Source: Solibacillus sp. FSL H8-0538
Lineage (GTDB): Bacteria; Bacillota; Bacilli; Bacillales_A; Planococcaceae
Direction: 5' to 3'
Length of the DNA: 64,000 nt
Assembly: GCF_038003525.1 (NCBI RefSeq)
Contig: NZ_JBBOPI010000001.1
Coordinates: 1,913,001 to 1,977,000, forward strand
The notes beneath the pieces are model-generated. The model was given only the letters and a program-made list of their open reading frames with translations, did no database searches and was not told where the DNA came from. This document shows positions 1-64,000 of the stretch, piece by piece (position 1 is the stretch's first letter; every line of letters begins with the position of its first letter). Both the position numbers and the translations under genes were made by a program.

Positions 1-1
1 T

Positions 2-982
2 ACAAAAAATCGCGCTATGGATCTTGCAAGGAACCTACAAATGACGAAATATGAGTACGTACTTTCATTTGGCTTACCCGCACAAGATGCTCTTAAGCAA
101 TTCACATCGCAAATGCTACTCCATGTCCAGCGTAAAGAAGTATCAAAAGTTGGCGATGTACTCTTTGATTTAATGCAGCATTTAGAGAAAATTGACCCAG
201 ATGCACTTGTCGAACAGGAAAAAGGCTTTTTCAGTATGATGTTTTCACGTCAAAAGAAATCAATTCAGGAAGTCATGTCACATTATAAAAAGCTAAGTAA
301 CCAAATTGATCGCCTTGGTATTCAGCTGTCTCATACGCAAACTGGACTACTTTCTGATTACAAATTTTTAGACGAACTGTACGGGTTAAACGAAGACTAT
401 TTTCATGAGATTAACGTCTATATTGCAGCAGTGGAGATAAAAAAACATCATCTATTGCAAGATGTGCTACCAAAGCTTCAGGTACAAACGCTAGAAAGCG
501 ATGACCCTATGCAAAAGCATAAGCTCCAAGATTTACATATGCAAATTGAATGGCTCGATAAACGTATGTATGATCTTGAAATATCGCGTGAGATTTCCAT
601 TCAGTGCGCACCGCATATACGTTTAATTCAGCAGACGAACCAAATGCTGATTGAAAAAATTCAGTCTTCTGTTATGACTACGATTCCACTATGGCAATCG
701 CAAATTTCGATGTTATTGAGCATGAACAGTCAGCGCCGGGCTATGCAATCACAGCAGCGCCTAATGGATGTTTCGGACGAGCTCATGCGTAAAAATGGGA
801 AAATGATGGATGTCACAGCAAGAGCTACGCGCAAGCAAAAAGGTGTAAGTCATTCCGATATTGACCGCTTCAAGCAAACTCAGCTTCAGCTATTAAAAGA
901 AATCGAAGACACACTGCGCATACAGGCAACAAGTAATGAAAAGCGCCATCAAGTTGAAACGACCATTCTTGATATGAAATAA
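2..982 (+). CDS. TelA-like toxic anion resistance protein, 5' end cut by the window
   Basis: The reading frame is open from base 2 through an internal ATG at 17 to the stop at 980-982. The visible part is about 326 residues; TelA/YaaN family proteins are usually 360-390, so roughly 40 N-terminal residues lie outside the window. The product is a soluble, largely helical protein. Family hallmarks are the central stretch with FFSMMF, the YKKLSNQIDRL segment, and the GLLSDYKFLDELY and YFHEINVYI helices. The family is linked to tellurite or toxic anion resistance, but its molecular role is unsettled. The partner gene (YceG/XpaC-like in relatives) would lie upstream and cannot be seen. A terminator follows directly. 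The family call is confident; the function is inferred from family naming only. Confidence 0.85.
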   Translation, partial: TKNRAMDLARNLQMTKYEYVLSFGLPAQDALKQFTSQMLLHVQRKEVSKVGDVLFDLMQHLEKIDPDALVEQEKGFFSMMFSRQKKSIQEVMSHYKKLSNQIDRLGIQLSHTQTGLLSDYKFLDELYGLNEDYFHEINVYIAAVEIKKHHLLQDVLPKLQVQTLESDDPMQKHKLQDLHMQIEWLDKRMYDLEISREISIQCAPHIRLIQQTNQMLIEKIQSSVMTTIPLWQSQISMLLSMNSQRRAMQSQQRLMDVSDELMRKNGKMMDVTARATRKQKGVSHSDIDRFKQTQLQLLKEIEDTLRIQATSNEKRHQVETTILDMK

Positions 983-1021
983 AAAAAGCAGTTGGTTTGA
1001 ATTTCAAACCAACTGCTTTTT
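983..1021 (+). terminator. Rho-independent terminator after telA-like gene
   Basis: Perfect 14-bp arms at 988-1001 and 1003-1016 are followed by a T-run at 1017-1021. The hairpin lies directly after the telA-like stop codon. Confidence 0.9.
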
Positions 1022-1089
1022 AACTGCAACTATGCGAACATTGCTGCTAGCTGTAAAACGATTTTCTCTATTTCGCTAAGAGACTCGTA

Positions 1090-1287
1090 TTACGCAAAGT
1101 ACTCTTTGTAGTAACCGCCAACTTTACCTGTGTTGTCGATAACGAAAATGAATTCTTCCGTTTCATTTTTCACTTCGTATTCTTTACCTACAGTTAGTAC
1201 GTTTGATACTAAGTACTTCGATGCATTTGTATGTACACATTTTACTGTGCGAATCGTCGGTGCATCTTTCCAATTTAAATGTAACAT
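1090..1287 (-). CDS. DUF6501 family small protein
   Basis: This is a 65-residue soluble protein. It has the pattern I associate with DUF6501 proteins of Bacillales: an N-terminal WKDAPTIRTVKCVHTNA, then NVLTVGKEYEVKNETEE, and a C-terminal VIDNTGKVGGYYKEYF. It has no signal peptide or membrane segment. The GKEYEV and IDNTGK pieces suggest a small beta-barrel. The function is unknown. It is transcribed alone; the facing strand ORF is a shadow. Confidence 0.75.
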   Translation of the reverse strand: MLHLNWKDAPTIRTVKCVHTNASKYLVSNVLTVGKEYEVKNETEEFIFVIDNTGKVGGYYKEYFA

Positions 1288-1450
1288 GGATTTACCCTCA
1301 CTTTTTATCTAGCTTACTTTGTCATTTCTTATTTTAAACGATTTTTTATCGTTATGGTAGTAAATGTACAAAGGAATAGCAAATTTAATTGATTTCTCGG
1401 TTTGAACTGCCCATTTGATGATGGTACACTACTTCTAAGAGGTGGAATTT

Positions 1451-1552
1451 ATGTCATTTAGTTTCGGTAGCGTGCCCATGTGGTTTTTCGCCATTGCAAT
1501 CGCTTTTGCTATAATTTTTGTAATCTACTCCGAATGGAATTCGAGACAATAA
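1451..1552 (+). CDS. 33-residue single-span membrane peptide
   Basis: A short ORF (start MSFSFGSVPMW, end EWNSRQ) encodes one hydrophobic helix of about 18 residues (FFAIAIAFAIIFVIY) with a short charged C-terminal tail. A good ribosome site, AAGAGGTGG, sits 6 bases before the ATG, and a perfect terminator begins at the stop codon. That combination of site, ORF and terminator makes it a real monocistronic gene rather than chance. No family is recognised. It may be a small regulatory or structural membrane peptide. Confidence 0.65.
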   Translation: MSFSFGSVPMWFFAIAIAFAIIFVIYSEWNSRQ

Positions 1553-1577
1553 AAGCTTGCCATCGCAAGCTTTTTTA
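1550..1577 (+). terminator. Terminator of the small membrane peptide gene
   Basis: AAAAGCTTGC (1551-1560), a 4-base loop and GCAAGCTTTTTT (1565-1576) form a perfect stem with a T-run. Confidence 0.85.
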
Positions 1578-1649
1578 CGTATAAAACATGGACAAAATAG
1601 CGATAAACTATACACTGTTTATCCATATTAGTGCCCAATAGTTGACGAT

Positions 1650-1685
1650 CAAAAAATCGACAAACGTAGCTGTTTGCCGATTTGA
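1650..1685 (-). terminator. Terminator of the lysine-type ABC transporter operon
   Basis: Read on the minus strand, ATCGGCAAAC and GTTTGTCGAT pair around a 6-base loop and are followed by TTTTTT. It lies just after the ATPase gene stop. Confidence 0.75.
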
Positions 1686-1689
1686 ATGA

Positions 1690-2424
1690 TTATTTTAATG
1701 TACGTTTTAGGAATGCTTGTGTACGTTCATGCTTCGGATTCGCTAGTACTTCACTAGGATGCCCTTCTTCTACGATGACCCCTTTATCCATAAAGACAAC
1801 TCGGTCTGCCACTTCCTTTGCAAACTCCATTTCATGCGTTACGATGAGCATCGTGTTGCCCTGATCCGCGAGCATTCGCATAACTTTTAATACTTCGCCT
1901 ACCATTTCAGGGTCCAGTGCTGATGTTGGTTCATCAAATAGCATTACATCCGGGTCCATTGCTAGCGCACGTGCAATTGCGACACGCTGTTTTTGCCCAC
2001 CAGATAATTGGCGTGGCTTGGCGTTCACGAAAGACTCCATACCAACTACTTTTAAAAATTTTGTCGCTGTTTCTGTTGCCTCTGCCTTTGAACGTTTTAA
2101 CACCTTTTGCTGCCCAACGATGCAATTTCCTAGTACATTCAAGTTATTAAATAAATTAAACTGCTGGAATACCATCCCTAAATGGGTACGGTAATGCTCG
2201 ATATCATGCTTGTCGTCTAAAATATTTTTACCCTTATAAATAATCTGACCGCCACTTGGACGCTCAAGTAAATTAATACAACGCAGAAGAGTGGATTTAC
2301 CAGAACCTGATGAACCTATTAGACATACAACTTCGCCTTTTCTTACGTTAAAGTTAACGTCACGTAATACTTCGTGACTACCGAATGATTTACTTAAATG
2401 TTGAATTTCAATAATATTTTCCAT
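1690..2424 (-). CDS. Polar amino-acid ABC transporter, ATP-binding protein (probably lysine)
   Basis: This is the ATPase of a three-gene amino-acid importer (244 residues, normal for the GlnQ/HisP family). Walker [10 protein letters not shown] is at about residues 37-45, the signature [15 protein letters not shown] near 139-153, Walker [14 protein letters not shown] near 160, and the H-loop VTHEM near 197. It is the last gene of the operon, 11 bases after the permease, and a terminator follows. The lysine substrate is not visible in this protein. It is inferred from the lysine riboswitch upstream of the first gene, so the subunit should be repressed when lysine is plentiful. Confidence 0.92.
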
Positions 2425-2435
2425 CGTGATTCCCC

Positions 2436-3170
2436 TTACATAACGTTTTCTGGCTTGTGAACGGTTTCTACTTGATAAGAATCAGGACCATCTAAACGTC
2501 TTTCCATCCAACGTAAAGCTCTAGTTGCTGTAAATGTCATAATTAAGTAGAGTACAGAGGCGATTAAAAATGACTCGGCAAATTTAAAATTTGCGCCGGC
2601 AACCGATTTTGTTTGATAAAACAGCTCAGTTACACTAATTACATTTAGAACGGCCGTATCTTTAATATTCATAACCAATTGATTTCCTGTTGCTGGCAAA
2701 ATATTACGCGCAACCTGTGGTAGAACGATAAATAACATGATCTTCACATGATTCATCCCAATTGCTTGGGCTGCTTCGTATTGTCCTTTATCAATTGAGA
2801 CAATCCCACCGCGTACAATTTCTGCCATATATGCACCTGTATTCAACCCTACAACAACAAGTGCGGCTATGAAACGGTCTAATTCTAAGCCATAAGAAGC
2901 AAGCCCATAGAATACAACCATCGCCTGTACAATCATTGGTGTACCACGGAAAATCTCAACATAGCACGTTAAGATAAAATTGAAGATTTTTAAAATCACG
3001 CTTTTGAATGATTTTTTGCGCACCGGAATTGTGTGCATGACTCCGATGAAAAATCCGATAAGAGCACCAATAATTGTACTAACAATTGCAATCGCTAGTG
3101 TCATATATGCGCCGCGTAAAAACATCGGCCAGTTATTTTGCAAGATTGAGATAATTGTATCTAAACTCAT
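2436..3170 (-). CDS. Polar amino-acid ABC transporter, permease (probably lysine)
   Basis: An inner-membrane permease of the HisM/GlnP type (244 residues) with about five hydrophobic spans. The cytoplasmic EAA loop [21 protein letters not shown] contacts the ATPase. The N-terminal region (about residues 20-45) is the first span. It sits between the solute-binding lipoprotein gene, 202 bases upstream, and the ATPase gene, 11 bases downstream. The upstream gap holds a two-hairpin repeat that may lower expression of permease and ATPase relative to the binding protein, a common arrangement in such operons. Substrate is inferred from the riboswitch. Confidence 0.9.
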
Positions 3171-3244
3171 AAAAAATCCTCCTAACAGCAGGAAGCTGTC
3201 CTATTAATAAGAAACTAGCCGCAAATACATGCGACCAGTTGCTT

Positions 3245-3331
3245 TTAGAAAGACACATCTCGCCCAATATAGGGCGAGATGATGTCCTTACTTATGTAGA
3301 TAAGTAAGTTATACTTTCTTATCTACCAAAA
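3245..3331. repeat. Two-hairpin dispersed repeat, copy A
   Basis: About 87 bases that recur at 59556-59641 with roughly 85% identity by eye. The first hairpin has CTCGCCC and GGGCGAG around AATATA. The second has TAGATAAG and CTTATCTA around a 13-base loop. This copy lies between the binding-protein and permease genes of one operon, so it would be transcribed and could act as an RNA-stability or attenuation element. Confidence 0.7.
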
Positions 3332-3372
3332 AAATATTGCTGTCTCGGTTAAAGCTGCACTTAAACCATTTC

Positions 3373-4197
3373 TTATTGCGCTGCTGGTTGGTTCGCGATT
3401 GCGTCTTCCATTAGCTTTTGACGGTCATCTTCTGTAATACCTGCTAGCACTTCGTTGATTTTTTCTGTTAAGTCAAAATCTTTACGAACTCCTACTGCTA
3501 CCGCTGTATCAGCTGGTTCTGTTGCAAAGCCGTCTTCTAGAACGACATATACGAAGTTTTCATTTGCTGCAGCAGCAGAAATTGCTTCTGGACGTTCTGC
3601 TACATACCCATCAATTACACCAGATTCAACAGCTACACGCATTGCTGGGAAGTTATCCATTGCCGCTTGAATTTTTACATCTGGAATTTGGTCAATTACG
3701 TTGTAGTTTGTTGTGTTTAATTGTGCTGTAATTTTCGCACCTGCAAAATCTGCTAAATTTTTTGCATTTTCATACACACTACCTTTTTTCGTTACGATCA
3801 CAAAATCAGATGTATAGTAATCTGACGTAAAATCAATTGATTGTTTACGATCTTCCGTTGGGCTCATCCCTGCAATAATCGCATCTACAACACCTGATTG
3901 TAGCGCTGGAACTAAACCGTCCCACTCCGTTTTTACGATCACAAGCTCTTTCCCAAGGCCAGCTGCGATTTGCTTAGCGATTTCTACGTCGTATCCACCC
4001 GCGTATTCAGCAGCACCTTCGATTTTCACAGCACCGTTTGCGTCTGATGACTGTGTCCAGTTAAATGGCGCATAGCCTGCCTCCATACCTACTTTGAACA
4101 CTTCTTTCGTGTCTGATGACGTTTCATCCTCACCACATGCTGAAAGAACGAACATTGCCATCATTGCTGCCATAAATACTACTAATTTTTTCTTCAT
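3373..4197 (-). CDS. Amino-acid ABC transporter substrate-binding lipoprotein (probably lysine)
   Basis: A 274-residue member of the family-3 solute-binding proteins. The signal peptide ends in the lipobox LSAC with Cys21 as the lipidation site, so it is anchored on the outer face of the membrane. The family features VGMEAGYAPFNW, GGYDVEIAKQIA, WDGLVPALQSGVVDAIIAGM and FTSDYYTSDFVIV are all present. It is the first gene of the importer operon. The start ATG follows AAGGGG by 9 bases and is preceded by a lysine riboswitch with its own terminator, so lysine is the probable ligand and co-repressor. Related proteins bind arginine or cystine, hence the caution. Confidence 0.92.
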   Translation of the reverse strand: MKKKLVVFMAAMMAMFVLSACGEDETSSDTKEVFKVGMEAGYAPFNWTQSSDANGAVKIEGAAEYAGGYDVEIAKQIAAGLGKELVIVKTEWDGLVPALQSGVVDAIIAGMSPTEDRKQSIDFTSDYYTSDFVIVTKKGSVYENAKNLADFAGAKITAQLNTTNYNVIDQIPDVKIQAAMDNFPAMRVAVESGVIDGYVAERPEAISAAAANENFVYVVLEDGFATEPADTAVAVGVRKDFDLTEKINEVLAGITEDDRQKLMEDAIANQPAAQ

Positions 4198-4226
4198 GTT
4201 ATCAATCCCCTTTTCTTCAAAATTAT

Positions 4227-4292
4227 GGGCTAATAAAATTGCAAAAAGCGACCTAAAAAGAACTTTAGGTCGCTTGAATTTATAATTAGCCC
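4227..4292 (-). terminator. Expression-platform terminator of the lysine riboswitch
   Basis: On the minus strand an inner stem AAGCGACCTAAA/TTTAGGTCGCTT is followed by TTTTTG. An outer stem GGGCTAAT/ATTAGCCC (4285-4292 with 4227-4234) encloses it. It lies between the aptamer and the start of the binding-protein gene, as expected for transcriptional control. Confidence 0.85.
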
Positions 4293-4315
4293 AAATCCTC
4301 TATTGTTTCCCATTT

Positions 4316-4495
4316 TGAGATAGCACAACTCGAGCATCCGGGAAGACGCACGAGACAGTTCTGTAATTATTCATTACAGACCCAGCATATGATAGTGAGC
4401 CTACCATACACTTCGGCGATAATTCCTTCTTCTTCATTTCACCGTTTGCTCGAAACTCCATGAAAAACTAATAAATACCGCGCCTCTACCCCACG
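4316..4495 (-). promoter_or_regulatory. Lysine riboswitch (L box) aptamer
   Basis: The conserved L-box blocks occur in order on the minus strand: TAGAGGCGCG (about 4488-4479), GCCGAAG (4417-4411), GCTGGGTC (4386-4379), ACTGTC (4359-4354) and GCTATC (4324-4319). The variable helices sit between them. The order and spacing match the lysC-leader type. Lysine binding is expected to favour the downstream terminator and switch off the importer. Confidence 0.92.
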
Positions 4496-4529
4496 AGAAA
4501 GTGAGGTTTTGTTATTGAATTATTATTAA

Positions 4530-4558
4530 ATAATACATCAGTAATACTTTTTGGTCAA
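4530..4558 (-). promoter_or_regulatory. Sigma-A promoter of the lysine-riboswitch operon
   Basis: On the minus strand TTGACC (4558-4553) and TATTAT (4535-4530) are separated by exactly 17 bases and sit just upstream of the aptamer. Confidence 0.75.
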
Positions 4559-4588
4559 TAAGCAATTTTCAGATATTTAAAAGATTAT

Positions 4589-5446
4589 CTACAAATGTTT
4601 AATTTGGTTTACGTCGACAATTACTTCTAGCGTATGTTTTCCGCCCTGATATACCCCTTCAACCGGCGAAACATCACGAAAATCTCGTCCTACACATAGA
4701 TTAATGTGATTATCTAGCACTTCGACATTATTTGTTGGATCTAAGCCAATCCACCCAATACCCGGCACCATAATTTCCACCCACGCATGTGTCGCGGTAT
4801 CGCCGATTAAGTCATCACCCTCACCTACATAAAGGTAACCGCTAATATAACGAGCCGGGATACAACAGTAACGAAGTACAGCAAGCATAATATGTGTAAA
4901 ATCTTGACAAACGCCGACTTTCAAATCGAATGCCTCACTTGCAGTAGTTTCCACAGTTGTAGCCTTCGGATCATACTTAATGACGTTAAATAAATAGGTC
5001 ATTAAATCGCATGCAAACTTTACTGGATTATTATAATGCGTGCCTATTACACCAAGTACCTCATCTATTTGACGTGGCTCAAGCGTTGTAAAATTTGAAA
5101 CACTTAAATAAGGTAAATAATGTTCATGAAACATTTGCGAGTAAAATATATTACGCATTTCATTAGAAAATTGAATTTCGTAAATGTACGGCGCTTTTTG
5201 CACACTTACAATTGAACTTGACGTAATGATGAGTTCATTATGCTTTTCTGCAATAAAGAAGCTCCCTATATTATTATCCCAAATATCTATATATTCCTTT
5301 GTTAATGATAATGGATTAATTTTCACATTGTAAGAGAGCACGCGCTGACATTCATTATTTCGAGGCTTTAAACGAATCGTATTTAACGACTGCTCCACAG
5401 GACTTTCATAGCGAAAAATATTTGTATGTTTTATTCGGTATTTCAT
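4589..5446 (-). CDS. Transglutaminase-like cysteine protein of the ATP-grasp/alpha-E operon
   Basis: A 285-residue cytoplasmic protein. It has an N-terminal beta domain (starting MKYRIKHTNIFRYE, typical of COG1305 proteins) and a transglutaminase core with the nucleophile in VGVCQDFTHIMLAVLR, the His in THAWVEIMVPGIGW and the Asp in GLDPTNN. These proteins may act as peptidases or amidotransferases rather than true transglutaminases. It is the last gene of a three-gene operon with an ATP-grasp enzyme and an alpha-E protein. It starts 51 bases after the alpha-E stop and has the ribosome site AAGGGG. The family association is well documented; the substrate is unknown. Confidence 0.88.
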   Translation of the reverse strand: MKYRIKHTNIFRYESPVEQSLNTIRLKPRNNECQRVLSYNVKINPLSLTKEYIDIWDNNIGSFFIAEKHNELIITSSSIVSVQKAPYIYEIQFSNEMRNIFYSQMFHEHYLPYLSVSNFTTLEPRQIDEVLGVIGTHYNNPVKFACDLMTYLFNVIKYDPKATTVETTASEAFDLKVGVCQDFTHIMLAVLRYCCIPARYISGYLYVGEGDDLIGDTATHAWVEIMVPGIGWIGLDPTNNVEVLDNHINLCVGRDFRDVSPVEGVYQGGKHTLEVIVDVNQIKHL

Positions 5447-5497
5447 GTTTATTCCCCTTTAAGTTTATTGAACAGAGTTGCCATGTGGGAAAAGCCT

Positions 5498-6448
5498 TCA
5501 ATCAACAAGTATTGGTGCATTTAAATAATAAGTGCGCGCAAAAACGGGACCAAAATTCGAGCACTGTGTATGGATTTCCTTTACCCATTCTTTCCGTTGT
5601 TCAACACTCATTAACGAAGCATCTTTTTGCACGATGAGTTCCAGTTGCTCTAGTGCTTCAAACATTTCCTGCGCATATGGACTACTAACCGAATCCTCTT
5701 CAATATCAAGTACAGTTCGTTTAATTTTGCGAATACCATAGGCAACAGAGCGAGAGCATTTTGTATCTCCCATTAAGAAATTCAATACGTTGTCAGAAGT
5801 GCGTATACGAAAGCGACGAGTATATTCCTCAAACGAATTTGTTAACTGTAGTCCAGATGTTACAGCAATTTCTCGTGTAAGAACATCTTCATTTTCGAGT
5901 AAACGCAGGACAATTAATGCTGTTTTTTCAGAACGCTCAATCCACTTACCAATTTTCACAAATTGGAAGCATTCATCACGCGTCATAAGCGAGTCAATAA
6001 TCCCCGTAGCTGTCAATGATGTTTTTCGTATCTTCGTTAAAAACTCCGTAGTCTTTAATACTGTAAACTCTTCATCTACAGTCTTGACCTGCATCGATAA
6101 ATATAGTTCATTCCATTCTTCCCAAAGCTCATTTGGAATGAGATCCCGCGTATTCCGGGCGTTATTACGAATGCTTTTAATTAATGAGTCAATGGAATTA
6201 TAATTGTATTCATCAAATAATAAATAATACACCATTTGCTGCAAATAATAACTTTCATAACGTGCCGAATAGACTTCAATATAACCACAAATATCTAATA
6301 CTGTATGCCATTCTTTTTCATAACCACAATCATTACGACTTTGCTCCAGCATACGCTCAATTTGTGTGTCAATAATATGTGCGTTCGTTTCTGTTCGTTC
6401 GCTATAACGGCCAATCCAGTAAAGTGAGTCCGCAACACGACTAAGCAT
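5498..6448 (-). CDS. Alpha-E domain protein
   Basis: A 316-residue all-helical protein of the alpha-E family (COG2307). The hallmark N-terminus is MLSRVADSLYWIGRYSERTE. The start at 6448 is preferred over a longer reading because AAGGAGG lies upstream of it inside the preceding gene, and because the family begins at this motif. The start overlaps the end of the ATP-grasp gene by 8 bases (ATGCTTAG), so the two are probably translationally coupled. In predicted systems the alpha-E protein works with the circularly permuted ATP-grasp enzyme in forming peptide bonds. The biochemical role has not been settled. Confidence 0.88.
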   Translation of the reverse strand: MLSRVADSLYWIGRYSERTETNAHIIDTQIERMLEQSRNDCGYEKEWHTVLDICGYIEVYSARYESYYLQQMVYYLLFDEYNYNSIDSLIKSIRNNARNTRDLIPNELWEEWNELYLSMQVKTVDEEFTVLKTTEFLTKIRKTSLTATGIIDSLMTRDECFQFVKIGKWIERSEKTALIVLRLLENEDVLTREIAVTSGLQLTNSFEEYTRRFRIRTSDNVLNFLMGDTKCSRSVAYGIRKIKRTVLDIEEDSVSSPYAQEMFEALEQLELIVQKDASLMSVEQRKEWVKEIHTQCSNFGPVFARTYYLNAPILVD

Positions 6449-7892
6449 GCACCTTCGCCTCCTTAATAATCCACGTATCTTTTCCGCCACCACCTTGTGA
6501 AGAGTTGACAACGAGCGAGCCCTCTTTTAAAGCAACGCGGGATAATCCACCTGGCAACACATGTGTTTCCGTCCCTTGTATGACAAATACACGTAAGTCG
6601 ACATGACAAGGATAAAAGCGGCCGTCTTGGTAAGCAGGCGCACGGGATAATTTAATTGTCGGCTGTGCAATATATTGATGCGGTGCTTCTAGTATTTTGT
6701 TGCGGAATTCCTCTCGTAGCTCTGGCGTCGAATGTGGACCAATAAGCATATCATACCCGCCTGATGCACCTACATTTTTCACAACGAGCTTGTCTAAGCG
6801 CTCTAACACCCATTCACGTTGCGCCTCATCCTCAAGCAAATACGTTTTCACATTATCAATAATCGGCTCTTCATTTAAATAAAAGCGGATCATATCAGGA
6901 ACGTAAACATACATCGCCTTATCATCAGCTACACCGTTCCCTATTGCATTTAAAATCGCTACGTTGCCCTCTTTGTACGCTGCTAAAATATTGGCTATCC
7001 CGAGCATTGAATCCTCCCTAAAGACAGTTGGATCTAAGAAATCATCATCAATACGACGATAAATAATATCGACACGCTTCAATCCATGAATTGTTTTTAA
7101 ATAGACAATATTATCTTTGACGACTAAATCACGGCCCTCCACAAGCGTAATATTCATTTCTTTCGCTAAAAATACATGATCGTAATAAGCCGCGTTATAA
7201 ATACCTGCTGTTAGAAGGACTGCATGTAGCTCTTCATGCTCGGACACATTTTTCGGACGATGTGATAATAACGCATCCTGCATATGTACTATTTTCTCCT
7301 CTAACGTTTCAATAGCGTAATTACGGAAAAATTCCGGATACATTTTGCGCATGACGTAACGATTTTGATACACGTAACTCATGCCTGAAGGGTTGCGTAA
7401 ATTATCTTCAAGTACACAATATTTTCCGTTTTCATCACGGATTAAGTCTATCCCAGCTAAGAAAATATGATTTTTCAGCGGGATATTTGCCCCAATAACT
7501 TGCTTATAGTAATACGGATTATTATCGATTAATGTTTTAGGTACAACCCCTGCTTGTACAATTTTTTGTTCATTATACACATCATGAAGAAATAAGTTTA
7601 ACGCCTTTACACGCTGCTTCATACCTTTTTCTATCGTTTCCCACGCCTCTGCTGGAATAATAATTGGCACAAAGTCAAAAGGCATAGTGCGCTCTGTACC
7701 ACCTTCAGCACCGTACACTGTAAATGTAATACCTTGACGTAAAAAACTCGACTGTGCAGAATTATGTTTTTCAAAAAGCTCTGTTTCAGAAAAACTAATT
7801 AGCTGTTCATAAAAAGGAATATAATGTTTTTTTGGCTTGTCTCCATTTAGCATTTCATCATAAAAAGAACTTGAATCATACGGTTTAAACAT
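6441..7892 (-). CDS. Circularly permuted type 2 ATP-grasp protein
   Basis: A 483-residue enzyme of the COG2308 family, predicted to ligate an amino group to a carboxylate using ATP. The typical blocks are seen: ITFTVYGAEGG near the N-terminus, FDFVPIIIPAEAW, LEDNLRNPSGMSYVYQNR (metal and phosphate region), VKNVGASGGYDMLIGP, and a C-terminal LPGGLSRVALKEGSLVVNSSQGGGGKD. Two ATGs are possible. The second, at 7892, stands 9 bases after GGAGG and is chosen; the first, at 7898, is only 3 bases away. It is the first gene of the operon with the alpha-E and transglutaminase-like proteins. Confidence 0.9.
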   Translation of the reverse strand: MFKPYDSSSFYDEMLNGDKPKKHYIPFYEQLISFSETELFEKHNSAQSSFLRQGITFTVYGAEGGTERTMPFDFVPIIIPAEAWETIEKGMKQRVKALNLFLHDVYNEQKIVQAGVVPKTLIDNNPYYYKQVIGANIPLKNHIFLAGIDLIRDENGKYCVLEDNLRNPSGMSYVYQNRYVMRKMYPEFFRNYAIETLEEKIVHMQDALLSHRPKNVSEHEELHAVLLTAGIYNAAYYDHVFLAKEMNITLVEGRDLVVKDNIVYLKTIHGLKRVDIIYRRIDDDFLDPTVFREDSMLGIANILAAYKEGNVAILNAIGNGVADDKAMYVYVPDMIRFYLNEEPIIDNVKTYLLEDEAQREWVLERLDKLVVKNVGASGGYDMLIGPHSTPELREEFRNKILEAPHQYIAQPTIKLSRAPAYQDGRFYPCHVDLRVFVIQGTETHVLPGGLSRVALKEGSLVVNSSQGGGGKDTWIIKEAKVHA

Positions 7893-8066
7893 CCACATTC
7901 TCCTCCAAATAAATATGTATACTCATAAAATACAATAGAGGAATAGAAAAACCCTTTTATTTTAAAAATATTTATAAAATTTGAAAATAAATACAAAAAT
8001 TCAAAAACTTAGTTGTGTGAAATTTATTAAAGAGAATAAGTGGGTATTTTGGCGAATTTTGCAAAA

Positions 8067-8103
8067 CAAAAAGACTTCGACGAATTTTGTCGAAGTCTTT
8101 TTG
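8067..8103 (-). terminator. Terminator of the odhAB operon
   Basis: AAAAAGACTTCGAC (8068-8081) and GTCGAAGTCTTTTT (8089-8102) form a perfect stem just after the odhB stop. It could work in both directions. Confidence 0.85.
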
Positions 8104-8111
8104 TCGTTACA

Positions 8112-9347
8112 TTAAGAGTTTAGTAATAAATCTTCCGGATTCTCGATTAATTCTTTTACTGTTTTTAAGAAGCCTACAGAGTCTTTGCCATCGATAATAC
8201 GGTGGTCATACGATAATGCCACATACATCATTGGGCGGATTTCAACTTCACCATTTACTGCTACTGGACGTTTTTGGATTGTGTGCATACCAAGAATACC
8301 AGCTTGTGTACCGTTCATGATTGGTGTAGACATTAATGAACCAAATACACCACCATTTGTGATTGTGAATGAACCACCTGAAAGATCGTTAAGACCTAAT
8401 TTTTTGTCACGAGCTTTTGCCGCAAGACCTGCAATTGTGTCCTCGATTTCAGAGAAGTTTTTACGATCTGCATCGCGTACTACTGGTACTACTAAACCTT
8501 CTTCAGTTGAAACAGCTACACCGATATCAAAGAAGTTATTTAAGTGCATTTCGTCACCTGAAATTTGCGCGTTTACATATGGATATTTTTTAAGCGCTGC
8601 TACTACAGCTTTTGTGAAGAATGACATGAAACCAAGACGAGAGCCAGTTGACTCGAAGAATTGATCTTTTTTACGAGAACGTAAAGCCATTACGTTTGTC
8701 ATGTCGATTTCATTGAATGTAGTTAACATTGCAGTTGATTGACGTACTTCAAGTAAACGTTTTGCAATCGTTTGACGACGTCGTGACATTTTTTCAACAG
8801 TTACGCGAGACTCATCTACTGCTACTGTTGCTTTAGGAGCTTCAGGTGCCGCTGGAGTTGCAACTGGTGCAATGCCATGAGCTGCTACGTCTTGAACGCG
8901 TACACGACCTTGTGGATCTACTGGAGAGATACTAGCAAGATCGATGCCTTTTTCACGAGCCAGTTTACGTGCTGCTGGAGAAGCGACTACACGTTCACTC
9001 GATTCTTCAACTACCTGAACTGGTGCTGGTGCTGCTGGTGCTGCTTTTGGCTCTTCTTGTGCCGGAGCTGGTGCTGCTGTAACTTGTGGAGCAGGTGCTG
9101 GTGCTGCGCCTTCGCCTGCTTCAACGATTGCAATTACTTGACCTACAAGAACTGTGTCGCCTTCTGCAGCTGTAATTTGTGTTAAAATACCAGCTTCTTC
9201 AGAGATGATTTCAGCATTTACTTTATCTGTTTCCAATTCTACGATGAATTCGCCTTTTTCTACGCGATCTCCAACTTTTTTCACCCATTGGGCAATTGTA
9301 CCTTCAGTAATTGATTCTGCTAATTCAGGGACTTTAATCTCAGCCAC
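8112..9347 (-). CDS. odhB: Dihydrolipoyllysine succinyltransferase, E2 of 2-oxoglutarate dehydrogenase
   Basis: The E2 core subunit transfers the succinyl group from lipoyl to CoA in the TCA cycle. The 411 residues contain a lipoyl domain (residues 1-77, lipoyl lysine in ETDKVN) and an Ala/Pro-rich linker. Next comes a peripheral-subunit-binding domain around 120-157 ([16 protein letters not shown]). The catalytic domain ends in [17 protein letters not shown], with the active-site His and Asp. Translation starts at GTG, 8 bases after AAAGGAGG. It follows odhA by 100 bases. E3 is not in the window and is presumably shared with pyruvate dehydrogenase. Confidence 0.96.
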
Positions 9348-9371
9348 TTTAATATCCTCCTTTAATTAACC

Positions 9372-9424
9372 TGTACTAATTTTTAATTAGTACAAGGTCT
9401 GAGTTACTAACAAAGTAGTAACTC
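9372..9424. other. Two hairpins between odhA and odhB
   Basis: TGTACTAATT and AATTAGTACA (9372-9394) form one perfect palindrome, and GAGTTACTA/TAGTAACTC (9401-9424) forms a second. Neither is followed by a T-run on the minus strand, so they look like intercistronic RNA processing or stability structures rather than terminators. Confidence 0.6.
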
Positions 9425-9447
9425 ATTCAGTAATAATGATGTTATTT

Positions 9448-12255
9448 TTATTTTTCTAACGCTTCTGCAACAAGTTTTGCTTGCGCTGCTTTATGTGAAT
9501 CGCCGTCACCTTCAGAAGTAGAGCTCATTGCAGGACGTCCTACATAGCGAACTTTTTTGCCTTCAGAAAGTTCATATAGTTTTTCTAGCATATAACCCCA
9601 AGCACCTTGGTTTTTCGGCTCCTCTTGAACCCAAACAATTTCTTTTGCGTTCGGGAAGCGCGCGATAATCTCAGATACTTGCTCAGCCGGGAATGGATAA
9701 AGCTGTTCCACACGTAAGATGTGAAGGTGTTCGAAACCTTCGCCGTCTTTTACGCGCTCTGCTAAATCAATTGCTACTTTACCAGTTGCTAGTAACACTT
9801 TTTTAACTTTTTTAGTGTCTAAGCCTAAACCTGGTTGTTCAATAACTTCTTGGAAACGTCCGTTAGCTAATTGATCAGCAGATGCTGCAGCTAAAGGATG
9901 ACGAAGTAAAGATTTTGGTGATACGACTACAAGTGGACGTACACCTTCTGTACCAATTAATGCCGCTTGACGACGTAATAAGTGGTAGTAGTTACCTGCG
10001 TTAGAGCAGTTCGCAACAAACCAGTTGTTTTCAGCTGACATTTGTAAGAAGCGTTCCATACGACTTGATGAGTGCTCTGGCCCCTGACCTTCATAACCAT
10101 GTGGTAATAACATGACAAAGCCAGATTTTTGACCCCATTTAGCGCGCGCACCAGAAATAAAGTTATCAAACATTACTTGTGCCATATTAGCGAAGTCTCC
10201 GAATTGTGCTTCCCATACAGATAATACTTGCTCATTTTCTAGGCTATAACCATATTCATAGCCAACAACCCCTGCTTCTGTAAGTGGTGAGTTGTGCACA
10301 GTGAATGAAGCTTTAACATCTGATACATGATGTAATGGCGTGAATACATCTCCATTGTTTTTGTCATGTAGTACTAAGTGACGTTGCGAGAACGTACCAC
10401 GTTGTGCATCTTGACCTGTAAAGCGGACTGGTGTGCCGTCTTGTGTAATTGTTGCATAGGCTAACGTTTCCGCATGACCCCAGTCGATTTTTTCAGAAGC
10501 AAATGCTTCGCGTCGTTTTTCTAAAATTTTTCCAAGTTTGTTTTGTGGTTCGAAGCCATCTCCAAACACTAGTAACTCTTCATTAATTTTTTCTAAACGA
10601 TCTGCTGCTACTGTTGTATCAATTTGTGGGCAGTCCACTTTTAATAGTTCAGGCATTTCTAAATGCGAATGCTCATCTTGTTCCGCCATAGATTTTACAT
10701 GGTCATAAGCAGCCTGCATTTCAGCGTAAATTGTCGAATCAAGGGCGCTTACTTCATCAGCTGTTAGAATGCCAGATGCCACAAGCTCTGCACCGTATAA
10801 TGCACGAATTGTGTCATGTTTTGAAACTAATTTATACGTATCCGGGTTTGTAACTGTCGGATCATCTGTTTCGTTATGACCGTAACGACGGTATCCGATT
10901 AAATCGATAATAATATCTTTGCCAAATTTTTGGCGGTAAGCTGCTGCGAAGCGACCTACTTGTACTACCGCTTCTGGACTATCAGCGTTCACATGAACTA
11001 CTGGAACTTCGTAGCCTTTTGCAGGATCAGAAGAATAAACAGAAGAACGCGAATCATAATGTTCTGTCGTGAAGCCGATCATATTGTTTGCAATGATATG
11101 AATCGTACCGCCAGTAGTAAAGCCTTCTGTTTTCGCAAAGTTTAGTGCTTCTGTTACAATTCCCTGACCTGGGAATGCAGCATCTCCATGCACTAAAATA
11201 CCTAAAGCTTTTAAAGGTTCATGTACTGCTGCACCAGATTTAGAAGTAGAATCTTGTGCTGCACGTGTTTGGCCTAAAACTACCGGGTTACCTACCTCTA
11301 AGTGAGACGGGTTGTATGCTAGCTTTACATTCATACCAGAATCACGTGTATAAGAAGCACCCATGTGGTATTTAACGTCGCCAGTCCAGCCCTTTGTAAT
11401 TTCAAGACGACCATCTTTTGGTAGGAATAGGTCGTTTGACACGTGAGCGAAATCAGAGAACATCATATCGTATGGTTTATTTAAAACATGCGTTAACACA
11501 TTTAAACGACCACGGTGAGCCATCCCAATACGAACATTTTGTACATTGTGTACTTCAGCTGTTTTTAATATTTCATCAAATAAAACGATTTGTGTGTCTA
11601 AACCTTCACCAGAGAAACGTTTTTGGCCAACAAATGTTTTGTGAATAAATTTTTCAAAGTTTTCAACACGTGTTAAACGTTGTAATAATGCTTTTTTCTC
11701 ATCAGCTGCTAACATTGATTTTAATGAACCTGACTCAATTTGAGCTTGAATCCAATCGCGTTCCTCATCTACAACTACATGTGCATATTCGAATGCAATT
11801 TTGTCTGTATATACTGATTTTAAGTAGTCAATCGCTTCTTTACCGTTTTTTACACCTACAGGTACATCCTTAAAAAATACGCTCGCTGGGATTTCAGTTA
11901 AATCTGCAGCACTTAAGTTGAATGCGCTTTCTTCAATTCCAGATGTATCAAGTGTACGGTTTTTCAGTGGATATAAGTCTGCTGCTAAATGGCCGCGAGC
12001 ACGAATAGCCTCTGCTAATTTAACTGCAGCTAAAACCTTTTTGTAATCGCTCTGCGGTGCTACTGCGCCTCCCGCTACAGCAACTTCGCCTTCAGCGAAT
12101 TCAGGTGTTCCGTACTGTTGGAATAATTCTACTAACTCTGCTTCAACCTCTTCAGGAGATTGCAGGAATAAGTCAAACTGCTCCATTACATAACCTAAGT
12201 TAGGACCTGAAAAAGCTGACCAAGGGGAACCTGCAGGTAATACATTGTTCGACAT
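9448..12255 (-). CDS. odhA: 2-oxoglutarate dehydrogenase E1 component
   Basis: The thiamine-diphosphate-dependent E1 decarboxylates 2-oxoglutarate and succinylates E2. It is 935 residues long, normal for Bacillales OdhA. The N-terminus reads MSNNVLPAGSPWSAFSGPN. The ThDP and substrate regions RIGMAHRGRLNVL, HGDAAFPGQGI, GYRRYGHNETDDP and HGYEGQGPEHSS are visible. The start at 12255 is chosen because TTTGGAGG stands just upstream and the family begins there. A longer reading from 12294 runs through the ribosome site. It is the first gene of odhA-odhB. Confidence 0.96.
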   Translation of the reverse strand: MSNNVLPAGSPWSAFSGPNLGYVMEQFDLFLQSPEEVEAELVELFQQYGTPEFAEGEVAVAGGAVAPQSDYKKVLAAVKLAEAIRARGHLAADLYPLKNRTLDTSGIEESAFNLSAADLTEIPASVFFKDVPVGVKNGKEAIDYLKSVYTDKIAFEYAHVVVDEERDWIQAQIESGSLKSMLAADEKKALLQRLTRVENFEKFIHKTFVGQKRFSGEGLDTQIVLFDEILKTAEVHNVQNVRIGMAHRGRLNVLTHVLNKPYDMMFSDFAHVSNDLFLPKDGRLEITKGWTGDVKYHMGASYTRDSGMNVKLAYNPSHLEVGNPVVLGQTRAAQDSTSKSGAAVHEPLKALGILVHGDAAFPGQGIVTEALNFAKTEGFTTGGTIHIIANNMIGFTTEHYDSRSSVYSSDPAKGYEVPVVHVNADSPEAVVQVGRFAAAYRQKFGKDIIIDLIGYRRYGHNETDDPTVTNPDTYKLVSKHDTIRALYGAELVASGILTADEVSALDSTIYAEMQAAYDHVKSMAEQDEHSHLEMPELLKVDCPQIDTTVAADRLEKINEELLVFGDGFEPQNKLGKILEKRREAFASEKIDWGHAETLAYATITQDGTPVRFTGQDAQRGTFSQRHLVLHDKNNGDVFTPLHHVSDVKASFTVHNSPLTEAGVVGYEYGYSLENEQVLSVWEAQFGDFANMAQVMFDNFISGARAKWGQKSGFVMLLPHGYEGQGPEHSSSRMERFLQMSAENNWFVANCSNAGNYYHLLRRQAALIGTEGVRPLVVVSPKSLLRHPLAAASADQLANGRFQEVIEQPGLGLDTKKVKKVLLATGKVAIDLAERVKDGEGFEHLHILRVEQLYPFPAEQVSEIIARFPNAKEIVWVQEEPKNQGAWGYMLEKLYELSEGKKVRYVGRPAMSSTSEGDGDSHKAAQAKLVAEALEK

Positions 12256-12481
12256 GAAAAATAACCTCCAAATTTTGCCTATTGGCAGTTCCAATAATTA
12301 AAAAAACATCAATTTCACATAAGATTTTACCATTCTTCTGACAATACTAAAAGTACCATATCATTTGATAATGAAGAACATTTTTTCCATCTCAATCTTA
12401 CTACTCTTCACAAAAAATACAACTCTTTTTAGCAAAATAAGCAATTATTTTCGTTAACTATCGAAAAATAAAATTTTCTAA

Positions 12482-13894
12482 TTAGAATTGTGCATTTTTT
12501 TGAGGAAATCGTAATAAAAATGTGGTACCATTACCAGTTTTACTTGTTACGGATAATTCTATATTATACTTTTCAGCTAGCATTTTCGTAATACTTAAGC
12601 CTAAGCCAGTACCCCCAGCTATTTGTCCCCTTGCTTCGTCCACTCGGTAAAAACGGTCAAAAATATGTGGTAAATGCTCTTCCGCAATACCAATCCCGTT
12701 ATCCTCTATTTGCACAAAAACATTTTCAATTTCATAATGAATAGTTGTGTGCAACCTCGGAACTTGAGCATTGTAGCGAATCCCATTTTCTAATAAATTC
12801 CGAAGCACTTGAGCTAGTGCTTGCTCAGACATAAACACATCTTTTTGCTGCCCTACACTACTTTCCGTAAATAGCGCAGTCGGGTGCACTACCTTTAGCT
12901 CCTCTACTACCGATGTTAAAATAGTATTAATATTTGCACGCGAATGCGGATCTATTTTTTCACGCCTTGCGAGATTAAGGAGCTCCTCAATCATTTTTTT
13001 CATCCGCGAGATTTCGGCTAGCGATGTATCAAGTGACTCCTCTAACACTTCCGGATCATCTTTTCCCCAGCGCTTAATAAGAGATAGATGACCTTCTAAC
13101 ACTTGAATGGGTGTGCGCAGTTCATGAGATGCATCTGAGACAAATTGTTGTTGCTGTGTAAAGGAAATTTCAAGCTCGTTCATCATAGAACGATAAATTG
13201 TTAGCAAGTCCCCAATCTCATCATTTGCCGAGTAATTCAACATTGATTGCTCCTCAAACCCTTTATCACGTACGGTTTGCATTGCATCTCGTAATTGTAC
13301 AAGTGGTCGCATTAGTATATTTGCCAAGTAATAGCTGATTGAAACAGAAAAGATGAGCGCCCCTAATCCAACAATACACATCGTCGTAATTATGTACTTC
13401 ATCATCGCATCGAAAGTTGTAAGTGGATGAATGAGCTGCATAATACCCTGGAATGGACCGATTTGAACGATTTTGTTGACAACAAATGTATGCTTGCCAT
13501 TTACCGTTTGCTCAGTTATCTCGGCTGCTAGTAACTTCTCATAATTATTTGGAATTTTTGCAGCAGTTGTTGCATCATTTATGCGAAGTATTTCGATGCC
13601 GTCTAAATTAAAAATTCGTACGGTCTGCTCCTGATTTAATATTGCCTTCATTAATGACGTATTATTCTGAATTTCCTGTATTGTAACAGAACCACCTTGT
13701 GAAGAAAAAAACGTTGTGACATCATCTACTGTCCGCAGCGCATTTTTTTCTTCATTATTTAATAACCAAGTTTGAAGTGCTACATATAATATGATAGAAA
13801 TTACAGCAAAGCTTATAAAAATCGTAATGCCAACTGTTAGCATCCATTTCGTTTTGAGCGACTGATTTATGAGTTTGTCTTTAAATTTTTTCAT
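12482..13894 (-). CDS. Two-component sensor histidine kinase (ArlS/YkoH-like)
   Basis: A 470-residue membrane kinase. Its first span is at about residues 17-38, followed by an extracellular sensor of roughly 120 residues, a second span near 165-190 and a HAMP segment ([12 protein letters not shown]). The HisKA phospho-acceptor is in [17 protein letters not shown]. The ATPase domain has the N box [11 protein letters not shown], the G1 box EDNGIGI and the G2 box GGTGLGLSI. It overlaps its response regulator by 4 bases (ATGA), so expression is coupled. Resemblance is to the ArlS/YkoH group; the signal is unknown. Confidence 0.92.
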
Positions 13895-14562
13895 GTGCGC
13901 ACCACATACCCCACACCGCGCACCGTTTCAATATAAGGTGTATCAGCCGTTTGTAGTTTGCCACGTAAATGACGAATATACACATCGACCACATTCGTTT
14001 CGACGTCCGTGTTAAAACCCCACACCATTTCTAAAATGAGTTCACGTGTACAAACGCGGTTTTGATTTTCAACAAGTAGCTTCAGTAAATCATACTCCGT
14101 GCGCGTAAGCTCTAATCGCTGTCCTTCAAACAACACTTCGTATGCATCTAGATTAATCGTTAGTTCGCGTACTTGTAAAATATTGGTCTGTTTATCTCCG
14201 CTCACACGGCGTAAAATCGAGCGAATACGTGCAAGTAACTCCTCAATTGCAAATGGCTTCACAATATAATCATCTGCACCTGCATCAAGTCCTGCAACTC
14301 GGTCCATTACTGCATCACGTGCTGTTAAAAGTAAAATTGGCACATCAGTTTGCTTGCGAATGCGACGGCATACTTCAATACCGTTAAGCTCTGGCAACAT
14401 CACATCAAGTAAAACACAATCAAAATCTGATGCTAGTGCGGCTTCTAATCCAGAGCGACCGTCATACACGATTGTAACATCAAACTGCTCATGCTTTAGC
14501 TCCAGCTCTAAAAAGCGAGCGATATTTTTTTCATCTTCTACAATTAATATAGTGTGTTTCAT
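13891..14562 (-). CDS. OmpR-family response regulator (ArlR/YkoG-like)
   Basis: A 223-residue transcription factor. The receiver domain (residues 1-115) has the acidic pair in VEDEKN, the phospho-acceptor Asp in [13 protein letters not shown], and Thr and Lys in LLLTARD and DDYIVKPFA. The C-terminal winged-helix domain contains [19 protein letters not shown] and [16 protein letters not shown]. The second of two adjacent ATGs (14562) is taken as the start because GAGG lies 7 bases upstream. It is the first gene of the pair with the histidine kinase; its targets cannot be inferred here. Confidence 0.93.
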
Positions 14563-14741
14563 CATTCGACCTCACAATCAAGATAAATATTTGTTTTATA
14601 GTTATTTTGTAAAAATATAAACTGTAGAAAATAGTAGACTATTTTCCCAGAAGACCTGTGTCAAAAGTGGTAATGATTCCTTTTGGCACAGTCTTTCTAT
14701 TTTTAGTCGATTTTTGCAAGTGTCGACCCTGTTTTTTCCAC

Positions 14742-14784
14742 ACAAAGAGGCTGCCCCAAAACTTACCTGAGACAGCCTCTTTCT
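14742..14784 (-). terminator. Terminator of the dapF-cyclase operon
   Basis: AAAGAGGCTG (14744-14753) pairs with CAGCCTCTTT (14773-14782) across a 19-base loop, just after the diguanylate cyclase stop. The T-run is short. A second imperfect hairpin lies nearby at about 14653-14690 (CTGTGTCAAAAG with CTTTTGGCACAG). Confidence 0.65.
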
Positions 14785-14802
14785 CATAAAACTGATCGGC
14801 GC

Positions 14803-16857
14803 CTACGAGTTAGAATGCACGCTTGCCGGCCCACTTATTTTATAATTATTTTTTGAAACTTGCTTTGCTTCACACAAAGCGCGGTCCGCTAAGTCAATAA
14901 GCTTCTCTAAATTTTCGGAATGCTCTGGATAAAGCGCTATCCCCATTGTGGAAGTGGGTGAAAACGAGAAACCTTGAATTGACCAACCAATTCGCAAGTT
15001 CATCCTAATACGTTCAACAATATGCTGTAGCTGACTCTGACGATGCTCAGCGTCACGTGATAAGCCAGTAAGCACAACGATAAATTCATCGCCTCCTATA
15101 CGCACGACTAAATCATCACTACGTACACTTTTAGATAGCGCTATACTAAACTGCTTTAAAAACTCATCGCCAACATCATGACCATAGTCATCATTCACTT
15201 GTTTAAAATTATCGCCGTCAATATAGAAAATAGCAAGCGTTTCAAAATTCGCTTTTGCATTTTCAACTAAATGCGGGAATTCCTTTTTTAAATAACGACG
15301 ATTAGGCAATTGTGTTAAGCTATCATGATAGGCCATGAACATTAACTTATCTTCTAGCTCTTTTCGCTCTGTAATTTCTCGAGATACCATAATAATTTGC
15401 ACAATATGATCAACTGACGAATCATGGGTTATCGAATAATTTCCTTCCGTCCATAATATTTCGCCACAATTCGTTCTCAGTTGTAGCTCAATCTTCTTTT
15501 CAACTGCTGTAAAGCTACCATCCTCAATCAATGCTTGCCATTCCTGAATACTGTCTTCACATAATAATTTCGAATAATTTTCACCGATCAATTCATGCTC
15601 AGGATACCCAAGTTTGCGAATATAGGAAGGCGAAGCATAAATAATATCTCCTTGTTGGTTTGTTACAACAATTAAATCATTCGTATTTTCGGTAATGGCA
15701 CGAAACGTTCTTTCGATATTACGTAGCTCAATCATTACCTGCTTTTTTTCAGAAACATTGAATTGAACGGTTAAATATTGCCCGGCATGTCCTTGTTGAT
15801 CAATTAGTGGAATAATCGTTGTGTCCACCCAATAGGTTTTTCCATTCTTTTTGCGATTGCGTATTTCACCGCGCCATACTTCGCCACGCTCTAATGTTTT
15901 CCATAGATTCTCGAAAAATTCACGAGGATGGTATCCGGAGTTGACGATGTGATGCTTCTGCCCTAACAACTCCTGAAGCGTAAAGCCTGTCCGTTCAATA
16001 AAGCGGTCATTCGCTTCTATAATGCGACCTTGCGTATCCGTAAATGTAACATCGGCAGCCGTACTAATCGCTTTTTTGAACATTTCTAAACCATGCGAAG
16101 TTGTTCGCAATACTTCCTCTTGCTTAATATAAGTGGTGATTTCTTGTAAAATCAAAAATACGGCGGCGTTTTCATCATCACGTGTTAGTGGTGAAAATGT
16201 CCCTGTAAAGCTACGTTTATCACCATTCCTATCAACGAATGAAATTAACTTAGAAGAAATATTCTCCCCTTTTTGCGCTTCTGTTAAATACAATTTTATT
16301 AAATCCACTGAATCTGGGTCAATAAATGGTAAGTCTAAAAACTTTTTACCACGGATTTCTTCAATATTAATATTAAAATCTTCCGTGAAACCTGGATTTG
16401 CCTCGATTAACTCTAAATTATTCGAGATAAGTACGGTAGATAAAAACGTTTTAAAGAATACCGAGCGCATAAATAAGTATTTATCCTGTAAATCACGATC
16501 AAAAGCAATTTCCTTTGTTGTAGCTAATACATATATATTGCCCTTTTCAACAATGGGAATTATCGTCGTTTCATACTTCCGAACCTCTGCGGTAAAATAC
16601 GTATAATCTTGAAATTCAATTTGCTGTAGTTTTTCCACAGCTAGATCATAATAATGAAGGATATTTTTTGCTAAGTGAGGCAATGTTGCTTCCCGAACGG
16701 TTTTTCCAATTCGATTGCCACCTAGCACATTAATAGCAGAAGGATTTGTATAAATATACTCATAATCTTCGGCATTTTTCTTCATTAAAAAAACAAAATC
16801 ACGACTGTTTTTAAATAACAAATCCAACTGATCCTTTGAACAGAATGATTGTGTCAT
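14803..16857 (-). CDS. PAS-domain GGDEF diguanylate cyclase
   Basis: A 684-residue protein predicted to make cyclic di-GMP in response to signals bound by its PAS domains. About four PAS or PAS-like modules precede the cyclase. Clear PAS motifs are VTFTDTQGRIIEANDRFIERTG with its PAC region, and DIIYASPSYIRKLGYPEHELIG. The cyclase domain (about residues 515-680) has YHDSLTQLPNRR, the active-site IGGDEF and, five residues upstream of it, an RSDD inhibitory site for product feedback. No membrane spans are evident. The ATG follows the dapF stop codon immediately (TAAATG), with AGGTGG inside dapF as ribosome site. Confidence 0.93.
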   Translation of the reverse strand: MTQSFCSKDQLDLLFKNSRDFVFLMKKNAEDYEYIYTNPSAINVLGGNRIGKTVREATLPHLAKNILHYYDLAVEKLQQIEFQDYTYFTAEVRKYETTIIPIVEKGNIYVLATTKEIAFDRDLQDKYLFMRSVFFKTFLSTVLISNNLELIEANPGFTEDFNINIEEIRGKKFLDLPFIDPDSVDLIKLYLTEAQKGENISSKLISFVDRNGDKRSFTGTFSPLTRDDENAAVFLILQEITTYIKQEEVLRTTSHGLEMFKKAISTAADVTFTDTQGRIIEANDRFIERTGFTLQELLGQKHHIVNSGYHPREFFENLWKTLERGEVWRGEIRNRKKNGKTYWVDTTIIPLIDQQGHAGQYLTVQFNVSEKKQVMIELRNIERTFRAITENTNDLIVVTNQQGDIIYASPSYIRKLGYPEHELIGENYSKLLCEDSIQEWQALIEDGSFTAVEKKIELQLRTNCGEILWTEGNYSITHDSSVDHIVQIIMVSREITERKELEDKLMFMAYHDSLTQLPNRRYLKKEFPHLVENAKANFETLAIFYIDGDNFKQVNDDYGHDVGDEFLKQFSIALSKSVRSDDLVVRIGGDEFIVVLTGLSRDAEHRQSQLQHIVERIRMNLRIGWSIQGFSFSPTSTMGIALYPEHSENLEKLIDLADRALCEAKQVSKNNYKISGPASVHSNS

Positions 16858-17841
16858 TTATGCACCACCTATATCCCTATTGAGAAAAAATTTTGTTTGT
16901 TCCCTAACAAAATCAAGACATTTTTCATATTGTAATGATTCTTCACAACATTCGCAACTTAATAGGTTTATATGTTCCTGTGAAATTTCTATTCTATATT
17001 TTCCTATGACGGTTGCATTTCCTATTAATATTAGTTTATATGCTTCATCTTCAAACTGTACAACACATTGAACGAAGCCCCCTGGATTAAATACCGTTAT
17101 TTTTGGCGCATTGACATAACCATTTATTTTCGCTACAAGTGCAGAGGCAGTCATCGCTGTTCCACAAGCATTTGTAAAACCTACTCCGCGTTCATACGTG
17201 CGCACAAAAATTTGATCGTCTGCCATCGGAAAAACATAGCTCACATTGACACCATCCGCGCAAAATTCATTTTCGCTATTTAAAAATTTTGCTAATAAAA
17301 ATTGATGTGACTCATGCTGTATATAATGTTCATTTACAATGCCGATTAAATGTGGATTCGGGACAGAGACAGCAGTAAATTGAATTGTTGGCGAAAATTC
17401 TTCAATTATTTGGTGACGAAGCTCTTTCTTTTCTTTATATTGCATAGGTAACGAGTCAAGATCAAATGAAACCGGTGAAATTTCAACCGCGTAAGTTGGT
17501 AGCTCCTCAAAAATTGCGGGCTCTTTTTTCACTCGTAAGTTCGCTCGTAGGGTCTCAATGATTGCCTCGGTCACACCGAGCTTTTCACACACATAACGAG
17601 CTACACAACGTAGCCCATTCCCACACATCGATGCCTCCGAGCCATCTGCATTAATGACACGCATCTTTGCATCTGCAACTTTAGAAGGCAATACGAGCAA
17701 TAATCCATCCGCACCCTTTTCGTTAGAAGGATCACAAAGCCATTTTGCCAGCCTCACCCAATTAAATTCATTTTCATTTGCCGCTTCATATAAATAAAAA
17801 GTATTTCCTGATCCATGAACTTTTAATAAATTTCGCTCCAT
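16858..17841 (-). CDS. dapF: Diaminopimelate epimerase family protein
   Basis: Converts LL- to meso-diaminopimelate for lysine and peptidoglycan synthesis, if it acts as a typical DapF. The two catalytic cysteines are in ASMCGNGLRCVARYV and FTNACGTAMTASA; VHGSGNTFYLYE begins the protein. At 327 residues it is longer than usual (about 275-285). The extra C-terminal tail contains a CECCEE cluster, and the second active-site loop reads GVGFTNACG where GSGET-ACG is common. The start at 17841 follows GGAGGAGAAGAG and matches the family. The gene abuts the GGDEF gene. An altered substrate range cannot be excluded. Confidence 0.82.
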   Translation of the reverse strand: MERNLLKVHGSGNTFYLYEAANENEFNWVRLAKWLCDPSNEKGADGLLLVLPSKVADAKMRVINADGSEASMCGNGLRCVARYVCEKLGVTEAIIETLRANLRVKKEPAIFEELPTYAVEISPVSFDLDSLPMQYKEKKELRHQIIEEFSPTIQFTAVSVPNPHLIGIVNEHYIQHESHQFLLAKFLNSENEFCADGVNVSYVFPMADDQIFVRTYERGVGFTNACGTAMTASALVAKINGYVNAPKITVFNPGGFVQCVVQFEDEAYKLILIGNATVIGKYRIEISQEHINLLSCECCEESLQYEKCLDFVREQTKFFLNRDIGGA

Positions 17842-18182
17842 CTCTTCTCCTCCAAATCCATATAATTCTATATTAATCGTTCTGCCATTCACGTTCAACC
17901 AAGTTTACAAACATATTATTTAGATTATTCAGAATATACTAACTTTTTCGATGAAAATATTGTTTTTTCGAGCCTCGAGCTTGATTAAAGAGTATAAATT
18001 ATTATATGATATGCGTATAATTTTTATTTCGATATTGTTTTTCAGTAGTAAGACAGAGGGAGACTACGGGAGTTACACCATAGTTGAACGTCTAGTTCTT
18101 TTAGGTTGGATCAAGCTCGAAATGACTACTGCCTTGTGATAACAACGGCTCTACCATTTTCCCTTAAAAGGAGGCGTTTCGC
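17842..18182. other. Gene-free stretch with an 11-bp inverted pair
   Basis: No credible gene is seen in these 341 bases between divergent genes. TCGAGCTTGAT (17975-17985) is exactly complementary to ATCAAGCTCGA (18110-18120). CAGTAGT (18043-18049) is complementary to ACTACTG (18125-18131). TATAAT-like boxes occur near 18016. It is probably the promoter and leader of the acetyltransferase gene downstream. Confidence 0.4.
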
Positions 18183-18731
18183 ATGTTAAAGCATCGGGAA
18201 CTTCATGACACACCAGAATTATTTGAATTATTAAGTCACCCTTCCGTTTTTCCGTACGTCCGACAAAAAGCGACATCTGCTGATGAATACTTATTTATGA
18301 CGAAGCAACTAATTGAAGAGGAACAAAACGGCACTGCTGTTTCTCGTACAATTATAGATGAATGGTGTCAACCAATTGGTACAATTAGCATTTTCGATGT
18401 CCAAGATGGTGCGGGATTCCTCGGTACTTGGATTGGAAAACCTTTTCAAGGTATGGGCTATAATCAAAAAGCCAAATATGCATTTTTATCTGAATTGTTT
18501 TTTGAACTTGATTTCCACACTGTCTTCCTCCGTATTCGCAAGGAAAATGAGCGTTCCAAAGCTGCAGCTGCAAAGCTTCCATATGTAGTTGACGCGGAGC
18601 AATCACATCCTGCGCTTTATGGGGAAATTAATCAAGGGGAATTCAATTATCATTTATTTAAAATTACAAAAGACTTGTTCTACTTAACGACGGCATATCA
18701 CCGCGAAGAGGAAGAAGAGCAAGCAATGTAA
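18183..18731 (+). CDS. GNAT family N-acetyltransferase
   Basis: A 182-residue protein of the RimJ/RimL type. It should transfer an acetyl group from acetyl-CoA to an amino group on a small molecule or protein. The acetyl-CoA region is seen as GTWIGKPFQGMGYNQKAK, followed by FFELDFHTVFLRIRKENERSKAAAAKL. The N-terminal LKHRELHDTPELFELLSHP is usual for the group. The ribosome site AAGGAGG stands 8 bases before the ATG. It is monocistronic with a very strong hairpin about 240 bases downstream. The substrate is unknown. Confidence 0.85.
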   Translation: MLKHRELHDTPELFELLSHPSVFPYVRQKATSADEYLFMTKQLIEEEQNGTAVSRTIIDEWCQPIGTISIFDVQDGAGFLGTWIGKPFQGMGYNQKAKYAFLSELFFELDFHTVFLRIRKENERSKAAAAKLPYVVDAEQSHPALYGEINQGEFNYHLFKITKDLFYLTTAYHREEEEEQAM

Positions 18732-18971
18732 AATGTAACACGCATTCCCGCCCGTTCACCCCAGATTGTCAATGCTACGTTTTTGTTGCATTGACAAAAT
18801 GACCAATATCATGTTGGCCTCAAGCTTCTAGAGAGCCCGAAAGTGTCTTTTCAACTTTCACCCGCAGGATTTTGCAACCGTTGGATGACTCAAATTGATT
18901 GAAATCCGATCTTGAGGGTGTGGCGTGAATGCATGGACACAGCCAATATTTTAGCTGTCCTACCCCAAAAT
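18732..18971. other. Gene-free stretch with local hairpins
   Basis: No gene is seen. GTCAATGC and GCATTGAC flank a short loop near 18768-18795. CCTCAAG near 18819 is complementary to CTTGAGG near 18911. These could be part of the untranslated tail of the upstream gene; no known RNA family is recognised. Confidence 0.35.
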
Positions 18972-19032
18972 GAAACACCATTCCTTATGCATTAGGCAAT
19001 ATTACCTGATGCATAAGGAATGGTGTTTCTTT
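18972..19032. terminator. Strong bidirectional hairpin, 21-bp perfect arms
   Basis: Bases 18972-18992 are perfectly complementary to 19009-19029, with T-rich sequence after the right arm. It separates the plus-strand acetyltransferase from the minus-strand murG and probably terminates both. Confidence 0.75.
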
Positions 19033-19049
19033 CTATTTGTACAGGGAAT

Positions 19050-19212
19050 TGTATAATTTCACCTTGTGGATATATTTTACAAAAGTAAATGTAACGTCTA
19101 GTGAAAAGCGCCAACCGCCAACCCTTCAAGGTACGGTCCGTCCTCGGGGAAAAGCAAAGAGCGCCTTCACTTTGGACTATCCTGCGCTTGTAAGGGCTAA
19201 ACAAGGGCTTTA
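19050..19212. repeat. Dispersed palindromic repeat, uninterrupted copy (R1)
   Basis: A roughly 163-base unit. Its core starts with AAAGCGCC (19105-19112) and ends with GGGCTAAACAAGGGCTTT (19194-19211). The flanking part, with GTGGATA and GTAAATGTAACGTCTAG, matches 34357-34426, and the inner right part matches 36333-36404. The second copy is therefore split by the insertion sequence at 34.5-36.3 kb. An open frame across it is not a gene. Confidence 0.75.
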
Positions 19213-19297
19213 CACATTTGTTGTTAAGGGCATTTCTTTTAAGTTTTCACCGCAATAAAATGAGATTACGAAGCCAACGCATCATACCGTATAGTTG

Positions 19298-20377
19298 TTA
19301 TTTTTCGTACTGTGTAATTAGTGCGACCATCTCATGTGGTGTTTTTGGACGTTCTGCATCAATCATCGAATCAACTATAGTCTCAGAATTTGATGCTAAT
19401 TCATCCAGCGCCCCCATGAACGAAGCCTGATTTAATTGTTCTTCTTCTAATACGTGTGCAAAGCCTTGCTTTTTGAACAAGTTCGCATTTAATATTTGAT
19501 CGCCCCGGCTCTTCGCAGCAGATAAAGGAATAAGTAGCATCGGCTTATGCAATGCTAAAAATTCGAAAATTGAGTTAGAGCCGGCACGGGACACAATCGT
19601 ATCCGCTGCATGCAGTAAATCGGGTAATTCCGTTGTTACATAGTCAAACTGCTTATAACCAGTCAATCCCTGTAAACTCTCGTCAAGATTCCCTTTACCG
19701 CATAAATGAATGATTTGGTACGTCTTAAGTAGCTGTGGTAAATTACTACGAAGTGCGTCATTTAACACAACTGATCCTAAGCTTCCACCCATAACAAGTA
19801 ATACCGGTTTATAACTCGTAAATCCGCAAAGGGCTAAACCCTTCACTCGATCTCCTTCTAACAGCTGCTGACGAATAATTGAACCTGTGCACGTTGCTTT
19901 ATCACTTGGTAAATGCTTCACCGTCTCCTTAAAAACTGTAAAAATATGGGACGCAAATGGTAATGCAAGTTTATTGGCAAGTCCCGGTGTTACATCCGAC
20001 TCATGTACAACCACTGGGACACTCGCAAGTTTAGCAGCAATAACGACAGGAACAGACACAAATCCACCTTTAGAGAAGATTACAGTTGGTTTTACCTTAC
20101 GAATAACTGCTAGCGCCTGGCCTATTCCAGCAAGCACACGAAACGGATCCGTAAAATTTTTCATTGAGAAATAGCGGCGAAGTTTCCCGCTTGAAATGCT
20201 ATGATACGGCACATCAGGGAATGCGTTGCCGATTAGTTCTTTTTCAATTCCTAAATGTGAGCCAATATAATGAACCTTATAGCCTGCTTCGATTAAAGAC
20301 GGGATGATTGCTTCATTTAATGAAACATGACCAGCCGTGCCCCCACCTGTTAAAATAATTGTTTTGTCTTTCTCCAT
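19298..20377 (-). CDS. murG: UDP-GlcNAc:undecaprenyl-PP-MurNAc-pentapeptide GlcNAc transferase
   Basis: MurG makes lipid II from lipid I at the inner face of the membrane. The 359 residues include the G loop ILTGGGTAGHVSLNEAIIP near the N-terminus, the KPTVIFSKGGFVSVP segment, LLVMGGSLGS in the second Rossmann domain, and SRAGSNSIFEFLALHKPMLLIPL for UDP-GlcNAc binding. The start at 20377 is chosen because AGGAG stands 8 bases upstream; a GTG at 20395 lies before the ribosome site. It stands alone, outside any division or cell-wall gene cluster. Confidence 0.94.
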   Translation of the reverse strand: MEKDKTIILTGGGTAGHVSLNEAIIPSLIEAGYKVHYIGSHLGIEKELIGNAFPDVPYHSISSGKLRRYFSMKNFTDPFRVLAGIGQALAVIRKVKPTVIFSKGGFVSVPVVIAAKLASVPVVVHESDVTPGLANKLALPFASHIFTVFKETVKHLPSDKATCTGSIIRQQLLEGDRVKGLALCGFTSYKPVLLVMGGSLGSVVLNDALRSNLPQLLKTYQIIHLCGKGNLDESLQGLTGYKQFDYVTTELPDLLHAADTIVSRAGSNSIFEFLALHKPMLLIPLSAAKSRGDQILNANLFKKQGFAHVLEEEQLNQASFMGALDELASNSETIVDSMIDAERPKTPHEMVALITQYEK

Positions 20378-20506
20378 CTTGTTATCTCCTAACACAGTCT
20401 TTTCTCACTTGTTACTACTGTATGCACTGTATTTTCTATCCATGCAAATCTTTTTTTGTTAGTATGATATACTACGTTCATACTCTAACTAAAGGAAGAC
20501 CATACC

Positions 20507-21850
20507 ATGTACGAAACATCAAATTTGAAACAAAAATACAAACTACTGCTAACGATCATACTTCCGTTATTAATTACGCAAGTAGCCGTTTACTTAATCT
20601 CATTTTTCGATATTTTAATGGCGAGTAATTACGGGACAGCAGATCTTGCCGGCGTATCGATCGGCTCTTCCATCTGGATGCCGGTATATACGGGACTGTC
20701 CGGAATTTTACTATCCATAACGCCCATTGTAGCACAATATGTTGGTGCAAAAAAATCATTTCATGCGAAAAAAGCTGTTCAGCAAGGGGCTTATGTCGCC
20801 ATTGTCCTTGCTATTCTCATCTTTATTGGGATTCTACTGGCGATTGAGCCGTTATTATCGCTCATGTCACTAGAAACCGAAGTACACCGAATTGCAAAAG
20901 GTTATATTATCGCATTATGCTTCGGGTTAATTCCCCTATTTTTATATCAGGTACTTCGCTGCTTTGTTGATGCACTTGGAAAAACACGCGTGACGATGTT
21001 TATAACCCTACTGACCACACCGGTAAACATCATCTTAAACTGGATTTTCATTTACGGGAAATTCGGTGTTCCGGCGCTTGGCGGAGTTGGTGCAGGGGTT
21101 GCTTCTGCGATTACATACTGGATTATTTTCTTTATTGCATTAGCCGTTGTCGCAAAGCGCACGCCGTTTAAAGAGTTTGCACTATTAAGTAACTGGCCAA
21201 CAATTGATTTTTCTGAGTGGAAAGAAATTTTACGTATTGGTGTGCCTATCGGTATTGCAATTTTTGCTGAAACGAGTATTTTCGCGGCTGTGACGATGAT
21301 GATGAGTAACTATTCAACCGCGGTAATCGGAGCCCATCAAATTGCCCTAAACTTTACTTCCCTACTTTATATGGTGCCGCTCTCAGTTGCAATGGGCGCA
21401 ACCATTCTAGTCGGCTACGAGGTCGGAGCTGGTCGCCTGTTAGATGCAAAGCGCTACAGCTATTTATGTGTCGGGACAACGATTATTTTTAGCTTCATGT
21501 CAGCGACTGTGTTATTTTTTTGCCGTGAATGGATTGTCAGTATTTACACGTCAGATCCGCTAGTTATAGAAATGGCCACACAGTTTTTAGTATTTGCGGC
21601 AATCTTCCAACTATCGGATTCTATCCAAGCACCTGTCCAAGGGGCACTGCGCGGCTATAAGGATGTAACAGTTACGTTTATTATGGCCATCATTAGCTAC
21701 TGGATTATCGGTTTACCCGTAGGTTATGTACTTGCTACATGGACAGAGTTTGGTCCATTCGGCTACTGGATTGGTCTCATTGCAGGTTTAACAGCAGGTG
21801 CCATTACGTTATCAATCCGATTAAAAAGGATTCAACGAAAAACGGCATAA
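20507..21850 (+). CDS. MATE family multidrug/metabolite exporter
   Basis: A 447-residue membrane protein with about 12 hydrophobic spans, the normal size for MatE transporters. It contains typical segments such as ILMASNYGTADLAGVSIGSSIWMPV in the first half and VIGAHQIALNFTSLLYMVPLSVAMGATILVG in the second. It would export drugs or metabolites in exchange for Na+ or H+. The ribosome site AAAGGAAG precedes the ATG. It is transcribed divergently from murG across about 130 bases and ends at a strong terminator shared with gerC. No regulator is adjacent. Confidence 0.93.
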   Translation: MYETSNLKQKYKLLLTIILPLLITQVAVYLISFFDILMASNYGTADLAGVSIGSSIWMPVYTGLSGILLSITPIVAQYVGAKKSFHAKKAVQQGAYVAIVLAILIFIGILLAIEPLLSLMSLETEVHRIAKGYIIALCFGLIPLFLYQVLRCFVDALGKTRVTMFITLLTTPVNIILNWIFIYGKFGVPALGGVGAGVASAITYWIIFFIALAVVAKRTPFKEFALLSNWPTIDFSEWKEILRIGVPIGIAIFAETSIFAAVTMMMSNYSTAVIGAHQIALNFTSLLYMVPLSVAMGATILVGYEVGAGRLLDAKRYSYLCVGTTIIFSFMSATVLFFCREWIVSIYTSDPLVIEMATQFLVFAAIFQLSDSIQAPVQGALRGYKDVTVTFIMAIISYWIIGLPVGYVLATWTEFGPFGYWIGLIAGLTAGAITLSIRLKRIQRKTA

Positions 21851-21860
21851 CATTAGGAAG

Positions 21861-21905
21861 AAAAGGCGCTCTCTAAAATAGAACTAGTTAGAGAGTGCCT
21901 CTTTT
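21861..21905. terminator. Bidirectional terminator between the MATE gene and gerC
   Basis: AGGCGCTCTCTAA (21864-21876) and TTAGAGAGTGCCT (21888-21900) pair with one wobble and are followed by CTTTT. The genes converge here. Confidence 0.85.
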
Positions 21906-22962
21906 AATATAAAATACCTGTTTCGACAACGTTCAGCTTTATTTCAGTTGTAATGTTCATCGTTGAAAATTTTTCATGCCAATTTTCCTCATAATACTTA
22001 GTATGGTAGGCGCGTGTAATTTGACCGAGCCCAATCGCATCACACTTTGCATCTTGTAATTTTTTTATAACTGCCTCCATATCCTTAGTTATTTGCTCCG
22101 TTAAAAATTGGTCGATCTTATCTCGTTTTTTCTTGCTCTTCAAATTATCCTGTGGAAATTCAACAATGGCTACATCTATCTTGTTCATTATGTTAATCTG
22201 ATCAGAAATATCTAAATTTCGCTTTGTTTCGACAATTCTAATTGACAAAGGATGGCCTTCGTATATATAAGACAAACGTGCTACTTGGCCAATTGATTCA
22301 TTTAATATATTTAAAAGAATCGACTGTTGCGGATTTAATGTTTCTCCGCTAAATGAGCGCCCTGAAAAAAGTGCGACTCCCTCTCCGACTGGACGCCCTA
22401 GCTCCTCATCCATTTTTAAATACGGCAACACTAAGTCCTTTGCTGTCTCAAATAGGATAGTACTAGCCGTTTGCATCGTATAGGGAACCACAAAAGAAGC
22501 CTCCTCGAAACTTTTGATTAAGCGTTGGTAATATGCACCGGATTCACTCTTCCACTGCTGACTAAGGTCGAAGAATGGCTTCACATCACCCGAAACAACT
22601 ACAAGCTTGGCCGTAATCGGACTACTGGGATCGCGAAAATATATATCGAGATAGTCATAAAAATCACCTGAAGAAGCTGTTTTTTCTGAAATTAACAACG
22701 TCGATAACATAGACAAATCAAGGACTTGTTCCACTTTTAGTTCTGCTTCACTACGAACTTCACGAGGGGATGCTCCTTTGCCTGTGATGACAACTGTGTT
22801 CATTTCTGTTCCTATTGATTCTGGATAGGCATAGTAGCCTGTTATGTCGCCTATTTCCCCTTCAATTCCGGCAAGTGAAACGACTGATAAATTTTTATAT
22901 AAACGTTCATCCCAACATCCTCCGAGTAAAAGAGCAACAACGATTATTTTGATGAATCGAAT
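21904..22962 (-). CDS. gerC: Ger(x)C family spore germination lipoprotein, apparent ATT start
   Basis: The C subunit of a GerA-type nutrient germinant receptor, placed on the outer face of the spore inner membrane. The first ATG is at 22803, but the frame runs 53 codons further upstream without a stop. It encodes a lipoprotein signal, FIKIIVVALLLGGCWDE, with the invariant GGCWDE lipobox of the family. There is no ATG, GTG or TTG between the upstream stop (22981-22983) and this signal. ATT at 22962 lies 6 bases after GAGGGGGAG and gives IRFIKIIVVALLLGGC as N-terminus. The resulting 352 residues fit the family. The gene overlaps gerB by 19 bases. The C-terminal domain ends VVETGILY. Confidence 0.85.
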   Translation of the reverse strand: MRFIKIIVVALLLGGCWDERLYKNLSVVSLAGIEGEIGDITGYYAYPESIGTEMNTVVITGKGASPREVRSEAELKVEQVLDLSMLSTLLISEKTASSGDFYDYLDIYFRDPSSPITAKLVVVSGDVKPFFDLSQQWKSESGAYYQRLIKSFEEASFVVPYTMQTASTILFETAKDLVLPYLKMDEELGRPVGEGVALFSGRSFSGETLNPQQSILLNILNESIGQVARLSYIYEGHPLSIRIVETKRNLDISDQINIMNKIDVAIVEFPQDNLKSKKKRDKIDQFLTEQITKDMEAVIKKLQDAKCDAIGLGQITRAYHTKYYEENWHEKFSTMNITTEIKLNVVETGILY

Positions 22963-23984
22963 TGTGATCTCCCCCTCAGTTTATTGACGCTAATAATAAT
23001 GATAGGCAACACAATTGCAAACACCAAATTTATATACAATAAAGAATGCTTAAATATCTGTTGCATTGTAATATTAACGAAAAAACACGCCGAAATACCC
23101 ATAACGGTGAAAAATACGAGCTGCTGAAACTTCTCATATTTGCGCTTTTGTTGAAAATAAACAAGTCGAATCACAAGTACATGATTCACTATCCCAATAA
23201 TCGTCCATGATACCCAAATATAAATGAAGAAAATATCGAGCCGTTTTACAAAAGTTACTTCCTGTGAATTTAAGATGTATAAAATTGGCTCAGAAATGAT
23301 ATTAATCTCTTCAATTGCAAAATACATAATTGTAAATAATAGCGATACCATATAAAAAGCCGTGAGAAAAGACGCATATATTAACAAAATTCTGCGATTT
23401 ATTGTCTCGCTTTGCATCACATATTTTCGGAGTATTAAATAAACCTCGACTCCACTAAAGGCATTCGTCGAAAATAGAATCCCCTTAATCCATCGATCAA
23501 CTGGCTCTTGCATTAACGGAAACAAATTGGTCACCTCTAAATCCGGAATGGACAAGAATAGAAAAAGAAAAAATATAACAAGCATCGGTATCATAACCAC
23601 ACCAATGTTAACAGCCGTCTCCGCTCTGCTCACGCTTGCATAGTAACAAACAGACAATAACAAAAAAACGAGCACGGCATTTGGTGTATTCGGAAACACC
23701 CACGACGACAGTATATACAAAGTATTGACGACAAACGCATGAAGATAATAAAACCAGTACAAAATGTAAAGAAACCGAGTAACAGGGTTTAATATAAAAT
23801 ATTGATAAGTACGTTCAAAAAACAATAATAGTAGATAAAATACTAAAGCCGTGATAAGAAATTGTAACGTTGAATCACGTTTCCCATTTTCAATGACTAA
23901 GTTTTGAAATGATACATAAACAAAGGCCGTTTGCATAATAAACATTAGCAAAAAAAACTGCACACGTGTAAGTTTAATCGTCAT
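22944..23984 (-). CDS. gerB: GerB family spore germination permease
   Basis: The B subunit of the germinant receptor (346 residues, about 10 hydrophobic spans, APC-superfamily fold). It is thought to bind the nutrient germinant in the spore inner membrane. Characteristic pieces include the N-terminal LTRVQFFLLMFIMQTAFVYV, the PDLEVTNLFPLMQEPVDRWIKGILFS loop and FSGVEVYLILRKYV. It overlaps gerA by 4 bases (ATGA) and gerC by 19 bases, so the three subunits should be made in step. The germinant cannot be inferred from sequence. Confidence 0.93.
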   Translation of the reverse strand: MTIKLTRVQFFLLMFIMQTAFVYVSFQNLVIENGKRDSTLQFLITALVFYLLLLFFERTYQYFILNPVTRFLYILYWFYYLHAFVVNTLYILSSWVFPNTPNAVLVFLLLSVCYYASVSRAETAVNIGVVMIPMLVIFFLFLFLSIPDLEVTNLFPLMQEPVDRWIKGILFSTNAFSGVEVYLILRKYVMQSETINRRILLIYASFLTAFYMVSLLFTIMYFAIEEINIISEPILYILNSQEVTFVKRLDIFFIYIWVSWTIIGIVNHVLVIRLVYFQQKRKYEKFQQLVFFTVMGISACFFVNITMQQIFKHSLLYINLVFAIVLPIIIISVNKLRGRSQFDSSK

Positions 23985-25414
23985 TTCTTCTCACCCTCTT
24001 TGGGAGAAAAGCTTGTCGCTTGCTTTTTCGCCTTATAATACGGCTCACGAAGTATCACTTTAAAAATCTCTTTTGGTTGGAAAGGAATAAATGGCGTAAA
24101 ATATGGCTGTTTGAGTGAACTTAAATTAAATAAATGAATAACCAATAAAAGCGTCCCAATCACAATGCCAAAAAAACCAAAGAGTGACGCCAATACCATA
24201 AACGGAAATCGTAATAGTCTTATTGTAGTATTGAGCTCCATAGAAGGCACAACGAAACTTGAAATTGCTGTAAAAGCTACAACAATAACCATCATATTGG
24301 ATACGAGTCCTGCACTCACAATGGCGTTCCCAATAACTAAACCACCGACAATACCAATCGTCTGCCCTACAGCTTTTGGTAAGCGAATACTCGCCTCTCG
24401 AATGAGCTCAATCGTAATTTCAAGAATCATTGCTTCAATAAGCGGATGATATGGAATTTGATTGACATCAATTTTTATTTTATTGGCCAGCTCAAGTGGC
24501 AAAATTTCAAAGTTAAAGCTGACGACTGCAATATAAAATGCAGGTAGGAAAACTGCTGAGATAAAACTTAAAACCCGCACAATACGATAAAACGAACCGA
24601 CTAAAGTTCGTGAATTATAGTCATCCGGTGATTGGTAAAATGTAAAGAAGTTTATTGGGCCAATAAGTGCAGTAGGGGAAACATCGGTCATGACCGCAAT
24701 TTTCCCCTCAAGAATATTTGCTACAACTCTGTCCGGTCTTTCCGTATTCAGTAGCTGAGGGAATGGTGACCACACATTATCATCCAAATAATCATTAAGC
24801 TGCCCCACGCTATAAAACATATCTAAGTCAATGGAATTTAAACGTTCCTCTATTGTTTGGAGCGCTTCCTTATCAACAACATCCTCCATATAAAGATAAT
24901 ACGCTAAACTATTTGTTTCCTTGCCAATTGTCAATTTTTTGACGATGAGCTTATTGTTTTTTATCCGTTTTCGAATGAGCGATACGTTGGAATCAAAATT
25001 TTCTACAAGCCCTTCGTGTGAACCACGCAGAACAGACTCATTTTCCGGTTCGTCAGGTGTTCGGTGGACAAATTCTGGACTATTCATTCGAATCATTTCG
25101 TTTTGACTTGTTATATAGATTATCGTTTCACCATTGCATACATATTCGATGAACTTGTTTTTTACATATGGCTCAGTCGTTATTGTCAAAGACTCTTCTG
25201 TTTTTTTTGCTTCTGTTTTTTTGGAATGCCTCATTAAATATAAATAGCGCTCCACTTCACTCTTTTTTACAAGCGTAGAATAGAAGCATAATATCGCCTG
25301 TTCATCCTTACTCCAAGCAATTTCCTTTACAACAAAATCTTCTGATTGGAGGAATTGTTGTTGAATTTCTTGCACTTTTTGTTGAATTTCTTGATTTTGA
25401 TCTTGTTGTTTCAT
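23981..25414 (-). CDS. gerA: GerA family spore germination protein
   Basis: The A subunit of a nutrient germinant receptor (477 residues). A soluble N-terminal half carries DFDSNVSLIRKRI-like and TIEERLNSID segments. The membrane half has about 5 spans and the conserved EGKIAVMTDVSPTALIGP, SPDDYNSRTLVGSF, AILEITIELIREASIRLP-type and GIVGGLVIGNA motifs. Translation starts at ATG after GGGGGAGGGCT. A sigma-G-like promoter lies immediately upstream, which fits expression in the forespore late in sporulation. It is the first gene of gerA-gerB-gerC. Confidence 0.95.
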   Translation of the reverse strand: MKQQDQNQEIQQKVQEIQQQFLQSEDFVVKEIAWSKDEQAILCFYSTLVKKSEVERYLYLMRHSKKTEAKKTEESLTITTEPYVKNKFIEYVCNGETIIYITSQNEMIRMNSPEFVHRTPDEPENESVLRGSHEGLVENFDSNVSLIRKRIKNNKLIVKKLTIGKETNSLAYYLYMEDVVDKEALQTIEERLNSIDLDMFYSVGQLNDYLDDNVWSPFPQLLNTERPDRVVANILEGKIAVMTDVSPTALIGPINFFTFYQSPDDYNSRTLVGSFYRIVRVLSFISAVFLPAFYIAVVSFNFEILPLELANKIKIDVNQIPYHPLIEAMILEITIELIREASIRLPKAVGQTIGIVGGLVIGNAIVSAGLVSNMMVIVVAFTAISSFVVPSMELNTTIRLLRFPFMVLASLFGFFGIVIGTLLLVIHLFNLSSLKQPYFTPFIPFQPKEIFKVILREPYYKAKKQATSFSPKEGEKK

Positions 25415-25433
25415 AGCCCTCCCCCTTCAGATG

Positions 25434-25463
25434 AAGTATGGGCTTTGGAAAATGGTTTTATTC
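25434..25463 (-). promoter_or_regulatory. Sigma-G-like promoter of the germination operon
   Basis: On the minus strand GAATA (25463-25459) and CATACTT (25440-25434) are 18 bases apart, close to the forespore consensus (GMATA, N18, CATNNTA), and lie about 20 bases before gerA. Confidence 0.6.
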
Positions 25464-25493
25464 TTTTGGTGTTTAAACTAGTAGGAGCGGCGC

Positions 25494-25528
25494 AAAAAGA
25501 CCACTCTTCAAAAGAAGAGTGGTCTAAA
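25494..25528 (-). terminator. Terminator of the CAP-domain protein gene
   Basis: AGACCACTCTTC and GAAGAGTGGTCT pair around a 4-base loop and are followed by TTTTTG on the minus strand, directly after the stop at 25531. Confidence 0.9.
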
Positions 25529-25530
25529 TT

Positions 25531-26463
25531 TTATTGTTTAATAAATTGTTGTGTCCAGATGTTGCCTTCTTTTACATACCCAACGCCAATGTGAGTGAAG
25601 TTTTCATTTAAAATATTCGCACGGTGACCTTCTGAATTCATCCAAGCTGTTACAACTTCTTCAGCTGTACGTTGACCTTTCGCGATGTTTTCACCGGCTG
25701 CTTGATAGCTAATGCCAAGTGCTTTAAGGCGATCGAATGGGCTGCCGTAAGTTGGACTTGTATGAGAGAAGTAATTTTTATCTTTCATATCTTGTGATTT
25801 TTCACGCGCTGCCGCCATCAATGGTGTATAAGCCTGTAATGGTTGTAATCCAGCTTTCGCACGCTCCGCATTTGTTAACTCTACAACCGCTGCTTCAATT
25901 GCATCAATGTCAGTTGCAGTAGAAGCCGCTTTTTCTGTTGTATTCGTTGTTGAATTTGTAGTATTTTGAGAAGCATTTGAATTCGTATTTGCTTCAGGTG
26001 TTTTTGATTGCTCCGTAGTTGTTTGCGTTACTGGTGCTTTTTCCACCTCTGTATTGGTAGTTGGTTGCTCTGTAACTACTTGCTCTTTTGTTACCTCTTT
26101 TTGAGGAGTAGTTTTTTCTGCTGGAGTGGCAGTCTTTTTTTCTACTTTTATAGTTGTAGTTTTGCCTGGTTCTTTAGTAGACTTTTTATCTACTTTTGTA
26201 ATTGCCTTTTTTTCTAATGCTTTAATATCAAACCCCATTTTTTCTAATTCTTTTAAAATAGGATTCTGCTCTTTTTCCCATGTAATTAATTGTTGTAATT
26301 CATTATTGAATGCTATTGAATTATATTTATATGTCTTAATGGATTTAATTTGTTCCTCGAAGCGGTTACCCGTCTCTCCCTCAGTCGTTGTTGCAGCATT
26401 CGCTATAGGCGCTTGTGTTGCCAAAAGTACTATTGCACAAAATGTGATAAAGCTCTTTTTCAT
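25531..26463 (-). CDS. Secreted CAP-domain (SCP/YkwD-like) protein
   Basis: A 310-residue exported protein. Residues 1-23 form a Sec signal peptide ending ANA. Then comes a Lys/Glu-rich region and a long Thr/Asn/Glu-rich low-complexity linker (about 110-185). The C-terminal CAP domain spans about 190-310, with VELTNAERAKAGLQPL, YFSHTSPTYGSPFDRL, GENIAKGQRTAEEVVTAWMNSEGHRANIL and THIGVGYV. The four-residue His/Glu pocket typical of CAP proteins is present. Bacillus relatives are extracellular or spore-coat associated, but the activity is unknown. The ribosome site AAGGAGG is good and the gene is monocistronic, directly upstream of the germination operon. Confidence 0.9.
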   Translation of the reverse strand: MKKSFITFCAIVLLATQAPIANAATTTEGETGNRFEEQIKSIKTYKYNSIAFNNELQQLITWEKEQNPILKELEKMGFDIKALEKKAITKVDKKSTKEPGKTTTIKVEKKTATPAEKTTPQKEVTKEQVVTEQPTTNTEVEKAPVTQTTTEQSKTPEANTNSNASQNTTNSTTNTTEKAASTATDIDAIEAAVVELTNAERAKAGLQPLQAYTPLMAAAREKSQDMKDKNYFSHTSPTYGSPFDRLKALGISYQAAGENIAKGQRTAEEVVTAWMNSEGHRANILNENFTHIGVGYVKEGNIWTQQFIKQ

Positions 26464-26505
26464 TTTGTAGCCTCCTTTCGTGTCTCTATCATAAAATAGA
26501 ATTCC

Positions 26506-26558
26506 ACAAAAAAATGGCCTATAAATTGGTACTGTCTCCAGTGACCAATCTATAAGCC
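26506..26558 (-). terminator. Terminator downstream of the CobW GTPase gene
   Basis: GGCCTATAAATTGGT and ACCAATCTATAAGCC (26517-26558) pair with one bulge. Reading the minus strand, they are followed by TTTTTTT (26514-26508). Confidence 0.85.
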
Positions 26559-26667
26559 GTTATATAAGCGTTTTAGACTTCAAGATTCGTCCAACAATTG
26601 CTAATACATGCGAAATTTACATCTCAAAAGGTATTGACGAGTTGGATGCGTGCATGTTTTTACTCCA

Positions 26668-27570
26668 TTAATCTATGCCGATTACTTGTACGTCTTTAAT
26701 ATTTTCACCGATAAGTACAAGTTTAGCTGGCATTTTGATGAATTCAGGTAACCACTGCACCATGCCATACGCATATTGGAATAACATTGGATTTTTCACA
26801 CCTTCGATTGGCACAAAACCTTTCATGCGGTACACCGAATCTGGTAGTGTACGCACCCAATCCTCAAATTGCTCCTGCGTGAAGCTCCCTTCGAACTCGA
26901 CTAAACGCGAGCCGAGATTAAAGCTTGAACCAATTTTTGCTGAGACAATGTCTTCCTTGGCGATGCGTGCTGTAGATTGCATCCCTTTTAAGAGTTTCAG
27001 TGGTACGCGGCCGTTTGTAGTTTGTAGGATAAAGGCATTGGGATTAAAGCCTTGCAACTCAAAAACGACCTGTGCTTGCTCCGATTCTGTCAGTAAATCT
27101 GTTTTGTTTGCCAGTAATAAGTGCGCATGCCGAATTTGCTCCATAAATAATGAACGTACTTGCGGTGTTAACGTAGCGCGGTCTAACCAAAGTCTACTAT
27201 CAGCCACAGTGACAATCCCTTTAATATTTAATTGTTCTGCAAAAATTGGCGAATACACAGCATCTAATGCTTCTACGGGATGCGCCGCGCCAGTTGTTTC
27301 AATAATTAATACGTCAAAGTCGCTATCATGCAGTAGTGACTGAATTTGAGCTTCAGTTTTCTCCGAGCCTGTGCAGCAAATACAGCCTTCCAGCATTTCT
27401 TTCAGCGGCACGTCATGATCAACAGCCTGCGAATCAAATGGTAATTTACCAAGTTCATTCATTATAACTGCCGGTTTTAGTCCGGTCTCTTTTAGCTGAC
27501 GAATGACGTCGGTTAGCATCGACGTTTTGCCGCTCCCTAAAAATCCACTAAATAAATATACATCCTTCAT
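26668..27570 (-). CDS. CobW/P47K family G3E GTPase (metallochaperone-like)
   Basis: A 300-residue GTP-binding protein of the COG0523 family, thought to deliver or insert metals such as zinc. The P loop FSGFLGSGKTSM is near residue 10, the metal-binding GCICCT at about 64-69 matches CxCC, the Walker B region is VLIIETTGAAHP, and the base-recognition NKTD is near 160. The C-terminal half is the usual CobW_C-type region, with YRMKGFVPIEG. It has no His-rich tail. The ATG at 27570 is preferred over a GTG at 27579 because of ribosome-site spacing. It is monocistronic. The metal and target are unknown. Confidence 0.9.
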   Translation of the reverse strand: MKDVYLFSGFLGSGKTSMLTDVIRQLKETGLKPAVIMNELGKLPFDSQAVDHDVPLKEMLEGCICCTGSEKTEAQIQSLLHDSDFDVLIIETTGAAHPVEALDAVYSPIFAEQLNIKGIVTVADSRLWLDRATLTPQVRSLFMEQIRHAHLLLANKTDLLTESEQAQVVFELQGFNPNAFILQTTNGRVPLKLLKGMQSTARIAKEDIVSAKIGSSFNLGSRLVEFEGSFTQEQFEDWVRTLPDSVYRMKGFVPIEGVKNPMLFQYAYGMVQWLPEFIKMPAKLVLIGENIKDVQVIGID

Positions 27571-27588
27571 ACGAGTCACATCCTATAA

Positions 27589-27636
27589 TAAAGGGCTGAC
27601 TGCACCCGAAATAATTCGAATGAGCCAGCCCTTTCA
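27589..27636 (-). terminator. Terminator of the CtpA/B-like protease gene
   Basis: AAAGGGCTG (27590-27598) pairs with CAGCCCTTT (27626-27634) just beyond the stop. The loop is long and includes an inner ATTCGAAT-like palindrome. Confidence 0.7.
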
Positions 27637-27637
27637 A

Positions 27638-29149
27638 TTAATTTTCTGAAGCTTTAACTTCAGTTCCTAATAATAATTCTATTGCTTTTAGCACTTGTGG
27701 ATCTTCTTCGGCAATTTTCACACGTAGCGCATCCATTAATGCATAAGTAGTTTCACCAGACAAAATCCCTGTTGGCTCCAACTCATTATCTTCTTGGAAA
27801 TTTTTCACGGCTTCAGCTGTTGATTCGGTAAATTTAGTATCCACATCGCCTGGCTTATACCCTAATACTTCAAGCATACGTTCAGCAGAAGAAATAACCG
27901 CGTCATCTGAACCTATTGTTAATTCTGTAGCCGGGTCCACATATGCTAATGTAGCGTAATCAGGATAATCGACTTTAACATCAGGTTTAATGCCTTTTTC
28001 ATTAATCCAATTGCCATTTGGCGTTAACCATTTACCTGTTGTAAATTTAAGATTACTGCCGTCTGGCAAGTAGCTCACTGTTTGTACAGTACCTTTACCG
28101 AATGACGTTAGGCCAATAATTTTCACACCTGCAGATTCACTTAATGCAGCCGCTAAAATTTCTGAAGCTGAAGCACTACCTTCATCTATTAATACTGTTA
28201 CTGGCTGCTTGTATTTCTTACCACCTTCAGCATACATTACTTCTGGCTCACTAGTTCGATCTTGTACTTGAACAATCGCTTTGCCTTCTTCAACGAATAA
28301 ATTTGCAATTTCCAGTGCAGCATTTAAAAAGCCACCTGGATTTTGGCGTACATCTAAAATGATGCCTTTCATACCTTGTGCATCGTAATCCTCTAATACG
28401 CCTGCAAGCTCCTCGTACGTATCTTCACTGAATGAAGTAATTTGAATATGTGCGATTTTATCGTCGCCCATTTCGCCATACACCGTTTCAACCGGAATAT
28501 CATCACGAACGATGACGACTTGCATTGGTTCTTTTGCGTCCCCGCGTTGAATTGTTAACGTTACTTTCGTGCCCTTTTCACCGCGAATTAATAAGACCGC
28601 TTCAGAAGCACTCATTCCTTTAATGCTTTCACCGTCAACTTCTAAAATTATATCCTTAGGCAATAACCCGGCTTTTTCAGCTGGGGAATTTTTAATTGGC
28701 GATACGACCATAATATAGCCGTTACGTTCCTGAATTTCAGCGCCAATTCCTTGGAAGCTTGACGATAAGCTTGCATTAAATGAATCTGCCTCGTCTTTGT
28801 TCATATAATCCGAATAAGGATCACCTAACGCATCAAACATCCCGTTAATCGCGCCATAAATCACTTCTTCATCATCAATATCCATGTAATAATTCTTTTT
28901 CAATTCATCAAAAGCTTCATATAGCTTTGTAAATTCTGCTCGTTCTACAGGTACCTTTACTTCCACAACCTTTTTGTCACCGAAAGTTAAGGCGAAGATC
29001 GTTAACCCTGCAGTTACAAGAATTGTTAGAAACATTAACATAATGAAAGCGAACGGCTTAATGCGTAAAAATTTGCCGGCAGGTTTTACTGGTTGTTCTT
29101 GCTGCTCATTATGTTCTGTTTGTTCCCCGTCGTGTTTTTGATCATCCAT
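27638..29149 (-). CDS. S41 family carboxy-terminal processing protease (CtpA/CtpB-like)
   Basis: A membrane-anchored serine protease of 503 residues. It has a charged cytoplasmic N-terminus, one span near residues 32-55, a PDZ domain with GIGAEI and SPAEKAGLLPKDIILEVDGE, and the S41 catalytic domain. The nucleophile is in IDEGSASASEILAAAL and the general-base lysine in TSFGKGTVQT. A C-terminal peptidoglycan-binding domain reads VKNFQEDNELEPTGILSGET. CtpB of Bacillus triggers pro-sigma-K processing; whether this is the orthologue or the general CtpA type is undecided. The start at M7 of the longest frame is chosen on a weak GAGTGGTG site. Confidence 0.92.
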   Translation of the reverse strand: MDDQKHDGEQTEHNEQQEQPVKPAGKFLRIKPFAFIMLMFLTILVTAGLTIFALTFGDKKVVEVKVPVERAEFTKLYEAFDELKKNYYMDIDDEEVIYGAINGMFDALGDPYSDYMNKDEADSFNASLSSSFQGIGAEIQERNGYIMVVSPIKNSPAEKAGLLPKDIILEVDGESIKGMSASEAVLLIRGEKGTKVTLTIQRGDAKEPMQVVIVRDDIPVETVYGEMGDDKIAHIQITSFSEDTYEELAGVLEDYDAQGMKGIILDVRQNPGGFLNAALEIANLFVEEGKAIVQVQDRTSEPEVMYAEGGKKYKQPVTVLIDEGSASASEILAAALSESAGVKIIGLTSFGKGTVQTVSYLPDGSNLKFTTGKWLTPNGNWINEKGIKPDVKVDYPDYATLAYVDPATELTIGSDDAVISSAERMLEVLGYKPGDVDTKFTESTAEAVKNFQEDNELEPTGILSGETTYALMDALRVKIAEEDPQVLKAIELLLGTEVKASEN

Positions 29150-29390
29150 AAATTTCACCACTCTCATTTTTGCACTGACATTTTGTCACACTATACCCAT
29201 AATAGCAGTTTGCAAGCGGTTCGAAAAGGACAGACGCTATTTTTTTTGTTCGGTTGCGATTATAGAGAAATTCTAATGCAACACGAACAATTTTTTTACG
29301 TCTTTTCGCCCCATTTTTACACCTACAAACAGAAAATTTGTAAAAACACCTTTTTTGGAAAATAAAAAACTCCCTATTCTTGTTATTATC

Positions 29391-29534
29391 CTACTCTTGC
29401 TGTTTAATATGAACTTTCCCATCATTTGCATAACTAGTTAACAAATGATTATTTAGTCTTACGAAGAATTCTTTACTCGGATTAGAATCTTTTAGAGTAT
29501 TCCCTATAAATGTAGGTACTCTAATTATATTCAT
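29391..29534 (-). CDS. Possible 47-residue protein
   Basis: A short open frame (start MNIIRVPTFIG, end VHIKQQE) in an otherwise gene-free stretch. The composition is protein-like and soluble, with no membrane span. A purine-rich AAGAAGTG abuts the ATG, which is a weak and badly spaced ribosome site. No family is recognised. It could equally be a remnant. The rest of 29168-29650 shows no gene. Confidence 0.3.
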   Translation of the reverse strand: MNIIRVPTFIGNTLKDSNPSKEFFVRLNNHLLTSYANDGKVHIKQQE

Positions 29535-29653
29535 CACTTCTTAATTGAATTTTTTTCTTTATGTATCTAAATAATAAGGCAACCATATCTAATAAAATGA
29601 CTATAATATTTTATTAGCATCTCCCAATATGAGATATAGAGGTGATTATATAA

Positions 29654-29693
29654 TAAAAAGCACTATCCTGAAACAGGCAAGATAGTACTTTTT
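29654..29693 (-). terminator. Terminator of the DUF2087/GIY-YIG operon
   Basis: AAAAAGCACTATC and GATAGTACTTTTT pair with one mismatch around a 13-base loop just after the stop at 29713. Confidence 0.8.
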
Positions 29694-29712
29694 ACAAAAA
29701 TATTGCTTCTTT

Positions 29713-30051
29713 TTAATATTTATCATACAAATTTTCTTTATAACAGTTTACCCATTTCTCTTCCATTTCTGCAAGAGCTTCTTTTTCTGAAATTATTAAT
29801 TCCTCGATATTTAACGTTTCTAAGCATTCGAATGTAAAATTTTCTTCACCAAATAGTTTCCAGTCCTGTTGTAATGTTTTATGAATATGCGTGTTATTTG
29901 ATAACGAGAAGCGTACACCATTTAAAGTTTTGAAATTCCGTGTGCTCGCAATAAACACAAGACCATTTCGTTTATTTTCAATTTTGTAGACGCCTGCCTC
30001 TACTTTATTTGAATCCTTATATTGTAGTTTTAATTCCTTTTTACGTTCCAT
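29713..30051 (-). CDS. GIY-YIG nuclease-fold protein
   Basis: A 112-residue protein resembling the GIY-YIG family. Residues 18-40 read AGVYKIENKRNGLVFIASTRNF, where GVY stands for GIY and FIA for YIG. A Glu/Asn-containing helix (FGEENFTFECLE) follows. The two changed signature positions and the small size suggest that nuclease activity may be lost or altered. It follows the DUF2087 regulator by 13 bases with GGGGGG as ribosome site, so it is the second gene of a two-gene operon. Homologues in Bacilli occur in just this pairing as far as I recall; the function is unknown. Confidence 0.75.
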   Translation of the reverse strand: MERKKELKLQYKDSNKVEAGVYKIENKRNGLVFIASTRNFKTLNGVRFSLSNNTHIHKTLQQDWKLFGEENFTFECLETLNIEELIISEKEALAEMEEKWVNCYKENLYDKY

Positions 30052-30064
30052 TCGTTAATCCCCC

Positions 30065-30814
30065 CTATTTTTTTACCCAATACGCGCTACCATCTCGTTT
30101 TCGATCGAGAAAACCGTAGCTAATGAGATAACGGCGCACTAATGTAATGTCATCCCATAATGTTTTTACAATTTCATTCACTTCTTTTTCTGTATACATT
30201 CGACTTTCGTCAAAGCGTTTCGCTAATACAGTAAGCACAACTATACGCTGCTTTTCTTTAGGAGGAAAACGCGTTAAATGACCATTTACATCTGGTAAAA
30301 ACTTATCAAGTATCGCTTGTTTCTCTGACTCTGTTATCGCGTAACGATCATCAACCATCGTCGCGTTAACATGTGGCTCAATAAACTTCGGGGCATGTTC
30401 GTCTTTTTCTTTCAATAAACTCATGAGCGTTAAGAGCGTTTTAGCCTGACGTTCCTTTTCCTTAAATGCAAAACGATGTTGGCGAATTGTCGAAGCACTA
30501 CCGATTTCTAGTTCTTGCTGAATCTCTTTATCGGATTTTCCTTCATAAAATAATCGTAGTAACATTGTTTGATGCTCCGTTATACCTGTAATTTTCTTGT
30601 CAAGCTGAAGGAAATACATGAATACTGATTCATGCTGTAGCTCAATATGCAATTTCATAAAACGCTCAGCCTCATATAATTTCTCCTCATGTGAATATAC
30701 CAACCCCTTCTCCACATGTTTACTACAAATCAAACACTCAAAAGATTGCGTAAGCTCTTTATATCCTTGTTTCATTTCAGAAAGCGATGCATCCCAAATT
30801 TGATTTTCACTCAT
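30065..30814 (-). CDS. DUF2087 transcriptional regulator with LuxR-like helix-turn-helix
   Basis: A 249-residue DNA-binding protein. The N-terminal part has a possible zinc site (CLICS, then KLHIELQH). A LuxR/sigma-like helix-turn-helix follows at about 95-125 (GKSDKEIQQELEIGSASTIRQHRF). The C-terminal DUF2087 domain (about 165-249) has LTRFPPKEKQRIVVLTVLAKRF and ends VRRYLISYGFLDRKRDGSAYWVKK. Such proteins are annotated as regulators on the strength of the helix-turn-helix alone. The start at 30814 follows AGAGGAGG by 7 bases; the longer reading would include that site. Confidence 0.82.
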   Translation of the reverse strand: MSENQIWDASLSEMKQGYKELTQSFECLICSKHVEKGLVYSHEEKLYEAERFMKLHIELQHESVFMYFLQLDKKITGITEHQTMLLRLFYEGKSDKEIQQELEIGSASTIRQHRFAFKEKERQAKTLLTLMSLLKEKDEHAPKFIEPHVNATMVDDRYAITESEKQAILDKFLPDVNGHLTRFPPKEKQRIVVLTVLAKRFDESRMYTEKEVNEIVKTLWDDITLVRRYLISYGFLDRKRDGSAYWVKK

Positions 30815-31150
30815 CGTGTAACCTCCTCTAAACAAAAATCCATTTTGTTTACTTTATTTACCAATAATTTGTTACAAAACATAGTCATCGTCAACTAACA
30901 AAGTTACATTACGTTTGTTTTATCAATAAATGAAATCATTATTGTTTATAAAAATAGCGTAAAACTACTTAACGAGTTTAACAATCCGCAGTTCACCATT
31001 TATGTATTTACTGAATAAACGACATAGTCAGTCGTTCATATAAATTTTAAAGCATGATACTATTGGTATGTCATATCAATATAAAAGCAAATGTAATTTA
31101 CCCCGTAATATGGCAATATTTCAAGTGCTTGAAGATTAACTACAACTATT
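30815..31150. other. Gene-free intergenic stretch
   Basis: About 336 AT-rich bases upstream of the DUF2087 operon. No open frame with a ribosome site, no repeat and no known RNA motif were seen; it presumably contains the operon promoter. Confidence 0.4.
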
Positions 31151-31189
31151 AAAGGCGAAACAAAGTGAAATATCACTTGTGTTTCGCCT
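31151..31189 (-). terminator. Terminator of the membrane protein gene at 31.2 kb
   Basis: GGCGAAACA with AAGTGA and its complement TCACTTGTGTTTCGCC form a near-perfect stem, followed by TTTAATAG on the minus strand. Confidence 0.75.
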
Positions 31190-31199
31190 CTTCATTTTC

Positions 31200-32231
31200 T
31201 TAATGATATATTTTCAAGTTAAGTTGCTGCAAAAAGCGCGCTGGTTGGTCAACACGTATGGCAACCGTGGTATATTTTTTCTGAACACCTAAATAATACG
31301 TTGCTGTAATTGGTTCTTTCATGCGCAAAATAACCTGTGGTTGCAATATTTCAAAATCGCGAACAATAAATTGAAGCGTATCTTTCTTAAGCTTTTGCTC
31401 CAATATAGTTGGATCTGTTACGACTTCTTCTATTAAATGGTATGGAATTTTTGTGTGCTTCATTAAGCCAGCTGAAATATACAATTGGTTATCTTCAAAT
31501 ACAATTGGTGTTAAACGCATTGCCTGCAAATCACCTAAAAAGAAGAAGATCGAGTATACATTTAAGAGCAGTAAAACAAAGGACACAATTGGGGCTACCC
31601 CATGTAACCACCAATGAATGCCGAGCGTTTCCAGAATGATGGCATGAATAATCATCAATTGCATCGCTACATAGCTCGTGTTTTTATACAGTGTAATGCC
31701 TGGTTGTTCTTTTTGACGCCATGTTCCAAATGCATAGTAAAACATGAGTAACTCTGAACTTATGATTTGTACAATGCGGTGCGAGCGGATAAAGCGATTT
31801 ATTGCTTCCGGAAAGGTGAAAACAAGCGGTAGAGAACTGCTTTTCACGAATCGTACTATTTTCGGCATGTAAATAAATAGTGAAAGAACTAAACTAATTT
31901 CTAGTAACAAAATTGCCCCTTCGATCGCAAACCCGAGCCAAGTGAACATGACAAACGGCTCTAAAAAATCCATTGGAATTATAAATCGTGCTGCTATACA
32001 GCCAGATGCTGCATAGAGTATAAACTTTTTCACTGAAACACGGTCATGCGCTAGCATTAATGCAAGCGGCACAATGATTGCAAAATCAAGTAACGAACCA
32101 ATGACAACGCCGCGCTCTTCTACCGTTAACATACTGAGCCCAAACGATGTGCGATATAGTAAAACATTTGATAAAATTACAAGCAGTCCGAATAATATCC
32201 ATAGATTTTTCTTCCGTGCAATGATAGTCAT
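31200..32231 (-). CDS. Multi-span membrane protein with a C-terminal soluble domain
   Basis: 343 residues. Residues 1-245 contain about seven hydrophobic spans. The last ~95 residues are soluble and beta-rich (PIVFEDNQLYISAGLMKHTKIPYHLIEEVV), resembling the bacterial PH-like domains found in membrane proteins. No catalytic motif is seen. Similar Bacillales proteins are sometimes labelled beta-carotene monooxygenase in databases, for which I see no support. The ribosome site is AAAGGA, 10 bases from the ATG. It is monocistronic with its own terminator. The function is unknown. Confidence 0.75.
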   Translation of the reverse strand: MTIIARKKNLWILFGLLVILSNVLLYRTSFGLSMLTVEERGVVIGSLLDFAIIVPLALMLAHDRVSVKKFILYAASGCIAARFIIPMDFLEPFVMFTWLGFAIEGAILLLEISLVLSLFIYMPKIVRFVKSSSLPLVFTFPEAINRFIRSHRIVQIISSELLMFYYAFGTWRQKEQPGITLYKNTSYVAMQLMIIHAIILETLGIHWWLHGVAPIVSFVLLLLNVYSIFFFLGDLQAMRLTPIVFEDNQLYISAGLMKHTKIPYHLIEEVVTDPTILEQKLKKDTLQFIVRDFEILQPQVILRMKEPITATYYLGVQKKYTTVAIRVDQPARFLQQLNLKIYH

Positions 32232-32374
32232 ACCTTCTGCGTCCTTTCTTGTTTTCTCTGGTATCCTATGTAAAGTTCCTTAATTCCATTACATTTATTC
32301 ATATGTTTAGTCCGATTAAAAGTTTCAAATCCCATAAGTAGAGCGCGAACATTTTAACATCCGCGCCTTGTCCT

Positions 32375-32752
32375 TTATCCCTTTTCTACAATAGCAAAAT
32401 AATTATTTTCTGGATCTGCAAAGTTAAATACGCGTCCCATCGGCATGTTAACTAGCTCGCCAACCGTAATGCCCTTTGCTTTAAATTGTTCATAAAGCGC
32501 ATCTATAGCATCGGCGTAAAGCAATATCGACGGCGTTGCTAAATTAAGTTCCGGTTGCATTTTCGCTATGAGCTGCTTATCATGGAGCACAAATGACGTC
32601 TCAGCATCCATTGTCGGCGCGATTTCGTACCAGCGTATTTGCCCATCATCATACGACTCTTTGCTGACAAATCCAATTTGATCTACCCAAAAATTTAATA
32701 CTTGTTGCTGATCGTTTACATATAACATCACTTGCCCAATTTGTTGGATCAT
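32375..32752 (-). CDS. VOC (glyoxalase/bleomycin resistance-like) family protein
   Basis: A 125-residue single-domain protein with the paired beta-alpha-beta-beta-beta units of the vicinal oxygen chelate fold. It begins IGQVMLYVNDQQQVLNFWVDQIGF and ends RVFNFADPENNYFAIVEK, the usual metal-ligand Glu region. Such proteins act as metal-dependent lyases, dioxygenases or antibiotic-binding proteins; nothing here decides which. The ribosome site AAGGAG lies 10 bases upstream. It is monocistronic. Confidence 0.88.
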   Translation of the reverse strand: MIQQIGQVMLYVNDQQQVLNFWVDQIGFVSKESYDDGQIRWYEIAPTMDAETSFVLHDKQLIAKMQPELNLATPSILLYADAIDALYEQFKAKGITVGELVNMPMGRVFNFADPENNYFAIVEKG

Positions 32753-32988
32753 TTTTCATTCGCTCCTTATTGAACGTACGCCTCATGACTAAACTATTCT
32801 TCGATGCAGGATTTATTCTTTATGCTGCTATAGCATATACTTCAAAATGTGCCTTGTAACATCCTCGTTACTACGCCATCTTGCTGTAAGTGTTTAACTG
32901 CATCCTGACATATTCTTTCTCATTTAATCTAACTTAGTCATTAATAATTTCACTAGCACGCATCCGTTAGATCAAGGCGATTATACGA

Positions 32989-33846
32989 TTAAAATGCTGT
33001 TTCTGTTGCTGTATCTAGTACTTCTTGTGGGATCGTAATCGTGTCAACATTATCAAACTCGCTATATGTAACCGTTGATTTTGTGTCGACTTTTGACTGT
33101 TGTCCCATAACATCCATATTCATAATGAAATCCATGTCCATTTTTACTGTATCAAATGTTTTCTTATCAATTGTGATGACATACTTGGCATCTTCAAACG
33201 TTATGCCCTCTAGTAGTGACTGCTCGTCTTCTCCTAATTGATTGAGCGATCCCATTACTTGACCTAACATTACTTCATTAAATTTTTCGCCATCTGCAAC
33301 TAATGTTAAAATATATGCATCATCCGTTTGCTCAAATGTAAAATCATTAATAAACCCTTTTAGCTGCTTTAATTGCTCTGAAGCATCCGCTTGCGCTCCC
33401 ATTTGGGCTAACATATCTTCCGTTAAATTTTCAGGTAGTTTCGACCAGCCGCCTGTCATAAAGTCATTCATATAAAACCCGTCTGCCTCTGTCATGTACA
33501 TTTGTAGCGGCATATCCATTGCTTCACTTTCGCCTGCCATCTCCATCGTCACCGTGCCATCAACGAAAAAAGCGACCGGTTTCACAGTCATTTCCATATC
33601 CATATTCGTTGAGGATGTCATATTCATTTCTTCCCCTTCTAATGTCATCGCTGTAACTTGATCCATTACAATATTCGCCTTTGCACTTTGCATACTTTCT
33701 TGGCGTTCAATTGCCTTGTCATATACTTGTTCTAATGTTAAATCTGACTTTTCTGTTGTGCCCGTAGTGAGATCAGCACTAGAACCACATGCTGCCAGTG
33801 ACAACACAGCCACTCCAACCGTTACACCCATAAATAATTTTTTCAC
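32989..33846 (-). CDS. DUF6612-like lipoprotein
   Basis: A 285-residue exported lipoprotein whose signal peptide ends in the lipobox SLAAC. The mature part is Met-, Glu- and Asp-rich, with the LolA/LppX-like half-barrel pattern of DUF6612 (SAKANIVMDQVTAM, PLQMYMTEADGFYMND, VITIDKKTFDTVKMDMDFIMNM). The GTG at 33846 is chosen. It follows AAGGGA by 9 bases and gives a standard lipoprotein N-terminus, whereas the upstream ATG at 33855 overlaps the ribosome site. It is monocistronic. A role in envelope lipid or peptide handling is only a guess from the fold. Confidence 0.8.
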   Translation of the reverse strand: MKKLFMGVTVGVAVLSLAACGSSADLTTGTTEKSDLTLEQVYDKAIERQESMQSAKANIVMDQVTAMTLEGEEMNMTSSTNMDMEMTVKPVAFFVDGTVTMEMAGESEAMDMPLQMYMTEADGFYMNDFMTGGWSKLPENLTEDMLAQMGAQADASEQLKQLKGFINDFTFEQTDDAYILTLVADGEKFNEVMLGQVMGSLNQLGEDEQSLLEGITFEDAKYVITIDKKTFDTVKMDMDFIMNMDVMGQQSKVDTKSTVTYSEFDNVDTITIPQEVLDTATETAF

Positions 33847-34318
33847 ACTATCCATTCCCTTCAAAAATAAAATTGTTACAATACTATATACGGACTAAAA
33901 TGGGTAAAGTTTCAAAAAAATCATTTTTATGGTTACACACCATAAATCGGGTTTTACTTACGTTCTGACTGGCCTCATTTTTCTAGTTGAGTCGTATAGC
34001 TAGATAGATCATTTGAAGAAAAGCGGTCTTTTTTCCTCTTCTATTTTTAATCTTTTACTATTAGCCATAGTAAAATTATTACAAGGTCATTTTAGACAAT
34101 GCTAATATAATCAATAAAAATTAAACGAGAGGATCATTATTTCAAATAACGAAGGAGTGCTTGACAATTTCTATACGTTCAGTCAATTCATGAGTTCTCG
34201 TAAAATATTTTCTCTACCAAAGCTTAACATTATCCTAAGACTTTAAATTCAAAAACATCGTGGCCTTATAAATTTTATTATGTTACTAGTTCCCCCATTC
34301 AGTCCCCGAATACAATTA
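33847..34318. other. Gene-free stretch upstream of the insertion sequence
   Basis: No credible gene is seen. Two very short minus-strand open stretches near 34140-34240 (one containing TERIEIVKHSF) faintly resemble a transposase helix-turn-helix, but are too short to call. Confidence 0.3.
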
Positions 34319-34353
34319 AAAGCGAAGGAAATATCCCTTCGCTTAGTTTTTGT
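34319..34353. terminator. Hairpin terminator left of the repeat
   Basis: AAGCGAAGG and CCTTCGCTT pair around a short loop, followed by AGTTTTTG on the plus strand. No gene is directly upstream, so it may terminate a lost or untranslated transcript. Confidence 0.6.
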
Positions 34354-34356
34354 TAA

Positions 34357-34464
34357 GGAAATTATAAAATTTCGCCATGTGGATAACATTCAAAAAAAGT
34401 AAATGCTACGTCTAGGCTAAAGCGCCAGCCCCTCGAGGTCGCTTCGATCCCTCGGGCGAAAGGA
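34357..34464. repeat. Dispersed palindromic repeat, left half (R2 left)
   Basis: Matches the R1 copy at 19050-19140 (shared GTGGATA, GTAAATG, ACGTCTAG, AAAGCGCC). AAAGCGCC and AGCCCC (34419-34432) are complementary to GGGGCT and GGCGCTTT (36386-36404), on the far side of the insertion sequence. Confidence 0.75.
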
Positions 34465-34495
34465 GGGCACTGAAAAAGTCCTTCAGCTATAAGTA

Positions 34496-34538
34496 AGAGC
34501 GTCCAAGAACGGAAATTCGTTACTGGACGCTTTTTTTC
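34496..34538 (+). terminator. Inward-facing terminator at the left end of the insertion sequence
   Basis: AGCGTCCA (34498-34505) and TGGACGCT (34524-34531) are followed by TTTTTT. It would stop transcription entering from outside and so limit transposase expression. Confidence 0.8.
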
Positions 34539-34547
34539 TTCGATGCC

Positions 34548-34672
34548 GTTGATTTCCATTCCGGCGGACGCTTTTCGCGGGCACGGCTCCAGCCTTCTCC
34601 CTCGCTTCGCTCAGTCCGGGTGCTTCCGCTCGTGCTGTTCCCGCAGAAGTCGCCGCCTCCATTCCAATCAAC
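34548..34672. repeat. 125-bp palindromic dispersed repeat of the Bacillaceae type
   Basis: The ends GTTGATT and AATCAAC are complementary, as are GGCGGACGCTTTTCGCGGG and CCCGCAGAAGTCGCCGCC in large part. The middle contains GCTTCGCTCAG and CCGCTCGTGCTG. I recall this GC-rich sequence as a repeat scattered through Bacillus-related genomes. Its local GC content is far above its surroundings. It lies between the end of the element and the transposase start. Confidence 0.7.
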
Positions 34673-34764
34673 TGGAACTACTTTCATCACAAGAAGGGCT
34701 CTTCCCTCGTATAATCGCACACATTTCTTGTATAATTAAAGTACTAATAAAAGGTGGTGCGACC

Positions 34765-36225
34765 ATGATTTCTAAACAGGAAACATTCAATTTGAGCCCG
34801 TACATGGCGTTGTACGATTTAATTATCCCAAAGGACAATATGCTTCGCCAAATTAATGAACTTGTGGATTTCTCATTTATTCTAGACGAACTAAAATCGA
34901 AATACTGTTTAGATAATGGCCGTAACGCGATTCCACCGATTCGTATGTTTAAATATTTACTATTAAAAGTGATTCATGATCTATCGGATGCCGACCTTGT
35001 CGAGCGTTCAAAATACGATATGTCCTTTAAATATTTTTTAGAGATGGCACCAGAAGATGATGTAATCGATTCAAGTTCACTGACAAAATTCCGTCGACTT
35101 CGTCTCCAAGATGTGAATTTAATAGATTTACTGATTCAGAAAACAGTTGAAATTGCCTTAGAAAAAGGGCTACTACTAAGTAAAATGGTCATCGTTGACG
35201 CTACCCATACAAAGGCTCGTTATAATCAAAAATCGCCAAAAGAATTTTTACAGGAAAAATCTAAAAATGTACGTAAAGCCGTGTATCAACTCGACGAAAA
35301 CATGGTTGGAAAATTCCCTGAGAAGCCTACGTCAAATGAAGTCACAGAAGAATTAGATTACTGTCGTCAAGTAGTTGAAGTGGTGGAAACGCAATCAAAG
35401 GTTGCACAAATCCCGGCTGTGAAAGAAAAATTAAATGTTTTAAAAGAAGTGATTGATGATTATGAGAATCAGTTAAGCTATTCAAATGATCCCGATGCGC
35501 GGGTTGGACATAAGTCGGCTGACTCGGCTTTCTTTGGTTTCAAAACGCATATTGCGATGAGTGATGAACGAATTATTACGGCTGCGGTTGTGACAACAGG
35601 TGAAAAAAGTGATGGTCATTATCTTCAAGAACTAGTTGAAAAAAGTAAAGAGGCAGGTATGGAAATTGAAACGGTGATTGGTGACGCCGCTTATTCTGCG
35701 AAAGATAACTTACAATATGCTAAATCAAAAGAGCTCCAATTAATTTCAAAGTTAAATTCAGTCATTACAAACGGTAGCGGACAACGAAAAATCGAATTTG
35801 ATTACAATAAAGATGCTGGTATGTTTGTCTGTCCAGCTGGGCATCTAGCTATTCGAAAGGCACTTTCTAAGAATAAAAATAAGAATAAAAATCCGAAAAT
35901 GGCATTTTATTTTGATATTGAAAAATGTAAAGTCTGCCAGATGCGTGAGGGCTGTTATAAGGATGAGGCAAAAAGTAAAACCTATAATGTGACCATTAAA
36001 TCAATTGAACATGAAGAACAAGCTGCTTTCCAAGAAACTGATGCATTTAAACAGCTTGCGAAAAACCGTTATAAAATAGAGGCGAAAAATAGTGAATTAA
36101 AAAATCCGCATGGCTATAAAACAGCCATATCAGCGGGTTTATTTGGCATGCAAATCCAAGGTGCCACAACGATATTTGCGGTGAATCTCAAACGAATATT
36201 GAAACTGCTAAATGAAAAAGTGTAA
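34765..36225 (+). CDS. IS1182 family DDE transposase
   Basis: A 486-residue intact transposase. The N-terminal DUF772-type domain reads LSPYMALYDLIIPKDNMLRQINELV and PPIRMFKYLLLKVIHDLSDADLVE. The catalytic triad is the Asp of VIVDATHTKARYN, the Asp of VIGDAAYSAKDN, and the Glu of YKIEAKNSELKNPHGYKTA. A Cys/His cluster (CPAGH, CKVCQMREGC) sits before the Glu, as in the family. The start at 34765 follows AAAGGTGG. A longer frame from 34543 is only translation through the palindromic repeat. There are no frameshifts, so the element may still be active. Confidence 0.95.
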   Translation: MISKQETFNLSPYMALYDLIIPKDNMLRQINELVDFSFILDELKSKYCLDNGRNAIPPIRMFKYLLLKVIHDLSDADLVERSKYDMSFKYFLEMAPEDDVIDSSSLTKFRRLRLQDVNLIDLLIQKTVEIALEKGLLLSKMVIVDATHTKARYNQKSPKEFLQEKSKNVRKAVYQLDENMVGKFPEKPTSNEVTEELDYCRQVVEVVETQSKVAQIPAVKEKLNVLKEVIDDYENQLSYSNDPDARVGHKSADSAFFGFKTHIAMSDERIITAAVVTTGEKSDGHYLQELVEKSKEAGMEIETVIGDAAYSAKDNLQYAKSKELQLISKLNSVITNGSGQRKIEFDYNKDAGMFVCPAGHLAIRKALSKNKNKNKNPKMAFYFDIEKCKVCQMREGCYKDEAKSKTYNVTIKSIEHEEQAAFQETDAFKQLAKNRYKIEAKNSELKNPHGYKTAISAGLFGMQIQGATTIFAVNLKRILKLLNEKV

Positions 36226-36237
36226 GTAATAGACAAA

Positions 36238-36284
36238 GAAATAAGGCACTTTCCGTTCGATTCGAACAGAAAGTGCCTTATTCT
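36238..36284 (+). terminator. Terminator of the transposase gene
   Basis: AATAAGGCACTTTC and GAAAGTGCCTTATT pair perfectly around a loop containing TTCGATTCGAA, followed by CTTATTTG. Confidence 0.85.
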
Positions 36285-36332
36285 TATTTGAAAAACGAAA
36301 CCATCATAAAAAACGTAAGTTTTTCAGTGCCC

Positions 36333-36404
36333 TCGGCGAAAGTGGTGGAGCGTTTACTTTCGCTTCGGGCTCTCCAGCGCTTGTCGGGGCTAAACAGGCG
36401 CTTT
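36333..36404. repeat. Dispersed palindromic repeat, right half (R2 right)
   Basis: Continues the repeat interrupted by the insertion sequence. It matches 19142-19211 of R1 in GCGTTTACTTT-like, CAGCGCTTGT and GGGGCTAAACA segments and ends GGCGCTTT. Confidence 0.75.
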
Positions 36405-36431
36405 AGCGCTTTTGTTCTTGAACTAGCTATT

Positions 36432-37898
36432 TTATGTCCCACAAAATGTTTGATAAGGCCAGTTTGATGGCGCTGGGAGTGTGGCGTATTCCTTCTGCTC
36501 GGGCGTGTGTGCGTACGGATTAGCTAAAACCTCAAGTAGTCGCTCCATCACACTATAGTCTCCTTGTTCCACCGCAGCTTTTAGTGCCTCTTCTACACGG
36601 TGATTACGTGGGATTACCGCTGGATTGCTGTCTCGCATCAATTGCTGGGATTCGGCTTTCGATTGTTGCTGTCTTCCAAGTCTCGCCTGCCACTTTTCAA
36701 CCCATTGAGCAAATTCTTTTTTACCAAACAAAACCGTATTTTCAAGCTGATTAAATGTTAAATCCCGGAACGTATTCGTGTAATCCGCGTTATACTTCTG
36801 CATCAAATCAAGGAGTTCCTTAATCAAGGACTCATCCGCTGTTTCTTCTGTAAAGATGCCCAGTTTTGCTCTCATTCCCGACAACCATTTAGTGACATAC
36901 ACCTCACCATATTCGTCAATTGCATCTTCAGCTAATTTAATTGCTTCATCTTGGTTTTCATGTAAAAGCGGTAATAGACTTTCAGCAAATCTCCCAAGAT
37001 TCCATACACCCATATAAGGCTGATGCCCATATGCATAACGTCCCTGACTATCAATGGAACTAAACACGGTTGCTGGGTCATAGTTATCCATAAAGGCGCA
37101 AGGACCATAATCAATCGTTTCCCCACTAATCGTCATATTGTCGGTGTTCATCACCCCGTGAACAAAGCCAACGAGTTGCCATTTCACAATGAGCTCAGCC
37201 TGCCGCTTTATAACTTCCTGAAGCAATGCTAAATAGCGGTTCGAGAAAACGTCAATGACCGGAAAGTGGCGTTCTATTGCGTAATCCGCCAAAATTTGGA
37301 GTTCTACATCCGTACAAAAATTTGTCGCGAATTGAAAGGTCCCAACGCGCAGATGACTAGCAGCGACGCGCGTTAGAATAGCACCAGGAAGTTCAGTTTC
37401 ACGGATGACGGGTTCACCAGTTGTCACAACCGCTAAGCTACGGGTAGTGGGAATACCCAAAGCATGCATTGCTTCGCTAATGATGTATTCGCGCAGCATT
37501 GGTCCAAGTGTTGCTCGACCATCTCCCATGCGCGAGTATGGTGTTCTACCTGCACCCTTAAGCTGAATGTCCATCCGTTCATCATTTGGAGTAATTTGCT
37601 CGCCAAGCAAAATCGCCCGACCGTCCCCTAACATCGTAAAATGCCCGAATTGATGCCCCGCGTAAGCTTGTGCAAGTGGTAAAGCTCCTTCTGGAATTCG
37701 GTTACCAGCAAGCACCGCTACGCCTTTTTCATTTTGTAGCGCTTTAACGTCTAACCCTAGAGAGTTTGCTAACGATTCATTCAGTATGATTAACTTCGGT
37801 GAGTCAACATGGTTTAAATTGAGGCGCGTAAAAAAAGAGTTTGGCAGACGGGCATAACTATTGTCAAAATTCCACCCTGTTTCTGTTGTTTTTGTCAT
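36432..37898 (-). CDS. selO: SelO/YdiU family protein adenylyltransferase
   Basis: A pseudokinase-fold enzyme that transfers AMP from ATP to Ser, Thr or Tyr of target proteins. It is 488 residues long, the full family length. Seen are the N-terminal [13 protein letters not shown], the [23 protein letters not shown] nucleotide region, [18 protein letters not shown], the metal-binding [24 protein letters not shown], and the C-terminal PYQTFCGT, where Cys stands in place of the selenocysteine context of animal SelO. The start at 37898 follows AAAAGGGG. A longer frame from 38036 overlaps the upstream gene. It is probably transcribed with or behind the HAD phosphatase gene. Confidence 0.94.
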
Positions 37899-38013
37899 CG
37901 TATCCCCTTTTCTTCTTTCACTTAAAGACATTATAATTATAGACTTTCTTCCCAATATTGATTTCCTATCAATACAAACATTATACCTTATCCAAACAAA
38001 TAGCAGTTCTTTA

Positions 38014-38544
38014 CTACTCCGCTGCTGCGTCCTCAATTATCCAATCTACTGCACTGATTAAATCCGGGTAAACGGCATCGGCTATCGGGTCACTTTCACC
38101 TAAGAATACGCTCTTTGTACCAGCCTTCTTCCCTGCGATAATGTCTGTATCCGTATCGCCTACCATATAGGACTTGGATAAATCCACATTATATTTTTCA
38201 CTAAGATCAGTAATTAATTTGCTTTTTGGCTTGCGACAAGCACAACTGGCTTTTGGCTTATGCGGGCAATATGCCACATCATGAATCGTTGCCTCGCTCT
38301 TCTTTAATTCCGTAATCATATGTGTATGGATATTAATAAGTTGTGATTCCTTCATAAACCCTAAACCAACACCGCCTTGATTTGTTACGACAAAGATGAA
38401 ATCAAAGTAAGCGTTCAGTTTTTTTATGGCTTCTGGCACACCTGGTAAGAAATATAGATCACTTGGCTTATTCACAAATTTTACCCGATCCGTTAGAACT
38501 TCATTTATTACTCCGTCCCGATCCAAAAATACAGCCGTTTTCAT
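38014..38544 (-). CDS. HAD-IIIA hydrolase, GmhB-like bisphosphate phosphatase
   Basis: A 176-residue phosphatase of the histidinol-phosphate/heptose-bisphosphate subgroup. Motif I is FLDRDGVIN with the nucleophile Asp, motif [11 protein letters not shown], motif III RKPKSKL and motif [17 protein letters not shown] zinc loop, [11 protein letters not shown], is present as in GmhB. In Gram-positives the substrate may be D-glycero-heptose bisphosphate or another sugar phosphate; no heptose genes are nearby. The ATG is 12 bases after AAAGGTG. The stop lies 116 bases before the selO start. Confidence 0.9.
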
Positions 38545-38701
38545 ATAGCTCAGTCACACCTTTACTAAAAATAGTAGAAAAATTTTTGAAGCAATTGTGT
38601 AGAAATTACACATAGCATGCTTCAACCTTGCTGACCCAATACGTCAACAGCTTTCATAAATATGTTTTCTTCTGAATACCTCAAGTCCAAAAAAGTGCAT
38701 A

Positions 38702-38731
38702 ATAAAAGACCTCAGCAAAGAGGTCTTTTAG
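38702..38731 (-). terminator. Terminator of the Spo0E-like gene
   Basis: AAAAGACCTC and GAGGTCTTTT form a perfect 10-bp stem around a 6-base loop. Confidence 0.85.
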
Positions 38732-38780
38732 ACAAAGAATATGCAATTTAAGATGTATTTATATTAATTCTTCTTATTAA

Positions 38781-38936
38781 TTAAGACGAATATTTATTAA
38801 GTAAAACATCTAACTCTTGGCTATAATTTACTACTTTAGGGTGTGTGAATCCTAAATCCTTTGCCTTTTTATACATAATAATTCTTTTGATTTCAATTAA
38901 CACCATTAAAACCTTTTTATGCACTAAACGCTTCAT
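38781..38936 (-). CDS. Spo0E-family aspartyl-phosphate phosphatase (51 residues)
   Basis: A tiny helical-hairpin protein predicted to dephosphorylate Spo0A~P and so delay sporulation. It has the family pattern: IEIKRIIMYKKAKDLGF in helix 1, then KVVNYSQELDVLLNKY in helix 2, with the SQELD motif that inserts into the Spo0A active site. Two adjacent ATGs are possible (38939 and 38936). The second is 7 bases from GGAGG and is chosen. It is monocistronic with its own terminator at 38702-38731. Confidence 0.88.
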   Translation of the reverse strand: MKRLVHKKVLMVLIEIKRIIMYKKAKDLGFTHPKVVNYSQELDVLLNKYSS

Positions 38937-39231
38937 CATTAATCCTCCATCAACATTAACTTTTTCACTTTATTCTTGAGGTGATTATCTAGTTGTTTTG
39001 AAGCAACTTTTATATTGTATACCATTTAAAATGAAAAAAATGTCATATTACGCATAAAAAACATAAATTCACAAATTTGTCACAATAAGAGTGTATATAC
39101 AAGCGAATGCAATAAGAAATACCCTAATAAATTATATTTTTACATATATTACCCAAATAATGCATGTTTTTATACTTGAAACTTTCAACTTAATTCTATA
39201 CCCTTTGTAGAGCCTAATATGGAGGTCTACT

Positions 39232-40896
39232 ATGAAAAAATTATTAATACATAGCATTGCATTCATCGCTACTATATTAGCTGTTCCGTTAAATAGCTTG
39301 GCTAGTAGCTTTGAAGAGCCTACACCCTGGGCACAAAATACAGTGTTGCAGGGAAAAACGGATGGGAATCGTTATTTCGCATTACATTTAACAGAACCAC
39401 AGCGTATTACCGTTACGTTGGAAAACGATAACCTCAAATGGCCATTTGCAGTTACCGTTTTTGATGAAAACCACAATGCATTAGGCTCTGTCGTCTCGAC
39501 AAAAGCTGATGAAGACGACATAAAAACAGTGAGCAGCATTGATTTACAAGCTGGTCATTATGTAATACAAATTCATTCTTACTACCATCAGCTCCCTGTC
39601 GATTTTATTGCTTCTTATCAATTAGAAGATATCGCTTCAACAGACTTGGAACCAAATGACTCGATTGACCAGGCAAATAAAGTCCCGCTAGAAGGCAACA
39701 TTACTGGCACGGTCCATCAATATTTAAATAGTAATAAAGATTACTATACCTTCGATGTAACCGAACAAGGTCTATTTACAATAGAAGCCTCTACCTTTTC
39801 TTCCGCTGTAGATCGAGACACGCCTGCTAATGGTTGGTATGAACTCTATAACGAAAACGGCGTTAAAGTCCTCGATAACCTACTTCGAGACAAAGTGAAA
39901 ACAAATACGAAAAACTTCGTGCAGCCCGGGACCTATACGTTACTCATTCACTATACAAACCGTGTTGAAACAGAAATGAGCTACACATTAAAAACGTCAT
40001 TTGAGCCAATAAACGAAAATACAATCATATCGAACGGTACAAATAATAGTTCAACAAGAGCACAACTCGTACCACTAAATACACCAATTGTGGATATGTT
40101 TTACAACAATACGAGTTACGGCAGTTGGCACCATTATTACAAAGTAAATTTACCAAAAGATATGCCTATTCAAATTACTGCAAGCTCAGAAACAAGCGGC
40201 TTAAGTATTTTTATGGATTATTCGTACAATCCGCACCTTGCTGGAAACTATGTACCTGAACCAATTACGCTCACTACACAAGGTAAAGCGGGCGATAATA
40301 TATTTGATTTCAAATATGCCTATGGACCAATCACACGTGTAGACTATAGCTTTACAGTAAACGCACAATATTTCTTGGATGTTCCATTTAGTCATCCGTA
40401 TTTCAATGAAATCGAAACGATGCGTGCAGCAAGTGTAATTCATGGTTATCCGGACGACACGTTTAAACCAAATGAAGCGATTTTGCGTAAACATGTATTT
40501 TCACTACTAAACAATGTAGACACTCTTGAATTACCGGTAGTTCGCGCGGCGACAACCTTTACAGACTTACCTATGAGCCACCCGTATCACGATATAATTC
40601 AACTGTTTTACAAAGCAGGTATTGTCGATGGCTTCAAAGGAAATATAACACCGGATTCGACGTTATCTCGTGCGCAATTAGCGAAAATTTTAGTTAATAC
40701 GTTCAATTTAACACTACAAGGTGAAGTAAAATCATTCGATGATGTCAAAACAGCGGATTGGTATTACGAAGATGTCCAAATTTTAGCGAGCTACGGCATT
40801 ACAACTGGTTCGAACGGTAACTTTATGCCAAACGCCCCTGTATCCCGCCAGCACTTTGCAGCATTTTTAAACCGCACGTTATCTGTTCTAAAATAA
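39232..40896 (+). CDS. S-layer-homology surface protein with PPC-like domains
   Basis: A 554-residue secreted protein. The signal peptide is about residues 1-25 (end SLASS). Two or three beta-sandwich units resembling pre-peptidase C-terminal domains follow (GNRYFALHLTEPQRITVTL; LEPNDSIDQANKVPLEGNITGTV; YFLDV junction). Three SLH domains at about 380-554 anchor it to cell-wall polysaccharide: FLDVPFSHPYFNEIETM with GYPDDTFKPNEAI, FTDLPMSHPYHDII with TPDSTLSRAQLAKIL, and FDDVKTADWYYEDV with MPNAPVSRQHFAAFL. No catalytic domain is seen, so it is probably structural or binding. The ribosome site GGAGG is present. Confidence 0.9.
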   Translation: MKKLLIHSIAFIATILAVPLNSLASSFEEPTPWAQNTVLQGKTDGNRYFALHLTEPQRITVTLENDNLKWPFAVTVFDENHNALGSVVSTKADEDDIKTVSSIDLQAGHYVIQIHSYYHQLPVDFIASYQLEDIASTDLEPNDSIDQANKVPLEGNITGTVHQYLNSNKDYYTFDVTEQGLFTIEASTFSSAVDRDTPANGWYELYNENGVKVLDNLLRDKVKTNTKNFVQPGTYTLLIHYTNRVETEMSYTLKTSFEPINENTIISNGTNNSSTRAQLVPLNTPIVDMFYNNTSYGSWHHYYKVNLPKDMPIQITASSETSGLSIFMDYSYNPHLAGNYVPEPITLTTQGKAGDNIFDFKYAYGPITRVDYSFTVNAQYFLDVPFSHPYFNEIETMRAASVIHGYPDDTFKPNEAILRKHVFSLLNNVDTLELPVVRAATTFTDLPMSHPYHDIIQLFYKAGIVDGFKGNITPDSTLSRAQLAKILVNTFNLTLQGEVKSFDDVKTADWYYEDVQILASYGITTGSNGNFMPNAPVSRQHFAAFLNRTLSVLK

Positions 40897-40900
40897 GCGA

Positions 40901-40939
40901 AAAAAAAGAGGTTCGTTTTATAACGAGCCTCGATTTTTT
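40901..40939. terminator. Bidirectional terminator between the SLH protein and the HAAS-domain gene
   Basis: GAGGTTCGTT and AACGAGCCTC (40908-40931) pair with one wobble and are flanked by A-run and T-run on the two sides. The genes converge here. Confidence 0.85.
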
Positions 40940-41970
40940 ATAAACTGCACACGTTCGTTCACTTTATAGTACAACTGTGATGGCAACTGTGCTTTTTTCC
41001 ACGCGTCGTAAACTGTGAGTAAGGAAAACAAGATAGATAATACGAGAAACCAAAAGATACTATTATTTACAAAACGCTCGGTTGTCGTATTGAAAGCATT
41101 CGCCATATAGACGAGAAAATCCTTATTGAAGATAGTTGGTCGTGTAAAGAGGAAAATTATGCTGGCTGTCGTAAGTATTTCATGTCCTGCTTGAAACAAG
41201 ACGACTTTCTTAGTCCATTGTCCTTCAAATAGCTTGTACATGCATAAAGCCACTTCCGACATAATAATCATTGTTATTAACATCCACCATGTCATTAACA
41301 CATTTTGGTTTAATACAGGCAGGACAAAACTTAGTTCGCCTGCTACATATTCATAAATTCCAAGTAGATGGTCCGCATTAAAATAAATAGTGGCCCAGAG
41401 CGTCATTAAAATAAGACGACTGAAAATATGAGATTTATAAACCTTTTTTTTAATCGAAATCATTTGCGTATTTCTTAACTCATCTGTTGTCCACTGTGCC
41501 GTCGCTAATGGGACACTACCATTCTTTGGCGTGATGCGTTCTAAAATTGAAATAATAATTGTAATCCCGCAAAACGACAAAATCGACACAAATAATACAC
41601 GCGCAATCCCTTCTCCTAAAAGTAGCATACTTAAGTCGGTCATTGACAGAGTGTGATCAACCGTACCTAAGTTATCTGCGAGCATAGAAATGCACGTAAT
41701 CATCACGGCCACAGGTACAATTATTTTCAACAACGTACAGTACATATCAAAATAGCGAGGCCCAATTAAATTCATTCGGCGAATTCCAAATTTACTCGCT
41801 ACAATAGCCGGATTGCCTAATTCAGTCAATACACGTTCCACATCCTGCTCACCATATTCCTCTGGTAACATCCCTTCAATCATTAAACGCATTTCATTAC
41901 CAATTTTTTCTCGTTTCCTAGCTGGTAAGCAAAGTTGCAATTCATGAACATATTTGTCTATTAGACGCAT
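40918..41970 (-). CDS. HAAS-domain membrane protein
   Basis: 350 residues. The first ~65 form a HAAS-type helical signalling domain (IDKYVHELQLCLPARKREKIGNEMRLMIEGMLPEEYG, then VLTELGNPAIVASKF), followed by about seven membrane spans. HAAS proteins are usually encoded next to a PadR-type repressor that controls them. No PadR gene is adjacent here, which is unusual. The ATG follows AAAGGGG by 10 bases. The start is otherwise unambiguous, since the domain begins at MRLIDKY. The role is unknown. Confidence 0.82.
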   Translation of the reverse strand: MRLIDKYVHELQLCLPARKREKIGNEMRLMIEGMLPEEYGEQDVERVLTELGNPAIVASKFGIRRMNLIGPRYFDMYCTLLKIIVPVAVMITCISMLADNLGTVDHTLSMTDLSMLLLGEGIARVLFVSILSFCGITIIISILERITPKNGSVPLATAQWTTDELRNTQMISIKKKVYKSHIFSRLILMTLWATIYFNADHLLGIYEYVAGELSFVLPVLNQNVLMTWWMLITMIIMSEVALCMYKLFEGQWTKKVVLFQAGHEILTTASIIFLFTRPTIFNKDFLVYMANAFNTTTERFVNNSIFWFLVLSILFSLLTVYDAWKKAQLPSQLYYKVNERVQFIKNRGSL

Positions 41971-42399
41971 CTACCGTCATCCCCTTTGTTTAAGTACTCG
42001 CAAGTAATCATATTAGAGAGGCAATTATTTATAGTATTTTGCACACACTGACTTCTCTATTAACTTAACATTCAATACGAATAGATATTTCCCCTGCGAT
42101 GAAAAACCATTCTTATTGTCTCTTTTTGTCACTTCTATGATGGCGAATGGATTTTATAAAGGATAACTGTAGATTTTTAACAAAAAGGATATGCTGAATT
42201 ACGAGGCCACTGAAAAATTGGGGAGCCGTTAATTTGCTTACTAGGAAGAAACCTTTCTTTTCCCGCAATCACTCCAATTTTAATAACAAAATGACCTCCC
42301 TTAGACTAGTTCACATGAGAAATTTTACTATCAGAAAAAACAACAAAGTTTTCGGAAACAGCCTAAAATTAAATGGATATCTACCGCGATAATATCCCT
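41971..42399. other. Gene-free intergenic stretch
   Basis: No gene is seen in about 430 bases. CCACTGAAAAA near 42208 resembles the terminal repeat of the IS1182 element at 34.5 kb, but no matching partner end or transposase remnant is visible, so it is not annotated as a mobile-element scar. Confidence 0.35.
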
Positions 42400-42867
42400 T
42401 CACAAACAATAGCTCATTACAATTAGTTCACCCCAACGTCCATTTCGACGCTCTTCTGTATCAATATAGCCACACTTTTCATACAAGCGCCGTGCAACCG
42501 CATTTCCACTATTCACACAAAGTACAATTTCATTGATTTCTGGGAAATGAATTTTCATGAATTCAGGTAGCTGCATTAAAGATTGCCTAGCAAAACCTTT
42601 TCCTTGCTCATGAAAATCCGTTGAAAAACTTCGTAGCAAAATCGCATGAGGATTATCTGAAAACTCTTTTACGCCACCCTTTTTATGTAAAATAAAAAAC
42701 GTAACAAGCTTTTCCTGCTCCATGGCGAGAATAGGAAAGCGATCAGCATCCTTTTTCACTAATTTCAATGCTTCCATCGGTGATATCGTGAATTGTAGCT
42801 GTTCTTCCGTTAATGTGTAGCTTTCAATCGCAGTACGTAATGTTTCATTATAAAAGACTAACTCCAT
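42400..42867 (-). CDS. GNAT family N-acetyltransferase
   Basis: A 155-residue acetyl-CoA-dependent acetyltransferase. Motif A is RSFSTDFHEQGKGFARQSLMQL, followed by NEIVLCVNSGNAVARRLYEKCGY, a typical motif B/C region. The N-terminal half (TLRTAIESYTLTEEQLQFTISPMEAL) is variable. The ATG follows GGTGGGG. It is the first gene of an accessory, minus-strand-rich region containing several unrelated acetyltransferases. The substrate is unknown. Confidence 0.88.
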   Translation of the reverse strand: MELVFYNETLRTAIESYTLTEEQLQFTISPMEALKLVKKDADRFPILAMEQEKLVTFFILHKKGGVKEFSDNPHAILLRSFSTDFHEQGKGFARQSLMQLPEFMKIHFPEINEIVLCVNSGNAVARRLYEKCGYIDTEERRNGRWGELIVMSYCL

Positions 42868-43139
42868 CTCAACACCCCACCGTTAATATTTCCGCTCACA
42901 ATAAGCATCAACTATTTCTTTAATATTCCTTACTATCTCAAGCCCAGTCTATGAAAATATATACAAGTGTTATAACAATCCCTCTAATAAAATTTTATAG
43001 ATATCTATTTTCTATTTCTCTATAAACATCCTATACCGTAAAAATCGTCTTTGATTAAATCCTAAATATAGCCATTTATAACACAACTAAATAAGCGCCA
43101 CTTCCACTCCCTATGGCTAGTGTATTTGCAAGCTGATTA

Positions 43140-43465
43140 TTACTGGTCAAATATAAAAATAAAAAAACTATTTAATATTACCATAATGGCAAAAACCATT
43201 GCGAACATAGGCTTTCCAACATCATACAGTGCATATGTCGATAGTCCAAATATTACCAGATCTAGTAATAATCTTAGAATTCCTTGAACTGGTATCAGAG
43301 CAGTTGGAGATCCAAATGTTCCCCAAATTATCGCTATTAGAAGAGGCGTACCAACACCTAAAAAATCTTTAAAAAATAATCATTCCCCATTTCAAATCCC
43401 CAATAACCTAATGAAACTAAGGCACATATTTCTAAAATAAAACGTAGTGCTAAATTTGCGGTAAT
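43140..43465 (-). pseudogene. Frameshifted YrdB-like DUF2568 membrane protein
   Basis: Two frames together give a DUF2568/YrdB-type four-span protein. The first reads LALRFILEICALVSLGYWGFEMGND. The second, shifted frame reads FKDFLGVGTPLLIAIIWGTFGS and continues through VGKPMFAMVFAIMVIL to the stop at 43140. The shift lies in the T/A-rich run at about 43366-43380, where one base appears to be missing. The expected start position carries ATT (43465), 6 bases after GAGGGG, rather than ATG. The gene is therefore probably dead unless the shift is a sequencing error. Confidence 0.8.
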
Positions 43466-43519
43466 AACAAACCCCTCTTCTCTTATATGACTATTCCATT
43501 AACCTTCCTCGCTAGCACA

Positions 43520-43790
43520 AAAATGAATTTTGCTTAAGCGCGTTCATTACTGCTTAATCATTTCTTTATTAATTAATTGTTTTTTATCGTCCAAATTAAT
43601 TGTGCCAGGTGTCCAACTAGGAACTACGCCGTAACCGCCAATAATCTCCTATTTTAATGTTGTTTTTGCCACAAGCCATTCTCCCAACAATAAAATCGTT
43701 GCTTTATTGCCTTTTAGCAGCATTACTAAAGCTTTCTTGAATTCTGCAACATGAATGATATCACTAAACAGTTACTCGAACCTTTCGTAA
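43520..43790 (-). pseudogene. Degenerate coding remnant, unidentified
   Basis: On the minus strand one frame reads IIHVAEFKKALVMLLKGNKA then, after a TAG, EIIGGYGVVPSWTPGTINLD and KQLINKEMIKQ before a stop. The amino-acid pattern and codon use look like a real protein interrupted by a stop, but I do not recognise the family and see no start with a ribosome site. Confidence 0.4.
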
Positions 43791-43797
43791 TGCCCCC

Positions 43798-44340
43798 TTA
43801 CATTCTAAAATCCTTTTCAAGTAGGCTAAAAACATAATGGTCAGTGAATTTATCATATAACCATTCGGCATCTCGTAAACACCCTTCTTTCTGAAAACCT
43901 AACTTTTCAGGAATAGCCTTACTTTTCTTGTTAGAAGTTGCTACTCGAATTTCTATTCGATTTAGATTCATATCCTCAAAACAATATCGAATAACTGCTG
44001 CACATGATTTCACCATCAATCCTTTTCCTTGGAATCCTTCTCCTAGCCAGTAACCAATAGAAGTAGATTTATTAGACCAATTAATATTATGCAAACCTAT
44101 TACACCTGCAATTTTCCCTTTATAACAAATCGCTAATTGGAAGCCACCATTACCAGCAAATTGTTCTAATGTCATTTTGATGAAATCTTCCGAATCCCCT
44201 ACAGATTTTGTTAAATCTACCCATGGTAACCATTCACGTAAATAACTCCTCGAACCATGCGTTAATTCAAATAATTCATTGGCGTGTCTTTTTTCTAAAA
44301 GACCTAAATATAAATCTTCTTCAATTTTAATTCCAAACAA
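43798..44340 (-). CDS. RimJ/RimL-type GNAT acetyltransferase (YdaF-like)
   Basis: A 180-residue N-acetyltransferase of the ribosomal-protein-serine acetyltransferase group. The N-terminal LLEKRHANELFELTHGSRSYLREWLPWVD is characteristic of YdaF-type proteins. The acetyl-CoA site is GYWLGEGFQGKGLMVKSC, followed by NLNRIEIRVATSNKKSKAIPEKLGFQKEG. It starts at TTG, 9 bases after GGAGG. The substrate could be a ribosomal protein or a small amine. It lies in the accessory region beside a degenerate gene and a Nudix gene. Confidence 0.88.
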   Translation of the reverse strand: MFGIKIEEDLYLGLLEKRHANELFELTHGSRSYLREWLPWVDLTKSVGDSEDFIKMTLEQFAGNGGFQLAICYKGKIAGVIGLHNINWSNKSTSIGYWLGEGFQGKGLMVKSCAAVIRYCFEDMNLNRIEIRVATSNKKSKAIPEKLGFQKEGCLRDAEWLYDKFTDHYVFSLLEKDFRM

Positions 44341-44435
44341 ATACTTCTACCTCCATTTCACTGTCTTTTTCGTTAAGATTTGAAATCCGAATCTTCCTGT
44401 AAATCTCCCGCTAGTTGAACTAATGCAGATTTTTT

Positions 44436-44864
44436 TTACCAATTAAGCAGTTTAACTTTGTCATATGCCATATTTAGAATTTGAATTCTATTGTCATTGT
44501 CAGGTTCTGTTTTGGAAATTAATTGCTTAGCTGTTTCTAGGTTAAATATTACATACCCTGATTTCTCACAATCAAAAGGATGAGGCAAAAATTTTTCCAC
44601 TTTCACTAAATACCAAATTGTATAAGTATCTGAGGATTTCCAATACCAAGAAGCAAATGGAACCCTTTCAGTACCAATTATAATTCCTTCTTCTTCCATT
44701 GCTTCTCGCTTTAATGCTGCATCAATTCTCCCCCCAATAGTTGTTAATAATTGTTCTTCATTGTCCCAAGCCATAACAATTGAACCATTCTCAGTAATCG
44801 GAATACAATGTACACTAGCAATTCTTTTATCCATCGGGAGATCATTAACCTCATTTAACATCAT
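44436..44864 (-). CDS. Nudix hydrolase with an apparently shortened Nudix box
   Basis: A 142-residue protein of the Nudix fold, which normally hydrolyses nucleoside diphosphates linked to another group. The box should read G-x5-E-x7-REU-x-EE-x-GU. Here GGRIDAALKREAMEEEGI has the right end (REAMEEEG) but is about five residues short between GGR and the REU motif, and the first Glu is missing. An in-frame deletion between ATTGA repeats would explain this. Metal binding may survive through the EE pair, but activity is doubtful. The ATG at 44864 is 6 bases after AAAGGTG. Confidence 0.75.
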   Translation of the reverse strand: MMLNEVNDLPMDKRIASVHCIPITENGSIVMAWDNEEQLLTTIGGRIDAALKREAMEEEGIIIGTERVPFASWYWKSSDTYTIWYLVKVEKFLPHPFDCEKSGYVIFNLETAKQLISKTEPDNDNRIQILNMAYDKVKLLNW

Positions 44865-45059
44865 TAATTTCACCTTTCAATTAATAGAATTCCACATTCT
44901 TGTTTAACTAACCTGCTTGCATTAATACTTAAGGTTCTTGGTAATTGGAATTTATTAACTATTAGTATTCCTTTTATTCCAAATAGCATAAAAGAAAATT
45001 CTAATTCCACAAAAAATAAAACGTATGAAAAATAATATTTGATCTATACTAGTAAAGAT

Positions 45060-45263
45060 TTCACTTTCAAACCAATGTGACTAGGAGGGTTAACCCGATG
45101 AGTGCGAATGATCAATAGCTCTGAAGGACCGTCAATACTGAACAAAGCTAACGTACGGTTGTCTTAGGTAAATCTTAAGATCCAAGCGGAAGCGAGGCAG
45201 CGTGTCATGGAGGAATAACTGTAAGTGGTAATCAAACCCGGAAATTTATTTCCGGGTTTTTTA
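45060..45263 (+). ncRNA. Candidate non-coding RNA ending in a strong terminator
   Basis: No protein gene reads into the perfect terminator at 45234-45262 on the plus strand. The ~170 bases before it have higher GC than their surroundings and local pairing possibilities (AAGGACCGT with ACGGTTGTCTT; TCTTA with TAAGA). From GTGCGA at about 45103 the sequence has some flavour of a group II intron 5' end, but no intron-encoded protein or domain V could be recognised. It abuts the truncated end of a relic gene, so it may be a mobile-element scar. No known RNA family is assigned. Confidence 0.35.
45234..45262 (+). terminator. Perfect terminator, 11-bp stem
   Basis: AAACCCGGAAA and TTTCCGGGTTT pair around TTTA, followed by TTT. 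Confidence 0.85.
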
Positions 45264-45285
45264 TTTGTGGATAAATAAGCATTAC

Positions 45286-45793
45286 TTGCCGATACACAAA
45301 TAAAAAAAGTTAATTGTATCTGCCACTTTCTTGATGGATGTAACTGACCCACCTTCCATTTTACCGTTCGTTTCAATTGGATTCCAAATAAATGGATGTT
45401 CTCCTAAATCTGTTTCTGAATTCATTGCAAACGTAATCGTAACGGTCGTGCCGTCGTATATGGCATCGCCAATTTCGATTGTTTAACCATTGCTCGTCTG
45501 TATTGAACTGATAACCGTTGCATATTCATCAAAATACATAAACTGCGTTGTTTCACCATTAAAAATAATCAACGATGTTTTGAACAACTGGAATTTGAGA
45601 CGTAATTGTTGGGGAAATGAACATGACAGAAGAGCCAATTCCAGTAGAAAGGAAGATCGCTGCAATTGCATAACGAAGAGGCTGGCGCTTTTTCTTCTTC
45701 AAAAAAATGTAAAGCAAACGTTTCTTCTCCATCCTCGTCACGCATGCTGGCTCTATGTCATCAAGATTTAGCTGTAGCATCTCTTGTAGCTCA
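45286..45793 (-). pseudogene. Relic of a DUF4179 (anti-sigma-like) gene
   Basis: Pieces in shifting frames align with the intact DUF4179 protein at 57.2-58.3 kb. In order they are LNLDDIEPA (compare VNFDDIELA), ITSQIPVVQNIVDYF (compare IASQIPFVQNIMSYF), YATVISSIQTSN, and AIYDGTTVTITFAMNSETDLGE (compare AVYDGNSITISYALQTDLDLGE). Frameshifts lie near the N-terminus and after DYF, a stop follows SSIQTSNG, and similarity ends near KKVAD, so the C-terminal half is gone. Just upstream, ALATLPMIKERLEQ looks like the end of the partner sigma gene. The module is dead. Confidence 0.85.
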
Positions 45794-45915
45794 TTTGTTC
45801 TAATCGCTCTTTTATCATCGGCAATGTCGCCAGTGCGTTGAAGAAAGAAAAAATGAATATTAGCACGCTTCAGTAGTCTTACAAGACAATCAATTAAGTA
45901 TAATACTTCCGATGT

Positions 45916-46209
45916 TTAGTTCCTAAATGATAGCCCCTTTTCTTCCAAAGCCGCTCTAAGTTTAGGTAATGAAGCTGGTCCCATACCGTGAAATTTCAAA
46001 ATCTCTTTTTCACTAAATTTTGATAGCTTCAGCAAAGAAGTTATCTCATTGTTTTCCAATGCCCGTCTTGCTGGTGCAGAGAGAAGTGAAAGAAATTCGT
46101 TTTCAGGTTTGCGTTCTAGCTCACAAGTCGGACAGACAAGACAATCGCTACTTTTATAATATTTGTGTCCTTTTTTGCAAATCCTTAACTTTTTTTCTGA
46201 AATTGTCAT
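45916..46209 (-). CDS. Small protein with an RNA polymerase alpha-CTD-like domain
   Basis: A 97-residue protein. The N-terminal 35 residues carry a zinc-ribbon-like set of cysteines (ICKKGHKYYKSSDCLVCPTCE). Residues 40-97 resemble the C-terminal domain of the RNA polymerase alpha subunit: PARRALENNEITSLLKLSKFSEKEILKFHGMGPASLPKLRAALEEKGL, with the helix-hairpin-helix GMGPASL. It could bind DNA or modulate transcription. The ribosome site AAAGGAG lies 10 bases upstream. It is monocistronic. Such stand-alone proteins are common in Bacilli but uncharacterised. Confidence 0.8.
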   Translation of the reverse strand: MTISEKKLRICKKGHKYYKSSDCLVCPTCELERKPENEFLSLLSAPARRALENNEITSLLKLSKFSEKEILKFHGMGPASLPKLRAALEEKGLSFRN

Positions 46210-46837
46210 TAATACATGTCTCCTTTTCTTTCGAATTTTTTTATTCTAATGCGAATTTTTATTGAAATGTTGAATTTGTCGAGATTGATCTACAACTTAA
46301 TATATATTAAGCGTCAATGGCACTTATTAGTGGTTAAGTCGTATCCTCAATTCGTCTAATTTCATTTTTCATCAAAAAAATCACATAGTTGTTCATAATT
46401 TCTTTTGGTAGGTGTAGCATTCATAAAGAGTTGAGCGTTCACATTCAACTAACACACGTTTTTAGCTGAGGAATCTTTTTACTATGCCTCAAGCTCTTCA
46501 CCTTCTAAAATCTGCAAAAGCGTTCTTTTAGGCTTCACCTCAAAAGTCCTTCTAGTTACCATAAACAACATTATCCTTTATACGGATTCACATTACAAAA
46601 AATATCCATTTCACCATTTATAAGACGTTCAGTTCTTCCACGCCTACTCCTTCGTTCGGATTTCCAACTCGTGTTCATACCATATGTAGCACACAACCGC
46701 CTTATAAAAACATGTAAATTTTACCTTACTCGGTTTTTTAGTTATATAATTATGACAAATCCAAAATTTCCTATAAATTATAATTTGTTGAACAATATTC
46801 GAAACCTTTTACGTCTAAGTAGTAATAGAATAGTAAG
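46210..46837. other. Gene-poor stretch with a possible helicase remnant
   Basis: No intact gene is seen in about 630 bases. On the minus strand two short pieces in different frames, RTERLINGEMDIFCNVNPYKG (ending near 46573) and TRRTFEVKPKRTLLQILEGEE (46482-46562), resemble the C-terminal part of an SF2 helicase. The evidence is weak. The 60 bases before the sigma gene should contain its promoter (TGAACA near 46791 and CGTC near 46814). Confidence 0.35.
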
Positions 46838-46849
46838 GTGGTGGTAAAT

Positions 46850-47347
46850 ATGGAGCAGCTAGTAGAGGAATACGGAGAGTACCTATTCCATTTAAGCTAT
46901 TTATATGTGAAGGACAAGCACTTAGCAGAGGAAATTACCCAGGACGTGTTTTTAACATACGCAACAAAGGGTGACGCTTTTCGTGGGGAGGCAGCGCTGA
47001 AAACATATTTGACGAGAATATTAATTAATCGTAGCCATGATGAATTACGAAAAATGAAGCGAAAAAACGTGTTGCAATTTTTAACGCCCTTTTGGACAAA
47101 CGAAAAATCTGCAGAGCAGGAAGTAATGAAGCAGCAACAATTTCAATCACTAATGGATGCGGTGATGGGGCTACCAATTCACTACCGCGAAGTCATTATT
47201 TTGTTTTATTATGAGGAATTTGAGGCACGCGAAATAGCGAATTTGCTAGATGTTTCTCAAAATACTGTGCGCACACGATTACGTAGAGGAAAGGATTTAC
47301 TAAAATCAAAATTATCGTTACAGGCGGAGGTGTTTAACCTTGAATAA
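46850..47347 (+). CDS. ECF-type RNA polymerase sigma factor
   Basis: A 165-residue alternative sigma factor. Region 2 is EYLFHLSYLYVKDKHLAEEITQDVFLTYA, and region 4 is LPIHYREVIILFYYEEFEAREIANLLDVSQNTVRTRLRRGKDLL. It directs RNA polymerase to a small regulon, probably including its own operon. The ATG at 46850 is 8 bases after AAGGTGG; a GTG at 46838 lies inside the ribosome site. It overlaps the next gene by 8 bases, so the sigma factor and its predicted membrane partner are coupled. Confidence 0.92.
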   Translation: MEQLVEEYGEYLFHLSYLYVKDKHLAEEITQDVFLTYATKGDAFRGEAALKTYLTRILINRSHDELRKMKRKNVLQFLTPFWTNEKSAEQEVMKQQQFQSLMDAVMGLPIHYREVIILFYYEEFEAREIANLLDVSQNTVRTRLRRGKDLLKSKLSLQAEVFNLE

Positions 47348-48533
47348 TTTAAAAGAGCAGCTAAAACAGGAGCTTCGTTCAGAGGCACCATTCAGTGAGG
47401 ACATGAAGCGCCGGATTTTGATAAATAAACAACCAGGTAAAGCTTCAGTCAAAAAATTAAATTGGCAAGTTTACACTGTTGCGTTGGCATTTTTATTAAT
47501 ATTAAGTTTTATCGGAATGACGCAGGATGAAACAATGGCAACAAAAACGGTGGCGACATTACCCACAAATCAAAATGAACTTTTTACATTATTGCAGGAA
47601 AATGAAACTGTGCTTCCAATCATTGAGCCGAATGGAAAATTAGTTGTCGAACCTAAACCTGGTGCCTCATATTTAATGGGTAAACAGTGGATGCTGGCGA
47701 ACCTCCCAATGGTCATTGAACGAGAAGCAGCTATACAAGTAGGAGATTATATTGCCTACTATGGCCTTAGCGGTGTTAATGTTGCAACTGTATATGGCGT
47801 TACAGAAGATAAAGTACAAATGGAAAACGGACAAATAACATTAAATGGCGAATTTTTGGCATTGCCAGGTGCAGTTAAACCCGTTGGCGATCAGGATGCG
47901 GAAGAAAAAGAAATTGCTAAGTATTATTTTGGCGAACGGGAGCATTATTTTAAAACGCAAGATTATATTGATGTGGAACTTGAACAATTACGTACGAATG
48001 AGTATGCCGTTTATTCGAATGACAACGGGCATACTGTGAAGGTGATCAATGATAACCAGCTGATTGGAAAAGTCGTCGGCATTCAAAAGCTCGAACCTTC
48101 TTTTACGTTAACAACTGAGGAGCAATCACTTTATGGTGCGTTTAAAGAAACTTATGATTTGTCTTTACTCTTGGACGTTGAACCATTAACGATTACGAAA
48201 ATGTATTTACAAGCTGAAATGGAACTGGATTATGAAACCTATTATGCGTTATTGACAGATCGTGATCCTACGCGAACGGTACGAGCGAATTATTTACAAA
48301 GGACACAAAAAATAAGGGACTATTATTTTACGGAGGACATCCAAAGACTTCTAAGTGCATACGGCTTTAATGGAATTGAAGAAGGACAGTTTGAGCAGAT
48401 AAATGAAATTAACGGTATGATTCACTTCTTTCCAACGAGCCCAACTAGTACAAGTTCTCTGGAGACGTCAGCAGGAATGCTCAAAAATGAACAAGGCATT
48501 TGGCAACCAGCCTTTATTATGGCGATTGATTAA
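47340..48533 (+). CDS. Predicted membrane-bound anti-sigma partner
   Basis: A 397-residue protein encoded directly behind the ECF sigma gene (8-base overlap, TTG start 9 bases after GGAGG). About 45 cytoplasmic residues (EQLKQELRSEAPFSEDMKRRIL) precede a single span (VYTVALAFLLILSFIGM), and a ~330-residue extracellular part follows. That part includes VGDYIAYYGLSGVNVATVYGV and GKVVGIQKL, faintly like an inactive signal-peptidase beta fold. Position and topology suggest an anti-sigma factor, but no known anti-sigma domain is evident. The signal is unknown. Confidence 0.75.
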   Translation: MNNLKEQLKQELRSEAPFSEDMKRRILINKQPGKASVKKLNWQVYTVALAFLLILSFIGMTQDETMATKTVATLPTNQNELFTLLQENETVLPIIEPNGKLVVEPKPGASYLMGKQWMLANLPMVIEREAAIQVGDYIAYYGLSGVNVATVYGVTEDKVQMENGQITLNGEFLALPGAVKPVGDQDAEEKEIAKYYFGEREHYFKTQDYIDVELEQLRTNEYAVYSNDNGHTVKVINDNQLIGKVVGIQKLEPSFTLTTEEQSLYGAFKETYDLSLLLDVEPLTITKMYLQAEMELDYETYYALLTDRDPTRTVRANYLQRTQKIRDYYFTEDIQRLLSAYGFNGIEEGQFEQINEINGMIHFFPTSPTSTSSLETSAGMLKNEQGIWQPAFIMAID

Positions 48534-48549
48534 TATGAGAAAAGCCGTT

Positions 48550-48587
48550 AAAAAAAGCGTTCAAAACATACATTGAACGCTTTTTTC
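48550..48587 (+). terminator. Terminator of the sigma/anti-sigma operon
   Basis: AAAAAAGCGTTCAA (48550-48563) and TTGAACGCTTTTTT (48573-48586) are perfectly complementary. Confidence 0.9.
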
Positions 48588-48931
48588 TTAATAATTATTG
48601 GGACTTTAGTTGTCTTGATGGAATTGACTTACTTTATCTCGGCTCCTACAGCTCCCATTCCTTGAGTTAAATAACTTTCTATTCTATCTCAAGTTCAGAC
48701 GCAGCTAAAATTACTGGAGAAATCATTACAAGTAAAAGACTTATACAATCTAAGATACTTGCAACCCACTGGCCTATTTCGCTCGCACAAATGTATATCC
48801 AATTAAAAGGTATAACCCTTCAAAACAGCGAGACAAAAAGTAGTGTAATGGCGTTACTATCATATGAAGCCTCCACTATAAACATCTGGAGCATCTATTC
48901 AACTAACACGCGTTCGTTGCACCTATATTTG
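48588..48931. other. Gene-free intergenic stretch
   Basis: No gene, repeat or RNA motif is seen in about 344 bases between the terminator and the next acetyltransferase gene. Confidence 0.35.
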
Positions 48932-49429
48932 CTATATTTCTAAAGCCATACGAGTAGTCTTTAACCTATATCCATTGAAATCCTCGTCGAATTCTTCAAT
49001 AAATTTAAATCCTTTCGCATAGTAAAAATTTTTCCCTATCGTATTTTCTGATTCAACATTTAGGCAAATTCTATTAGGTTTTAAGTTAGCTAATCCATAT
49101 GTGAGTAGCTGAGTACCTACTCCTTTGTGTTGGGCTTCAGGCAAAATATAGATAGCAGATAATTCTATTTCTCCATTTTCTTTAACAGGCGAAAAATTTG
49201 CAAATCCAATCAATTCCCCATGCTCTTCCACCACAAAAAAAGGCGTCATTTTCAAACGTTTCATTAGCATCTCTTCGCTATAAGCCACCGCTAAAAAAAT
49301 ATTTTGCACTGTCAAAGGGATAATCCCATCATATGTTCGATTCCAGCTTACTTCAGCGATATGTTGTACGGCTTTAATATCGTCTATATGCATTTTTCGA
49401 ATTTTAATCGTTATCAATGGTTTATCCAT
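48932..49429 (-). CDS. GNAT family N-acetyltransferase
   Basis: A 165-residue acetyltransferase. Motif A is LSAIYILPEAQHKGVGTQLLTYGL, followed by NRICLNVESENTIGKNFYYAKGFKFIEEF. The N-terminal KIRKMHIDDIKAVQHIAEVSWNRTYDGIIP is typical of a group that acetylates small amines or peptides. The ATG at 49429 is 8 bases after GGGGGG; the preceding TTG (49432) is less likely. It is monocistronic within the accessory region. The substrate is unknown. Confidence 0.88.
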   Translation of the reverse strand: MDKPLITIKIRKMHIDDIKAVQHIAEVSWNRTYDGIIPLTVQNIFLAVAYSEEMLMKRLKMTPFFVVEEHGELIGFANFSPVKENGEIELSAIYILPEAQHKGVGTQLLTYGLANLKPNRICLNVESENTIGKNFYYAKGFKFIEEFDEDFNGYRLKTTRMALEI

Positions 49430-49681
49430 CAAAGTAGCCCCCCTATTTACATTTCGTTAAATTTACCTTTATTTTACATTTTATCACAATAGATGAAGGC
49501 TTATTTACGAAAGACGAACTTCAGATTGAATAATTTCATCAAACGCTTTATACTCTGTCCCCATATGAGATGAACAAATGACCAAAATTTGTATGGTTAA
49601 TGCTGATTAGTTTAAACAAAAATAAAACATGAGTTCGTAGGAGTACCGAACTCATGTAATAAGAAAAGTATATGAAAATCA

Positions 49682-49894
49682 TTATACTTTTGTTCCAAGT
49701 AAAAGAAGCAGTGATGTGACGGCCAGGAGAATATATGCAAGTTGACAGATAATAGACATTACTGATTCAAAATGCGTTAGTTTTCTTTCCCTCTTCAACT
49801 TATTCAATTGTCTTAAATAAAAAAATGAACATAAGGCCAAAACTACTACACTTGCTAATTGTATATTTTCAAGTAGGCTAATCAAACTAATCAT
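49682..49894 (-). CDS. Small two-span membrane protein, tandem copy 2
   Basis: About 70 residues (start MISLISLLENIQL) with two hydrophobic helices joined by a basic loop (FFYLRQLNKLKRERKLTHFE). It is a clear paralogue of the gene just upstream (LENLQELSMAVLLLCSFFYLRQLKKMRKERKFSRFE). The start is uncertain. The ATG at 49894 directly abuts GAGGAG; the position equivalent to the paralogue's ATG is an ATT at 49891; a TTG at 49885 has the best spacing. A longer frame to 49930 includes the ribosome site. The function is unknown. Confidence 0.65.
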   Translation of the reverse strand: MISLISLLENIQLASVVVLALCSFFYLRQLNKLKRERKLTHFESVMSIICQLAYILLAVTSLLLLLGTKV

Positions 49895-49966
49895 CTCCTC
49901 ACATTGATGTAAGGTATGTGCGCGCACCATTAAATATACATCTTACTGAATGTCTTTGAAATGAAC

Positions 49967-50170
49967 TTATTTACTACGAATAAGAAAAAGGGTTGTATAT
50001 GCTAAAACCACAGCAGCAAGTTGACCAATTCTATAGGTGACCAATTCGAAGCGCGAAAATTTTCTTTCCTTCCTCATTTTTTTCAGCTGCCGCAAATAAA
50101 AAAATGAACATAATAAAAGAACGGCCATACTTAATTCTTGTAAGTTTTCTAGTTTATTAACCAAAGTCAT
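49967..50170 (-). CDS. Small two-span membrane protein, tandem copy 1
   Basis: 67 residues with two hydrophobic helices (about 13-27 and 45-62) flanking a strongly basic loop, RQLKKMRKERKFSRFE. TGTGAGGAG stands just before the ATG. It is a tandem paralogue of the next gene downstream, with about half of the positions identical by eye. No family is recognised; the architecture suggests membrane peptides that work as a pair or oligomer. Confidence 0.7.
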   Translation of the reverse strand: MTLVNKLENLQELSMAVLLLCSFFYLRQLKKMRKERKFSRFELVTYRIGQLAAVVLAYTTLFLIRSK

Positions 50171-50287
50171 CGTCTCCTCACACCATTAGTACGCACCACC
50201 CAAAAACATCATATTTTCTGCTTAACGTTTGTTTTATTCTCTAATTTCCCGAGAAATAATCTGATTTCATTTCCCGCGTAAGGTCAA

Positions 50288-50800
50288 TTAGTATCTATAG
50301 GTATGTCTCTTATTCGGTTTCTTTGGTTTTGTCAGGCTAATATAGATTGCTAACAGCCAAGTCAAAAGCAAAATCGAATGGAAAACGACATGTATGGTGT
50401 TCGGTGTAATTCCATTTCGTTCTGGTAAAAACATATGAGTGTTGCCAAACATGACTTGGTATTGGGTAATTAATTCATCTGAAGCTCCGTAAAAATAAGG
50501 AACCCACCATGCCATTGCAGCACCAATCATAATTGCTAATAAATGAATGATTAACCAAGCTCTTGCCCATCTAGGATATCTTTTCCCGACAAACAGCAAT
50601 GTAATAATGATAACAATCAAAATAGATCCGGCATTAATAACTGTCTTCTTGATCAATTCGTCTGCTGTATTTTCTACTTTAACTGCTTCTATATCATTTA
50701 AAGAACCAAGTGGCACCCAATCGTGAATGAGCATAAACACTAAAATTAAAAATAACCCCCGCAAGAAATACTTCTCTGAAACACGCATGCTTCTTTTCAC
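50288..50800 (-). CDS. Four-span membrane protein, unknown
   Basis: 170 residues with four hydrophobic spans (about 11-27, 52-68, 80-97, 140-157) and an extracellular loop WWVPYFYGASDELITQYQVMFGNTHMFLPERNGITPNTIH. It starts at GTG after AAAGGGG. The conserved-looking loop with WVPYF, H and E residues suggests a family, but I do not recognise it. It may be grouped with the tandem small membrane protein genes downstream, though gaps of more than 100 bases make one operon uncertain. Confidence 0.7.
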   Translation of the reverse strand: MKRSMRVSEKYFLRGLFLILVFMLIHDWVPLGSLNDIEAVKVENTADELIKKTVINAGSILIVIIITLLFVGKRYPRWARAWLIIHLLAIMIGAAMAWWVPYFYGASDELITQYQVMFGNTHMFLPERNGITPNTIHVVFHSILLLTWLLAIYISLTKPKKPNKRHTYRY

Positions 50801-51013
50801 ACTATTCCCCTTTTACATTTAATCGAGTGATTTGTTTATATATATTCGATTCATGTCCCACTTAACAATATAAAGTAGACATATTCAAAAAAAAATAAGA
50901 CTTAATCACATTTGCGGTTTACGTCTTACTCTTTTATACGGGAGACTCAATATTTCTTATCGGACGTATTAATCTAACTTTCTTTTTCTGTTTCATTATT
51001 TACTGCCTCGCTT

Positions 51014-51151
51014 TTAAAAGAAAAAATACTGAATAATATTCCCCACAATTAACACAATAGTTAGCCAAATCATACCTTTAAATGTAAAGCCGGTTACAGC
51101 AGCTTTTTCAGAATAATAATTTCTTGAATTTCTATGGTTACTCCTCTTCAA
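51014..51151 (-). CDS. 45-residue single-span membrane protein, TTG start
   Basis: A short frame (start KRSNHRNSRNYYSEKAA) with a polar, Asn/Arg-rich head and one C-terminal helix (MIWLTIVLIVGNIIQYFFF). TTG at 51151 lies 8 bases after AGGGGG. The amphipathic layout and the ribosome site support a real gene, but there is no family match. Confidence 0.5.
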   Translation of the reverse strand: MKRSNHRNSRNYYSEKAAVTGFTFKGMIWLTIVLIVGNIIQYFFF

Positions 51152-51446
51152 TTTCAAGTCCCCCTAGAGTATCTATTTAGTTTGCCAGTCCTGTTTTTTC
51201 TACTACAACCTAAATTCCACCTTCATTCATCCACGCATTGTTTCGATTGAAAAATTCAGTAATTTGCCTTGCTTTTGAACACAATAATTTACGCATGCCA
51301 CATGACTGGTAGCAGACAATACCAATATTCACCTCGCTAAAGATTATTGAAATTATCATATTTACACTCAAAAAGCTAGATTATTGTGTTTACTTTTCGT
51401 TTACACCTTCTAAAATTCTTGTTACGCATGCATTCCACACTCCCTT

Positions 51447-51644
51447 TTACGCCAACATACGTATCACATTACCTAAAAAGGCAATTACAAAAAGTACTGC
51501 CATAATATAAGTAGACAGATTGCGTTCCTTTCTGAAAACACTGATGGTTATATATAATAGGTAGAAGAAGCCGGATGCTAAATTTATCCAATTAATCCAT
51601 CCGTACACACTAATAAAATAGACTAGGACACAGGAACTGGTCAT
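51447..51644 (-). CDS. Small two-span membrane protein coupled to the transglutaminase-like gene
   Basis: 65 residues, mostly two or three hydrophobic helices (VLVYFISVYGWINWINLASGFFYLLYITI and YIMAVLFVIAFLGNVI). Its ATG shares one base with the stop of the preceding gene (TAATG), a typical coupling signal. It probably forms a membrane partner for the transglutaminase-like protein. No family is recognised. Confidence 0.65.
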   Translation of the reverse strand: MTSSCVLVYFISVYGWINWINLASGFFYLLYITISVFRKERNLSTYIMAVLFVIAFLGNVIRMLA

Positions 51645-52693
51645 TAAAAAATCCAGAGTAGTAAGGCAATATTTTTAGTCGTTAAAAATAGCTGGCGGAG
51701 TGTTGATTCTTTCACAATCCACTTCCCCAAGACGAGTTCATTTTTCAATTTTTTCACTTTCGAATGGAGTTTCACGTACATGGGCTGCATATATGGCGCT
51801 GTGCCATCAATCGATTCATATCCCCAAGCAAGCTCCCTATCACCCACAACATAGACTGGGAAATTATCAGGAGATGGTTGGTCAATATAAAACGGGGTTA
51901 AGGCGCGATCTGTATCAACCGAGAAACAAATGCGCTTCCCTTCAATTGCCCCAAAATACTTGGCCTTTTTAGCAAGAACACTAAAACTATTCAGTGGATT
52001 TTTTAATAGGGCAGCTGAACCAATATCAACAGGAATCCAGCCAATATTTTCTACAAAAAATTCACTCCACACATGCGCCCGTGTCTTTCCATTTGACCAA
52101 GAAGAGCCAACCATCACTCTACTCGGCATTCCTAAAGACCTACAATAAGAAACAAAGAGTCCTGCAAATTCCCCGCAATCCCCTTTCTTATTCTTCCGGA
52201 AACTCATTACCCCACGTTCATAGGTATGGCGCGAGTAACTATACTTTTTTACAATAAAATTAAATATCTTCCTAGCTCGCTCAACGGAGTCCTCTTCCCC
52301 CTGAATAATTTCATTCGCCTCGTTTTTTAATTCCTCGTTCACTAGATTGATCGGTGTGGACCTTAAAAAATAGTGCTTCTCTTCTTCTGACAAAGCAATT
52401 GTCTCTGTGTGAATTCGAGTTCCGCTCAGTAATGACACTTCGTAGCTACGATATTGATAAGATATATTCAAGCACTCAGCTGATTTAACAACATAATAAT
52501 TGATCGTATTTAAAAAATGATGCTCGTTCTTTTGTGAGGGTTTTGGCAAAAGAATAAACGAGATTTCTCTTTGTGAATCGGAAGCCAAAGCAAGCGAAAA
52601 CCAAATTTCCACATCATTATCTGTCGTATTGTCATACTTATGCTTGACAGTGTAGCTACCTACATACTTTTTTTGTAAACAATAACTACTCAA
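51644..52693 (-). CDS. Transglutaminase-like domain protein
   Basis: A 349-residue protein. The N-terminal ~125 residues are beta-rich (YTVKHKYDNTTDNDVEIWFSLAL). The transglutaminase core at about 135-225 has the nucleophile in KKGDCGEFAGLFVSYCR, the His in TRAHVWSEFFV and the Asp in WIPVDIGSA. The C-terminus ends in a hydrophobic segment (LFLTTKNIALLLWIF). No signal peptide is seen. Translation starts at TTG, 8 bases after CGGAG. It is unrelated in neighbourhood to the one at 4.6 kb: no ATP-grasp gene is near. It is probably a cysteine peptidase-like enzyme; the substrate is unknown. Confidence 0.82.
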   Translation of the reverse strand: MSSYCLQKKYVGSYTVKHKYDNTTDNDVEIWFSLALASDSQREISFILLPKPSQKNEHHFLNTINYYVVKSAECLNISYQYRSYEVSLLSGTRIHTETIALSEEEKHYFLRSTPINLVNEELKNEANEIIQGEEDSVERARKIFNFIVKKYSYSRHTYERGVMSFRKNKKGDCGEFAGLFVSYCRSLGMPSRVMVGSSWSNGKTRAHVWSEFFVENIGWIPVDIGSAALLKNPLNSFSVLAKKAKYFGAIEGKRICFSVDTDRALTPFYIDQPSPDNFPVYVVGDRELAWGYESIDGTAPYMQPMYVKLHSKVKKLKNELVLGKWIVKESTLRQLFLTTKNIALLLWIF

Positions 52694-52825
52694 TTAGTAC
52701 ACTCCGTTCGCAGAATAATTTTGCTCTTCATGACGACCTTTAACTATGTATGAAAAACGTACGTCCGTTATTAACGATAACTATTTTCTACGAGACGGAC
52801 CTTCCAAAAGTTTCCTTTTAAAAAA

Positions 52826-52866
52826 TCAAAAAATCCTAAAGGCTGCTGTGAGGACCTTTAGGACTG
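52826..52866 (-). terminator. Terminator inside the read-through tail
   Basis: TCCTAAAGG and CCTTTAGGA (about 52831-52862) pair, and TTTTTT follows on the minus strand. Confidence 0.75.
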
Positions 52867-53064
52867 TGGAACGGTGCATGGCATCATCATTATTCTTTTC
52901 GTTCTCTTCAATCCACTCTTTCCACTTCAATAAATCTAACTTACTCAAAACAACGCTATCCTCATCTTCAACATCCCCCGTCACATACGTCGAGCGGCTC
53001 GTATAATAATCCAAACTGTCTTTATTGATTTCAGCGTGAAATAGTCATCTTCGTTAATAATCGT
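52826..53064 (-). pseudogene. Decayed copy of the small acidic protein at 54.5 kb
   Basis: Aligns with the intact gene at 54490-54666 (INEDDYFTL against INQDDHFTL; SRSTYVTGDVEDEDSVVLSKLDLLKWKEWIEEN against IRSTYAIEGVKDEDSIVLSKDDLLKLKEWIEEN). The start position reads ACG (53064) in place of ATG, one base is missing after FTL so the frame shifts, and the stop codon is lost. As a result the frame runs on through the terminator hairpin at 52831-52864. Confidence 0.75.
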
Positions 53065-53149
53065 GGTGTTACTCCATAAATCGTGAGTAATATATGTATT
53101 AAACTTGGTAGGGGATCATGAGGGAGGTTAAATATTTCAAATCACTGTT

Positions 53150-53680
53150 TTACAATGGTTCAAAATCCACACCTTTTGGATAAAGGGAACTATATCCACC
53201 ATTTTCTTTTAAAAAGGCGATTTCCACCCCTTCTAATAAATTGTGAGTAGATAACTCTTTCAATATCGTTTCAAATGCAACTTTAACATCTACAACGTAT
53301 AAATGATGCGTTCCTCCACCATCTCCAATTTCAAAGCCGATAACTTCCCCATTCCCTGTGTTGAATAACGCATGATCCAATAAAACCTCTACAAATAAGC
53401 ACTTTTCCTCAATTTCAGCAAATTGTTCTTTATCTCCATAACGGTATTGTACAACTATTTGGATTAACGCCTTCTCGCCAACTAATTCATAACCTTGCAT
53501 TAGCTTTTCTTCAGCTAAACTCCTAATAATTTTTGTTGAGCTGTCGGAACTATTTAGCTTCAGTTCTTCCTTTTCACCACTTACCCCAAGAGTGCCCGAC
53601 TGAATAAATACAGGCTCGCCCACCTTCCAAACTTGCCAATAAAGCGTTTCGTTATTTATTTTCTTAATCAACCGGATCAT
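53150..53680 (-). CDS. WGR-like hypothetical protein
   Basis: A 176-residue soluble protein. The N-terminal region LYWQVWKVGEPVFIQSGTLGVSGEKEEL resembles a WGR-type beta domain. The C-terminal part (GNGEVIGFEIGDGGGTHHLYVVDVKVAFETILKEL) is rich in Gly and acidic residues and recalls small immunity-type proteins. No catalytic motif is seen. The ATG is 9 bases after GGGAGG. It stands alone among decayed and small genes. The function is unknown; an immunity role is only a possibility. Confidence 0.65.
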   Translation of the reverse strand: MIRLIKKINNETLYWQVWKVGEPVFIQSGTLGVSGEKEELKLNSSDSSTKIIRSLAEEKLMQGYELVGEKALIQIVVQYRYGDKEQFAEIEEKCLFVEVLLDHALFNTGNGEVIGFEIGDGGGTHHLYVVDVKVAFETILKELSTHNLLEGVEIAFLKENGGYSSLYPKGVDFEPL

Positions 53681-53898
53681 ATTTCATAGCCTCCCGCATA
53701 GTGCTTTCATTTTGAATTTTGGAGGACGGTTAAACTTCTGTTATACATAAAAAAAGACCTGACTTGGTACTCTATACTATACGAGGAGTCCCTAAAAATA
53801 TGCCTTCCTAGTTAATCGAAAATAGGGCTGAATACTCCCACTCCCAAGAACAATTCACAATGGCACTTCCTACATACAAAGCTATAAATATGGTTATA
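53681..53898. other. Gene-free intergenic stretch
   Basis: No gene with a ribosome site is seen; a 76-codon frame here is a shadow running across the terminator to its right. Confidence 0.35.
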
Positions 53899-53944
53899 AA
53901 AAAAGACAAAGACGAAAGAATATTCTTTGGCCTTTGTCTTTTCA
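53899..53944 (-). terminator. Terminator of the zinc-ribbon protein gene
   Basis: AAGACAAAG and CTTTGTCTT pair around an inner AAAGAATATTCTTT palindrome, followed by TTTTTTT on the minus strand. Confidence 0.8.
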
Positions 53945-54005
53945 TTCAGATGTGTCATGTGGAAATTCAACCCGCAAGCAAGTACTATTATTTCCTTCAA
54001 AAAAA

Positions 54006-54215
54006 TCAACGTGAAGTTCTGGGTGCTACACAATCTGGACAATTTCTCTGATTACTACCTTTAAACTTCGTTAATGTTTTTTCAAAATTATTTCCGCATG
54101 AACATTTAAACAGTAATTTTTGAGAGAATCCTACATATTCAGTAGAAAGTAATTCACTATCTGAATTTTTCGCGACAAAATCACGTATATTTTCAATAGT
54201 CCATTTTTTTCTCAT
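54006..54215 (-). CDS. Small zinc-ribbon protein, probably a truncated homing-endonuclease-type domain
   Basis: 69 residues (start MRKKWTIENIRDFVAKNSD). The central FKCSCGNNFEKTLTKFKGSNQRNCPDC is a CxC...CxxC zinc ribbon of the kind that precedes HNH or GIY-YIG nuclease domains in homing endonucleases and phage proteins. The nuclease domain is absent: the protein stops shortly after CPDCVAPRTSR. The ribosome site AGGAGG lies 7 bases upstream and a terminator follows. It is either a free zinc-ribbon protein or the remnant of a mobile endonuclease. Confidence 0.65.
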   Translation of the reverse strand: MRKKWTIENIRDFVAKNSDSELLSTEYVGFSQKLLFKCSCGNNFEKTLTKFKGSNQRNCPDCVAPRTSR

Positions 54216-54489
54216 AATGACACCTCCGATAGATTTCCATATTTAACCACAGGGAGGAGTTTCGAATCCTTTACTTTTAATTAGGCGCAAGACCTCCTAA
54301 TTTACCTGAGTACCCTATCATACCATGTATTCAATTAATTTTAAACGTAGTCAATACCATTTTTCTTAATATTGATTCTATGTTCACTTTCATCTTTCGC
54401 ATATCTATCCGACTTTTTATTTTGGTTCAATCTATGTGAAAAGCATGCTGAACTTAGTGAGCAAAAAGTGCCCCCTTTTTGTGAAAACA

Positions 54490-54666
54490 CTACTCTATAA
54501 CATTCTCCTCAATCCACTCTTTCAGCTTAAGTAAATCATCCTTACTCAAAACGATGCTATCCTCATCCTTAACGCCCTCTATCGCATACGTCGAGCGGAT
54601 TGTAAAATAGTCTAAATTATCTTGATTAATCTCCAACGTGAAATGGTCATCTTGGTTTATGATCAT
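54490..54666 (-). CDS. 58-residue acidic protein, intact copy
   Basis: Begins MIINQDDHFTLEINQDNLDY and ends LKLKEWIEENVIE. It is soluble and strongly acidic, with a beta-then-helix outline. AGGGAG lies 8 bases before the ATG. A decayed paralogue lies at 52826-53064, which supports the reading frame. No family is recognised; small acidic proteins in such regions may be immunity or adaptor proteins, but nothing proves it. Confidence 0.7.
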   Translation of the reverse strand: MIINQDDHFTLEINQDNLDYFTIRSTYAIEGVKDEDSIVLSKDDLLKLKEWIEENVIE

Positions 54667-54698
54667 CGAATGGGCTCCCTAAGTGTATATTAATAACA

Positions 54699-55367
54699 TC
54701 AACCCTTTTCCGCATCCAAATCAACTAACGCTGTAATATTAATTCCATTCAGCGCCTGTGTTGCTAGACGGTCCGCTTCAGCATTTTCTTTTCGCGGTAT
54801 CAGTTCGAACTCTGGTTGAATATGAAGACTGCGTAACTTTTTGTCAATTCGGTTCACTAAATTTGACAAGTCATTCTCCACTACTGCCCATTCCTCATTC
54901 ATCTGATTAATAACAACTAGTGAATCCCCAATGAAACGGACTGGTAAATGGTGGACATTTAACAGTTCGAGCTCAACAAGGCTCAAATGAAGTGCAGCAT
55001 ATTCAGCCTCGTTATTTGACTTCAAGCCCTCAGCAAATGCATTCCGACGCAATCTGTAAGACTTTCCACTTTGTTCATAATAAATAACGCAGCCTAAACC
55101 TGCTGTACTCGTTCCGCGATCATAGCCTCCATCAAAATAGACCGTGATGTTATGCGGTTCCGTTTCGATTTCTTTTAAATAGCCTTTCATTTCTTTGACC
55201 GTCCATTGAGTATCGAACTTATCAATAAATAGTATGCTTTTTGTGCGTCCAGTCCGCTCAAGATCTTCTGCAAACAGCAAACCTTTCGCTGCAGGCATCT
55301 CCTCGGAACGAAAAACGGTTTCCGCCCCTTTTGGTATTTTGTAAATCCACTCGATTGAGATGTTCAT
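54699..55367 (-). CDS. RNase HI-like protein
   Basis: A 222-residue protein. The first ~70 residues (IEWIYKIPKGAETVFRSEEMPAAKGLLFAEDLERTGRTKSI) are a family-specific N-terminal domain. The RNase H fold follows, with all four acidic positions visible: the Asp of YFDGGYDRG, the Glu of NNEAEYAAL, the Asp of IGDSLVVINQ and the Asp of ENAEADRLA. It is expected to cut RNA in RNA-DNA hybrids, and resembles the reverse-transcriptase-like RNase H proteins of Bacilli. The ATG follows AGGAGG. It is monocistronic. Confidence 0.88.
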   Translation of the reverse strand: MNISIEWIYKIPKGAETVFRSEEMPAAKGLLFAEDLERTGRTKSILFIDKFDTQWTVKEMKGYLKEIETEPHNITVYFDGGYDRGTSTAGLGCVIYYEQSGKSYRLRRNAFAEGLKSNNEAEYAALHLSLVELELLNVHHLPVRFIGDSLVVINQMNEEWAVVENDLSNLVNRIDKKLRSLHIQPEFELIPRKENAEADRLATQALNGINITALVDLDAEKG

Positions 55368-55804
55368 CCTTCATCCTCCTACAGCCCTAAGTTTATATTC
55401 ACCAAATAGTCTCTCCAATGTGGAGGAATTTATTTTCAGTCAACAAATAATCCTCTCGCTTTTACTGATTAGAAGGTAATTCGATCTCTTATTATATGTT
55501 GGTTGGTAAAGTTACAATGAGTGATAAATTCTTTTGCTAATACTCTTTCGATCTAAACTATTTCTTTTTCGTAGTATTCGCAATATAGGTGAATCCATTT
55601 CGATTATACCTCATATATTTTCAAATTTATTAATTATTTCCAAACTTTCGTTAACCTCTTTACCCTGTTTTAGTCGCCGCAATTTGTAATCTTCAAAATC
55701 CCTTGAAAGAAATCATTAAACATTACCAAAAGCGATACATTAGTTTAACTGAAATGGTTACATGCCTTTAAGTTGTACTAATTTGCAAAAATGTTGGAAA
55801 GTTA
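55368..55804. other. Gene-free stretch with a short coding-like remnant
   Basis: No gene is called in about 437 bases. On the minus strand around 55600-55710 one frame reads RDFEDYKLRRLKQGKEVNES and on to a stop, without a start codon. It looks like the tail of a lost gene, unidentified. Confidence 0.3.
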
Positions 55805-56425
55805 TTATTCAGTAGTTGCTTTTTCATCGAAAGCATCGGGATACACTGTTGTTTCAAATTCTTCATCCGTTGCTGCATCAATCATATGAAATGTTACCTT
55901 TAGATCATCTCCATTTTTACCATCGAATGCACCATAATACATTCCTGTCATCGCTAATCCTAAAATTACAAAGCCATCATAGCTCTCCTTATATTGCTCC
56001 CGATTTACTCGTACATCAAATTTACTGAAGTCGCTATTGTATAAAATTTCTTGAATGGCAGGATAATCTTTGGAATTTAAAATTTTTTTAACAGTTGTTA
56101 CTCCTTGCTTTTCCATTACTGTCATTAATTCTTTATGTTTAGATTTTGCCATTTTGTAAGTAACTGTTCCGTCTTTATTCACATTTACATCTGAAAACCC
56201 TTTCGATTCTGCATCACTAATAATTTGTTCTTCTGTTGTATCTTTAAAAAAGCTTGCGGGTAGTGTCACTTCAACATGTAATAGACTTTTGTTTACTTCT
56301 ATGCTTGCCACATCTGACTCTTTTATCGTTGCTGCATCATTTATTTTTTTAAGATTTGCTTCATCTGATTCACATGCTGTTAATAATAGTGAAGCCGAAA
56401 ATAAAGTAATTAACCATTTACGCAT
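55805..56425 (-). CDS. Lipoprotein of unknown function
   Basis: A 206-residue exported lipoprotein with lipobox LLTAC at about residue 18. The mature part is Lys/Asp/Glu-rich, with SIEVNKSLLHVEVTLPASFF and a C-terminal DLKVTFHMIDAATDEEFETTVYPDAF. The ATG at 56425 is 8 bases after AGGAGG; the ATG two codons earlier is too close. It is the second gene of a two-lipoprotein operon, 12 bases after the first. No family is named with confidence. Confidence 0.78.
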   Translation of the reverse strand: MRKWLITLFSASLLLTACESDEANLKKINDAATIKESDVASIEVNKSLLHVEVTLPASFFKDTTEEQIISDAESKGFSDVNVNKDGTVTYKMAKSKHKELMTVMEKQGVTTVKKILNSKDYPAIQEILYNSDFSKFDVRVNREQYKESYDGFVILGLAMTGMYYGAFDGKNGDDLKVTFHMIDAATDEEFETTVYPDAFDEKATTE

Positions 56426-56437
56426 TGTCATTGCCTC

Positions 56438-57016
56438 CTATTTTGTTGCAAAGAAAACGTTATTCCACTCTGCATCTTCATATACTACGAGTACATCATC
56501 GCCAATTTTTACTTGTCCAATAACATAACCTGACGTAGAGCCACCTGTATAAATTTCAGCTCTTAGTTCTGGCTCATACACAAGTGATGTAAACTCATAT
56601 GATGACCCCTCTGTACTAATAAATTGGAAATCGCCTTCTGAAACAAATAAAGCATAATCCTCCGTTTCAGCTTCTACTAATTCAACTGAAACTTTTAACG
56701 CGATATATTCATAACCGTCCATTGGAGCCTTATTATATTGGTTTTGAGAAAGTGCTTCTTGATAAACACTTTTTCCTCTTTTCATTTCATGTATCGTAAC
56801 ATTCACGACAGCACTATAATCTTCTTTACCATTACTGTAAATCCAGTCACTAATCGCTTTCGTTTCACCTACTGGTACTGGGTTAGCTCGGCGACCAATA
56901 TCAGATTCTGACGCTTTTTGTTCATTATTTACTTTCGTTTTGGATACATTTTTCACATCATCACCGCATCCAGCTAGTAGTAGAAACATGCTTAAATAAA
57001 TTAGCCATTTATACAT
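56438..57016 (-). CDS. DUF4352-like lipoprotein
   Basis: A 192-residue exported lipoprotein with lipobox LLAGC near residue 17 and a charged linker. A C-terminal beta-sandwich follows (VVNVTIHEMKRGKSVYQEA, DGYEYIALKVSVELVEAE, GSSYEFTSLVYEPELRAEIYTGGSTSGYVIGQV) of the Ig-like type called DUF4352 (telokin-like). Such domains are common in extracellular proteins of Bacilli and lack known catalytic roles. TAAGGAGA precedes the ATG. It is the first gene of the pair. Confidence 0.82.
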   Translation of the reverse strand: MYKWLIYLSMFLLLAGCGDDVKNVSKTKVNNEQKASESDIGRRANPVPVGETKAISDWIYSNGKEDYSAVVNVTIHEMKRGKSVYQEALSQNQYNKAPMDGYEYIALKVSVELVEAETEDYALFVSEGDFQFISTEGSSYEFTSLVYEPELRAEIYTGGSTSGYVIGQVKIGDDVLVVYEDAEWNNVFFATK

Positions 57017-57166
57017 TATTATGTCTCCTTATGTTATGAAAATGTAAACTGCATCTTGAGCAGTAGAGGGACCGATTGCTATTAGATTTTTGAAATTACA
57101 CTATTATGATGCTCCGCACTAATTAATCCTATCCCTGGTAAAGCTATACAAACTAATTTAAACAGT

Positions 57167-57205
57167 AAAATCCCCGTGATTTTTTTCACGGGGATTTCTT
57201 TTTAA
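57167..57205 (-). terminator. Terminator of the sigma/DUF4179 operon
   Basis: AAATCCCCGTGA and TCACGGGGATTT form a perfect 12-bp stem around a T-rich loop, with T-runs on the plus side and TTTT on the minus side. Confidence 0.85.
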
Positions 57206-57244
57206 CTAGTAGAATAATAACTAATCCATTCACTTTATTCTCTT

Positions 57245-58258
57245 TTATTCCAACTCAATTTCAACCGCATCCATCGCCACAATTTTCGCTACTCCGTTCT
57301 CACCAGTTGAGAAATAAATAATCGGTTGTAGTGTAATCGTCGTTGCTTGTTGGTCGATAGCTGACATCGTGTCGGACCAGCTCATTGTCAGTCCTTCGCT
57401 ATCACCTGTACCACCGTTATTTTGCAATTCATACGTATTCCCCAAATCGTCAACTGCGGTGAAGGAGATTGATGCATATGCCCATTTTGTTAACACCGCG
57501 GGGGCATTCAGCTGCTCGTAGCGAATTACAGTCGTCATGTCATTGCGTTCGATTTCTTGAATGTGCACGGTAACGCCTTCTTTTTCTACTACTTCATTGA
57601 CGAGCTGTGTCGCGCCTGCAAGTTTTGTTAGAGAGAAACTAAATTTCCAGTCGCCGGAAAGGATAGTGCTTGATTCTGTACTTTCAAATCGATCCAGCTT
57701 CCACGAAATGTTTACTATTTTTGGAGCCTTTTTGTCAAAAAACGGTGTAATTTTCTCTATGCCGACGTACGTATTATCCTTAATTTTTTTGAGCTTGCCG
57801 ACACCACTTGTTCCAGACGCACCTTCAACCTTAATATAATTGCTATTCATCGGGCTTTCTCCGAGATCCAAATCCGTTTGAAGCGCATACGAAATCGTAA
57901 TCGAATTGCCATCATACACTGCTTTTTCAATGACCATTGTGGCTTCTTTACTCGTTTGCACCGTATCAATAGTAGTAGCAAAATCATCGTAAGTGCTATT
58001 AACCGGAAAATCTTCATTGAAGTAACTCATGATGTTTTGCACGAACGGAATTTGTGAAGCAATCGAAGGGAACGCAAAGCCTGTTGTAATGGTAGCACCT
58101 AGTAAAATCGCTGCCGCTAGTCCCCATTTCCTCAAACGCTTTGTTGCTTTTTTCTTACCAAGTATATGCTGCTTGACGCGCTTCTTTTCATGCGCTGAAA
58201 CTTCAGCTAGCTCGATATCATCAAAATTTACATTTGCCCACTTTTTATAGTCACTCAT
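57245..58258 (-). CDS. DUF4179 membrane protein, predicted anti-sigma partner
   Basis: 337 residues. About 45 cytoplasmic residues (NFDDIELAEVSAHEKKRVKQHILGKKK) precede one span near 47-65 (GLAAAILLGATITTGFAF), and a long extracellular DUF4179 domain follows, starting SIASQIPFVQNIMSYF. It overlaps the sigma gene by 4 bases (ATGA). Membrane topology and coupling suggest that it holds the sigma factor inactive until an envelope signal arrives, though DUF4179 has no proven mechanism that I know. A relic paralogue sits at 45.3-45.8 kb. Confidence 0.85.
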   Translation of the reverse strand: MSDYKKWANVNFDDIELAEVSAHEKKRVKQHILGKKKATKRLRKWGLAAAILLGATITTGFAFPSIASQIPFVQNIMSYFNEDFPVNSTYDDFATTIDTVQTSKEATMVIEKAVYDGNSITISYALQTDLDLGESPMNSNYIKVEGASGTSGVGKLKKIKDNTYVGIEKITPFFDKKAPKIVNISWKLDRFESTESSTILSGDWKFSFSLTKLAGATQLVNEVVEKEGVTVHIQEIERNDMTTVIRYEQLNAPAVLTKWAYASISFTAVDDLGNTYELQNNGGTGDSEGLTMSWSDTMSAIDQQATTITLQPIIYFSTGENGVAKIVAMDAVEIELE

Positions 58259-58818
58259 ACGTATCGCTCCTTTAACGCTAGACTTTTTGCTAATTTTTGT
58301 TTTCCTCTGTATAGGCGATTATCGACGGCGGCTTTTGTGATGGCGAGTGTCTCTGCAATTTCAGCATTTTTCATATCTAAGTAGTATTTCATCATAAAAA
58401 TATCGCGGTCAAGCTCATCTAATTGCGCTACTTCAAATAGTAATTCATTACGTTGCTCACGGGCTAAAACCGTATCCTGGGTATCTCTCACTGTTTGGAA
58501 TAGTGGCTCGGTATCAATTGTCTGCTCTCGTGAAGCTCGTTTGTCATAAATGCGATAATGATCTATGGCCTTATATTTTGCGACCATTGCAATCCACTTT
58601 TTAAAATCGACCGCGTCTCCTTGAAATGTTTGCGCATGTTTCCACACGTCTAAAAATACTTCATTTATACAGTCGTCCACCGCACTAGCCTGCCCCATTG
58701 GTTGTAACACTTTTAGCGCAATGGCCTTTACAAGAGGCATATATTCTTCAATTACATATTCAAGCGCATCTTCGTTTTGCTTCTTTAAACGTTTAATAAA
58801 ATTCATCTCATTCGCCAT
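58255..58818 (-). CDS. Sigma-70 family ECF-like sigma factor
   Basis: 187 residues. Region 2 contains LEYVIEEYMPLVKAIALKVLQ and INEVFLDVWKHAQTF; region 4 contains QLDELDRDIFMMKYYLDMKNAEIAETLAITKAAVDNRLYRGKQKLA. The start at 58818 is 8 bases after AAAGGGAG and gives MANEMNFIKRLKKQN as N-terminus; a frame from 58857 is longer but includes the ribosome site. It is the first gene of the operon with DUF4179. The palindrome TGAGAACATTCTCA lies about 60 bases upstream. Confidence 0.9.
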   Translation of the reverse strand: MANEMNFIKRLKKQNEDALEYVIEEYMPLVKAIALKVLQPMGQASAVDDCINEVFLDVWKHAQTFQGDAVDFKKWIAMVAKYKAIDHYRIYDKRASREQTIDTEPLFQTVRDTQDTVLAREQRNELLFEVAQLDELDRDIFMMKYYLDMKNAEIAETLAITKAAVDNRLYRGKQKLAKSLALKERYV

Positions 58819-58876
58819 ATGTTGAACTCCCTTTGTATTGTGAAAAAGCTTTTTCATCTACTATAACGAAATAACT

Positions 58877-58890
58877 ATGAGAACATTCTC
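58877..58890. promoter_or_regulatory. Possible operator palindrome upstream of the sigma gene
   Basis: TGAGAA and TTCTCA are arranged around CA, about 60 bases before the sigma-gene start. It is not a known box for LexA, Fur or PerR. It may be an operator or part of the promoter; the evidence is its symmetry and position only. Confidence 0.3.
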
Positions 58891-59076
58891 AAAAACATTT
58901 TAGGCAACTACATTTAATTCAGAGTTCGTTCAAGTCAATCGCATTTTTACTTTCGTATATGTACAAAATCTAGTATCCAAAATAATAAGCTATCCTACAT
59001 GTCAATAGGATAGCTTTTGAATGTTTTTATAAAAATCATGAATAAAGCTGTTTTCGTATGTAATCACTGTGGGTCT

Positions 59077-59520
59077 TTATGATTCACTTCTATATCGCTT
59101 TGAATCTCCTAACGCATTATCCAGCGCTCGCCACATTACTTTTTTAGCAGAAATCCAATGAAGCCATTTTGTAATTTTTATTTCTTCCGGCGAAAATTCT
59201 TCGTCATTTGACCAATAAAACGTATCTTCAATTTGGAAAATGGTTGCGCTAAATATAATTGCATCATAATTTTTGGGACACGGATTTAGACAAAATTGCT
59301 CGACTTCTTCAAATTTCATTTCGATTACTGAGTATCCAACATTAAACTGGCGTTGAAAAACTAAATAAGCTACTGCCGTTGGATCTACACTCATACTTAA
59401 TTCATTATTAACAAAACTATTTGAATGAATTAACACTTCCTTTAAGCAGCTATCATGAAAATATCCAAATCCCTCTAGTAATTCTTCGATTTCATTTTGT
59501 CCACATAATTCTTTCCACAT
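59077..59520 (-). CDS. Hypothetical immunity-like protein
   Basis: 147 residues, soluble. The N-terminal EELLEGFGYFHDSCLKEVLIHS and the central VAYLVFQRQFNVGYSVIEMKFEEVEQF resemble the pattern seen in several small SMI1-unrelated immunity families (FHDS followed by alternating beta strands). I cannot name the family with certainty. AAAAGGAG lies upstream of the ATG. No toxin gene is adjacent. A two-hairpin repeat lies just upstream. Confidence 0.6.
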   Translation of the reverse strand: MWKELCGQNEIEELLEGFGYFHDSCLKEVLIHSNSFVNNELSMSVDPTAVAYLVFQRQFNVGYSVIEMKFEEVEQFCLNPCPKNYDAIIFSATIFQIEDTFYWSNDEEFSPEEIKITKWLHWISAKKVMWRALDNALGDSKRYRSES

Positions 59521-59555
59521 GATGATTCGTCTCCTTTTTAAACCATCTCAAATAA

Positions 59556-59641
59556 TTAGAAAGACACATCTCCCCAATATAGGTCGAGAGGATGTACTTA
59601 CTTATGTAAATATGAAAGTTATACTTGCTTATATACTAAAA
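59556..59641. repeat. Two-hairpin dispersed repeat, copy B
   Basis: Matches copy A at 3245-3331: TTAGAAAGACACATCTC, CCCAATATAGG, TTACTTATGTA, AGTTATACTT and CTTAT-TACTAAAA or equivalents occur in the same order. The hairpins here are less perfect than in copy A. Confidence 0.7.
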
Positions 59642-59681
59642 GACTTGTTAAAGTTCTTTTAACAAGTCTTTTTCAATATTC

Positions 59682-60065
59682 TTATGAACTTACACCTAAT
59701 GAGATCGTTTCTGACTCGTTCCCTTCTATTGTTAGTATTATTTTTGACGAAGAGGGCGTTTTCGTTTCAATTTCGAAGGCATCTCCTCGATAATAACTTC
59801 CTTCGTCATCTAATTCAATTGTACCTATACCCCAACCCAAGAAGTCAGGACTATCTACAATAACTTTTGTTTTACTTAGATGCTCAAGATTTTCGCCTAT
59901 ATAGGTAATTCTTATACTCTGACTCTCTTTACTCCAAAAATCATATTTCGTAATTAATTCACCACTCCAATTGACACCTTCACCTTTGAATGTAGGTCCA
60001 CTGTTGTTAACACAAGAGACTAGCATCAATATTAAACCGAACATGCACATAGAGATGTTCTTCAA
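59682..60065 (-). CDS. Small lipoprotein of unknown function
   Basis: 127 residues beginning at a TTG codon, with GGAGGGAG just upstream. The signal ends in LVSC with lipidation at about residue 18. The mature part is a single beta-rich domain (VNWSGELITKYDFWSKESQSIRITYIG, GIGTIELDDEGSYYRGDAFEIE). It is anchored outside the membrane. A short T-rich hairpin lies at the 3' side near 59640-59672. No family is recognised. Confidence 0.68.
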   Translation of the reverse strand: MKNISMCMFGLILMLVSCVNNSGPTFKGEGVNWSGELITKYDFWSKESQSIRITYIGENLEHLSKTKVIVDSPDFLGWGIGTIELDDEGSYYRGDAFEIETKTPSSSKIILTIEGNESETISLGVSS

Positions 60066-60211
60066 TGAAAACTCCCTCCGTCATTTAGTTGAGCCGCTTT
60101 TTAATTATCATAAAGATAGTTTCCACAAAGATTTCAAAAAACCTTTTTAAAGACAAATAAAAGCTGAACTAAAATGAATTTAGTTCAGCCTGAAGTTCTC
60201 TTTCCCTTTAT

Positions 60212-61195
60212 TTAAACCATCCAAAATGTAAAAGCAAATAATAGTACGGACGTTGTCGATAGGAGCATAAGTGGTTTTAAAGCCTGCCCTTGTAATTGTT
60301 TTAGGTTAATCGTTAAGCCCAGTGCCGCCATGGACATTGTGAGTAGAAATGATGCGAAGCTTGCGATTTGCTGCTGAACCCCTACCGTCATCCAACCATT
60401 TTCTAATGCAATCGTGCTAATAATTGAAACGATGAGAAAGCCTACAATAAATAGCGGGAAGGATGCTTTTTGCGTTGTCTCTCCCTGTTTTCGTGACACG
60501 AGCCAAGCAATAATTAACGTCACTGGGAACAGTAATAGTACGCGGCTTAATTTTGCCATTAATGCGGGCGTTAGTGAAGCATCTCCGTAAGTACCCCCAG
60601 CTAGAGCGGCATGGGCGATTTCGTGTACACTAAAGCCTACCCACTCTCCGTATAGTGCGGCCGGCATTTCTACCAACGAGGCCACAACAGGTGCAAAGAG
60701 TGCAAAAATTGTTCCAAGTAACGCAATCATACCTACTGCAAGTGCCGTATCCTCATCCTTTGAGTGAATAATTGGGGCGACTGCGCCGATTGCTGCCGCG
60801 CCACAAATTCCCGTTCCGCAACCCAGTAGCAGTGCAAGATTACGGTCCACCCCAAACAGACGGCTTAAAAGAAGCATTAATCCAATACCCACCGCTACAA
60901 CTAATGCCGCACGTCCGATAAAAGGCAAGCCTTGATCAAAAATGAGCATCATATTTAATCGAACACCGTACAAAATGATTGCGAGACGTAATATCATTTT
61001 CGATGAAAACGTAATTCCCTTTTCCCAAACAACGGGTTCAAATATATAGTTGCGAATAATAATCGCAAGAATAATGGCTATTGCAAGTGGCCCAATAACT
61101 GAAATAATCGGAAGTTGTGCGATTCCGTACGCAGCTAATGCGATGAAAAACGTAAATAAAATACCTTTGATGAAATTCTGTTGATGTTTTTCCAT
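60212..61195 (-). CDS. YeiH-type (UPF0324) putative sulfate/anion exporter
   Basis: A 327-residue membrane protein with about 10 spans. The family motif LLLGCGTGICGAAAIGAVAPII is central. GFSVHEIAHAALAGGTYGD and the C-terminal LTMSMAALGLTINLKQL are also typical. The family is annotated as a putative sulfate exporter. The ATG at 61195 follows GAGGGG by 6 bases. It is divergent from a LysR gene across 107 bases, the usual arrangement for YeiH with its regulator, so it is probably controlled by that protein. Confidence 0.9.
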   Translation of the reverse strand: MEKHQQNFIKGILFTFFIALAAYGIAQLPIISVIGPLAIAIILAIIIRNYIFEPVVWEKGITFSSKMILRLAIILYGVRLNMMLIFDQGLPFIGRAALVVAVGIGLMLLLSRLFGVDRNLALLLGCGTGICGAAAIGAVAPIIHSKDEDTALAVGMIALLGTIFALFAPVVASLVEMPAALYGEWVGFSVHEIAHAALAGGTYGDASLTPALMAKLSRVLLLFPVTLIIAWLVSRKQGETTQKASFPLFIVGFLIVSIISTIALENGWMTVGVQQQIASFASFLLTMSMAALGLTINLKQLQGQALKPLMLLSTTSVLLFAFTFWMV

Positions 61196-61233
61196 TTCAT
61201 TCCCCTCTTTCACTCCCTATCTTAATGAAAAAA

Positions 61234-61275
61234 CATTATAATTAAAAATTAATAATAGCTATAATAATTATAATC
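61234..61275. promoter_or_regulatory. AT-rich palindromes in the divergent yeiH-lysR promoter region
   Basis: CTATAATAATTATAAT (61259-61274) is near-palindromic, and ATTATAATTAAAAATTAATAATAG (split here as ATTATAATT and AATTAATAATAG) lies just to the left. This is where a LysR regulator binding a T-N11-A box would act on both genes. The first also resembles a PerR box, which AT-rich DNA can produce by chance. Confidence 0.4.
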
Positions 61276-61302
61276 ATTTACTTATGATAGGGGATATTCA
61301 AC

Positions 61303-62148
61303 ATAGATACGAAACAACATGTCTTTATGGAAGTTGTCAAACAAGGAAGTTTTTCAAATGCCGCGGAGCTACTATTTATGAGCCAACCCGCTGTTAGTCA
61401 GCATGTGAAGCAATATGAGCAGGAGCTTGGTGCCATCCTTTTTGACCGGTCAACAAAAAAATTACGACTAACCGCAGCGGGCCGTATTACGTTTGACTAC
61501 TGTTTGAAAATGATACGTCTGCAGCAAGAACTTTCGCAGGCGCTTGATGATTTGGCGAACGAAGTAAAAGGTAAGCTAACAATCGGCGCCAGTTATTCAT
61601 ACGGAGAATACATTTTGCCACAGGTCATCGCACAATTTTTGCAACAGTATCCACAAGTAGAACCACAAATTGATATTCAAAATACATCTCATATTGCCGA
61701 ACAAGTGCTAAATCAGCAAATCGATGTAGGTATTGTGGAAGGAATCGTCAGCCACCAACAACTTGAACGCGTTCGCTTTGCACAGGATCAAATGGTGCTC
61801 GTCGCCAACAAGCCACTAAAAACATTATTGGGAAATGAAACATGGATTATTCGTGAGCCAGGCTCTGGGACGCGCGCGGCAGTGGAACGTTTTTGGCATG
61901 CTCAGCACTTACAACCACAAAGACTACAGCAATACGGCAGTACGCAGCTTATTAAAGGGGCGGTCATGGCTGGCATCGGGGTGTCATTATTATCAAAATG
62001 GACGGTTGAGCAAGAAATTGCCCAGCAGCAGCTTTTTGTCATTGATGCGCCGCGCTTAACATGGAACCGTGATTTTTACTGTATTCAACTAAAAGAGCAG
62101 ATAAAGTCAAAAGTTGTACAGACTTTTATCGGATTTTTAACAAAATAA
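61303..62148 (+). CDS. LysR family transcriptional regulator, apparent ATA start
   Basis: A 281-residue regulator of the neighbouring yeiH-type gene. The winged helix-turn-helix spans residues 1-60 (FMEVVKQGSFSNAAELLFMSQPAVSQHVKQYE); the effector-binding domain begins about residue 90 (GKLTIGASYSYGEYILPQVI). The first ATG (61327) would remove the first eight residues of the DNA-binding domain and has no ribosome site. The family length and the site AGGGGA, 8 bases upstream, both point to ATA at 61303, giving DTKQHVFMEVV after the initiator. There is no ATG, GTG or TTG between the upstream stop (61288) and that point. Confidence 0.85.
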   Translation: MDTKQHVFMEVVKQGSFSNAAELLFMSQPAVSQHVKQYEQELGAILFDRSTKKLRLTAAGRITFDYCLKMIRLQQELSQALDDLANEVKGKLTIGASYSYGEYILPQVIAQFLQQYPQVEPQIDIQNTSHIAEQVLNQQIDVGIVEGIVSHQQLERVRFAQDQMVLVANKPLKTLLGNETWIIREPGSGTRAAVERFWHAQHLQPQRLQQYGSTQLIKGAVMAGIGVSLLSKWTVEQEIAQQQLFVIDAPRLTWNRDFYCIQLKEQIKSKVVQTFIGFLTK

Positions 62149-62221
62149 TTTTGATCATATGCTTTCATATTTTTTCAACAATCCAAAGAATCTAACAATA
62201 TCAATTTATATTAAAATAATG

Positions 62222-62249
62222 TCGATAAATAATAAAAATCAGTTATAAT
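62222..62249 (+). promoter_or_regulatory. Probable sigma-A promoter of aspA
   Basis: TCGATA (62222-62227) and TATAAT (62244-62249) with a 16-base spacer lie about 70 bases before the start. The -10 is perfect and the -35 weak. Confidence 0.5.
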
Positions 62250-62321
62250 ACAAATAGAAAGCTAGACAGCCTCAACTGCCTAAATTTCCGAAGAAACATT
62301 ATTGTTTTACAGGAGGAAAAA

Positions 62322-63743
62322 ATGGAAACAACACGTATTGAAAAAGACTTTTTAGGAACTTTAGAAATCCCGAAAGATGTGTACTATGGTATTCAAACAT
62401 CACGTGCACTTGAAAACTTCCCAATTACGAAAATGACAATGCATCCTGAATTAATTCGTGCATTTGCAATTGTGAAAAAAAGTGCCGCACTTGCGAACTT
62501 AAAAGTGGGGAAATTAGAAAATCATATTGCCTATGCAATCGCTACTGCTGCGGATGATATTTTAGCTGGACAACTACACGACCAGTTCTTAGTAGATCCA
62601 ATCCAAGGCGGGGCTGGTACTTCAATGAATATGAACGCGAACGAGGTCATTGCAAATCGCGCTCTTGAGTTAATAAATGAGGAAAAAGGCAATTACGCAA
62701 TCATTAGCCCAAACAGCCATGTTAATATGGCACAGTCAACAAATGATGCATTCCCTACTGCGATTCACATTGCAAGCGTTTTCACACTTGACAAATTAAT
62801 TGTTGCAATGGAAACGATGAAGGAAAGCTTTGAACGTAAAGCAAAAGAATTTGACCATATCGTAAAAATGGGCCGTACACATTTACAAGATGCAATTCCT
62901 GTCCGTCTTGGCCAAGAATTTGCCGCGTATGCAGCCGTTGTAGCACGTGATATAAAACGTATTAAACGTGCACAAGTCGCACTATTTGAAATTAACATCG
63001 GGGCAACTGCAATTGGTACAGGCTTAAACGCAGACCCTCTTTATACAGAGCATGCTGTGAAAAACATTGCTGAATTTACCGGCTTCCCATTCACAAAGGT
63101 TGAAAACTATATTGACGGCACGCAAAATACAGACGCCTATACAGAAGCATCAGGAATGCTCCGCATTGCGATGACAAACATGTCAAAAATCGCAAACGAC
63201 CTTCGATTAATGGCGTCAGGTCCAAAAACCGGCTTTGGCGAAATCCGTCTACTAGAGCGTCAACCCGGCTCTTCTATTATGCCAGGTAAAGTAAATCCAG
63301 TTATGCCAGAACTAATTAACCAAATTGCATTCCAAGTAATCGGCAATGACACAACGATCACTATGGCATCAGAGGCAGGTCAATTTGAATTAAACGTTAT
63401 GGAGCCAGTACTTGTGTTTAACTTGCTTCAATCAATAGAAATAATGACAAATGGCTTTACTGTCTTTACGAAATATTGCCTAGATCACATCGAGGCAAAT
63501 GAAGAACAATTAACAGATTATGTTGAGCGTAGCATCGGTATTGTAACAGCACTTGCACCGTATTTAGGCTATGAACGTTCATCACAAATCGCACGTGAAG
63601 CATTGCACTCTAATCGTTCAGTTCGTGAACTATGCCTACAATACGGCTACTTCACAGAGCAACAATTAGAAGTTATTTTAAATCCATTTGAAATGACACA
63701 ACCCGGCATTGCTGGCGAAGAAGCAATGGCATTATTAAAATAA
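62322..63743 (+). CDS. aspA: Aspartate ammonia-lyase (aspartase)
   Basis: Converts L-aspartate to fumarate and ammonia. The 473 residues fit the aspartase/fumarase superfamily. Seen are DFLGTLEIPKDVYYGIQTSRALENFPI at the N-terminus, QGGAGTSMNMNANEVIANRA, SPNSHVNMAQSTNDAFPTA, GRTHLQDAIPVRLGQEF, and the flexible signature loop GSSIMPGKVNPVMPE containing the catalytic Ser. The choice of aspartase over fumarase rests on the ETTRIEKDFLG start and overall pattern. ACAGGAGG lies before the ATG. It is monocistronic. Confidence 0.93.
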   Translation: METTRIEKDFLGTLEIPKDVYYGIQTSRALENFPITKMTMHPELIRAFAIVKKSAALANLKVGKLENHIAYAIATAADDILAGQLHDQFLVDPIQGGAGTSMNMNANEVIANRALELINEEKGNYAIISPNSHVNMAQSTNDAFPTAIHIASVFTLDKLIVAMETMKESFERKAKEFDHIVKMGRTHLQDAIPVRLGQEFAAYAAVVARDIKRIKRAQVALFEINIGATAIGTGLNADPLYTEHAVKNIAEFTGFPFTKVENYIDGTQNTDAYTEASGMLRIAMTNMSKIANDLRLMASGPKTGFGEIRLLERQPGSSIMPGKVNPVMPELINQIAFQVIGNDTTITMASEAGQFELNVMEPVLVFNLLQSIEIMTNGFTVFTKYCLDHIEANEEQLTDYVERSIGIVTALAPYLGYERSSQIAREALHSNRSVRELCLQYGYFTEQQLEVILNPFEMTQPGIAGEEAMALLK

Positions 63744-63749
63744 TACCTT

Positions 63750-63798
63750 AAAAAGACTGTCAAACAGACGAATTTAGTCGTTGTTTGACAGTCTTTTC
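63750..63798 (+). terminator. Terminator of aspA
   Basis: AAAAGACTGTCAAACA and TGTTTGACAGTCTTTT pair perfectly over a loop that contains a small inner stem. Confidence 0.9.
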
Positions 63799-63920
63799 TT
63801 ATTCGAAATATTCCAACTAATAAACAGACTTCCCATTTCACTCCGCCAAGGCAAGTTATGTCATCCATTCCTTGTAAACTAGCAATAATATTCGACCAAA
63901 CTATAAATAGTATCACCTTA

Positions 63921-64000
63921 TTAATGACGTGGTGCCAATAACATTACTGTCACACCAACTAAACATATTCCTGCACCTATCCAATCATATACATCTGGGG
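63921..64000 (-). CDS. YnfA-like (UPF0060) membrane protein, cut by the window edge
   Basis: Only the last 26 codons are visible, ending YDWIGAGICLVGVTVMLLAPRH. This matches the conserved C-terminus of YnfA/UPF0060 four-span membrane proteins, where YDWIGA is followed by CLVG and a terminal PR. The start lies beyond base 64000. The function of the family is uncertain; some members act as small exporters. Confidence 0.65.
   Translation of the reverse strand, partial: PDVYDWIGAGICLVGVTVMLLAPRH

Follow-up and report, generated by a model that had tools for sequence, protein, structure and literature searches.

Escherichia coli pcnB starts at AUU and Myxococcus dsg at AUC. To our knowledge, few conserved non-canonical starts outside infC have been described. 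The papers cited below describe the closest systems. The infC gene starts at ATT in Bacillus subtilis (PMC6097659) and at AUA in Staphylococcus aureus, where ccpN (AUA) and cvfC1 (AUU) also have conserved non-canonical starts with an extended Shine-Dalgarno sequence (SD) (PMC13009471). In the same species, extended SDs accompany AUU and AUA starts, and non-canonical starts gave approximately 10% of the AUG reporter output in poor medium (PMC13009471). The GTC start of Streptomyces sigR is conserved across the genus, is repressed by IF3, and thereby fixes how much of each of two proteins an operon with overlapping genes yields (PMC5472188). For pncA (BBE22) of Borrelia burgdorferi, which starts at AUU, databases list a truncated product (PMC13398362). 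In E. coli, excess IF3 lowers non-canonical initiation and re-initiation, the drop being smaller where there is an SD (PMC2268962). Finally, a review describes the C subunit of germinant receptors as lipidated on a Cys and in contact with both the A and the B subunit (PMC11841064).

The gerC gene described here most likely joins infC, sigR, ccpN, cvfC1 and Borrelia pncA as a gene with a non-canonical start. As in infC, an AUU-class start is paired with a strong SD, and within these organisms the two genes apparently share the codon; however, infC responds to its own product through IF3 autoregulation, whereas gerC encodes a spore membrane lipoprotein. Like sigR, gerC has an operon partner with an overlapping stop and start, an extensive SD and, as proposed below, a start that would affect the ratio of operon products. 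By contrast, sigR encodes a sigma factor, starts at GTC and is a case in which IF3 repression was tested (PMC5472188), while gerC most likely starts at ATT or ATC (hereafter ATY) and would respond to IF3. The starts of ccpN and cvfC1, which are different genes, were demonstrated using Ribo-Ret and reporters (PMC13009471); that of gerC is predicted from sequence, and the ATY start was seen in a single clade within one gene family. Borrelia pncA is a single gene for a metabolic enzyme, whereas gerC encodes a receptor subunit in a gerA-gerB-gerC cluster. A further comparison is with gerC of Lysinibacillus, Viridibacillus, Rummeliibacillus and Sporosarcina, which is homologous, has gerB upstream and encodes a lipobox, but starts at ATG or GTG. 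In the accessible open-access literature on germinant receptors and on AUU, AUC and ATT starts, we found no non-canonical start of a germinant receptor gene.

The gerC locus

The window, a 64,000-nucleotide stretch of the genome of Solibacillus sp. FSL H8-0538, contains the following features.

21904..22962, minus strand: gerC, lipoprotein subunit of a germinant receptor, Ger(x)C family; 352 codons counted from the ATT; TIGR02887, PF25198 and PF05504
22960..22962, minus strand: predicted ATT initiation codon of gerC; ATT/ATC identity and SD distance both kept in 14/14 clade members
22966..22977, minus strand: extended Shine-Dalgarno GAGGGGGAGATC; core GAGGGGGAG at 22969-22977; predicted duplex with the 16S 3' tail, -16.2 kcal/mol
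22915..22932, minus strand: lipobox LLLGG-C; Cys codon TGT at 22917-22915; CWDERLYK identical in 14/14 clade members
22981..22983, minus strand: in-frame stop TAA bounding the gerC frame, 7 codons 5' of ATT
22801..22803, minus strand: first canonical in-frame start, ATG, 38 codons past the lipobox Cys
22944..23984, minus strand: gerB, spore permease subunit; PF03845 above cut-off, TIGR00912 match below its cut-off
23981..25414, minus strand: gerA subunit gene, first in the gerA-gerB-gerC cluster; PF03323, 513.9 bits; NF052514 match below cut-off

The genes gerA (PF03323), gerB (PF03845) and gerC lie on one strand with overlapping neighbours, a predicted operon. In the window, the last 19 nt of gerB, from the ATT to the gerB TAA, overlap gerC; across the 14 clade members the overlap is 19-28 nt. 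The upstream neighbour of the cluster (25531-26463, minus strand) encodes what we take, from its motif, to resemble a secreted CAP/SCP-domain protein.

The open frame of gerC extends from 22980 to 21904 (358 codons, minus strand). Its product passes the TIGR02887 model, spore_ger_x_C, with 179.5 bits against a cut-off of 163.25, and its GerAC domains score over their cut-offs (PF25198, 89.6 bits; PF05504, 74.2 bits). On the minus strand, the 5' part reads TAA (22983-22981) ACT GAG GGG GAG ATC ACA ATT (22962-22960) CGA TTC ATC AAA, and the lipobox part CTC GGA GGA TGT (22917-22915) TGG GAT GAA. A sequence-only reading of this DNA had proposed that gerC starts at the ATT, and the details on which it drew agree with the DNA. 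Specifically, the gerC frame contains no ATG, GTG or TTG from the stop at 22983 to the lipobox Cys, the first being the ATG at 22803; 53 codons separate the ATT from that ATG; and the ATT at 22962-22960 is 6 nt from GAGGGGGAG (22977-22969). Read from the ATT, the N-terminus is M-R-F-I-K-I-I-V-V-A-L-L-L-G-G-C (MRFIKIIVVALLLGGC), which, judged by eye, looks like an ordinary lipoprotein signal. Two other kinds of start were considered and rejected: an ATC at 22968, which directly adjoins the SD core and has a counterpart in just one of the other 13 clade members (L024), and the later ATC and ATA codons of gerC, which are further from the SD than the ATT.

Start codons of orthologs and paralogs

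Relatives were collected by a contig scan, which yielded 20 loci, and by a search of 261 family genomes, 35 of which matched at E<=1e-80. Within these 35 genomes, the predicted start codon of gerC is ATY in 14 and ATG or GTG in 21. The ATY is ATT in 4/14 genomes (the window genome and three from one Ureibacillus/Lysinibacillus genus: Ureibacillus xyleni, Lysinibacillus endophyticus and L. antri) and ATC in 10/14 (nine of the Solibacillus genus and G095, from another genus). In all 14, it is located exactly 15 nt past the first base of the SD core, [A/G]AGG[G/A]GG. The 21 canonical genes start at GTG in the Lysinibacillus genus, apart from one with ATG, and at ATG in Viridibacillus and Rummeliibacillus. 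At E<=1e-40, the gene is present in 9/16 genomes of the Solibacillus genus and in 3/25 of the Ureibacillus genus. Two further Solibacillus-genus genomes, G031 and G072, contain more distant homologs (~30% identity) that start at ATG and were not placed in the tree.

No canonical start offers itself in the ATY genes. In 9/14 genomes, ATG, GTG and TTG are absent altogether before the lipobox Cys. The other five have one just 4-9 codons before it: an ATG 9 codons before in L025, and a GTG or TTG 4-9 codons before in L007, L012, L024 and L026. We judge this distance too short for a lipoprotein signal peptide, and none of the 14 orthologs has a canonical codon at least 10 codons before the Cys. The alignment with relatives that the sequence-only reading had called for places ATG at the site in 0/13 of the other clade genomes, while distant relatives have ATG or GTG. 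That reading had named a point mutation or base-call error as the main alternative; this is excluded because the 13 other genomes share ATT or ATC at the site. A start at the ATT is, in turn, strongly supported by the recurrence of ATT or ATC at the same site and at a fixed distance from the SD in 14/14 clade genomes. The lipobox motif GGCWDE, which had been described as invariant, is so in part: GCWDERLYK is invariant in the 14 clade members, but the first G of GGCWDE varies.

The paralogs in the same genomes provided a control. Of the 70 PF05504 matches in the 14 ATY genomes, 14 are the orthologs and 55 are paralogs with an intact frame; the remaining one is a broken fragment (G179:C25:13658), which was left out of the paralog count. 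A canonical codon at least 12 codons before the Cys occurs in 55/55 intact paralogs versus 0/14 orthologs (Fisher p 6e-15, with relatedness ignored). The presence of a canonical codon in all 55 argues against a group-wide relaxing of start codons in these GerC genes. Since 14/14 clade members have the unusual start and 55/55 intact paralogs do not, it represents more than chance.

One paralog in the window genome (L003/L157, G000:C1:1643156-1646551, locus 739) reads AAAAGGAGGG-CTTCAT-CTG AAA AAA AAA ATG, and the spacing from its SD favours the CTG over the ATG that follows four codons later. At the position of the CTG, the closest relatives carry ATG or TTG, which makes this a likely singleton.

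The ATY rows, 14 in number, cluster together in a tree of 76 GerC proteins, with support values of 88/76 and recovery in 87% of 200 bootstrap trees; canonical relatives adjoin them. The tree was derived from 102 matched loci after removal of 20 same-genome duplicates, three loci with a mis-assigned lipobox (L064, L065 and L093) and the distant homologs L102-L104. The third letter of ATY requires one T/C change on the tree and is never G or A. Most simply, and with moderate support, the ATY state would have arisen once, in the ancestor of the gene clade, and then been kept. The ATC gene of G095 (L024) is Solibacillus-like, with 61% identity to the window copy, and sits inside another genus, in which the gerC copies of other sampled members are at best 34-36% identical; it is a candidate for horizontal transfer. 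A gerC labelled Arthrobacter beigongshangensis (L022, NZ_JADHDX010000014.1) falls among Sporosarcina in the tree and perhaps reflects contamination or a mislabelled assembly.

ATY-start gerC genes were also sought in 398 genomes of the class using a pattern of GGAGG, then ATH, then a lipobox. It matched 48 places in 44 genomes, and 30 loci plus six of the other 18 matches were inspected. Among the 30, every match with an open frame of >300 codons has a canonical start, and the rest are short frames. Five of the six further matches have a canonical codon, which for G423 was confirmed from the DNA; a second place in G493 is without one. The pattern is blind to AGGGGG-type sites such as that of the window, and the search is therefore no proof that the clade is unique.

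Constraint on gerC and on its start codon

Pairwise dN/dS of gerC was 0.09-0.49 in the 34 usable of 91 clade pairs, three cross-group pairs being as high as 0.38-0.49; the other 57 pairs were uninformative (dS of 1.5 or more, or no value computed). The gene is under purifying selection, which, from the codon counts given next, extends to the region 5' of the first ATG. That the gene is a decaying pseudogene, or the ATT an assembly base-call error, is accordingly something to which we assign a negligible probability: its one attraction is the lack of a canonical start, and against it are a feature common to 14 genomes, dN/dS well under 1, and intact frames.

A comparison within eight chosen pairs bears on where the protein begins. 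From the Cys to Cys+36, these pairs differ by 79 synonymous versus 24 non-synonymous codons, and in the rest of gerC by 520 versus 436, both sets of counts ignoring shared ancestry. The excess of synonymous differences indicates that the stretch from the Cys to the first ATG is read as protein. It is thus hard to reconcile with initiation at the ATG at 22803 or another internal codon, which would yield a GerC lacking the lipoprotein signal. Although that ATG is the first canonical codon in frame, and is probably the one that automatic annotation picks, the stretch before it shows tighter constraint than the remainder of GerC (79 vs 24), and CWDERLYK within it is identical in 14/14 clade members. 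Moreover, the position of the first ATG varies from Cys-9 to Cys+38, and C subunits are described as having an N-terminal signal and a diacylglycerylated Cys (PMC11841064). We regard an internal start as extremely unlikely.

The overlap with gerB allows the start codon itself to be examined. In the gerB frame, the A of ATY closes a GTA, ATA, TTA or CAA codon and so occupies a third position. In upstream gerB, these codons account for 30% of Val, 25% of Ile, 36% of Leu and 72% of Gln, respectively. On the tree, this A has undergone no change, whereas between -60 and -18 each of the 15 third positions of gerB has changed 1-6 times. Zero changes were also found at three other gerB third positions: -12 and -9, in the SD, and the one that coincides with base 1 of gerC codon 2. 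The gerC-frame codon just 5' of ATY has 5, 5 and 1 changes, two of its three bases thus being free. As a gerB wobble position, the invariant A points to a function in gerC.

The other two letters of ATY are positions 1 and 2 of a gerB codon, and this opens a second way to account for the persistence of ATY. A Cys-to-Ser/Phe change in GerB could have created ATY as a by-product of the gerB tail, the codon being tolerated because of the strong SD; this would be compatible with the AUU/AUC start itself. The TG of ATG or GTG encodes a Cys in the gerB frame; examples of GTG and ATG species have GerB tails ending in ...KTCIEK or ...SKCDKS, and most ATY species have ...RT[VLI]S or ...TIFDSS instead. 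Nevertheless, the gerB tail is otherwise variable, yet the A of ATY, a gerB wobble position, is invariant. We consider a by-product possible, with the balance tilted against it. The reading of ATY in the gerB frame (TCC/TTC) may help to hold it in place.

The overlap also raises the possibility of a programmed -1 frameshift, in which ribosomes translating gerB would slip on a G-run into gerC to produce a GerB-GerC fusion that needs no start. The geometry would permit this: gerC is in the -1 frame of gerB with overlapping frames in 14/14 clade members, and in 13/14 the gerB codon that follows a G5 run is CGN or AGA. However, L024 has AAGGAGGCG, which lacks the G5 run yet has the strongest predicted SD of the 14. 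In GTG-start Lysinibacillus relatives, the corresponding G-run is the SD of a canonical start, and some of these (e.g. L009, L010 and L014) have gerB in another frame relative to gerC. A fusion would, moreover, need neither an invariant ATY nor a constant SD distance, and we rate a frameshift as very unlikely. Among the Lysinibacillus loci L006-L018, groups differ in the frame of gerB relative to gerC and in the length of the G-run, while the SD and the GTG start are constant.

Initiation context and possible consequences

True initiation at AUU or AUC is the reading of gerC that we consider highly probable. The predicted SD duplex in the 14 ATY genomes ranges from -11.7 to -17.5 kcal/mol (median -12.4) for pairing with the 16S 3' tail; in the window, pairing reaches into GATC, giving -16.2 kcal/mol. 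For comparison, the SDs of canonical gerC genes were evaluated at 65 of 68 loci that were resolved (43 ATG, 21 GTG and 1 TTG), which are canonical by construction since their starts were picked by best SD. The medians are -11.5 (ATG) and -11.1 (GTG), with ranges that overlap those of the ATY genes, and the difference has p 1.6e-4, uncorrected for relatedness. Pairing thus appears somewhat stronger in the ATY genes, in agreement with the extended SDs of AUU and AUA starts in S. aureus (PMC13009471). In the 14 clade members, gerB stops 19-28 nt past the first base of the gerC start codon, which makes translational coupling of gerB and gerC likely.

The infC genes of the family (L105-L125) were examined as well. 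In 21/21 genomes, an ATT occupies the SD-proper position in TGGAGGTGG ATY nnn ATT AGC AAA GAC; the codons around it are well conserved, and the in-frame ATG that comes four codons later lies at a greater distance from the SD. The infC start thus appears to be ATT in these genomes, and AUU initiation should therefore suit these cells. Relaxed IF3 as a cause of ATY was considered and rejected: in an alignment of IF3 from 21 genomes (14 ATY and 7 others), no change that separates the two sets was seen by eye.

The explanation that we favour, and hold to be probable as a whole, is that gerC is functional and is initiated at AUU or AUC with the aid of an extended SD located within the 3' end of gerB, which limits the output of GerC. 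Absent canonical starts, conservation, SD, constraint and grouping in the tree are its observed basis; from biochemical work on other systems we infer a reduced GerC yield, sensitivity to IF3 and coupling to gerB. Ribosomes would start gerC at the ATT at 22962-22960 (ATC in the Solibacillus group), reading it as fMet. The strong extended SD in the end of gerB would set the initiator tRNA on the mismatched codon, and ribosomes finishing gerB 19-28 nt downstream would probably help. The weak start codon would then yield less GerC than GerA and GerB. Whether ATY was kept because low GerC was favoured, rather than because it was tolerated, we judge to be evenly balanced.

Since IF3 discriminates against AUU and AUC, the supply of GerC should be sensitive to IF3. 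Control of gerC by IF3 is plausible in view of the apparent ATT start of infC in the same family and the published non-canonical starts that are IF3-dependent or limit translation. An IF3-linked regulatory role of the gerC start in sporulation is nonetheless a tentative proposal that we consider rather unlikely. Equally doubtful is its fuller form, in which AUU/AUC makes GerC the IF3-sensitive limiting subunit and the forespore IF3-to-ribosome ratio sets the number of receptors per spore.

A non-canonical gerC start has been kept in 14 species whose other intact GerC genes have canonical codons available. In Solibacillus and relatives, gerC is predicted to be annotated too short wherever gene finders refuse ATT or ATC, much as Borrelia pncA is listed in truncated form. 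The codon also offers a single-codon handle on how far the number of receptors and the germination of spores depend on GerC dosage. If the proposed role of IF3 were true, the readiness of spores to germinate would be a threshold tuned by an initiation factor during sporulation.
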